Source: Parvibaculum sp.
GTDB taxonomy: Bacteria; Pseudomonadota; Alphaproteobacteria; Parvibaculales; Parvibaculaceae
Direction of reading: 5' to 3'
DNA: 33,667 nt
Assembly (NCBI RefSeq): GCF_030694575.1
Contig: NZ_JAUYUS010000004.1
Span: 1 to 33,667, forward strand
Shown here: positions 1 through 33,667 of the stretch, piece by piece
How the letters are laid out: every line of letters begins with the position of its first letter
Position numbering within the stretch: the first letter of the stretch is position 1
Made by a program: the position numbers and the translations under genes
Notes under the pieces: model-generated
Databases searched by the model: none
What the model was told of the DNA's origin: nothing
What the model saw: only the letters and a program-made list of their open reading frames with translations

Positions 1-266
1 TCGATCCCCTCCATTTCCGCGTCCAGGCGGCGGACGACCTCGAAGGCGATGCCATAGGCGGCTTCGCGGAGGATTTCGGCCTTGTCGTTGAAATGAGTGT
101 AGAAAGTGCCGTTGGCGAGGCCCGCGGCGGTGGTGATGTCGCTGATTTTCGCGGCTTCCCCGCCTTTTTCGGCGACGACCTCGACAGCGGCGTCCAGAAG
201 CGCGGAGCGGGTGCGCTCGCGTTTGCCCTGGCCTGCCGTCAAATCCTTAAAATGTCCGTGCCGCAT
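1..266 (-). CDS. TetR-family transcriptional regulator, N-terminal part (truncated by window edge)
   Basis: Reading leftward from the ATG at 266-264, 88 codons are present before the window ends, so the ligand-binding half is missing. The visible part is a TetR N-terminal helix-turn-helix: KRERTRSALLDAAVEVVAEKG (helix 1), KISDITTAAGLANGTFYTHF (helices 2-3, with the family's GTFYTHF recognition signature) and NDKAEILREAAY after it. TetR proteins are dimeric repressors released by small ligands, often hydrophobic. The gene is divergent from the monooxygenase gene, and two tandem inverted repeats lie between them, so it probably represses the monooxygenase operon and itself. The ligand cannot be inferred. 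TetR assignment is firm from the helix-turn-helix; the target is inference from layout. Confidence 0.93.
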   Translation of the reverse strand, partial: MRHGHFKDLTAGQGKRERTRSALLDAAVEVVAEKGGEAAKISDITTAAGLANGTFYTHFNDKAEILREAAYGIAFEVVRRLDAEMEGI

Positions 267-292
267 GGAGCGAGAATAGCGCAGGCCACGGG

Positions 293-322
293 TTGACAAA
301 AGTCATTTATGAGATGTATCTC
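293..322 (+). promoter_or_regulatory. Candidate promoter of the monooxygenase operon
   Basis: A perfect -35 hexamer TTGACA lies at 293-298. With an 18-nt spacer, a weak -10 (TATCTC) lies at 317-322, which would put the start of transcription near 329, inside the second operator. The poor -10 is the weak point of this call. Confidence 0.45.
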
Positions 323-349
323 AAATATGAGAGTACTCTCATATTTGAG
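310..349. promoter_or_regulatory. Tandem TetR-type operators overlapping promoter and ribosome binding site
   Basis: Two copies of GAGA-N4-TCTC sit 18 bp apart: GAGATGTATCTC at 311-322 (arms extend to TGAGAT/ATCTCA at 310-323) and GAGAGTACTCTC at 329-340. The second is the core of a perfect 30-bp palindrome, 320-349, centred between 334 and 335. Its right end overlaps the GAGG ribosome binding site (347-350) of the ATG at 357. TetR dimers bind palindromes of this size, so binding here would block the promoter. The perfect symmetry is seen directly; the binding protein is inferred from the adjacent TetR gene. Confidence 0.75.
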
Positions 350-356
350 GCGCGCC

Positions 357-2033
357 ATGTCCCGCATTCCCGTCCTGATCGTTGGTGCCGGTCCTGTTGG
401 CCAGCTTTCGGCGCTGCTGCTGGCGCGGCAGGGGATCGCGTCGCGGCTGATCGACAGACGGCCGCAGCCGAGCGAAGCGCCGAAGGCCCATGCGGTGAAC
501 CCGCGGACGCTCGAAATCTGCGAAAGCGTGGGCGTGCCGGCGGAGGGACTGCGCCGGGAGGGCGCGAGCGCCAACGATGCCGGATGGGTGCGTTTCATCT
601 GTACACTGACGGGTACGGAGTTCGGCGCGCTGCCTTACGAGCGGCAGGACGACAAGGCGCTGGCGCATACGCCCTACCCGCTCACCAATATTCCGCAGCC
701 GAAATTCGAGGCGGCGCTGGCGAAGGCGATTGACGCCGAGCCGCTCATTACCTTCACGCGCGGCGTCACCTGCGCCGATCTCGCGGAAGTACCTGACGGG
801 GTGACGGCGCAACTGGAGGCGGCAGACGGCACGCGCGATGCCCTCACCTGCGACTATCTCATCGCGGCAGACGGCGCGGGCTCGCGATTGCGCGACACGC
901 TCGGCATCGCGATGGAGGGGCCGGAGGCGCTGCAGCACAATCTGATGATCCATTTCGAGGCCGACCTCAGGGCGCTCACAGATGCGCGGCCCGGCGTTCT
1001 CTATTTCCTGTTCCAGCCGGGTACGAGCGGCGTCTTCATCGCCTATGACCGGGGCAGGACATGGGTGCTGATGCACCCGCACGATCCGGCGCGCGAACCT
1101 CGCGAAAGTTTCGACGACGCGAGATGCCGGGCACTGATCGAAGCGGCAATCGGTACGGCGGCGCCCGCGCTCCCCGCACTCCATGTCCGCCATGTGAGCC
1201 CCTGGACGATGTCGGCGCAGGTGGCGGAACGCTACCGCAAGGGCCGCGTGTTCCTGGCGGGCGATGCGGCGCACCGCTTTCCGCCGACGGGCGGGCTCGG
1301 CCTCAACACGGGCGCGGTGGACGCGCAGAACCTTGCCTGGAAACTCGCCGCCGTGCTGAAAGGCGAAGCGGGAGAGGCACTTCTCGACACATACGAGACG
1401 GAACGGCGACCCGTGGCGCTGACCAATTGCGAGCAGAGCCTGACCAACGCGTCGAAGATCTTCGAGTTGTTCGGCGCGCTTTACGGGCCCGACCCGGCAA
1501 AGCGGCAGGCGCATTACGAGGCCATCGCCGCGAACCCGGCCGCTTCCGCCGAGCTTGCCGCCACCGTGGAAGCGCAGCGGCCGCATTTCGACAGTTTCAA
1601 CCTGCAGCTCGGCTATCGCTATGCGTCGGCGGCGACCATCGGCGCGCCTGCCCTGCAGGCGGCGGCGGGCGTCGACATCAGCGATTACCGGCCTTCATGG
1701 GAGGCGGGCGCGCATGTGCCGCATCGCTGGGTGAAGACAAGGGGAGGCGCGCGCGTGTCGCTGCTGTCTCTCCTTGCCGCCGACCGCTTCGCGATACTGG
1801 CCGGGCCGGGGGGCGATGGCTGGCGCGAAGCGGCGGCGGATGCGGGGCTGACGGCGCTGCGCGGCGGACGGGATTTCGAGGACGAGACGGAAGGCTGGAC
1901 GGAACTTACCGGCCTGCCGAAGGACGGCGCGCTGCTGGTGCGCCCGGATGGACATATCGCCTGCCGTTTCGAGGGCGGGGCCAACGACGCGGCGGCGCTT
2001 CTCGGACAAACGCTGGCGGAGGTTCTGGCGTGA
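357..2033 (+). CDS. FAD-dependent monooxygenase, PheA/TfdB (phenol / 3-(3-hydroxyphenyl)propionate hydroxylase) type
   Basis: 558 aa class A flavoprotein hydroxylase. These cytosolic enzymes use NAD(P)H and O2 to hydroxylate an aromatic or cyclic substrate. Seen in order: GAGPVG dinucleotide-binding loop (residues 10-15), the DG motif in AADGAGSRLRD (about 171-180), the GD motif in FLAGDAAHRFPPTGGLGLN (about 300-317) that contacts the FAD ribityl chain, and a C-terminal thioredoxin-like domain ending in ALLVRPDGHIACRF, typical of PheA/TfdB relatives. An upstream in-frame ATG at 309 is open, but the start at 357 has GAGG six bases away and begins directly before the nucleotide-binding strand. 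It is the first gene behind the TetR operators. The substrate is unknown; the neighbours (SDR, FAH-fold protein) suggest oxidation followed by C-C bond cleavage of a ring compound. Confidence 0.9.
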   Translation: MSRIPVLIVGAGPVGQLSALLLARQGIASRLIDRRPQPSEAPKAHAVNPRTLEICESVGVPAEGLRREGASANDAGWVRFICTLTGTEFGALPYERQDDKALAHTPYPLTNIPQPKFEAALAKAIDAEPLITFTRGVTCADLAEVPDGVTAQLEAADGTRDALTCDYLIAADGAGSRLRDTLGIAMEGPEALQHNLMIHFEADLRALTDARPGVLYFLFQPGTSGVFIAYDRGRTWVLMHPHDPAREPRESFDDARCRALIEAAIGTAAPALPALHVRHVSPWTMSAQVAERYRKGRVFLAGDAAHRFPPTGGLGLNTGAVDAQNLAWKLAAVLKGEAGEALLDTYETERRPVALTNCEQSLTNASKIFELFGALYGPDPAKRQAHYEAIAANPAASAELAATVEAQRPHFDSFNLQLGYRYASAATIGAPALQAAAGVDISDYRPSWEAGAHVPHRWVKTRGGARVSLLSLLAADRFAILAGPGGDGWREAAADAGLTALRGGRDFEDETEGWTELTGLPKDGALLVRPDGHIACRFEGGANDAAALLGQTLAEVLA

Positions 2034-2054
2034 TGAAGAGCGTCGCCCTTTCTC

Positions 2055-2160
2055 CGTCATTGCGAGGAGCGGCGAAGCCGGGACGAAGCAATCCAGGAAC
2101 GGCAAGGACTGAGTGTGCCGCTCCTGGATTGCTTCGTCGCTATCGCTCCTCGCAATGACG
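2055..2160. repeat. Imperfect palindromic element of about 106 bp (MITE/REP-like)
   Basis: The ends are exact inverted copies: CGTCATTGCGAGGAGC at 2055-2070 and its complement at 2145-2160. Inner arms around GACGAAGCAATCCAGGA (2082-2098) pair with 2123-2139, so the transcript folds into one long hairpin. This sequence type is scattered through many alphaproteobacterial genomes. It lies between the monooxygenase and SDR genes and may reduce downstream expression or mark a processing site. No transposase is present. Confidence 0.85.
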
Positions 2161-2206
2161 AGGTGTGTGGTGGAGAAGCGGCGGTGAAGTTGAGAGGAAA
2201 CGGCTG

Positions 2207-2986
2207 ATGGATCTTGGGTTAAAGGGACGCAAGGCGATCGTCTGCGCTTCGTCGCGCGGGCTCGGCAAGGCCTGCGCCATGTCGCTGGCGCGCGAAGGCG
2301 CCGACGTCGTCATCAACGGGCGGAACGCGGAGGTGCTCGACCTCGCGGCGCATGAGATCGCGGCCGTGGCGAAGGGATCGGTGACGCCCATCGCCGCCGA
2401 CATCAACACGCCGGAAGGCCGGGAGCGGCTCCTCGCGGCCTGTCCGGCGGCCGACATTCTCGTGAACAACAATGACGGGCCGCCGCCCGGCGCCTTCCAG
2501 CAATGGGACGAAAGCCATTGGCAGGCGGCACTCAACGCGAACCTGCTCGCGCCCGTCTTCATGATCAAGGCGCTGATCGAGGGCATGAAGGAGCGGCGCT
2601 TCGGGCGGATCGTCAACATCACCTCGGCGATGGTGAAGGCGCCGCGCTCGGCGATGGGGCTTTCGACGACGGCGCGCTCCGGCCTCACCGCGATCAGCAA
2701 GGCGCTTTCCGTCGACGCCGCGCCCTTCAACGTGACGATCAACAACATGCTGCCCGAACGCTTCGACACGGACCGGCAGCAGCAGATGGCGAAGCTCGCC
2801 ATGCAGTTCAAGAAGATCACCTATGAGGAAGCGCGCGCGGAAATCGCCGAGTCGATTGCCGCCAAGCGCATGGGGCAACCTTTCGAATTCGGCGATGCCT
2901 GCGCGTTTCTCTGCAGCGCACAGGCGGGCTTCATTTCCGGGCAGAACCTGCAACTGGACGGGGGCTCCTACCCCGGCCTCATCTGA
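2207..2986 (+). CDS. Short-chain dehydrogenase/reductase (SDR) with non-canonical active site
   Basis: 259 aa, classical SDR size. The Rossmann nucleotide site is present as ASSRGLG (residues 14-20), followed by the NNxG-like LVNNNDG (85-91) and the catalytic-serine strand IVNITSAM with Ser140. Where SDRs have YxxxK, 13 residues after that Ser, this protein has STTAR (Ser153, Arg157), so both the catalytic Tyr and Lys are replaced. The C-terminal QLDGGSYPG is standard for the family. The start at 2207 has GAGAGG at 2192-2197; the in-frame extension to 2165 has no such site. It probably works on the alcohol or ketone made from the monooxygenase product, but dehydrogenase chemistry cannot be assumed. 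A distinct SDR subfamily with LSNGARxGL-like sequences at this place is known, so this may be a natural variant rather than decay. Confidence 0.88.
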   Translation: MDLGLKGRKAIVCASSRGLGKACAMSLAREGADVVINGRNAEVLDLAAHEIAAVAKGSVTPIAADINTPEGRERLLAACPAADILVNNNDGPPPGAFQQWDESHWQAALNANLLAPVFMIKALIEGMKERRFGRIVNITSAMVKAPRSAMGLSTTARSGLTAISKALSVDAAPFNVTINNMLPERFDTDRQQQMAKLAMQFKKITYEEARAEIAESIAAKRMGQPFEFGDACAFLCSAQAGFISGQNLQLDGGSYPGLI

Positions 2987-2996
2987 GGAGATAAAA

Positions 2997-3446
2997 ATGG
3001 AAACGCTTTACGACGAGCTTCTGGTTCCGCGTCTTCTCTTTTCGCTGGTCGCCTTCATGATCAGCGTCGGGCCGATTTTCGCCGACTTCAACAAAACGCA
3101 TGCGACGAACCCGCTATGGACGCCGCATGCGCGGTTTCATGTGGTGTGGCAGGTGCTGAGCCAGACGGGCATTTCGCTCGTCATTCTCTATCTGCTGTGG
3201 ACCCCCGCGACGGACTACGCGACGCATATATGGGTGGCGGCGATCCTCAATTACATCTGGGGCGCGAGCTTCTATACGACGCTGGCGACGATGCCGATCT
3301 ATGGCGGGGCGCTGAAGGACGTGAACGGCATCAAGCCGTTCCGCTTCAATATTTTCGGCACGATCTATCTCGTGGACACCAATCTCTTCGGCGGGACAAT
3401 CCTGATGATCGTGAATACAATCGGCGTCTGGTTGCTGGTGAACTGA
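2997..3446 (+). CDS. Small integral membrane protein, unknown family
   Basis: 149 aa with about four hydrophobic segments: LLFSLVAFMISVGPIFADF, VLSQTGISLVILYLLW, HIWVAAILNYIWGASFYTTL, and the C-terminal GGTILMIVNTIGVWLLVN. I do not recognise a family. The gene is tightly placed: the SDR stop codon is part of its ribosome binding site (GAGGAG at 2985-2990, six bases before ATG 2997), which implies coupled translation. Being sandwiched between the SDR and the exported FAH-fold protein suggests a role in uptake or membrane handling of the operon's substrate, but nothing in the sequence shows a transport function. A much longer in-frame ORF starting at 2823 overlaps the SDR and is not credible. 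Confidence 0.75.
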   Translation: METLYDELLVPRLLFSLVAFMISVGPIFADFNKTHATNPLWTPHARFHVVWQVLSQTGISLVILYLLWTPATDYATHIWVAAILNYIWGASFYTTLATMPIYGGALKDVNGIKPFRFNIFGTIYLVDTNLFGGTILMIVNTIGVWLLVN

Positions 3447-3456
3447 GGATGGAAGA

Positions 3457-4599
3457 ATGGGCTTTCTGCGCGCGGGCATTTTCGTCATGACGCTGCTCGG
3501 TTCGACGGCGGCGGGAGCGGCCGCACAGGCCGAAGGATTCGGCACGGTGGAAATCGCGCCCGTGGCGGAGGCGCTGACCTTCGCGCGCGTGCAGGAAGAC
3601 GGACATCACCGGCTGCTGCTCGTCTCCGCCTATGAAGAGGGCATGGTGAGCGGCGTCGACGTGACGGCGGCGCTGGGGGCGGACGATCCCATCGACGCCT
3701 ATGCCGCCCATGGCTACGAAGCGATTGCGGCGCTGGCGGCGGGGCGCGCCGAGCGGATGCCCGCGGGGCGGCTGACGCTGCCCGCGCGGCTGACCGCGTC
3801 GCATATCGCGGCGGGGACGAATTTTCCCGAACATGCGGAAGAGGCGACGGTGACGGACGGGCCTTTCCTCTTTCCGAAAGAGGTCGAGCCGACGGCTTTC
3901 AACGCGCCCGTGCCGGCGGGAGAGGCGCTGCTCGACTATGAGGTGGAGCTTTGCTTCGTGGCGCTGGCCCCCGTGGACCTCAACGGCGCGCTGGACGGCA
4001 CGGCGCCGGAGCGGATGGGGCTGATGCTCTGCAATGACGTGACGGACCGGGCGGCGCTGATGCGGAACGTCGATCCCAATGACGTCACTTCCGGCAAGGG
4101 CTTCACGACGGGCAAGAGCGCGCCGGGCTTTCTGCCGGTGGGGAACCTGTTCGTCATTCCGCGCGAGCTGCGCCCCTTCGCGGAGGCCGCCGAATTGCGG
4201 CTGTGGCGGAACGGCGAGCTGAAGCAGTCGGCGACGCAATCGGAAGCGATATGGGATTTCGACGAGCTGCTGCGGCAGACGAAGGCTCGCGAGGGCATGA
4301 CCTGGGAGTATCAGGGGCGGCAGGTGGGCCTGCCGGCGCCGGGGGGCACGATCCCGGCGCGGACCGCGATCCTGGCGGGGACGCCGGACGGGACGATCTT
4401 CCACGGCGTCAACAAATCGGCCATGGCGCTGGGGCTCTGGGACTTCGTGGCAGGGGGCTGGGACCGGCCCGTCACCGCCCATGTGGTGGAGCGGCATATC
4501 GCGCAGGAGAAGGCCTCAGGCGATTACCTCAAGCCCGGAGAGCGGGTGCAGATCGCGGTGCGGTATCTCGGCGAGATCGACAGCACCATCGTGGAATAG
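3457..4599 (+). CDS. Fumarylacetoacetate hydrolase (FAH) fold protein with signal peptide
   Basis: 380 aa. The C-terminal two thirds match the FAH fold used by C-C hydrolases, decarboxylases and hydratases in aromatic catabolism. Seen: GTNFPEHAEE (120-129, His126 in the catalytic position), the metal ligands in LDYEVEL (Glu162, Glu164), NDVTDRAAL with Asp194, GKGFTTGKSAPGFLPVG, and a late GTPDGT loop. The N-terminus MGFLRAGIFVMTLLGSTAAGAAAQA looks like a Sec signal peptide cleaved near AAAQA, which is odd because FAH enzymes are normally cytosolic. The start is supported by an upstream GGATGGAAG and ten bases of spacing from the previous stop. It is the last gene before a strong terminator, so likely the end of the TetR-controlled operon. 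The exact reaction is unknown. Confidence 0.85.
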   Translation: MGFLRAGIFVMTLLGSTAAGAAAQAEGFGTVEIAPVAEALTFARVQEDGHHRLLLVSAYEEGMVSGVDVTAALGADDPIDAYAAHGYEAIAALAAGRAERMPAGRLTLPARLTASHIAAGTNFPEHAEEATVTDGPFLFPKEVEPTAFNAPVPAGEALLDYEVELCFVALAPVDLNGALDGTAPERMGLMLCNDVTDRAALMRNVDPNDVTSGKGFTTGKSAPGFLPVGNLFVIPRELRPFAEAAELRLWRNGELKQSATQSEAIWDFDELLRQTKAREGMTWEYQGRQVGLPAPGGTIPARTAILAGTPDGTIFHGVNKSAMALGLWDFVAGGWDRPVTAHVVERHIAQEKASGDYLKPGERVQIAVRYLGEIDSTIVE

Positions 4600-4626
4600 C
4601 CAGCAAACGCGCGCCTTTTCAGCCTG

Positions 4627-4670
4627 TGACGCCTGCGGCAACAAAGAAGTTGACGCAGGCGTCATTTTTT
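4627..4670 (+). terminator. Rho-independent terminator after the FAH-fold gene
   Basis: An 11-bp perfect stem, TGACGCCTGCG (4627-4637) with CGCAGGCGTCA (4654-4664), has a 16-nt loop and is followed by six T (4665-4670). It closes the operon starting at 357. Confidence 0.88.
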
Positions 4671-4949
4671 GGCGAGGTAGGGGCTCGCGCGCAGGCTTCC
4701 GGCCATGTGGCGGACAGCCGGCAAGACCCTGAAAAGAGGGGACAACACCCCCACCGCGTAGTAAAACTCCGCAAAAAATACGGGTATGTTCCGGCGACGG
4801 GGAGCCGCCCGCCCGGGCTTCGGGACGCGGTGAGGCCCATGGGCCCCGGCTTTCGCCGGGGTGACACCGTTTTTTTATCGGGCCTTCCGTTCCGAAGGTC
4901 ATCCGTGAGCGGAAGAAACAACGAGAACAGCGGGGCGACGGGGAGGCAT
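4671..4949. other. Intergenic stretch with a REP-like hairpin before the ferredoxin reductase
   Basis: No gene is visible. A hairpin CCCCGGC (4844-4850) / GCCGGGG (4855-4861) is followed by a T7 run at 4870-4876; it resembles both a repeat (the common GGCCCCGGCTTTCGCCGGGGTGAC type, under twenty bases per arm pair) and a terminator. No convincing promoter hexamers for the downstream gene could be picked. Confidence 0.5.
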
Positions 4950-6170
4950 ATGGCGGACGACATTCTCATCATCGGGGCGGGCCAGGCGGCGGCGCAGGCC
5001 GTGCAGAGCTTGCGCGCGGAAGGCTTCGACGGCGCGATCCGGATTTTCGGCGACGAGCCCTATGCGCCCTATCAGCGGCCGCCGCTGAGCAAGAAATTTC
5101 TCGCCGGCGAGATCGGCTTCGACCGCGTGGAGCTGAAGGCGCAGGATTTCTATGCGTCGTCGGGCGTCGAGACCCATTGGGGCACGCGCGTGACCGAAAT
5201 CGAGCGGCGCGAGAAGCGCATCCTCACCGGCGACGGGCGGAGCTTCGACTATGGCAAGCTGCTGATCGCGACGGGAAGCCGCGTGCGCGAGTTGAACGTG
5301 CCGGGCTTCGACCTCGACGGGGTTCATTATCTCCGCAATATCGACGACGTGCATTCGATCCAGGCGCATTTCAGGCCGGGCGCGAAGATGGTCGTGGTGG
5401 GCGGCGGCTATATCGGGCTCGAGGTCGCGGCCGTCGCCGTGAAGCGCGGGCTCGACGTCACCGTGCTCGAGACGGCGGACCGCGTAATGGCGCGCGTGGT
5501 GGACCCGATCGTGTCGCGCTTCTATGAGCGCGTGCACCGCGAAGAAGGCGTGAAGATCGAAACCGGCGTGACGGTGGCGAGCTTCGAGGGCGAGGACAAG
5601 GTGACGTCGGTTGCCTCCGGCGAGGGGCGGCGGTTTCCTTGCGACTTCGTGGTGGTGGGCATCGGCATCATTCCGAACACGGAGCTTGCGGCGGAAGCGG
5701 GGCTGCATGTCGAGAACGGCATCGCGGTGGACGAGCTGTGCCGGACGAGCGACCCGGACATCTGCGCGGCGGGCGACTGCACCAGCCATCCGAACGGGAT
5801 CTACGGACACAGGCTGCGGCTCGAAAGCGTGCATAACGCCATCGAGCAGGGCAAGACGGCGGCGGCGACGCTGACCGGCAAGGAGAAGCCCTACAACCAG
5901 GTGCCGTGGTTCTGGTCGGACCAGTACGACCTCAAATTGCAGATCGTGGGGCTCTCCGCCGGCTACACCGAGGCGGTGGTGCGCGGCGAGCCGGAGACGG
6001 GGCGCAGCTTCGCGGTTTTCTACCTGAAGGACGGCGTGCTGGTGGCGGTCGACGCGATCAACCGCGCGCCCGAATTCATGATGGCGAAAATGCTGACGGC
6101 GAAGCAGGCGCGGCTCGACCCGGCGCGCATCCGCGACGAAAGCATTCCCGTCAAGGAACTTGCCGGCTGA
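4950..6170 (+). CDS. NAD(P)H:ferredoxin reductase of putidaredoxin / rhodocoxin reductase type
   Basis: 406 aa, the usual length of class I P450 ferredoxin reductases. It moves electrons from NADH through FAD to a [2Fe-2S] ferredoxin in the cytosol. Seen: FAD-binding ILIIGAGQAAAQA near the N-terminus, APYQRPPLSK (conserved in this family), ATGSR, the NAD-binding VVVGGGYIGLEVAAV, and the second FAD motif ICAAGDC. The start at 4950 follows GGGGAGG; the frame is open far upstream to 4203 but that part overlaps the FAH-fold gene. It is followed after 63 bases by its probable partner ferredoxin. The usual third component, a P450, is not in the window. A role with a Rieske or other oxygenase is less likely given the ferredoxin type. 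Confidence 0.93.
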   Translation: MADDILIIGAGQAAAQAVQSLRAEGFDGAIRIFGDEPYAPYQRPPLSKKFLAGEIGFDRVELKAQDFYASSGVETHWGTRVTEIERREKRILTGDGRSFDYGKLLIATGSRVRELNVPGFDLDGVHYLRNIDDVHSIQAHFRPGAKMVVVGGGYIGLEVAAVAVKRGLDVTVLETADRVMARVVDPIVSRFYERVHREEGVKIETGVTVASFEGEDKVTSVASGEGRRFPCDFVVVGIGIIPNTELAAEAGLHVENGIAVDELCRTSDPDICAAGDCTSHPNGIYGHRLRLESVHNAIEQGKTAAATLTGKEKPYNQVPWFWSDQYDLKLQIVGLSAGYTEAVVRGEPETGRSFAVFYLKDGVLVAVDAINRAPEFMMAKMLTAKQARLDPARIRDESIPVKELAG

Positions 6171-6233
6171 ACGGCCGTATACGGAACAATTTTCCCAAAG
6201 ACAAAAAGAGCGAGTGGAGGCGTTTTACTGAAC

Positions 6234-6554
6234 ATGGCGAAAATCACCTATATCGAGCATGACGGCACGGAACACACGATCGAGGTCGCGAACGGCATCA
6301 CGCTGATGGAAGCGGCGGTGAAGGCGAGCATCCCCGGCATCGACGGCGACTGCGGCGGCGCCTGCGCGTGCGCCACCTGCATGGTCTATGTGCCGGAAGA
6401 GTGGAAGGCGAAGCTCCCGGAAATCGAGACGATGGAAGAGACGATGCTCGACTTCTGCGAACACACGGAAGCGAACTCGCGGCTTTCCTGCCAGCTCGTG
6501 GCGAGCGACAAGCTGGACGGGATGCGCGTGCAGATGCCGGAGAGCCAGCACTAG
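6234..6554 (+). CDS. [2Fe-2S] ferredoxin of putidaredoxin / rhodocoxin (adrenodoxin-like) type
   Basis: 106 aa, the standard size. Cluster ligands follow the Cx5Cx2C...C pattern of putidaredoxin: the stretch [11 protein letters not shown] carries three of them, and SRLSCQL near residue 87 carries the fourth. The stretch holds one extra cysteine (GGAC) between the first and second ligands, where putidaredoxin has serine or alanine-type residues. It should accept electrons from the reductase just upstream and pass them to a cytochrome P450. The ribosome binding site GGAGG is at 6216-6220, rather far (13 nt) from the ATG. A terminator follows directly. Confidence 0.95.
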
Positions 6555-6580
6555 ATTTTTCTCACGCGGCGAAAAAGAAG

Positions 6581-6617
6581 GCCCGCTTCCTCGGATCGAG
6601 GAGCGGGCTTTTGTTTT
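6581..6617 (+). terminator. Rho-independent terminator after the ferredoxin gene
   Basis: GCCCGCTTCCTCG (6581-6593) pairs with CGAGGAGCGGGC (6597-6608) with one bulged base, followed by a T-rich tail TTTTGTTTT. It ends the reductase-ferredoxin transcript. Confidence 0.85.
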
Positions 6618-6729
6618 GGGGCGCCTTGTTGCCGGTGCGACGCCGGCCGCTGCCCGGAATGCGCCAAAAGCGGTCTTTTCACCTTGCGGGTCGAAGTCTA
6701 ATCTCTTCCCAGGACAATGGATGGAAGCC

Positions 6730-7005
6730 ATGAGCGACGCAATCGGACCCGGCGATCTTGTTCTTTGCGTCAATGCCGCCCCGAACCATGTGACGGGCAG
6801 GCCTGTTCCTCTACAGGCCGGAGAGACCTACCGTGTTCTCGCCGTCATGGAATTTGCCTGCCCATGTGGGCGTTCCGATGCGCTGCTCGATGTAGGCGTC
6901 GATTTCGCCTGGTGCCAGAGCCGCTTCCGTCTCCTGCCCAAACCCAAAATGGAGGCCAGGCCCCGGCGCGTTTCGGCGCCCAGGGAGAAAGAGAGAGTCC
7001 GGTGA
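6730..7005 (+). CDS. Small hypothetical protein
   Basis: 91 aa (94 if the ATG at 6721 is used). GGAA at 6723-6726 sits five bases before ATG 6730. The sequence has a compact fold look: ..GDLVLCVNAAP.., a GETYRVLAVMEF strand, CPCGRSD with a CxC pair, and an FAWCQSRFRLLPK segment near the end. Similar WC.xRFR.L endings are common in small uncharacterised proteins of alphaproteobacterial chromosomes and phages, but I cannot name a family. The last codons run into GA-rich sequence before a palindromic repeat, so the true C-terminus may have been extended by repeat insertion. It stands alone between a terminator and a convergent gene. Function unknown. Confidence 0.6.
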   Translation: MSDAIGPGDLVLCVNAAPNHVTGRPVPLQAGETYRVLAVMEFACPCGRSDALLDVGVDFAWCQSRFRLLPKPKMEARPRRVSAPREKERVR

Positions 7006-7022
7006 ACAGCCGGCCGACTTTT

Positions 7023-7044
7023 CCCTCTCCCCGAGGGGAGAGGG
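7023..7044. repeat. GC-rich palindrome between convergent genes
   Basis: CCCTCTCCCC (7023-7032) and GGGGAGAGGG (7035-7044) are exact inverted arms with a 2-base loop. This belongs to a common class of alphaproteobacterial intergenic repeat. It may serve as a terminator-like barrier for the converging transcripts of the small protein and the iorAB-like genes, but it has no T run. Confidence 0.7.
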
Positions 7045-7070
7045 AGAAGAGGTGACGCTGCTGCCCTGCT

Positions 7071-9335
7071 CTAATCCGCGGCTTGGGCGAGTTTGCCGGG
7101 GGCGGGGGTGAGGTCGTGGTTTTTCAGGGGGAGCTGGCGTATGCGTTTTCCCGTCGCGGCGTAGACGCCGTTGGAGACGGCGGCGGAGACGACGGGGGTT
7201 GCCGGTTCGCCGAGGCCGCCGATGGGGGCGCCGCTTTCGACGAAGTGGACGTCGATGACGGGCGTCTCCGAGAGATGCAGCATTTCGTAGTCGGTGAAGT
7301 TCGTCTGCGCGACGGCGCCGCCTTCGATCGCGATCTCGCCGTAGAGCGCGGCGGTGAGGCCGTAGATGATGCCACTTTCGACCTGCTGGGCGGCGGTGTC
7401 CGGGTGGATCACCTCGCCGCAATCGACGGCGGCCGTGACGCGGTGGACGCGGACGGCGCCCTCCTCCACCGAGATTTCAGCGACTTCCGCGACGATGGAG
7501 CCGAAGCTCTGCTGGACCGCGATGCCATGGAAGCGGCCTTCGGCGAGGGGTTTGCCCCAGCCGGCTTTTTTCGCGGCGAGATCGAGCACGGCCTGGTGGC
7601 GCGGCTGGCCTTCGAGGAGCGCGCGGCGATATTCATAAGGGTCGGCGCCGGCGCGGTGGGCGAGCTCGTCGATGAAGCTTTCGTTGAAGAAAGTGTGCTG
7701 CGTATGCGCGACGGAACGCCAGGGGCCGCGCGGCACGTGGTTTTCGACTTCGACGAAGCGGATCGACTGGTTGGGGATCGCGTAAGGGATGTGCGGGGCT
7801 TCGCCGGGCTCGTCCTTGTGGACATAGATGTTTTCCCAGGCGGTGGGCAGACCCTTTTCGTCGAGCGCGACGCGAAGGCGGGAGCTTGAGGCGATGCGGT
7901 AGGCATCGTGCTGGATGTCGTCCTCGCGGCTGTAGATGAATTTCACCGGGGCATCGACTTCCTTCGCAACGATGGTGGCGAAGTCGATCTCGCTCGGGAA
8001 ATTGAAGAAGCCTTCGCGGATCGGGATGCGGCGGCCGAAACCGCCGCCGAGCAGCATCGGATGGACTTTCACGTTTTCGAAGCCGATGCCGGAAATATCC
8101 GCGACGCGAGCGCGGGTGCCGAGCGGGTCCTGCACGCCGACCCAGACATCGGCCTTGCCGTCGCGGATCCAGACGGTGCAGTTCATCGGTTCCATGCAGG
8201 CATGTGCGAGGTAAGGCACGCGGTAAGAGGCTTCGACGATGTCGGCGCCCTGGGCGGCGAAGACGGAGGCGGCGTCGCCGATCACCTTGTCGTCCTCGCT
8301 CTTGCCCGTGGCGATGGCGGCGTCGTGGCCGGCGAAGATGGTTTCGGAGGAGACGGCCTCGCCGCCCTTCGTGTCGAAGGTGACTTCGAGCGCGGCGGCG
8401 GCTTCCTTCGCGCGCCAGTAATTGTCGGCGATGACGGCGACACCGCCGGGAAATTCGACGACCTTCTTCACGCCGCGGCGGGAGAGGATTTCGCTCGCAT
8501 CATAAGAGACGACGGTGGAGCCGAAGACGGGGGCGAGTTTCGGCGCGGCGTAGAGCATGCCGGGGGCCTCGGCGTCGATGCCGTATTTCGCGGTGCCGTT
8601 GACCTTGCCCGGAATGTCGAAGCGGGGGCGCGCGGTGCCGACGATGGTGTAGTCCTTTTTCGACTTCAGGACCGGCGCGGCGGAGGGCGCATAGCCGGCG
8701 GCGTCGGCGGCGAGTTCGCCATAGGTGGCGGACTGGCCGTTGGGGCCCGTGACGGTGCTGAGGGCGGCCACGCAATCGGATGGCGAGACGCCCCAGCGGG
8801 CGGCGGCGGCCTTGACCAGCATGTCTTTCGCGGCGGCGCCCGTGACGCGCATGCCGTGATGTCCGGTGTAGCGGACCGCCATGGAGCCGCCGGTGATCTG
8901 CAGGTTCATGAACTGCGCGATCTTGGTCCATGCGGCGGCGTTGAGGCCCTTCAGCATGGGCGGCACGTCTTCGCCGGCGACGAAGCGGTTGCCGAGCGCC
9001 TCATTGGCGAAGGCTTTTTCGGCGGGGGCCTGTTCGGCGCGGACGAGCGACCAGTCGGCTTCCAGTTCCTCCGCCGCCATCATGGCGAGCGCGGTGATGG
9101 TGCCCTGCCCCATGTCGGCATGGGGAACATAGATGGTGACGATGTTGTCCGGCGAAATTTTCAACCAGGTGGTGACGAAGCGTTCGCCGCCTTGCGCGGC
9201 CGCCCCTTCGGCAAGCTCGCGGCGCGAGGGGCCGGAGACGGCATAGCCGAGAAGAAGGCCGCCGCCGACGGCGACGCCGACGCTGCCGCCGATGAGGAAC
9301 TGGCGGCGTGAGGGCTTCTTGAATTGCATGGCCAT
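7071..9335 (-). CDS. Molybdopterin-binding large subunit of a xanthine-dehydrogenase-family hydroxylase (IorB-like)
   Basis: 754 aa, matching isoquinoline 1-oxidoreductase beta subunits and the related periplasmic aldehyde dehydrogenases. It carries the molybdenum cofactor (usually the cytosine dinucleotide form) and hydroxylates an N-heterocycle or oxidises an aldehyde. Seen: an N-terminal twin-arginine signal SRRQFLIGG (Arg10-Arg11) followed by a hydrophobic stretch, the cofactor loop GGGFGRRIP, RGPWRSVAHTQ, and GGLGEPATP near the C-terminus with the expected catalytic glutamate. Folding with cofactor in the cytosol and Tat export fit. The start at 9335 is set by the Tat motif and an upstream GGGAGAG; an in-frame extension to 9440 runs into the small subunit gene. 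It lies 13 bases after the Fe-S subunit. No FAD subunit is nearby, as usual for IorAB-type enzymes that use a cytochrome. Substrate unknown. Confidence 0.92.
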   Translation of the reverse strand: MAMQFKKPSRRQFLIGGSVGVAVGGGLLLGYAVSGPSRRELAEGAAAQGGERFVTTWLKISPDNIVTIYVPHADMGQGTITALAMMAAEELEADWSLVRAEQAPAEKAFANEALGNRFVAGEDVPPMLKGLNAAAWTKIAQFMNLQITGGSMAVRYTGHHGMRVTGAAAKDMLVKAAAARWGVSPSDCVAALSTVTGPNGQSATYGELAADAAGYAPSAAPVLKSKKDYTIVGTARPRFDIPGKVNGTAKYGIDAEAPGMLYAAPKLAPVFGSTVVSYDASEILSRRGVKKVVEFPGGVAVIADNYWRAKEAAAALEVTFDTKGGEAVSSETIFAGHDAAIATGKSEDDKVIGDAASVFAAQGADIVEASYRVPYLAHACMEPMNCTVWIRDGKADVWVGVQDPLGTRARVADISGIGFENVKVHPMLLGGGFGRRIPIREGFFNFPSEIDFATIVAKEVDAPVKFIYSREDDIQHDAYRIASSSRLRVALDEKGLPTAWENIYVHKDEPGEAPHIPYAIPNQSIRFVEVENHVPRGPWRSVAHTQHTFFNESFIDELAHRAGADPYEYRRALLEGQPRHQAVLDLAAKKAGWGKPLAEGRFHGIAVQQSFGSIVAEVAEISVEEGAVRVHRVTAAVDCGEVIHPDTAAQQVESGIIYGLTAALYGEIAIEGGAVAQTNFTDYEMLHLSETPVIDVHFVESGAPIGGLGEPATPVVSAAVSNGVYAATGKRIRQLPLKNHDLTPAPGKLAQAAD

Positions 9336-9348
9336 GATGCTCTCTCCC

Positions 9349-9816
9349 TCAGGCTGCGGTGACGGAACGGATGGCGGCGCGGACGCGCGGATAGGTGCCG
9401 CAGCGGCAGACATTGGTGATCGCCGCATCGATGTCTTCATCCGTGGGCCGAGGATTTTCCGCGAGGAGCGCGGAGACGGCCATCAACATGCCGGACTGGC
9501 AATAGCCGCATTGGGGAACCTGCGCGTCGATCCAGGCCTGCTGGACGGGAGCGAGCATGCCCTCCGCCGCGCCGGACGTGGCGGCAAGGCCCTCGATGGT
9601 GGTGATCTCGGCGCCGTCCACGGCCTCTACGGGCGTGACGCAGGTGCGGGTCGCGACGCCGTCGACATGGACCGTGCAGGCCCCGCAGGCGGCGACGCCG
9701 CAGCCGAATTTCGTGCCGGTGAGGCCAAGCTCGTCGCGCAGCGCCCAGAGGAGCGGCATTTCGGGCTCGATGTCGAGCGAATGCGTCGTGCCGTTGACTT
9801 TGAGGGTAATGGCCAT
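9349..9816 (-). CDS. [2Fe-2S] small subunit of the molybdenum hydroxylase (IorA-like)
   Basis: 155 aa, typical. It holds two [2Fe-2S] clusters that take electrons from the molybdenum site. The plant-type N-terminal cluster is in [13 protein letters not shown] with a later cysteine (TRTC); the C-terminal helical cluster is in CGYCQSGM and [10 protein letters not shown]. It lacks a signal peptide and would be exported bound to the Tat-tagged large subunit. First gene of the two-gene operon; the upstream region carries a candidate operator at 9868-9891. Upstream AGGGAGG supports the ATG at 9816. Confidence 0.94.
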
Positions 9817-9867
9817 TGGGCGTGCCTCCCTGGGGTTCGCCCCGGGCGGGGCGTGCGGCCTATAGAA

Positions 9868-9891
9868 TGACCAAAAATATCATTTCGGTCA
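9868..9891. promoter_or_regulatory. Candidate operator upstream of iorAB-like genes
   Basis: A 24-bp inverted repeat: TGACCAAA at the left and TTCGGTCA at the right (seven of eight bases pair), with an AT-rich centre. It lies about 52-75 bases before the small-subunit ATG, where a repressor or activator would act. The TGACC.../...GGTCA form is often bound by TetR-type regulators, but no such gene is adjacent. Confidence 0.55.
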
Positions 9892-9941
9892 GTCGGTCGC
9901 CAGTACGCATTTGGGGGCTCACGGCTTCGTGAACGGCTTGG

Positions 9942-9999
9942 CCACCCTCCCCCATTCCTTGGTGGCTCGTCCGCCAAGGCGGACAAGCTGGGAGGGTGG
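9942..9999. repeat. Nested palindromic repeat upstream of sodC
   Basis: Outer arms CCACCCTCCC (9942-9951) and GGGAGGGTGG (9990-9999) are exact complements; inside is GTCCGCC-AA-GGCGGAC (9969-9984). It is a REP-like element in the divergent region between iorA and sodC. Confidence 0.75.
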
Positions 10000-10074
10000 G
10001 AAGTGAGATGGGCTTTTCTGTCTGAACTTTTGCTCTAGGTTCTGGCGAGAAGGTTTTTCAAGAAGGAGGTTCCC

Positions 10075-10614
10075 ATGTCCGGTTTCCGTCTCGGCGCGCT
10101 TGCGGCCGTGTTTTCGCTGGCGGCGCTGCCCGCTTTTGCCGCCGATGCGCCGCTGGCCGCAGGCACGTTCAAGAATGGCGAGCAGGCCGAGATCGGGACC
10201 GCCGATCTGTCGGAGGGACCGTCGGGTGTTCTCATACGGGTGAATGTGGAAGGGCTCGAACCCGGCTGGCACGGCATTCATTTCCACCAGACCGGCGATT
10301 GCTCCGATGAGGGCTTCAAGAAGTCGGGCGCGCATGTGCATCATGCCGAGAAGGTGCCGCACGGGTTGCTGAACCCGGAAGGGCCGGACGATGGCGACCT
10401 GCCGAACCTTTACGTGGCGGTGGACGGCACGGGCCAGGCGGAAATGTTTTCGACGCGCGTGACGCTGACGGGCGAAGACGACGGCCGGGCGCATCTGCTC
10501 GACGCGGACGGCTCGGCGATCGTCATCCACGCCAATCCCGACGACCATATGAGCCAGCCGATCGGCGGCGCGGGCGACCGGGTTGCCTGTGCGGTGATCG
10601 GGAAAGTGGAGTGA
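10075..10614 (+). CDS. sodC: Periplasmic Cu/Zn superoxide dismutase with altered zinc site
   Basis: 179 aa. The enzyme converts superoxide to O2 and H2O2. A Sec signal peptide ends at AFA|ADAP (about residue 23), placing it in the periplasm. Copper ligands are seen: His69 and His71 in GWHGIHFH, the bridging His87 in SGAH, and His152 in IHANPDDH. For zinc, His96 (VPHGLLNPEG) and Asp108 (GDLPN) are in place, but the third histidine, which proteobacterial SodCs have in EGPHAGDLPN, is Asp105 here (EGPDDGDLPN). Cys76 and Cys172 can form the structural disulfide. AAGGAGG at 10063-10069 is a near-perfect ribosome binding site five bases before the ATG. It stands alone, so probably has its own promoter. 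Confidence 0.94.
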   Translation: MSGFRLGALAAVFSLAALPAFAADAPLAAGTFKNGEQAEIGTADLSEGPSGVLIRVNVEGLEPGWHGIHFHQTGDCSDEGFKKSGAHVHHAEKVPHGLLNPEGPDDGDLPNLYVAVDGTGQAEMFSTRVTLTGEDDGRAHLLDADGSAIVIHANPDDHMSQPIGGAGDRVACAVIGKVE

Positions 10615-10667
10615 GAAGCGGGTTTAAACGCGACGGCATTCCGCGCGGCAAGGCGGCGCCCCCTCCC

Positions 10668-10711
10668 CGAAATTTGCAGGGCAAATTTCGACCCGCCCCC
10701 CAGGGGCGGGT
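10668..10711. repeat. Double-hairpin intergenic repeat after sodC
   Basis: Hairpin one is CGAAATTTGC (10668-10677) / GCAAATTTCG (10681-10690); hairpin two is ACCCGCCCC / GGGGCGGGT at 10691-10711. The pair is a REP-like unit of a type widespread in alphaproteobacteria. It sits between two convergent genes and could act as a transcript barrier. Confidence 0.8.
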
Positions 10712-10743
10712 AGGAAGATAATTCTCCGACTATCTCCGGCACG

Positions 10744-11478
10744 CTACTTATCCAGCTCCGGATAGTGGCGGAAGATGCCGCTTTCGTTGAAGGGCTGGCG
10801 TCTTTCGCTTTCGAGATATGCTTTTATGCGCGGGCGTTTCTTCACCGTCTCGTGCAGCGACGCGACGAGGGGCCGGCTTTTCAGGAGCCGGCCCATTGCT
10901 TTGGGGAAGGCGTATTTGAGGCCGTCGACCGTGTGGAAGAGCGAGAGGTCGGCATAGGTGAGCGATTTGCCGACGAGGCGGGGCTTTGCTTCCGTCGTGC
11001 CGTTGGCGGCGAGAATGCTTTCGAAGTAATCCAGAAATTTCGGGATGCGGGCGGTGCGGAATTCTTCCGCGCGGCGGGCGGCTTCCATTTTCTGATCCTC
11101 GTAATAGAGGCCGACGCCGACGGGATGATGCACGTCATGCGCCTCGGCGACGAGGTCCGTGATCGTGAGTTCGATCTGATGCGTCCAGAGGGCGCCGCTT
11201 TCGGATTTCGGCGCGAGGCCGAGACGGGGGCCGAGGTAAAAAAGGATGGCCGCGACCTGACCGATAACGACGCGCCCATCGCGCAGGAAAGGCGGCGCGA
11301 AGGAGGGATGCTGCGTGCCCTCCCCTTCGAGCAGCGCCGTCATCTCCGCCATGCCGTTTTCGCGCTCGCGGGCGACATCGATGTAAGCGGCACCCGCCTC
11401 CTCCAGCGCGAGGCGGACATACTCACCGCGGCCGGGAATGCCGGGCCAGTAGAAGAGTTCGTAGGGTTTTTTCGGCAT
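10744..11478 (-). CDS. Glutathione S-transferase family protein (sigma/alpha-like)
   Basis: 244 aa. The N-terminal thioredoxin-like domain starts with PYELFYWPGIPGRGEYVRLALEEAG; the aromatic YWPG..GRGE pattern resembles the YFNGRGRGE start of sigma-class enzymes, where a Tyr activates glutathione. The helical C-terminal domain has SLTYADLSLFHTVDGLKY, the usual N-capping region. GSTs conjugate glutathione to electrophiles in the cytosol. The ATG at 11478 has AGGAGG six bases upstream; the longer form from 11502 lacks this. It is convergent with sodC, both with protective roles against reactive molecules, but a functional link is only inference. Confidence 0.88.
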   Translation of the reverse strand: MPKKPYELFYWPGIPGRGEYVRLALEEAGAAYIDVARERENGMAEMTALLEGEGTQHPSFAPPFLRDGRVVIGQVAAILFYLGPRLGLAPKSESGALWTHQIELTITDLVAEAHDVHHPVGVGLYYEDQKMEAARRAEEFRTARIPKFLDYFESILAANGTTEAKPRLVGKSLTYADLSLFHTVDGLKYAFPKAMGRLLKSRPLVASLHETVKKRPRIKAYLESERRQPFNESGIFRHYPELDK

Positions 11479-11647
11479 GGGGGACCTCCTTTCCCGAGAC
11501 ATTCAGGGTCGTCCGGCCCGCTGAAAAGGCAAGGACATCCGCCAGATTTCGGCTTACAGCAAAGAATGGCGCATTTTTGGATTGATCGATGATGATATTT
11601 TGATTATTAAATGGAGACAGGAAGGGCATGGAGCCGGAGGACAGGAC

Positions 11648-12040
11648 ATGGCCGAGACGAACGACACTATAGAGACGGGCAAGGACAACGTCGCGACGCG
11701 CTACCGGGTCGAGGTGGGCGAGGAATTTCCGCTGTCGGAGCAGGAGCGGCGCGGCAGCTGCGAGATGCATGGGCGCTGGCAGGGCCACGAGTGGAAGGCG
11801 GAATGGCGCCACGAGCGGCGCGGAGGCGAGAGACGCGATTGGCATGCGTATGAGTGGCGGCTGCCGCGCGGCGCGAGGTTCGTGCTGGCGCTGGTCGTTC
11901 TGGTCGCGCTTGTTTCGGCGGCGGCGAGCTATCCGCTGGCGACGCTTGGCGTGGTCGCGCTGCTTGTGCTGTTCGCCGGCGGGCGCCGCTCGCGGCGGAG
12001 CTGGAATTATCGGGACTGGGACAGAAGGGACGCGGCATGA
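11648..12040 (+). CDS. Small membrane protein with charged N-terminal domain, unknown
   Basis: 130 aa. The first 75 residues are very polar and rich in Trp, Arg and Glu (WKAEWRHERRGGERRDWHAYEWRL). A hydrophobic block of about 35 residues follows (FVLALVVLVALVSAA ... LATLGVVALLVLFAGG), enough for a helical hairpin, and then a basic tail. GGAGG at 11636-11640 supports ATG 11648; the in-frame TTG at 11582 is less likely. Its stop overlaps the next start as ATGA, so the two are translated together. No family is recognised. It may be a membrane-anchored partner of the downstream DNA-binding-type protein. Confidence 0.72.
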   Translation: MAETNDTIETGKDNVATRYRVEVGEEFPLSEQERRGSCEMHGRWQGHEWKAEWRHERRGGERRDWHAYEWRLPRGARFVLALVVLVALVSAAASYPLATLGVVALLVLFAGGRRSRRSWNYRDWDRRDAA

Positions 12041-12336
12041 GCGCGCGCGAAGACGAAACGGACGCTGCCTGCGCGCCCGGACGGCGCGGACGCCACAGGC
12101 GGCACCGGCGCGAGACGAACGAGCGCGACACGACGCGCGTGCAACTCGAACTGCCGCCCCAGGCGATGGAACGGCTGCAGCAACTGAAGGACAAGACGGA
12201 GGCGGCGTCCTATGCGGAGGTGATCCGCAATGCGCTCCGGCTTTACGAGGCGCTGATCCAGGAAGCGGATCGGGGGGCCGAATTCCAGGTCAAGGGGCCG
12301 GACGGCGTGGCGGTGCCTTACAGGATTTTCTTGTAG
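12037..12336 (+). CDS. Ribbon-helix-helix (CopG/Arc-like) protein
   Basis: 99 aa. After a basic, disordered N-terminus (RRGRHRRHRR) comes a ribbon-helix-helix unit: TTRVQLELPPQAMERLQQLKD forms the strand and first helix, SYAEVIRNALRLYEALIQEA the second. Such proteins dimerise and bind DNA through the strand; in toxin-antitoxin systems they are antitoxins. The gene overlaps the upstream membrane-protein gene by four bases (ATGA). No RelE/ParE-like toxin is seen, and the upstream protein is not a known toxin. The C-terminal EFQVKGPDGVAVPYRIFL is a small extra strand region. The DNA-binding fold is likely; target and role unknown. Confidence 0.8.
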   Translation: MSAREDETDAACAPGRRGRHRRHRRETNERDTTRVQLELPPQAMERLQQLKDKTEAASYAEVIRNALRLYEALIQEADRGAEFQVKGPDGVAVPYRIFL

Positions 12337-12370
12337 GGCGCGAAGGACCGTTCCTGCATTTAAAAGCATC

Positions 12371-12508
12371 GTCACCCCCGGGCTTGACCCGGGGGTCCAG
12401 GGCGAGAAAGCGCAGCGTGCAACGCGCGCCTATAGCAAGGAAGAGTTTTGCGAAGAGAGACGGCACGTTCCGCGCCTACTGGATTGCCGGGTCAAGCCCG
12501 GCAAAGAC
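12371..12508. repeat. Composite palindromic repeat with two related hairpins
   Basis: CCCCCGGG-CTTGA-CCCGGGGG (12374-12394) and GCCGGG-TCAAG-CCCGGC (12486-12502) are two hairpins, each flanked by GTCCAG- or CTGGATT-like sequence in opposite orientation, as in inverted repeat pairs common in alphaproteobacteria. It fills the space between the convergent ribbon-helix-helix and divL genes. No gene is visible from 12337 to 12540. Confidence 0.75.
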
Positions 12509-12524
12509 AGATTATATAATCTGT
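12507..12524. promoter_or_regulatory. AT-rich perfect 18-bp palindrome downstream of divL
   Basis: ACAGATTATATAATCTGT is its own complement over all 18 bases, in otherwise very GC-rich surroundings, 17 bases past the divL stop. It could be a protein-binding site or a weak bidirectional terminator stem. Confidence 0.5.
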
Positions 12525-12540
12525 AGGCAGATAGTACTCC

Positions 12541-15132
12541 CTATCCCACTTCCAGCTTCGTCGGCACGGGCGAGGTTGACGTTTGCGTGGCCGGCGGGGC
12601 GGCGCGGACGGGGAGGTGGCAGGTGACGCGGGTGCCGACGTCGGGGGCGCTTTCGAGCGTTACCCAGCCGCCATGCAATTCCACGAAGGAGCGGACGAGG
12701 GAGAGGCCGAGGCCGGCGCCGCGACGGCGGTCGGATGAGGAATGGGCCTCGAAGCGGTCGAAGACGTTGGACTGCAATTCCGGCTTGATGCCGATACCGG
12801 TGTCCTCGACATAAAGCTCGACCGAATTGTCGCGGCGGGCGGCACCGATGACGATCGTGTCGCCGGGGCTGGTGAAGGCGAGCGAATTCGACAGCAGGTT
12901 TATCATGATCTGCTTGATGCGCTTTTCGTCGGCGCGGACGATGCCGATATCCTTCGGACACTCGACCCTCAGCGTGACCTTGTTCTTCTGCGCCGGGCGC
13001 TGCGCGAATTCCTCCGTCGCATAGATCACTTCCGACAATTCGACATCCGACAGGTCGAGCGTCATGGCGCCCGCCTCGATGACGGCGAGATCGAGAATGT
13101 CGTTCACGACGTCGATGAGGGTTTCGGACGATTCCAGAATGCCCTGCATGTATTCGTGCTGGCGCGGCGAAAGCGGGCCGAACATTTCGGTTTCGAGGAT
13201 TTCGCCGAAGCCGAGAATATTCGTGAGCGGCGTGCGGAGCTGGTAGGAGACGTGGCTGATGAATTCGGATTTCAGCCGGTCCGCCGTTTCGAGCGCGTCG
13301 TTGCGGTCGCGAAGCGCCTGCTCCATGCGCGTCGAATCCGTGACGTCCACATAGGTCATCAGCGTCGCGCCATCCGGCAGCGGCACCTGCGCGTAATCGA
13401 CCACCGAGCCGTCCGGCCGGTCGAGGCGGCCGGTGATCTGGGTGCGGATGCCCGACATGTTGGTGACGCCGTTTTTCAGGATTTCCCATTCGGCGTCGTC
13501 GGAGAGAAGCGGGCGGCACATCTCGACCAGTTCGTTCACATGCGGTTCGCCGCCGAGATCGCCGTCGCCGAGATTCCAGATGCTCGCGTAGGCCGGGTTG
13601 TAGAGTTTCAGGCGGCCGTCGGAGCCGAACACGGCGACGCCTTCATAGAGATGGTCGATGGTTTCGCGCTGCACGCGGGCGAGCGTGTTGTAGGAGCTTT
13701 CGAGATTGAGCCGCTCGGTGACGTTTTCATAGAGATAGATGACGCCGCCGAAGGGATGCGCTTGCGCGAGGAGCTTGATCGTGCGGCCGTCCGGCAGGTG
13801 CCAGTATTCGTCGACCGGCTCGGTCGAGGTGTAGATCTCCATGCGGCTCTGCTTCCAGGCCTGGAAGTTCGCCTGTTCGGGCAGGCGGCGGCGGGCGCGC
13901 AATTCGTCGAGTATTTCGCCGTCGGAGGGGCCGCCATCGAGCCAGTGCGGCTCGAGGCCCCACAGCGTTTCGAAGGCGCGGTTGCGGAAGGTGAGGCGCT
14001 TGTCGGGACCGCAGATCGCGACCGCCGTGGTCACGCGGTCGAGCGTGGCGGCGTGGCTTTCGATGTGGCGGCGCAGTTCGGCTTCGGCTTCGTCGAGATC
14101 GGAGACGTCGATCGCGATGCCGGCGACACCGTCCGACATGCGCTGTTCCACGATGTCGAGGGCACGACGTTCGCCCGCCATGATGGCGTGGCTGCGCTCA
14201 TGCGCGCGGGCCCGGTCGAACAGGGCGCGGCGGAGCGCGGACAAGGTTTCCTCGTTCAGGAGTTCGAGGCCGCGCGCGACGGCATCCTCCGGCGAGGCGG
14301 CATCGACGGCGCGGGCATAGGCGGCGTTGACCCAGACGAGAGCGCCGTCCTCGCTGCGGCGCCAGGCGGGGAACGGGGCGGTGCCGATATGTTCCTCGAA
14401 GCGGGCGCGCGAATATTCGGCCTGGCGGAGACGCTCCTTGAGGCGCGAGACCTCGGCGCGCTCGCCCGTGACGTCGCGCAGCCAGAGCACGGCGAGCGCG
14501 CCGGCGGGACGGCCTTCCGCCTCGAAGGTGCGGCCGTCCGTCGACTGGACATGGAGCGAGAAGCGGGCGCCGCGCGTGCGCAGGCGCTGCACGGCGGTGT
14601 TGAGACGGCCGGCATTTTCGGGCTCGAGGCGGGTCAGCAGATAGTTGAAATCGAGGTCGCCCGAAGAGGGGTCGACCAGCGTCGCCGTGGACCCGACGAT
14701 GCGGGGGCGGGCCTGAAAGGTGCCGGGAGCGGCGCGCAGCGTTTCCGGCGTCCAGATGAAGACGGCGTCTGGTTCGGCGGCGAGGATCGCTTCGGCCGCG
14801 TCGAGGCGGGCCTCGAGGGCGGCGAGGCTCGTCTCGCGCTCGAGCGCGACGCGGCGCGCGATGCGCGAGGCGCGCAGGCCGGTAATGGCGGCGAGGACGC
14901 CGGCGAAGGCGAGGCCGGCGGCGACGGCGTAGGAGGTCGCGAGCGCAGGATCGGCGGCGGCTTCAGGCGGGAGGCCGAGCGCCGTCAGGGTTTCGATGAG
15001 GCCATTGGAAAGGGGTGCGGACTGGGTGGCCTGGGCGGCGGCGGATTGGGGCACGAGGCCAAGCAGGAGGGCGGGCGCGGCGCATCCGGCGCGCAAAAAC
15101 CTTCTCCAGTTCCGGCCTTCCGCCGCCTTCAT
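12541..15132 (-). CDS. divL: DivL-type sensor kinase homologue with tyrosine in place of the phospho-histidine
   Basis: 863 aa. The N-terminus has a signal-like hydrophobic run (APALLLGLVPQSAAAQA) and a membrane segment (YAVAAGLAFAGVLAAITGL). PAS-like domains follow, clearest at about 365 (AVAICGPDKRLTFRNRAF) and 495 (GVAVFGSDGRLKLYNPAY). The dimerisation box reads SHVSYQLRTPLTNILGF: Tyr630 stands where histidine kinases have the phosphorylated His. The ATPase domain is intact (MINLLSNSLAF, VEDTGIGI, GAGLGLSLV). DivL in Caulobacter has the same His-to-Tyr change and controls CckA and hence CtrA by binding phosphorylated DivK, so the symbol fits. The ATG at 15132 has GGGGA nine bases upstream; a further ATG at 15141 is possible. 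It lies after ahcY on the same strand, separated by a terminator. Confidence 0.88.
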   Translation of the reverse strand: MKAAEGRNWRRFLRAGCAAPALLLGLVPQSAAAQATQSAPLSNGLIETLTALGLPPEAAADPALATSYAVAAGLAFAGVLAAITGLRASRIARRVALERETSLAALEARLDAAEAILAAEPDAVFIWTPETLRAAPGTFQARPRIVGSTATLVDPSSGDLDFNYLLTRLEPENAGRLNTAVQRLRTRGARFSLHVQSTDGRTFEAEGRPAGALAVLWLRDVTGERAEVSRLKERLRQAEYSRARFEEHIGTAPFPAWRRSEDGALVWVNAAYARAVDAASPEDAVARGLELLNEETLSALRRALFDRARAHERSHAIMAGERRALDIVEQRMSDGVAGIAIDVSDLDEAEAELRRHIESHAATLDRVTTAVAICGPDKRLTFRNRAFETLWGLEPHWLDGGPSDGEILDELRARRRLPEQANFQAWKQSRMEIYTSTEPVDEYWHLPDGRTIKLLAQAHPFGGVIYLYENVTERLNLESSYNTLARVQRETIDHLYEGVAVFGSDGRLKLYNPAYASIWNLGDGDLGGEPHVNELVEMCRPLLSDDAEWEILKNGVTNMSGIRTQITGRLDRPDGSVVDYAQVPLPDGATLMTYVDVTDSTRMEQALRDRNDALETADRLKSEFISHVSYQLRTPLTNILGFGEILETEMFGPLSPRQHEYMQGILESSETLIDVVNDILDLAVIEAGAMTLDLSDVELSEVIYATEEFAQRPAQKNKVTLRVECPKDIGIVRADEKRIKQIMINLLSNSLAFTSPGDTIVIGAARRDNSVELYVEDTGIGIKPELQSNVFDRFEAHSSSDRRRGAGLGLSLVRSFVELHGGWVTLESAPDVGTRVTCHLPVRAAPPATQTSTSPVPTKLEVG

Positions 15133-15264
15133 CACGCACATTCCCCGTGGCGCCCCTGTCGCTCGTGTGAGCGGACGCAAATCACTTGCCCCGAGGCATA
15201 CTACACCACGAGGGACTCGCGGGTGAAAGAAGCTGTCGCGAAAAAGGACGGTCGGGCCCCGGGC

Positions 15265-15294
15265 AAAGAAAAAGCCCGGTGTTTCCACCGGGCT
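15265..15294 (-). terminator. Rho-independent terminator of ahcY
   Basis: On the minus strand the stem AGCCCGGTG (15294-15286) / CACCGGGCT (15281-15273) encloses a GAAA tetraloop and is followed by TTTTTCTTT (to 15265). It lies 23 bases after the ahcY stop and separates ahcY from divL. Confidence 0.92.
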
Positions 15295-15316
15295 CGATCC
15301 CTGGCGGCACGGCCGC

Positions 15317-16735
15317 TCAGTAACGGTAGGTATCCGGCTTGAAGGGGCCTTCGGCGGCGACGCCGATGTATTCGGCCTGCTTCTTGTTCAGCTTTTCGAG
15401 CTTCACGCCGATCTTTTCCAGGTGAAGGCGCGCGACCTTTTCGTCGAGCTCCTTCTTGAGGACGTAGACCTTCTTTTCGTATTCCGCCGGCTTCGTCCAG
15501 AGCTCGATCTGGGCGAGCGTCTGGTTGGTGAAGGAAGCCGACATGACGAAGCTCGGATGGCCCGTGCCGCAGCCGAGATTCACGAGGCGGCCCTCGGCGA
15601 GCAGGATGATGCGCTTGCCGTCCTGGAACTCGATCTCGTCGACCTGCGGCTTCACATTGTGCCACTTGAGATTGCGGAGACCGCCGATCTGGATCTCGCT
15701 GTCGAAGTGACCGATGTTGCAGACGATGGCGCGGTGCTTCATTTTCCGCATGTGGTCGACGGTGATGACGTCGACATTGCCGGTGGTGGTGACGAAGATG
15801 TCGCCGCGGGGTGCCGCTTCATCCATCGTCGTCACTTCATAGCCTTCCATCGCGGCCTGGAGCGCGCAGATGGGATCGATCTCGGTGACGATCACGCGGC
15901 AGCCGGCCTGGCGGAGCGAGGCGGCGGAGCCCTTGCCGACATCGCCGAAGCCGGCGACGACGCCGACCTTGCCCGACATCATGACGTCGGTGGCGCGGCG
16001 GATACCGTCCACCAGCGATTCACGGCAGCCATAGAGGTTGTCGAATTTCGACTTCGTGACGCTGTCGTTGACGTTGATGGCGGGCCAGAGCAGCGTGCCC
16101 TTCTTCTGCATTTCATAAAGGCGGTGGACGCCGGTCGTCGTTTCTTCGGTGACGCCGCGCACGCTTTTCGCGATCTGATTGTAGAAGCCCGGCTTGTGCT
16201 TCAGGCGGCGCTTGATCGCGGCGAAGAGGATTTCCTCTTCTTCATTGCCCGGCGTTTCGAGGAAGGCGATATCGCCGTCTTCCGCGCGCTTGCCGAGATG
16301 GATGAGGAGCGTTGCGTCGCCGCCGTCGTCGAGGATCATGTTGGGCGCGCCGCCATCCGACCATTCGAAAATGCGGTGGGTGTATTCCCAGTAATCCTCA
16401 AGGTTTTCGCCCTTGATCGCGAAGACGGGAATGCCGCGCGCGGCGATGGCGGCAGCGGCATGGTCCTGCGTCGAATAGATGTTGCACGAGGCCCAGCGGA
16501 TGTCGGCGCCAAGCTCGGCCAGCGTTTCGATCAGCACGGCGGTCTGGATCGTCATGTGGAGCGAGCCGGCAATGCGCGCGCCCTTGAGCGGCTTCTTCGC
16601 GCCGTATTCCTCGCGCGTCGCCATGAGGCCGGGCATTTCGGTCTCGGCGATGTCGAGCTCCTTGCGGCCCCAATCGGCGAGATTGATGTCCTTGATGGCG
16701 TAGTCGTGGGTATCGGCTTTTGCGGCTTGGCTCAT
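15317..16735 (-). CDS. ahcY: S-adenosylhomocysteine hydrolase (adenosylhomocysteinase)
   Basis: 472 aa, the size of alphaproteobacterial AhcY with the usual insert. It splits S-adenosylhomocysteine into homocysteine and adenosine with bound NAD, relieving product inhibition of methyltransferases. Seen: the N-terminal [21 protein letters not shown] signature split over residues 13-33, [13 protein letters not shown] with the catalytic Lys/Asp region, the NAD loop [12 protein letters not shown], and the conserved C-terminus KPDTYRY. The start at 16735 has AAGGAG ten bases upstream; the open frame to 16930 covers the promoter region and is not used. The leader has a promoter and a 9-2-9 inverted repeat. 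The place beside ptsH/hprK/chvGI is conserved in Rhizobiales. Confidence 0.98.
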
Positions 16736-16847
16736 GGGGCGAGGGCTCCTTGATTCGGCTGTGAGTTTCGACTGCCCGCAAGAGAAGGCAGCGGGACCGG
16801 CGCGCGAACGAAAGCGGCTGCCGGTCTCCAGCGTCGTTGATGGGGCC

Positions 16848-16875
16848 TTATAACAAGGCAGGGCCGGGGCGGCAA
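16848..16875 (-). promoter_or_regulatory. Candidate ahcY promoter
   Basis: On the minus strand, -35 TTGCCG (16875-16870) and -10 TTATAA (16853-16848) are separated by 16 bases. Transcription would start near 16841, giving a leader of about 105 bases before the ATG. Confidence 0.5.
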
Positions 16876-16879
16876 GTCG

Positions 16880-16899
16880 ATATAAAGAAATCTTTATAT
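16880..16899. promoter_or_regulatory. Candidate SahR/ArsR-type operator upstream of ahcY
   Basis: A perfect inverted repeat ATATAAAGA-AA-TCTTTATAT (16880-16899) stands out from GC-rich surroundings, directly upstream of the -35 of ahcY. In proteobacteria an ArsR-family regulator with a methyltransferase-like domain, SahR, controls ahcY and methionine genes through AT-rich palindromes, so this is a reasonable target. The same site also lies 140 bases before the divergent thioesterase gene. Identity of the regulator is inference; it is not encoded here. Confidence 0.6.
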
Positions 16900-17036
16900 G
16901 TTGTTGTGAAGAAAGACGCCGGCCCCTCATTTCCCGCGGAATGGCTCCATTTTACTTACCCCGGAGGTCATCGACACGGGGCGCCGGGGCTGGTTAGGTC
17001 ACGGCAACAGCCATCCGCCAATACCGAGGACCGATC

Positions 17037-17861
17037 ATGAACGCCATCCCGCCCACCCATCCGCTCGATATCGCCATGCGCCTGACGCCGACGGAGGACG
17101 GGCGGCTCAGGGGCGCCACCTCCGACGAGTACTGGAACATGATGGGGCCCTTCGGGGGCACGACGGCATCGCTGATGCTGAAGGCGGCACTCGACGCGCC
17201 GCAACGGATCGGCGACCCGGTGGCGCTCACCGTGAATTTCTGCGCGCCGGTCGCGAAGGGCGATTTCTTCATCGACCTGAAGGAGACGCGCACCAACCGT
17301 TCGACGCAGCACTGGTCCATGGAACTTTCGCAGGACGACGGTGTGGCAGCGAGCGCGACGGCGGTGTTTGCGAAGCGGCGCGAGACGTGGGCGCACCAGC
17401 CGGCGGCGAGGCCCGCGATACCGCCGCGCGAGACGCTGGTGCCGATGGACACGGAGGGGCGCAATGCCTGGCTCTCGCGCTACGATCTGCGCTTCGCGGA
17501 GGGGGCGATGAATTTCGTCGCGCGGGCGGACGACGATCCCGCCCCGTCGCGCTCGCTGCTCTGGATTGCCGACAAGCCGGCGCGCGCGCTCGATTTCATT
17601 TCGCTCGCGTCGCTCGCCGATACATTCATCGTCCGCATCTTTCTCGTGCGGGGCCGCATGGTGCCGGCGGGGACGGTTTCGCTCACCACCTATTTTCACA
17701 CCGACGCGGCGGCGCTTGGGGCGCTCGGCAGCGAGCCGCTGATCGGCGTCGCCGACACAAAGGTTTTCCGGCAGGGCTATTTCGATCAATCGGCGGAGCT
17801 TTGGAGCGCGGACGGGCGGCTTCTCGCGACGAGCGTGCAGACGGTTTATTTCAAGGAATAG
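17037..17861 (+). CDS. Acyl-CoA thioesterase, TesB-like double hotdog
   Basis: 274 aa. The protein is built of two hotdog-like halves: an N-terminal half with the GPFGGTTASLMLKAA helix (hotdog helix with the GG turn) and VNFCAPVAKGDFFIDLKETR, and a C-terminal half with DFISLASLADTFIVRIFL and ADTKVFRQGYFDQSAELWSADGRLLATSVQT, the latter close to the end of TesB proteins where the product is checked. Such enzymes hydrolyse acyl-CoA to free acid and CoA in the cytosol. GAGGA at 17026-17030 lies six bases before ATG 17037. It is divergent from ahcY and convergent with ptsH, two bases apart. In rhizobia this gene is not a fixed part of the block, so it looks like an insertion. Substrate length unknown. 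Confidence 0.83.
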   Translation: MNAIPPTHPLDIAMRLTPTEDGRLRGATSDEYWNMMGPFGGTTASLMLKAALDAPQRIGDPVALTVNFCAPVAKGDFFIDLKETRTNRSTQHWSMELSQDDGVAASATAVFAKRRETWAHQPAARPAIPPRETLVPMDTEGRNAWLSRYDLRFAEGAMNFVARADDDPAPSRSLLWIADKPARALDFISLASLADTFIVRIFLVRGRMVPAGTVSLTTYFHTDAAALGALGSEPLIGVADTKVFRQGYFDQSAELWSADGRLLATSVQTVYFKE

Positions 17862-17863
17862 CT

Positions 17864-18169
17864 CTAGTCGCGTTCGCCGAAGCCGTCGGCCACCAGCGCG
17901 GCGAGGGCTTCGAGGGCGGCTTCGGCGTCCGGCCCCGAGGTTTCGACGCGGATGCAGCAGCCGGGCGCGGCGGCGAGCATCATCAGGCCCATGATCGAGG
18001 TGCCGGGGACCGTCTGGCCTTCGCGGGAGACGCGGATTTCGGCATCGAAGGTTTCGGCGAGCTGCACGAATTTCGCCGAGGCGCGGGCGTGAAGACCGCG
18101 GGTATTGACGATTTCCAGTTCGCGGACGAAAGCTTCCGGCACGGCGGGTTTCGCTTCTGCTGACGGCAC
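17864..18169 (-). CDS. ptsH: HPr phosphocarrier protein
   Basis: 101 aa, slightly long at the N-terminus. The phospho-His is His27 in NTRGLHARAS and the regulatory Ser is Ser58 in GTSIMGLMML; their distance of 31 equals that of His15 and Ser46 in classical HPr. His is phosphorylated by enzyme I from PEP, Ser by HprK using ATP. It begins with GTG three bases after the EIIA stop, so the two are read from one message. No sugar permease is nearby: in alphaproteobacteria this is a regulatory PTS without transport. Enzyme I must be encoded elsewhere. Confidence 0.95.
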   Translation of the reverse strand: MPSAEAKPAVPEAFVRELEIVNTRGLHARASAKFVQLAETFDAEIRVSREGQTVPGTSIMGLMMLAAAPGCCIRVETSGPDAEAALEALAALVADGFGERD

Positions 18170-18172
18170 GGC

Positions 18173-18583
18173 CTAGGCCCCGTCGCCGGCAAGGACGCGG
18201 CTTGCGATCGAGATGTATTTGCGCCCGGATTCCTGCGCCTGATCGACGGCGTCTCCGAGGGTCGCCGTGTCGCGGACGCTGGCGAGTTTAATCAGCATGG
18301 GGAGGTTCACACCCGCGATCACCTCGACCTTCGCCTTGTCCATCACCGAGATGGCGAGATTGGAGGGCGTGCCGCCGAACATGTCGGTGAGGAGGATGAC
18401 GCCGTCGCCGGTATCGGACGCCGCAACGGCCTTCAGGATGTCCTTGCGGCGCTGCTCCATGTCGTCATCGGGGCCGATGCTGATGGAAGCGACCTGGGCC
18501 TGCGGTCCGACCACATGCTCCATCGCAGCAACGAACTGGCTGGCCAACTGGCCGTGCGTTACGAGTACCAAACCGATCATCAA
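18173..18583 (-). CDS. PTS EIIA component, mannose (EIIA-Man) family
   Basis: 136 aa with only the EIIA domain. His10 in LVLVTHGQLA is the phosphorylation site, and TDMFGGTPSNLA is the conserved loop of EIIA-Man. It takes phosphate from HPr and most likely acts as a regulator, since no EIIB/EIIC is seen. GAGGG seven bases upstream supports the ATG at 18583 (the next codon is also ATG). The neighbour order hprK-EIIA-HPr is the one found in Agrobacterium, Sinorhizobium and Brucella, where this protein is often called ManX or PtsM. It is separated from hprK by a 188-base gap. Confidence 0.93.
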   Translation of the reverse strand: MMIGLVLVTHGQLASQFVAAMEHVVGPQAQVASISIGPDDDMEQRRKDILKAVAASDTGDGVILLTDMFGGTPSNLAISVMDKAKVEVIAGVNLPMLIKLASVRDTATLGDAVDQAQESGRKYISIASRVLAGDGA

Positions 18584-18771
18584 CCGCCCTCAATGCCGCA
18601 ATCCCGCCGCCCGTTACGCGCATGGCGCCGTCGACAGCCATTCGCGCCCCCGCGAAGGCGCGTATCGTGACCCCAATCCTGCGTCCATGACAAGTGTTGC
18701 GATGCAACAATCGGCAGTTCACCGAAGCTTTCGCCCAATTCGGAGGCATTAACGGCCGCCAAGGCGGGCGC

Positions 18772-19257
18772 TTATTGGCTTTGACGGCCGCCAAGGCGGC
18801 CGTCGGGGCCCGGGAATCCAGTGTCCGGCAGGGTTTCGAGGGCGAGGCGGAGCCTGGCCGCCGCCGTGACGTCGAAAGCGTGGAGAGCGAGGACCGGGAG
18901 GCGGCAGCCGAGGACATCCTCGAAGCGCGGCTCGGGGAGGCGCGGGACCTCGGCGCGGGGCACGAGATCGACGATGAGCGCGACGGGCGCTGCCGCGACC
19001 GAGGGAACCTCGACGAGGCCGAGGCCGCGCAATTCGATCATGCCGGCAAGGAGGGCGGGCGCGCTTGCCACGAGGCGCGCATCCGCGACGTGGAGCGCGA
19101 CCTGATCGTCGGCGACGAGGCGGGTTTCGCCGGAGAGATCGTCGCGGACGAGGCGGAAGGCGAGATCGGATTTGCCGGCACCGGAGGGACCGCGCAGCAG
19201 CACGGCGCGCGCGCCGCAGGCAACGCAGGTACCGTGCATGTAAAGCGGTGCCGCCAT
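18772..19257 (-). CDS. hprK: HPr kinase/phosphorylase, short alphaproteobacterial form
   Basis: 161 aa, only the C-terminal catalytic domain; Gram-positive HprK has about 310 aa with an extra N-terminal domain. The P-loop is GPSGAGKS (residues 23-30), followed by LVADDQVAL, and IELRGLGLVEVPSVA corresponds to the HprK signature. It phosphorylates HPr at Ser58 with ATP and can reverse this with phosphate. The ribosome binding site GAGGGG overlaps the chvG stop codon, so translation is linked to chvG. The C-terminal tail (GRLGGRQSQ) is encoded by a palindromic repeat and may vary between relatives. Confidence 0.94.
   Translation of the reverse strand: MAAPLYMHGTCVACGARAVLLRGPSGAGKSDLAFRLVRDDLSGETRLVADDQVALHVADARLVASAPALLAGMIELRGLGLVEVPSVAAAPVALIVDLVPRAEVPRLPEPRFEDVLGCRLPVLALHAFDVTAAARLRLALETLPDTGFPGPDGRLGGRQSQ
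18783..18804. repeat. Perfect hairpin in the 3' end of hprK
   Basis: GACGGCCGCC-AA-GGCGGCCGTC has 10-base arms and sits in the last codons of hprK; a partial copy, ACGGCCGCCAAGGCGGG, lies at 18752-18768 just past the stop. The gap 18584-18771 before the EIIA gene has no gene. Confidence 0.7.
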
Positions 19258-19265
19258 GACGCCCC

Positions 19266-21131
19266 TCAGGCCGCTTCGGGCAGGTCGACGGTGAAGCGCG
19301 CGCCCGCAACCTTGCCGTCCTTCATGCGGTTGCCCGCACGGATGGTACCGCCATGCGCGGCCACGATCTGGCGCGAGATGGCGAGGCCGAGGCCCGAATG
19401 CTCACCGAAACTGTCCGGCCTGTCGGTGTGGAAGCGATCGAAAATACGCTCGAAGTTTTCCGGCTCGATGCCGGGGCCTTCGTCCTCGACGCGGATAAGG
19501 ATGTGGCCGGGTTCGCGCGTGGCGGCGACATAGACCGTGCCGCCTTCCGGACTGAAGGAGAGCGCGTTGTCGATGAGATTGCGCACGACCTGACCGAGGC
19601 GCGTGTCGAATCCCTTCACGATCATGCCCTCGCGGCCGGGGGCACCCGGGTCGATCGAGAGTTTCACGCGGGCGCTGCCGGCGACTCCGCTCTCGTTGAA
19701 GAGATCGCAGACGGTTTCGAGGAGCGTGGCGATGTTCACATCTTCCAGCTCGCTGCGCGACAGTTCCGCGTCGAGGCGCGAGGCATTGGAAATGTCGCTG
19801 AGCAGCCGGTCGATGCGGCGCACATCTTCCTGGATGATTTCCATGAGACGGGCTTTCGCCTTCTCGTCCTTCGTGACGGTGAAGCTTTCGATGGCGCTGC
19901 GGAGCGAGGTCAGCGGGTTCTTGATTTCATGCGCGACGTCGGCGGCGAAACTTTCGATCGCGTCGATGCGGCTGTAGAGCGCGTTCGTCATGTCGCGAAG
20001 CGCGCCGGAGAGTTCGCCGATTTCGTCGCGGCGGCCGGTGAAGTCCGGTATCTGCGCGCGCGCGTTCTTGCCGCGCCGCACTGTTTCGGCGGCCTGGGCG
20101 AGACGGCGCACGGGCTCCGCAATGGTGCCGGCGAGAACCACCGAGAGCAGGATCGTGACGCCGAGCGCGACGAGGAAGACCTGCAGGATGGCATAACGTT
20201 CGGCGCGCACGATGCGGTCGATGTCGCCGCCGCGCGTCGAGAGCATCAGTACGCCAAGGACCGCGCGGTAACGCTGGATCGGCACGGCGACGGAGACGAT
20301 GAGTTCGCCGCGGTCGTTGACTCGCTCGCGGCTGGAGGCGGTGCCTTCGAGGGCGGCCACGACCTCGGAATACATGGTGCCGTTCTGGCTTCCGGCTTCG
20401 CGGAAGCGCTCCAGATTGCGGCCCGGCAGGATGCCGAGCGCCCAGTCCGTGACGCGGTCGAGAACGCCGATCTCGTCGGCGCCTTCGGGCGGCGGCAATT
20501 CGAAGGCGACGATCTGGCCCGACGCGCTCAACTGGCGCGAATCCAGGATGAGGAGGCCCTCCTTGTCGTAAAGACGGGCGCGGGTGCGGGTGGGCAGGAC
20601 GAGGCGGCGCAGGATCGGCGCGGCATTGTCCGGGATGATCGGGACGTTGCCGTTCGCTTCCGGATCGGCGTCGTCCGGCGGCGGGGCGAGGATCGTGCCG
20701 AGCGCCAACGGGTCTATCACCTGCGCACCCTGCGTGGAGGTGGCGCCCTGCGCAACCGCGCCGGCGATGATTTCGGCCTGGGTGAGGAGGCTCTGGCGGC
20801 GGGCGTCGATCAGGCCCTCGCGGAACTGGTTGAGATAGAGAATGCCGGAGAGAAGAACAAAGAGCGCCGCGACATTGAAGGCGACGATGCGGCGGGTGAG
20901 GCTGGAAAAGCGGCCACCGGCGAGGAAGCCGCGAAAGCTCACCAGCGCGCGGCCGAGATAGACGCCGATCCTCGAGATGAGGCCGGGCGGGCGGATGCCG
21001 CGCGGCGGCGCGAAATCGTCCGGCGAGGACGAACGGGAAGCGTGGGCGCCGTCACGGGCGGTGGCGCGCGGGCGCGCGGAACCGCCCTCGCCCGCCTCGC
21101 CGCGCATCTCCTCCTCCATCAGGCTCGCCAT
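19266..21131 (-). CDS. chvG: Sensor histidine kinase ChvG (ExoS/BvrS)
   Basis: 621 aa. Inner-membrane kinase that senses acid and envelope conditions with partner ChvI. A long disordered N-terminus (1-50) is followed by membrane helix 1 (IVAFNVAALFVLLSGILYL, about 82-101), a periplasmic domain (about 102-314), helix 2 (about 315-338), a HAMP linker, the His box FAADVAHEIKNPLTSL with His401, and an ATPase domain ending GEHSGLGLAISRQIVAAHGG. In Rhizobiales the periplasmic repressor ExoR binds the sensor domain. The ATG at 21131 is preceded by GAGGAAAA at about 11 bases; Met5 is an alternative. It is cotranscribed with chvI (46 bases apart) and hprK (8 bases). Confidence 0.96.
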   Translation of the reverse strand: MASLMEEEMRGEAGEGGSARPRATARDGAHASRSSSPDDFAPPRGIRPPGLISRIGVYLGRALVSFRGFLAGGRFSSLTRRIVAFNVAALFVLLSGILYLNQFREGLIDARRQSLLTQAEIIAGAVAQGATSTQGAQVIDPLALGTILAPPPDDADPEANGNVPIIPDNAAPILRRLVLPTRTRARLYDKEGLLILDSRQLSASGQIVAFELPPPEGADEIGVLDRVTDWALGILPGRNLERFREAGSQNGTMYSEVVAALEGTASSRERVNDRGELIVSVAVPIQRYRAVLGVLMLSTRGGDIDRIVRAERYAILQVFLVALGVTILLSVVLAGTIAEPVRRLAQAAETVRRGKNARAQIPDFTGRRDEIGELSGALRDMTNALYSRIDAIESFAADVAHEIKNPLTSLRSAIESFTVTKDEKAKARLMEIIQEDVRRIDRLLSDISNASRLDAELSRSELEDVNIATLLETVCDLFNESGVAGSARVKLSIDPGAPGREGMIVKGFDTRLGQVVRNLIDNALSFSPEGGTVYVAATREPGHILIRVEDEGPGIEPENFERIFDRFHTDRPDSFGEHSGLGLAISRQIVAAHGGTIRAGNRMKDGKVAGARFTVDLPEAA

Positions 21132-21177
21132 GGTTTTCGCTTTTCCTCAAAGCGCTCCAGCGGCGCTCGTGGGCCGA

Positions 21178-21882
21178 TCAGGCTTCCCGGTAGCGGTAGC
21201 CGACGCCGTAGAGCGTCTCGATGGCATCGAAGCTGTCATCGACTTCCTTGAATTTCTTGCGGAGCCGCTTGATGTGGCTGTCGATGGTACGATCGTCGAC
21301 ATAGACCTGGTCGTCGTAGGCGGCATCCATCAGCGAGTCGCGGCTCTTCACATAGCCGGGGCGCTGGGCGAGCGCCTGGAGGATCAGAAATTCCGTGACC
21401 GTGAGGACGACGGGCTTTTCTTCCCAGGTGCAGGTGTGACGTTCGGGATCGAGGACGAGCTTGCCGCGCTCCATCACCTGATTGACGGCGGCGCCTTCGG
21501 CCGGCGCGCCATCGGACTTGGGCGCGGCGCGGCGCAGCACGGCCTTCACGCGCTCGACAAGGAGACGCTGCGAGAAAGGCTTACGGATGTAGTCGTCGGC
21601 GCCCATCTTGAGGCCGAACAACTCGTCGATCTCGTCGTCCTTCGAGGTCAGGAAGATGACAGGCAGGTCCGACTTCTGGCGCAGGCGGCGCAAGAGCTCC
21701 ATGCCGTCCATGCGCGGCATCTTGATGTCGAAGACGGCGACGTCCGGCGGATTGGCGGCGAGGCCGGCAAGCGCGGCGGCGCCGTCCGTATAAGTCTGGA
21801 CGTGATAGCCCTCGGCTTCGAGCGCGATGCTCACCGATGTCAGAATATTGCGGTCGTCGTCCACCAGCGCGATGGTCGGCAT
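21178..21882 (-). CDS. chvI: Response regulator ChvI (OmpR/PhoB family)
   Basis: 234 aa. Receiver domain first: [18 protein letters not shown], with phospho-acceptor Asp52 in [13 protein letters not shown] and the signalling Lys in FLTSKDD. The winged-helix output domain covers about 140-234, with [12 protein letters not shown] and [14 protein letters not shown] (recognition helix). The N-terminus [23 protein letters not shown] is nearly invariant in rhizobial ChvI, which fixes the start at 21882 despite an open frame to 22236. It controls exopolysaccharide, motility, acid response and outer-membrane genes in relatives. First gene of the chvI-chvG-hprK-EIIA-ptsH set. Confidence 0.96.
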
Positions 21883-22198
21883 TGGCCCCTGTCCCTTTTG
21901 ACGCTCATGGCCCGCCGCCGGCAGCTCCGGGCCCTCTTCACTCTTCTCGTTCCGGACCTCTTGCATGACATACCCCGCTCTCAGAACGCCGCCCAGCGTG
22001 GCGTTGAGGCTTAGGGTCGCTTTTGGCCCAAAATGTGGCGGCAGTATAAGGGGTTGGCGAGTGCGGCGCCACGGTCCATACCCATAATATCCGAGAGAAG
22101 AGTCCCGGCGGCGTTTGACAAGGCAGGGCACGGCGGCGAAAACCGGCTGCAAGGCACAAGCAAGGGTCCGGGACCAACCCGGCCGCAATGGGGGAAAC
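21883..22198. other. Divergent intergenic region between chvI and the M20 peptidase gene
   Basis: No gene is seen. For chvI, a -10-like TATACT lies on the minus strand at 22048-22043, without a clear -35. On the plus strand a perfect TTGACA is at 22115-22120, but no -10 at the right distance is convincing. The symmetric TTTTGGCCCAAAA at 22021-22033 is a possible protein site, though short palindromes arise by chance. Confidence 0.4.
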
Positions 22199-23692
22199 AT
22201 GTTGAAGCGCATCCTGCTGGGGCTTGCGGGGCTCATTGTCCTGCTGGTGGTCGTGGTCGTCGGACGGACGCTGATGGTGCCCGTTGCGGCGCCTGTGGAA
22301 GCGGGCGCGGCGGGAAGCGTCGATGCCGAACGGGCGGCGCGACGCCTCGCCGAAGCCGTGCGCTTCGAGACGATCTCGCACCAGCGCGGCGCGGCTGCGG
22401 ACGACCTCGCACGGTCGGACGCGGCGATGACGGGCTTTCGCGACTGGCTGGGCGCGACCTATCCGGCCTTTACGGCCGCCGCCTCGCGCGAAATCTTCGG
22501 CGGCCACAGTCTTCTCTATACATGGGCCGGAACCGACGCCTCGCTCGACCCCGTTCTCCTGATGTCGCATCTCGACGTGGTGCCGATTGCGCCGGGTACG
22601 GAGGATCAATGGGAACAGGCGCCCTTCGCCGGGACGATCGCCGACGGCTATGTCTGGGGACGCGGCACGATCGATACCAAGGCCTCGCTCGTCGCGATGG
22701 TGGAAGCGGCCGACATGCTGGCGGCGCAGGGCTTCCAACCAACACGCACCATCCTGTTCGCGTTCGGGCATGACGAGGAAATCGGCGGCGGCACCGGCAA
22801 CAAGGTCATCGCGGAGACGCTGCAGCAACGCGGCGTGAAGCTGCACTGGGTGAATGACGAAGGCGGCGTGATCGGCCACGGGCTGCTGCCGGGCGTGACC
22901 ACGCCGGTTGCGATGATCGGCGTGGCGGAGAAGGGCTCGATCTCGCTCGATATCGTCGCCTATTCGAAGGGCGGACATTCCTCGATGCCCTCGCCCGCCG
23001 CGCAGACGGCCATCGGCAGGCTTGCCCGTGCGCTCGAACGGATCGGCGAGGCGCCTTTCGAAGCGCGTGTCGACGGCGCGACGCGGGGCATGATCGAGAG
23101 CCTGGCGCCGGCGGTGCCGTTCATGCAGCGCATGGTCTATGCCAATCTCTGGCTGTTCGAGCCCGTGGTGCGCCGCGTCATGGCAGGGAGCCCGGCCAGC
23201 GCCGCGCAGCTCCAGACGACGATCGCGCCGACCATCGTCGAGGGCGGCAACAAGGAAAACGTGCTGCCGCCGCAGGCGCGCGCGGTGGTTAATTTCCGTA
23301 TCCATCCGCGCGACAACGCGGAAAGCATCATCGAGCATGTGCGTGAGGCGGTGGATGATCCGGAAGTCTCGATCGAGCCGCTCGACGGCATCCGCGAGGC
23401 CTCGACCGTGTCGAATGTCGAAGGGGACGGCTACCGGCTGCTCACGCAGGTTATCGGCGAGAGCTTTCCGGGCACCATCGTCGCGCCTTATCTCGTGGTG
23501 GGGGGCACGGATTCCCGCCATTACCTGCCGATCACGGACAATGTGTTCCGCTTCATTCCCATCCACATGGGGCCGGAAGACATGGCGCGTTTCCACGGGA
23601 CCAACGAACGGGTGTCGGTGGCGAACATGGGCGAGGCGGTGGCGTTCTACATCCGTCTGATGGAGGCCCTGAACGCGACGGAAGGGCAATAA
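22199..23692 (+). CDS. Membrane-anchored M20 family peptidase (carboxypeptidase S / PM20D1-like)
   Basis: 497 aa. An N-terminal membrane helix ([18 protein letters not shown], about 4-21) anchors the enzyme with the catalytic domain outside. Di-zinc ligands of M20 are in place: His in LMSHLDVVP, Asp in GRGTIDTK, catalytic Glu pair in GHDEEIGGG, Glu/Asp in VNDEGG, and the late His in RFHGTNERV. The inserted dimerisation domain starts near [10 protein letters not shown]20D1-like enzymes hydrolyse or form N-acyl amino acids; yeast carboxypeptidase S cleaves peptides. GGGGGA lies just before ATG 22199. It stands between chvI and pckA, which are adjacent in Agrobacterium and Sinorhizobium, so it seems to be a lineage insertion. 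The substrate is not known. Confidence 0.9.
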
Positions 23693-24100
23693 CGCCTAAA
23701 TATTGCGCAAAGGCGGCCTTTGCCGCATTCCGGGGCAGCCTTTTTGGCTTTCCTGCGTCAAGCGGGACGGCCCCGGCCGGGCGAAAATCTTCTCCCGGAA
23801 TGGATGCAAAGGTAAAAAAGGACGGTTCGCCGCACCCTTTGCAAGCCGCTTGTAAAGCGGTTGCGCCTTGCCGGACCGGGAACTATGTTGGCGCCGAAAT
23901 TTCGAGGCGTGCGGGCCCGCCTGACTAGGCGCTGGCCCCGCTTTTGCTTTATTCCGGCGATATGAGCACCTGCCGGGCACGCTGCCGGAACGGCGCGATC
24001 GTGATAGACTTCGGCCCCTGACGCGAGAGGCGGCGGCGGCAGACAACAAGACAAACGACCAAGGCCCGTGCGGGCCGCACAGGACCACGAGGAGAGAAGC
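23693..24100. other. Region upstream of pckA with hairpins
   Basis: No gene is visible in about 400 bases. A hairpin GCAAAGG-CGG-CCTTTGC near 23706-23722 follows the peptidase stop and may end its message. A second symmetric site, CCGCTT-GTA-AAGCGG-like (23846-23860), could be an operator for pckA control. Convincing promoter hexamers could not be chosen. Confidence 0.4.
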
Positions 24101-25714
<1,614 letters not shown>

Positions 25715-25738
25715 GCGACGCGTTCACGGAATTTGCGA

Positions 25739-25767
25739 AAGCCCGGACAGCAACGTCCGGGCTTTTT
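25739..25767 (+). terminator. Rho-independent terminator of pckA
   Basis: Stem AGCCCGGAC (25740-25748) / GTCCGGGCT (25755-25763), loop AGCAAC, then a T run through 25767. It separates pckA from the convergent WYL regulator. Confidence 0.92.
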
Positions 25768-25780
25768 CATTGAGGGACCG

Positions 25781-26503
25781 TCAGTCGGCGTGAGGTTGCG
25801 GCAGGCCGCTGTAGGAACTCTCGCTCGGGCGGGCGATGAAATCTTCTATCGTCTTGCCCTTCTCATCCGCGAAAACCTCTTCCGTCACCTTCATCGTGCC
25901 GATGCGCTCGATGCGGAAGGTGCGGAAGTCGTTGCGCTTCTCGCACCAGGCGGCGAGCATCCAGAAGGGCCCGAAGAAAGCGAGACCAAGCGGGCGCACG
26001 GTGCGGCGCGATTTCTCGCCCGACAGCGCCTCGTAGTCGATGGACAATTTGCGGCGCTCGCGGATCGCGCGGCGGACGGGCGAGAGATGGCGGCTGTAAC
26101 CGTCCTTCTGGCTTGTGCGGCCCGGCGCGACGGTGACGCGCGTGGTTTCCGCGATGCGCTCCAACCGCTCCGGCAGCACGGCTCTTATCTTGGCGACGGC
26201 GGCATCGGCGGCCTGGGTGAAGGCGGCGTCGCCCCAGGCCCGCACCATGCGGGCGCCGAAGACGAGGGCCTCGATCTCGTCTTCGGTGAACATGAGGGGC
26301 GGCAGCTCGTAACCGGAGCGCAGCACATAGCCGAGGCCCGCCTCGCCCTCGATCGGTACGCGGCTCGCCTGCAGGTCGGCGACGTCGCGGTAGATGGTGC
26401 GGACGGAAACTTCGAGCTTTTCCGCAAGTTCCTGTGCGGTGACCACGCGCTTGTTGCGGCGGAGAAACTCGATGATGTCGAAAAGACGGTCGGCGCGGCG
26501 CAT
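25781..26503 (-). CDS. YafY-type transcriptional regulator (HTH + WYL domains)
   Basis: 240 aa. N-terminal winged helix: RRADRLFDIIEFLRRNKRVVTAQELAEKLEVSVRTIYRDVADLQ, cited here as parts RADRLFDIIEFL and SVRTIYRDVADLQ, the latter being the recognition helix of HTH_11 regulators. The C-terminal WYL domain includes FWMLAAWCEKRNDFRTFRIERI. WYL domains sense ligands such as nucleic acid pieces or small molecules. AAGGAGG five bases upstream sets the ATG at 26503. It is divergent from the GST-like gene, and repeats between them suggest it regulates that gene and itself. Confidence 0.92.
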   Translation of the reverse strand: MRRADRLFDIIEFLRRNKRVVTAQELAEKLEVSVRTIYRDVADLQASRVPIEGEAGLGYVLRSGYELPPLMFTEDEIEALVFGARMVRAWGDAAFTQAADAAVAKIRAVLPERLERIAETTRVTVAPGRTSQKDGYSRHLSPVRRAIRERRKLSIDYEALSGEKSRRTVRPLGLAFFGPFWMLAAWCEKRNDFRTFRIERIGTMKVTEEVFADEKGKTIEDFIARPSESSYSGLPQPHAD

Positions 26504-26543
26504 CGGGACCTCCTTCATGCGGGCGCACCATCGCAGATCGCTG

Positions 26544-26574
26544 CTGACGGCATGCTGTCAGTAGTGTGTCAGTA
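26544..26574. promoter_or_regulatory. Candidate operator of the WYL regulator
   Basis: TGTCAGTA occurs twice, at 26556-26563 and 26567-26574, exactly 11 bases (one helical turn) apart. CTGAC at 26544-26548 forms an inverted pair with GTCAG at 26557-26561. All lie between the divergent WYL regulator and GST genes. Confidence 0.6.
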
Positions 26575-26609
26575 TGTTGGTATCCGTTCAATCAACGGAG
26601 GTCCCTGCC

Positions 26610-27350
26610 ATGATCCGCCTTCACATTTTTCCGGCGCGCCTGAAGGGCACGCCCAATCCGAGCCAGTTCTGCGTGAAACTCGAGACGGCGATGCGGCTTG
26701 CGGGTGTGCCGCACCGGGTCTGGTACGAGACCAACCCCGCCAACGGGCCAAAGGGAAAGCTTCCCTTCATCGAGATCGAGGGAGAGCGGATCGGCGATTC
26801 GACGCTCGTTCTCTACCACCTCAAGGAAAAGCTCGGCGTCGATCTCGACCGGGAGCTGAGCGATACCGAGAGAGCGCAATCGCACATGCTGCAGCGGATG
26901 GTCGATGAACGGCTCTACTGGGTAATCGTTCACAGCCGCTGGGCCGACGAGCGGAACTGGCCGACGGTGAGAGAGGTTTTCTTCGGCGGCCTGCCCTTCC
27001 CGCTGTCCTGGATCGTGCCGCGCATGGCGCGCAAGCAGATGTGCGCCGCGCTCCACGCACAGGGGACGGGACGCCATACGAGCGAGGAAATATATGCGCT
27101 CGGCGCGACGGACCTCGCCGCTCTTTCAACGATGCTGGGCGACAAGCCCTTCTTCTTCGGCGACAAGCCGACGATGGCGGATGTGACAGTGTTCGCCTGC
27201 CTCATCAACATCGTCGGGCCGGAACTCGCAAGCCCGCTCCGGGATGCCGCGCTCGGCCATGACAACCTGATGCGGCACACGGACCGTATGGGCGAACTCC
27301 ATGCATCGAAGAGGCAGAGGCAACCGATCACGCTGACGCTCGCGGCCTGA
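26610..27350 (+). CDS. GST-fold protein, failed-axon-connections / metaxin-like
   Basis: 246 aa. The N-terminal thioredoxin-like part (IRLHIFPARLKGTPNPSQFCVKLETAMRLAG, here as LHIFPA...PNPSQFCVKLE) is followed by GPKGKLPFIEIEGERIGDSTLVLYHL, which matches the GST glutathione-binding region, and DERLYWVIVHSRWADERNW, typical of failed-axon-like proteins. The C-terminal helical domain has DKPFFFGDKPTMADVTVFACL. Activity may be glutathione-dependent or purely binding. CGGAGG at 26596-26601 sets ATG 26610. It is probably under the divergent WYL regulator, so induced by a stress or toxic compound. Confidence 0.87.
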   Translation: MIRLHIFPARLKGTPNPSQFCVKLETAMRLAGVPHRVWYETNPANGPKGKLPFIEIEGERIGDSTLVLYHLKEKLGVDLDRELSDTERAQSHMLQRMVDERLYWVIVHSRWADERNWPTVREVFFGGLPFPLSWIVPRMARKQMCAALHAQGTGRHTSEEIYALGATDLAALSTMLGDKPFFFGDKPTMADVTVFACLINIVGPELASPLRDAALGHDNLMRHTDRMGELHASKRQRQPITLTLAA

Positions 27351-27357
27351 ACGACAA

Positions 27358-27385
27358 GGCCCGGAAGGAGAAATCCTTCCGGGCC
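27358..27385. terminator. Stem-loop between convergent genes, possible terminator
   Basis: GGCCCGGAAGG (27358-27368) and CCTTCCGGGCC (27375-27385) pair perfectly over 11 bases with a six-base loop. There is no T run on either side, so intrinsic termination may be weak; it still separates the GST-like gene from the leftward small gene. Confidence 0.6.
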
Positions 27386-27414
27386 ATTGGCTGAATGCGT
27401 TCGGCGCCTTGCCG

Positions 27415-27693
27415 CTATTTCTTCTTTTTTGCGTGGCTGTCGCGACCGTCGCCGGCATGGGTGCCTGTCCAGGAAGGCGGGTCAGAGGCCGGGAAACTTT
27501 CCTCGATCGTTTCGTCGACGCTGTCTTCTTCCGCCGACCGTTCCTTTTCGGCTTTCTCGGCCTTCTTCACGGCGCGCTTCGCATCCTCTTCGGCGGAGGC
27601 GACGCCGCTCGTCCATGCGGGCGGGTCGGATGCGGGGAAACTTTCCTTGTCGGCCTCGTCGACTTTTTTCCGGTCGTCCTTCGGCGTCGGCAT
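27415..27693 (-). CDS. Small acidic/basic protein with two ESFPASDPP(A/S)WT repeats
   Basis: 92 aa, very hydrophilic, without hydrophobic core. The motif ESFPASDPPAWT is at residues 17-28 and ESFPASDPPSWT at 65-76, joined by a Lys/Glu/Ala-rich segment (KRAVKKAEKAEKERSAEE) that likely forms a charged helix, with a lysine tail. Short proteins with this motif are frequent in alphaproteobacteria and lack known function. GGAGG about eight bases upstream supports the ATG at 27693. It stands alone with its own likely promoter in the gap 27694-27763 or beyond. Intrinsic disorder with two linear binding motifs is my inference. Confidence 0.8.
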   Translation of the reverse strand: MPTPKDDRKKVDEADKESFPASDPPAWTSGVASAEEDAKRAVKKAEKAEKERSAEEDSVDETIEESFPASDPPSWTGTHAGDGRDSHAKKKK

Positions 27694-27763
27694 TGGCGGT
27701 CCTCCGTCTGTTAACGGCGTATCCCGGAATCACATAGGCCGAAAGCGGCGCGCGGCAAGCGTG

Positions 27764-28813
27764 TCATCCAACCAGCGCTTCAAGAGCGATATTGACGGCG
27801 CCCGCGCCGACCCAGGAGCCGAGCGGGATCGCCGCGTAGAGGAGGAGGCGGCCCGCCGTCTGAAGGTCGAGCGGCCATTCGCGCATGCGTTCCAGCCGTC
27901 TTTCGAGCGCAATGAACGCGGTGAGCATCAGCGCTGCTTCGCGCGCCGCCTCGCCGCCTTCGCGGAAGGCTCTCTCGTTACGGCGGATTTCGCTACGCAG
28001 CCGGGCGAGATCGCGGTATTTGGCCTGCCGGATGACGCGGTGCGAGCGCAGCATGGGACGGGAGAAGACGAAGAAGGCCGCGGCAAGCGTCAGGACCAGA
28101 GCAGGCGCGGTGATGCCGTCCGCGTCCTGCCCGACCAGCAACAAGGCGACGACACCCGATACGGCAAACCAGGGCAGCGCGCCGCGCAAAGCCACGCGAC
28201 CGAAGGCATCGAGTTGCGAGATATCCGACAGGTCCGGCTCGAGCCCCTTCAGCGCATCCGAGAAAAACCTTGTATCGCCCCGCAGGAAATAAATGCGCCG
28301 CAGCAACTGCATGACGAGCAGCGAAACGATGCACAACATCCAGATGTCGACCGGCGTTTCGAATGCGGGCCAGCCGTTCTGCCGGAGACCCAGCACGGCG
28401 ATCGAATAGAGAACGGCCCCCGCGACGAAACCCGCGAGCCCCGCCAGTCGCGAGCGGGAAAGCTCCCTCGGCGTGACGCCAAGGGCGTGGCGCTCGACCT
28501 CGGCCGCGGTGATATTGGGGGCGAGCCCGACCAGGAGGCGCGCGTCGCGCAGGTTTCCGGCGACCGTGTAGCGGCCGATGCCGAGAATCGCAAACCAGAG
28601 AAGCGAAAGGGCAAGCGCCGCCCAGGCATGACTCGAGAGAGAGACCTCATCGGGACGAACGACAACAATGGCGACGCCGGAAAGAAAAGCCGTGAGAAGA
28701 AAACTCGCGAAAAAAAGGGCCGAGACGACGCCGCCAATCAGGAAGGGGCTGACGGGAAGCGCGTCGGCGAGCGCGTTTTCCCAGCTCTTTCTGCGTTGAT
28801 CTTCGCTATCCAT
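27764..28813 (-). CDS. Multi-pass membrane protein, unknown
   Basis: 349 aa with about seven to eight hydrophobic segments, e.g. FLIGGVVSALFFASFLLTAFL, AWAALALSLLWFAILGIG, LAGLAGFVAGAVLYSIAVLGL, IWMLCIVSLLVMQLL, GALPWFAVSGVVALLLVG, ALVLTLAAAFFVF, and a C-terminal LLLYAAIPLGSWVGAGAVNIAL. A charged helical segment (RSEIRRNERAFREGGEAAREAALM) lies before the last helix. No family is recognised. It begins 14 bases after the polA stop on the same strand, so it is likely read from the polA message. Ribosome binding site is weak (AAAGGCGG). Confidence 0.78.
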   Translation of the reverse strand: MDSEDQRRKSWENALADALPVSPFLIGGVVSALFFASFLLTAFLSGVAIVVVRPDEVSLSSHAWAALALSLLWFAILGIGRYTVAGNLRDARLLVGLAPNITAAEVERHALGVTPRELSRSRLAGLAGFVAGAVLYSIAVLGLRQNGWPAFETPVDIWMLCIVSLLVMQLLRRIYFLRGDTRFFSDALKGLEPDLSDISQLDAFGRVALRGALPWFAVSGVVALLLVGQDADGITAPALVLTLAAAFFVFSRPMLRSHRVIRQAKYRDLARLRSEIRRNERAFREGGEAAREAALMLTAFIALERRLERMREWPLDLQTAGRLLLYAAIPLGSWVGAGAVNIALEALVG

Positions 28814-28827
28814 ATCGCCGCCTTTTG

Positions 28828-31740
28828 CTAATGCGCTTCGTCCCAGTTTTTGGCGGCGCGGGCATCGACATCGAGCGGCACGGTGAGCGCAACGGCGGGC
28901 GCGGCGGCATCCGACATGATGCGCGAGACGGTTTCGCTCGTCTTTGCCGCTTCCTTTTCCGGCACTTCGAATATCAATTCGTCATGGACCTGCAACAGCA
29001 TCCGTGCGGCAAGCTTCGCATCCGCCAGAGCCTGCGGCATGCGGATCATGGCGCGGCGGATGATGTCGGCGGCCGAGCCCTGGATCGGCGCATTGATGGC
29101 GGCGCGTTCCATGAAACTTCTTTCGGCCGGGTTCTTCGAATTGATCGCCGGCAGGTGGATACGGCGGCCGAAGATCGTTTCGACGTAGCCGTTTTTATGG
29201 GCGAAGTCCTTGGTGTCGTCCATATAGGCGCGGATGCCGGGGAAGCGCTTGAAGTAGCGGTCGATATATTCGCCTGCTTCCTGGCGCGGGATGCCGAGCT
29301 GGTTTGCGAGGCCGAAGGCGGAGATACCGTAGATGATGCCGAAATTGATCGCCTTGGCGCGGCGGCGGACGCTCTGGTCCATGCCCTCGATCGGCACGCC
29401 GAACATTTCCGACGCCGTCATCGCATGAATATCGAGACCTTCGGAGAAGGCTTTCTTCAGCGCCTCGATGTCCGCGATATGAGCGAGCAGGCGAAGTTCG
29501 ATCTGGCTGTAGTCGGCCGAGATGAGGAGGTTGCCCTTTTCGGCGACGAAGGCCGTTCTGATTTTCCGGCCGTCTTCCGTCCGCACCGGAATATTCTGCA
29601 GGTTCGGCTCGGTGGAAGCGAGACGGCCGGTCGATGTGGAGGCCAGCGAGTAACAAGTGTGGATGCGGCCCGTCTGGGGGTCGATATATTCCGGCAGCGC
29701 ATCCGTGTAGGTGCTTTTGAGTTTCGACAGGCCGCGCCAGTCGAGTACGCGCTGCGGCAACTCATGCCCTTGCGCCGCCAGCGCCTCCAGCGTGTCCGCG
29801 TCCGTCGACCAGGCGCCGGTCTTGGTCTTGCGGCCGCCTTCGAGGCTTTGCTTGTCGAAGAGGATTTCGCCGAGCTGCTTTGGCGAACCGATGTTGAAGC
29901 GCTCGCCCGCGAGTTCGTAAATCTCTTCCTCGTATTGCGCCATCTTCTGCGCGAAGTCGCCGGAGAGGCGCGCAAGCACCGCCTTGTCGACCTTGACGCC
30001 GGCGCGCTCCATCTCCGCGAGAACGGGGACGAGCGGGCGTTCCAGCGTTTCATAAACCGTGATGCGATGCTCTGCGACGAGGCGCGGCTTCAGGATGTGC
30101 CAGAGGCGGAGCGTGACGTCTGCGTCTTCCGCGGCATAGGCCACGGCGCGGTCTATCGGCACCCGGTCGAACGTGATCTGCGCCTTGCCCTTGCCCGCGA
30201 CTTCCGCGAAGGCGATAGGCTTGTGATTGAGATGGATTTCGGAAAGCTCGTCCATGCCGTGGCCATGAACGCCCGCATCGAGCGCGTAGGACATGAGCAT
30301 GGTGTCATCGAGGCCGCGGAGCGCGATGCCGTGCTGGCGGAAGACGGCGATGTCGAATTTGAGGTTCTGGCCGATCTTCAGGATGGACGGGTCTTCGAGC
30401 AGCGGCTTCAGGCGGGCGACCGCGTCCTTCAGCGGTATCTGCGGCTGGCCGGCAGCGTCGGCGAAATCGAGCCCGCCGCCAGCGCCATGCTGCAGAGGCA
30501 CGTAGCAGGCCTCACCCGGTAGCAGCGACATCGAGACGCCGACGAGGCGCGCCTGCATCGGAAAGAGGCTGTCGGTTTCCGTGTCGACGGCGAGAAAGCC
30601 CTGCTCATAGGCGCGCGCGATCCATTCGTCGAGATCGGGGAGCGTTGTCACCGCCACATAATTCGCGTCGGCAAAATCGGCGTCGATGCCCTTCGGCAAG
30701 ACGCCCGGCGTGCCGCCGCGCGCGGTGCGCGTAACCGTCTGCTTGTCTTTCTTCGGCGCTTCGTCGCCGACGGTGGCGACGGCGCCGTCCGTCTGGAGCG
30801 GATGCTTGCCGGCGGCGGGAATGGCATCGACGTCGATGTTGAAACGCTCGCCGACACGGCGCGTCAGCGTGTTGAATTCCATGTCCTTGAAGAACCCGAT
30901 CAGCGTTTCGGGATCGGGCTCGCGGATACCCATGCCCTCGAGCGGCTCTTCGAGGGGGACGTTGTTGTCCAGCTCGACGAGGCGGCGGGAGATGCGGGCC
31001 TGTTCCGCGAAGGCGAGGAGATTTTCGCGGCGCTTCTGCTGCTTGATTTCGCCGGCGCGGGCGAGCAGCGTTTCGAGATCGCCATATTCGCCGATGAGCT
31101 GCGCCGCCGTCTTGATGCCGATGCCGGGAACGCCGGGCACGTTGTCGGTGGAATCGCCCGCCAGCGCCTGCACTTCGACGACTTTCTCCGGCGGTACGCC
31201 GAATTTCTCGATCACCTGTTCGCGCGCGATCGTCTTCAGCTTCATGGTGTCGAGCATGTCGACATTGTCGTTCACGAGCTGCATCAGATCCTTGTCGGAG
31301 GAGACGATGGTGACGCGGGCGCCCGCTTCATGCGCGAGGCGCGCATAGGTGGCGATGATGTCGTCGGCCTCGTAGCCCTTCTTCTCGATGCAGGGGACGC
31401 CGAAGGCGCGGGTCGCGTCGCGCACCAGCGCGAATTGCGGGCGCAGGTCTTCCGGCGGCTCGACGCGGTTGGCTTTGTATTCGGGGTAGATGTCGTTGCG
31501 GAAGGTCTTGGCGGCGGCGTCGAAAATGACGGCAAGATGCGTCGGCTCGAACTCGTCCTTGGTGTCCTCGATGAGCTTGTAGAGCATGTTGCAGAAGCCG
31601 GCGACGGCCCCGACCGGCATGCCGTCCGATTTCCGCGTCAGCGGCGGGAGGGCGTGATAGGCGCGGAAAATATAGCCCGAACCGTCCACCAGGAAGAGGT
31701 GGTCGCCTTTTTTCAGCGACCTTCCGGTCTTTTCCGCCAT
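28828..31740 (-). CDS. polA: DNA polymerase I
   Basis: 970 aa. Three domains: 5'-3' exonuclease (about 1-310; HLFLVDGSGYIFRAYHALPPL, GYEADDIIATYA, SSDKDLMQLV, GDSTDNVPGVPGIG), an active 3'-5' proofreading exonuclease (VDTETDSLFP with Asp386 and Glu388; later YAAEDADVTLRLW), and the polymerase domain with motif A SADYSQIELRLLAHIAD, motif B RRRAKAINFGIIYGIS and motif C QVHDEL (Asp920). It fills gaps in repair and Okazaki processing. All catalytic motifs are intact. The ATG at 31740 is chosen; a GTG at 31767 would add nine residues and cannot be excluded. Confidence 0.98.
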   Translation of the reverse strand: MAEKTGRSLKKGDHLFLVDGSGYIFRAYHALPPLTRKSDGMPVGAVAGFCNMLYKLIEDTKDEFEPTHLAVIFDAAAKTFRNDIYPEYKANRVEPPEDLRPQFALVRDATRAFGVPCIEKKGYEADDIIATYARLAHEAGARVTIVSSDKDLMQLVNDNVDMLDTMKLKTIAREQVIEKFGVPPEKVVEVQALAGDSTDNVPGVPGIGIKTAAQLIGEYGDLETLLARAGEIKQQKRRENLLAFAEQARISRRLVELDNNVPLEEPLEGMGIREPDPETLIGFFKDMEFNTLTRRVGERFNIDVDAIPAAGKHPLQTDGAVATVGDEAPKKDKQTVTRTARGGTPGVLPKGIDADFADANYVAVTTLPDLDEWIARAYEQGFLAVDTETDSLFPMQARLVGVSMSLLPGEACYVPLQHGAGGGLDFADAAGQPQIPLKDAVARLKPLLEDPSILKIGQNLKFDIAVFRQHGIALRGLDDTMLMSYALDAGVHGHGMDELSEIHLNHKPIAFAEVAGKGKAQITFDRVPIDRAVAYAAEDADVTLRLWHILKPRLVAEHRITVYETLERPLVPVLAEMERAGVKVDKAVLARLSGDFAQKMAQYEEEIYELAGERFNIGSPKQLGEILFDKQSLEGGRKTKTGAWSTDADTLEALAAQGHELPQRVLDWRGLSKLKSTYTDALPEYIDPQTGRIHTCYSLASTSTGRLASTEPNLQNIPVRTEDGRKIRTAFVAEKGNLLISADYSQIELRLLAHIADIEALKKAFSEGLDIHAMTASEMFGVPIEGMDQSVRRRAKAINFGIIYGISAFGLANQLGIPRQEAGEYIDRYFKRFPGIRAYMDDTKDFAHKNGYVETIFGRRIHLPAINSKNPAERSFMERAAINAPIQGSAADIIRRAMIRMPQALADAKLAARMLLQVHDELIFEVPEKEAAKTSETVSRIMSDAAAPAVALTVPLDVDARAAKNWDEAH

Positions 31741-31785
31741 TGCCGTTTCCGCCTTGCCGCTTGCCACACGCCCTGCCTTTCCTAT

Positions 31786-31829
31786 CTATAGTGCCTCACC
31801 GTCCCCGGCCTCGGGGGCCGCCACTATAG
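31786..31829. promoter_or_regulatory. Symmetric element between polA and the ABC ATPase gene
   Basis: CTATAGTG (31786-31793) and CACTATAG (31822-31829) are exact inverted copies, each containing a -10-like TATAGT on the strand leading to one of the two divergent genes; an inner CCCCG/CGGGG stem lies between. A plus-strand TTGCCA (31761-31766) with TATCTA (31783-31788), spacer 16, is another possible promoter for the ABC gene. Confidence 0.45.
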
Positions 31830-31898
31830 CGCGTACCGCGCGCCAAAAAGAACCGGCCCCGAAGCCAAGCCTGAAAAGTTTCAGAAAAGAGCCCGCTC

Positions 31899-32900
31899 AT
31901 GGCCCATTCGCTTGCCGACAATGAAGACAGCCTCGAAACCCGCCTGCCGCCGGAGCCGGCGCCCCGCACGGGGACGCGCAACGCCATCGAGGCGCGGAAC
32001 CTGCGCAAGGTCTACAAGGCGAGCGGCGCCCAGCCCGCCAAGGAAGCGCTGAAGGGAATCGACCTTGCGATACCGCGCGGTTCGATCTTCGCGCTGCTGG
32101 GGCCGAACGGCGCGGGCAAGTCCACTTTCATCAATATTCTTGCCGGGCTCGTGACGAAGACTTCCGGTTCGGCCTCGATCTGGGGCTTCGACATCGACGT
32201 CAATCCGAGGCAGGCGCGCGCTTCCATCGGCGTGGTGCCGCAGGAGCTCAACATCGACCCGTTCTTCACGCCCGCCGAGGTGATGGAGATGCAGGCCGGG
32301 CTCTATGGCGTGCCGAAGCGCGAGCGGCGGACGATGGAAATCCTGAAAGCGATGGGGCTCGACGACAAGGCGGACGCCTACGCGCGGACGCTTTCGGGCG
32401 GCATGCGGCGGCGGCTGCTGGTGGCGAAGGCGATGGTGCACAACCCGCCGGTGCTCATTCTCGACGAGCCGACGGCGGGCGTCGATATCGAGCTCAGACG
32501 GCAGCTCTGGGACTATGTGAAGGGTTTGCACGCGCGCGGCACGACGATCGTGCTGACGACGCATTACCTCGAGGAAGCGGAGGCGCTGTGCGACACCATC
32601 GCGATCATCGACAAGGGGCAGGTGGTGGCCTGCGAGCCGAAGGAAACGCTGCTGGCGCGGATCAGCGACAAGCGGCTGATCGTGCGGCCGGCGACGCCCG
32701 CGACGCAACTGCCGGCCGCGCTTGCCGGCATGAAGGCGGAAGTGCGGGCCGACGGCGCGATTTCGGTCCAGTACAATCCGGCGGAGACGAGCGTCATGGC
32801 CATTCTCGGGCAGTTGAGCGCGGAAGGCATGGAGATCGTCGACATCTCGACCGAGGAATCGGACCTCGAGGATGTGTTCATGCAACTGACGTCGCACTAG
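31899..32900 (+). CDS. ABC transporter ATP-binding protein (YadG-like)
   Basis: 333 aa. ATPase of an ABC-2 type exporter. Walker A GPNGAGKST (68-76), Q-loop at Gln115 (VVPQEL), signature LSGGM (165-169), Walker B VLILDEPTAGVD (185-196) and H-loop His222 (TTHYLEEAE) are all intact. The C-terminal 80 residues (RPATPATQLPAAL ... SDLEDVFMQLT) form the usual extra domain that ends in DLEDVF. The partner membrane permease usually follows directly, but the next gene here is a PAS-like protein on the other strand, three bases away. The permease must be elsewhere. Ribosome binding site is weak (GAAAAGAG). Confidence 0.93.
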   Translation: MAHSLADNEDSLETRLPPEPAPRTGTRNAIEARNLRKVYKASGAQPAKEALKGIDLAIPRGSIFALLGPNGAGKSTFINILAGLVTKTSGSASIWGFDIDVNPRQARASIGVVPQELNIDPFFTPAEVMEMQAGLYGVPKRERRTMEILKAMGLDDKADAYARTLSGGMRRRLLVAKAMVHNPPVLILDEPTAGVDIELRRQLWDYVKGLHARGTTIVLTTHYLEEAEALCDTIAIIDKGQVVACEPKETLLARISDKRLIVRPATPATQLPAALAGMKAEVRADGAISVQYNPAETSVMAILGQLSAEGMEIVDISTEESDLEDVFMQLTSH

Positions 32901-32903
32901 GCT

Positions 32904-33404
32904 TCAGGCGGAGGCGCGCTTCACCAGTTCGCCCATCACCATATCGACCGAGCCGCTGCCCGTGGTGAGCGGCATGAGCACCGCCTCGAGCGCCGTGGGC
33001 TGGCCGGCATTGGCGAAAACGGCCTGGCCGTGAAGGCGGAGCGGGCGGCGCAACTGGCAGACGATGCCGAAAACCTTGGCGACGGCGGCGGCCGATTTTT
33101 CCGACATTTCATGTTCGAGCGTCCGGCCCGTGTAGTCGCGGGCGAACAACTCGTTCAATGCCGTGCCCATGAGGCGGACGCGGAAATGCGGGAGCGCGAG
33201 CGCGGGCGGCGTCGCGTCGACCAGGAAGACGGAGGGAAGGTGGCTGACGATGTCGGCGGGGCTTACATCGGCGCGCGCGGGAAAGGGCTTGCCGACACGC
33301 TTGCCCTCCCAATAGGCCAGCATTTCACGGAGGCGCCCGTCCTGAAAGGAGAGCAGCGGATCGATATACACGTCGAAAGGCGCAAGCCTCAGGGGCTCCG
33401 ACAT
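32904..33404 (-). CDS. PAS-fold protein (PAS_5-like), possibly sensory
   Basis: 166 aa. The layout LREMLAYWEGKRVGKPFPARADVSPADIVSHLPSVFLVD (here shortened: MLAYWEGKRVGKPFPAR, then DIVSHLPSVFLVD) followed by HFRVRLMGTALNELFARDYTGRTLEH and a final strand PLTTGSGSVDMVMGEL is that of single PAS_5-type proteins common in alphaproteobacteria (WxxKRxGRxxPxRxDidP.di...L). They have no output domain and their ligands are unknown. The ATG at 33404 is chosen; a GTG at 33422 is an alternative. Convergent with the ABC ATPase gene, with only three bases between the stop codons. Confidence 0.85.
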   Translation of the reverse strand: MSEPLRLAPFDVYIDPLLSFQDGRLREMLAYWEGKRVGKPFPARADVSPADIVSHLPSVFLVDATPPALALPHFRVRLMGTALNELFARDYTGRTLEHEMSEKSAAAVAKVFGIVCQLRRPLRLHGQAVFANAGQPTALEAVLMPLTTGSGSVDMVMGELVKRASA

Positions 33405-33502
33405 GGAACGCAGAACTCTCACGGTGTCCGCCTGGCGCGAACGGGTTTCACGGGGGCCCCTCTCCTATAGGCGAATTCGCGAGGGCCGCCAAGGACCGGA
33501 GA

Positions 33503-33531
33503 TTGTCAGGGCCGACGGTTTGTTCTACCTT
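33503..33531 (+). promoter_or_regulatory. Candidate promoter of tRNA-Arg
   Basis: TTGTCA (33503-33508), 17-base spacer, TACCTT (33526-33531). Transcription would start near 33538, some 30 bases before the mature tRNA. Confidence 0.45.
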
Positions 33532-33567
33532 GCGCCCGCTTCGCCGGACGGCCCTTGCCCGGCCCTG

Positions 33568-33644
<77 letters not shown>

Positions 33645-33667
33645 CTTCCCTGCCCGGTTTATCCCCG

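Follow-up and report, generated by a model that had tools for sequence, protein, structure and literature searches.

A conserved TetR-linked gene unit of Parvibaculum encoding a class A monooxygenase, a Tyr-less SDR, a DUF6640 membrane protein, and an FAH-fold protein

A conserved unit of four genes, encoding a class A FAD monooxygenase (FMO), an SDR, a DUF6640 membrane protein, and an FAH-family protein, was found in a contig of Parvibaculum sp. (the window, 33,667 nucleotides). The gene order is real and not a product of chance: FMO-SDR-membrane protein-FAH recurs with tight spacing in 16 of the 19 close orthologous loci from 61 genomes searched, and the remaining three comprise two contig-edge cases and one locus that lacks the membrane protein. 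In our reading, held at a probability of about 0.5, the unit is a catabolic operon that TetR represses and that serves the breakdown of a hydrophobic phenolic (ring) compound. ORF calling and profile searches confirmed the four neighboring genes that a first-pass annotation had listed and a TetR gene on the opposite strand, and the recurrence of the order, for which a search had been proposed, excludes the case that the genes are neighbors in this strain only. The earlier view of one operon under TetR control, probably catabolic, is supported. Several pairs of loci (e.g., L033 and L005, L038 and L010) represent one genome under two names and are not counted twice in the totals of 19, 18, 27, and 20 loci used here. 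Counting against our reading, 12 of the 27 Parvibaculum genomes searched, several of them incomplete, have no close orthologue of the FAH gene. No matching cluster appeared among the matches listed in the literature on carbofuran or extradiol/FAH degradation, on sulfatases with extradiol enzymes and FMOs, or on Parvibaculum, which agrees with the initial statement that no described pathway has this gene set; the unit seems to be undescribed.

The divergent TetR gene, a tandem operator, and a hairpin with a T-run after the FAH gene delimit the four genes. The N-terminal part of the TetR-family repressor gene (TetR_N, PF00440, 48 bits) occupies positions 3 to 266 of the minus strand as an open ORF cut by the contig start, and a whole copy of 209 amino acids is present on the homologous contig C11 (L179, 635 to 1264). 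The likely end of the unit is a terminator-like hairpin on the plus strand (4627 to 4670), for which the palindrome scan gave 16-nt arms (4627 to 4642 and 4649 to 4664) followed by TTTTTT.

Comparison of promoter sequences placed operator 1, TGAGATGTATCTCA, at 310 to 323 and operator 2, TGAGAGTACTCTCA, at 328 to 341, the latter within a perfect 30-bp palindrome (320 to 349). Together they form a predicted tandem operator at the FMO promoter, TGAGA-N4-TCTCA twice at a distance of 18 bp. Among the FMO promoters whose 5' ends are intact (18 from 17 genomes, two of them, on C87 and C11, from the genome under study), 15 carry the tandem operator and the other three a single site. The -35-like TTGACA of the FMO promoter (293 to 298, plus strand) was not picked up by a generic promoter scan; its TTGAC is conserved in all 15 tandem-operator promoters, where it begins 17 to 18 bp upstream of the first nucleotide of operator 1. 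Throughout nine Parvibaculum genomes the tandem pattern occurs nowhere except at TetR-FMO promoters, and a control with the pattern read backward returned 0 matches in all 12 genomes. Counting against our reading, the genome scan found no tandem site in G158, and neither G004 nor G381 gave an operator match. A TGGGATATATCCCA palindrome was spotted by eye in the G004 promoter, and single operator sites with one mismatch stray elsewhere in several genomes, e.g., in G013, G028, G032, G035, and G261. The TetR_N domain, the divergent promoter, and the palindromic operators are those of TetR-family regulation, and binding of TetR at the tandem operator is predicted from them. The predicted operator can serve as a regulon probe.

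The FMO gene (357 to 2033, plus strand) encodes a 558-amino-acid protein of the TfdB/2-hydroxybiphenyl 3-monooxygenase group (PF01494, 290 bits; PF21274, 46.5 bits). Its FAD_binding_3 domain and the sequences GAGPVG, ADGAGS, and GDAAH at positions 10, 171, and 302, which we take to be the three FAD/NADPH motifs, are those of class A FAD monooxygenases. A structure-database search returned 2,4-dichlorophenol and 2-hydroxybiphenyl monooxygenases among its better solved relatives; polyketide hydroxylase and MbnF models also score on it, far below their cut-offs.

The SDR (2207 to 2986, plus strand; 259 amino acids; PF13561/PF00106) is of a Tyr-less type, with Ser140-Ser153-Arg157 in the alignment. 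As had been noted at first, catalytic residues of the classical Asn-Ser-Tyr-Lys tetrad are lacking: Ser153 replaces Tyr and Arg157 replaces Lys in all 56 distinct relatives (51 to 100% identity), while all 56 keep Ser140 and 54 of them keep Asn112. Since Ser and Arg are invariant in these relatives and tetrad residues are also lost in PDB homologues, we regard the replacement as a feature of the family, and a decayed pseudo-enzyme was rejected. By alignment, the protein is a member of a Tyr-less branch homologous to BacG-type reductases; BacG/YwfH (3u49; E value, 2.6e-35), its closest PDB homologue with a function known to us, likewise lacks both Tyr and Lys. The likeness is distant, with Asn in BacG and Arg here at the Lys position, and BacG belongs to a biosynthetic cluster. 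BacG/YwfH is described, in the passages concerned, as a reductase in bacilysin synthesis (PMC9147277). Of the hydroxylate-oxidize-cleave logic first proposed for the operon, the "oxidize" step is doubtful because this studied relative is a reductase, and a ring-opening enzyme is not encoded among the four genes. The genomic contexts of some SDR relatives also count against our reading, as no FMO or VOC gene lies near those of G676 and G722 (L111 and L112; 60 to 64% identity) or Comamonas (L118; 55%).

The third gene (2997 to 3446, plus strand) encodes a DUF6640 protein of 149 amino acids (PF20345, 37.3 bits against a cut-off of 27). An AlphaFold2 model with helices at residues 9 to 32, 43 to 68, 74 to 97, and 128 to 148 agrees with the four-helix membrane protein of the first-pass annotation, and the stretch DFNKTHATNP-x-W-x-PHARFHVVWQ is invariant in 11 orthologues. 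Foldseek gave no match to the model with an E value below 0.7, a second fold comparison returned common four-helix bundles only (best Z, 9.9, in the usual range for helical bundles), and no paper on DUF6640 was found in the literature searched.

The last gene (3457 to 4599, plus strand) encodes an FAH-fold hydrolase of 380 amino acids (PF01557, 62.5 bits against a cut-off of 23.9). Its model (pLDDT, 80.9) has the fold of the FAH superfamily and matches acylpyruvate-type hydrolases, with YisK (8sut; E value, 1.7e-15) as the best Foldseek match and fumarylpyruvate hydrolase (6j57) at 1.1e-14. The active-site residues H126, E129, E162, E164, D194, and K220, presumably the catalytic His/Glu, the metal-binding Glu-Glu-Asp, and the Lys, are all present; in 14 aligned orthologues all are invariant except E129, which is nearly so. 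As a member of this superfamily, the protein would be expected to act as a C-C hydrolase or decarboxylase. The signal peptide reported earlier is plausible in this protein (residues 1 to 25, AQA|EG; 3457 to 3531, plus strand), as judged by hydropathy with the cleavage site placed by eye, and proved common, not universal, among relatives: of 27 FAH loci, 24 have an export signal or anchor as judged by hydropathy, a count that leaves out L015 and L045 (5' ends cut off) and L100 (same gene as L017). The signal-free orthologues are those of L014, L016, and L021. A predicted exported FAH protein would be in a different compartment from a cytoplasmic FMO and SDR, which counts against our reading. 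Two plasmid records with FAH matches (L120 and L121; 32 to 38%) have none of the other three genes beside them in the annotation.

An extradiol dioxygenase in the same run of genes, as in hbp-like loci, is absent here, which counts against our reading. Related loci contain an extradiol-type VOC gene: L105, L102, and L049 have VOC-FMO-SDR runs without DUF6640, and the genes of L101, which share a single strand, read FMO2-FAH-GST-CMD-VOC-FMO-SDR-DUF6640-FAH. Because L101 carries both, the idea that DUF6640 stands in for the VOC enzyme was rejected. Of the seven plasmid regions around SDR relatives that were viewed, out of 46 matching records, four contain two or more of VOC, FMO, and FAH. Models of HpaD, BphC, and catechol 2,3-dioxygenase match the VOC protein of L105, all with scores below their cut-offs. 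The link between VOC and the operon is drawn from the gene order of other genomes, because the Parvibaculum VOC homologue is in a separate locus with its own TetR gene and that locus has no copy of the FMO operator in G000.

Two species of one genus (G156 and G259) have the same operator ahead of CxPxR sulfatase genes, whose products look exported. A sulfatase under a common operator suggests a phenolic that is able to arrive as its sulfate ester and, for one genus or more, a connection between phenol breakdown and the removal of sulfate esters. The sulfatase genes that are merely nearby (L105, L049, L095, and L100) are weak evidence, because family matches number 2 to 11 per genome. The first-pass annotation had suggested a hydrophobic cyclic substrate; the operator-sharing sulfatase favors a phenolic, and nothing singles out terpenes or steroids.

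In the phenolic operon that we favor, a ligand would free TetR from the two operators, which overlap -10/+1, and one four-gene transcript would be made. FMO would hydroxylate the phenol in the cytoplasm with FAD and NAD(P)H, and the ring might then be opened by the VOC dioxygenase of extradiol type, whose gene in Parvibaculum lies at another locus. Using NAD(P)H, the BacG-like, Tyr-less SDR may reduce the intermediate at a C=O or a conjugated C=C, and the FAH-fold hydrolase would cut a C-C bond of the beta-dicarbonyl product. In most species this hydrolase is predicted to be exported, or else to stay anchored to the inner membrane on its outer face, and DUF6640 could be a membrane partner, handing the hydrophobic intermediate on or keeping it close to the enzymes. 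For one related genus, removal of sulfate from the phenol by the operator-sharing sulfatase would come first.

The signals or anchors, together with the conserved FAH active site and the exported-looking sulfatases, would also suit a tentative periplasm-first order of events. The exported FAH protein, with the sulfatase where present, would first trim an acylated or beta-diketone side chain (and sulfate), DUF6640 would help the phenol to cross, and FMO and SDR would act inside with no need of a VOC enzyme, in keeping with an operon that has no VOC gene. Against this stand the three signal-free FAH proteins, one of which (L021) is at the same place as the VOC-bearing L105, and the FMO-SDR pairs that directly follow VOC, one in a locus with DUF6640 and three in loci that lack it. 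Comparably speculative is a regulon for sulfated phenolics, in which exported sulfatase and exported or anchored FAH would act outside the cytoplasm, DUF6640 would link them to FMO and SDR, and SDR would be a C=C reductase preparing the ring for hydrolysis. We know of no FAH enzyme previously shown to work in the periplasm and no earlier role for DUF6640, so that such a regulon, if real, would provide the first of each; no paper on a periplasmic or exported FAH enzyme with a sulfatase or phenol was found in the literature searched.

A local repressor beside an oxygenase is typical of detoxification, and FMO and the Tyr-less SDR could instead modify a small aromatic metabolite, in the way of BacG and polyketide hydroxylases, or render a toxic phenol harmless, with FAH as a scavenger. 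The polyketide hydroxylase and MbnF scores and the biosynthetic role given for BacG in the source cited above fit this alternative; we consider it unlikely, as synthase, carrier, and exporter genes are absent from the operon and the company of the related loci (VOC, FAH, GST, CMD, and sulfatase) is catabolic in character. A functional link to the ferredoxin reductase and ferredoxin genes 350 bp downstream on the same strand, e.g., to serve a P450, is very improbable even though a reductase gene also lies at the edge of L008 and, in three other loci, 281 to 1398 bp downstream, because the terminator-like hairpin intervenes, the neighbors are not conserved (no reductase or ferredoxin match in the available flanks of L035, L037, L038, L039, L042, and L043), and class A FMOs take electrons directly from NAD(P)H; both genes were rejected as members of the unit.

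The phenolic operon resembles the hbp and tfdB phenol hydroxylase pathways in that FMO is of the same structural group (4cy6 and 6u0p) and directly follows an extradiol-type VOC gene in related loci. In contrast to the alpha/beta-type hydrolase of the hbp pathway, the hydrolase here is FAH-fold and usually exported; SDR and DUF6640 are additional, and the dioxygenase is not inside the operon. The kpi locus for 4-hydroxypyridine in Arthrobacter is described, in the passages concerned, as leading from an FMO through a ring-opening dioxygenase to a putative FAH-family hydrolase, KpiD; its dioxygenase is an amidohydrolase-type protein, the words "short-chain" and "dehydrogenase" have 0 occurrences in the main text, and those passages contain no membrane protein (PMC7356986). 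The corresponding passages on the ipp cluster for 2-isopropylphenol in Rhodococcus D-6 describe phenol hydroxylation followed by extradiol-type ring cleavage, with a two-component group D monooxygenase that yields a hydroquinone, and "short-chain" occurs 0 times in the main text (PMC12442392).

Through these comparisons, four genes with loose annotation become a conserved, well-delimited putative transcription unit, and our reading would give DUF6640, a family without known function, and a branch of FAH proteins with export signals a place in aromatic catabolism. Parvibaculum is known for surfactant and hydrocarbon degradation, and the substrate, if found, would add a catabolic route to the genus.

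A REP-like nested palindrome, recognized by its arms, lies between FMO and SDR (2055 to 2160). Among the loci measured it is present in this genome only, where the FMO-SDR gap is 173 bp; in none of the other 19 loci with a measured gap does it exceed 19 bp. An FMO/SDR terminator within the insert was rejected, as the scan lists no terminator-like site there. A 15-mer of the insert has 34 matches in its own genome, two of them at this spot.

The four genes on the plus strand at the start of the window very probably form a conserved, repressor-controlled operon, most likely for a hydrophobic phenolic compound that would reach some relatives as a sulfate ester. They encode a class A FAD monooxygenase (FMO; 357-2033), a short-chain dehydrogenase/reductase of a Tyr-less type (SDR; 2207-2986), a 149-amino-acid membrane protein (DUF6640, PF20345; 2997-3446), and a 380-amino-acid FAH-family protein (FAH; 3457-4599). 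The divergent TetR gene upstream, on the minus strand, is truncated by the window start. A hairpin with a T-run (4627-4670) lies 3' of FAH, and a ferredoxin reductase gene (4950-6170), starting 350 bp past FAH, is followed by a 2Fe-2S ferredoxin gene (6234-6554). A literature search, mostly outside subscription journals, found no published description of this operon.

The FAH protein, used as query against 61 genomes, had matches at an E value of 0.001 in 39 genomes and close orthologues (E value below 1e-100, 50 to 100% identity) in 19. The first-pass annotation had grouped the genes from the window sequence alone, and the order FMO-SDR-DUF6640-FAH does recur, on a single strand, in 16 of the 19 close FAH orthologue loci. 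The L017 locus is cut off by the start of its contig, and another contig of that genome ends with FMO-SDR-DUF6640 (L099); L021 is missing DUF6640. A contig-edge frame (L015, 1501-2472, minus strand; L041, 15-986, plus strand) has an SDR fragment fused straight into FAH, a deletion or misassembly in that genome. Neighboring operon genes overlap in some loci and are up to about 60 bp apart in others; the strongly negative gap values are artifacts of extrapolated starts. The FMO-SDR gap is 173 bp in the window, versus at most 19 bp in 19 other loci measured, and contains a REP-like nested palindrome (2055-2160), whose 15-mer GTCATTGCGAGGAGC has 34 exact matches in the window's own genome (G000) and 2 to 12 in four other Parvibaculum genomes. 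DUF6640 is present in 11 of 385 sampled alphaproteobacterial genomes, all of which also have SDR at 67% identity or more; the two genes adjoin in 10, and in G261 they sit at two contig ends. The four genes are thus very probably one unit, accessory in the genus, since 15 of 27 Parvibaculum genomes, G000 counted, have the FAH orthologue.

Lone extra DUF6640 paralogues occur in G028, G032, and G035; such paralogues (L149, 7068-7484; L150, 6472-6870; L151, 6582-6980; L152, 6343-6741) share an H/N/W/P core and stand outside any FMO-SDR operon. FAH orthologues with a signal or anchor are also found in L046, L047, and L048, and a further orthologue, cut at the 5' end, in L045; no FMO, SDR, or DUF6640 match was found around FAH in these four loci, with flanks short or one-sided in L045, L046, and L048.

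The TetR-FMO intergenic region contains TGAGA-N4-TCTCA twice at a spacing of 18 bp, the second copy within a perfect 30-bp palindrome (320-349), and TTGACA starts 17 bp before the first copy. Among 20 loci, L040 and L044 are without the FMO 5' end, leaving 18 scored loci from 17 genomes. In 15 of these 18 promoters the two sites are present, neither with more than one mismatch, 17 to 18 bp from TTGAC, start to start; the other three (L095, L096, and L103) have a single site. L105, inspected apart from this test, has a TGGGA-type palindrome in place of the operator. Of 12 genomes, 11 have the tandem pattern (none in G158; none in a backward-read control), and it marks the TetR-FMO promoter in 10 of the 11; in G008, promoter and remainder of the operon lie on separate contigs. 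G156 has one additional tandem site, and the sole pattern site of G259 is not its FMO promoter, which escaped the pattern because it begins TTGAG; both operator sites are nevertheless present there. The pattern occurs twice in G000 because window positions 1-900, at the end of contig C87, have a 92.6% identical version at the end of contig C11 (L179, 1-900), either because strains are mixed in the assembly or because a segment was duplicated and then diverged.

FMO belongs to the class A aromatic hydroxylases; among solved structures its top match is 8fhj, an unnamed monooxygenase, and the next are 2,4-dichlorophenol and 2-hydroxybiphenyl monooxygenases. The lack of catalytic residues in SDR, noted at first pass, was confirmed: Ser153 and Arg157 take the place of the classical Tyr and Lys in all 56 distinct relatives (51 to 100% identity), Ser140 is invariant, and Asn112 is retained in 54. 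Ser and Arg also occupy these positions in the PDB homologues 5va8, 5vps, and 5idx. BacG (3u49), which transfers hydride to a conjugated C=C, matches SDR with an E value of 2.6e-35; it too is without Tyr and Lys, but its residue at the Lys position is Asn, where SDR has Arg. A published report describes BacG as a reductase in bacilysin synthesis (PMC9147277).

Across 14 aligned orthologues, the catalytic residues of FAH show no or almost no variation, and the structural matches of its model are acylpyruvate-type hydrolases, among them YisK and fumarylpyruvate hydrolase. The export signal initially assigned to FAH holds for most loci: hydropathy readings gave an N-terminal hydrophobic segment in 24 of 27 loci with a complete N terminus. 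L014, L016, and L021 are without it, and the hydropathy output gave no upstream in-frame start yielding one. FAH is thus predicted to be exported, whereas FMO and SDR are predicted to be cytoplasmic, which poses a compartment problem. The DUF6640 model, built from 11 sequences, has four helices (pLDDT, 77), and its structure comparison gave no informative match.

The logic of hydroxylation, oxidation, and cleavage first ascribed to the operon survives in part. Judging from family and gene company, FMO would hydroxylate the substrate, SDR would carry out a reduction, and FAH would hydrolyze a C-C bond; the window operon lacks a ring-cleaving enzyme, and ring opening would fall to an extradiol-type dioxygenase-like protein (VOC) encoded elsewhere. 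VOC lies directly 5' of FMO-SDR in L105 (G004; there the first gene), L102 (G388), and L049 (Hyphomonas johnsonii), and these VOC proteins share 63 to 74% identity; that of L105 scores against HpaD, BphC, and catechol 2,3-dioxygenase models, each under the cutoff. In L101 (G381), a single strand carries FMO2, FAH, GST, CMD, VOC, FMO, SDR, DUF6640, and FAH. A VOC match at an E value of 1e-20 was found in 28 of 29 genomes tested. The Parvibaculum homologue, 46 to 49% identical to that of L105, is at a separate locus with its own TetR gene; in G000 (C122:28025-28945) it adjoins a FAH gene without an export signal, and none of the operators were found there. The functional link between VOC and the operon therefore depends on gene order in other genomes. 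This second catabolic locus (L142, 10029-11850; G000:C122:28025-29850) reads TetR-VOC-FAH, and in its counterparts L143 and L144 FMO2 comes next. A 787-amino-acid protein nearby in L142 and L144 looks, by eye, like the MMPL transporter that lies 3' of the operon in L043.

SDR relatives occur in 46 plasmid records, of which 7 (51 to 62% identity) were inspected; four of the seven regions combine two or more of VOC, FMO, and FAH: Caballeronia L113 (VOC, amidohydrolase, FAH), Bradyrhizobium L114 (FMO, VOC), Rhodococcus BG43 L115 (VOC, FAH, FMO), and Thioclava L116 (HpaD, FMO, amidohydrolase, FAH). Of the three proteins, L117 has FAH alone and L119 VOC alone, both regions being rich in acyl-CoA genes, and L118 has none. 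In two genomes with SDRs of 60 to 64% identity, FAH genes but neither FMO nor VOC occur at L111, and the queries used found none of the three in L112. Given these mixed plasmid and genome neighborhoods, this SDR branch is often in ring-cleavage clusters, yet belongs to no single pathway.

The non-FMO operator sites of G156 and G259 directly precede sulfatase genes with a CxPxR motif, one product lipoprotein-like and the other Tat-substrate-like by eye. Chance placement is unlikely, as these genomes have just 8 and 9 sulfatase-family matches; both cases come from one genus. Sulfatase genes also lie less than 10 kb from FMO-SDR or FAH in L105, L049, L095, and L100, a proximity that is weak alone because each genome has 2 to 11 sulfatase matches. 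Directly 3' of the operator-linked sulfatase is a conserved, secreted-looking protein (L177, 4976-5779; L178, 4694-5428), the L177 copy having no Pfam match.

Elsewhere in the window, a tRNA-Arg (ccg) gene lies at 33568-33644, at the right contig end. A large protein with a twin-arginine-like start (7071-9440, minus strand) resembles, by eye, a molybdenum aldehyde/isoquinoline oxidoreductase subunit and has a small 2Fe-2S-like protein beside it in L108.
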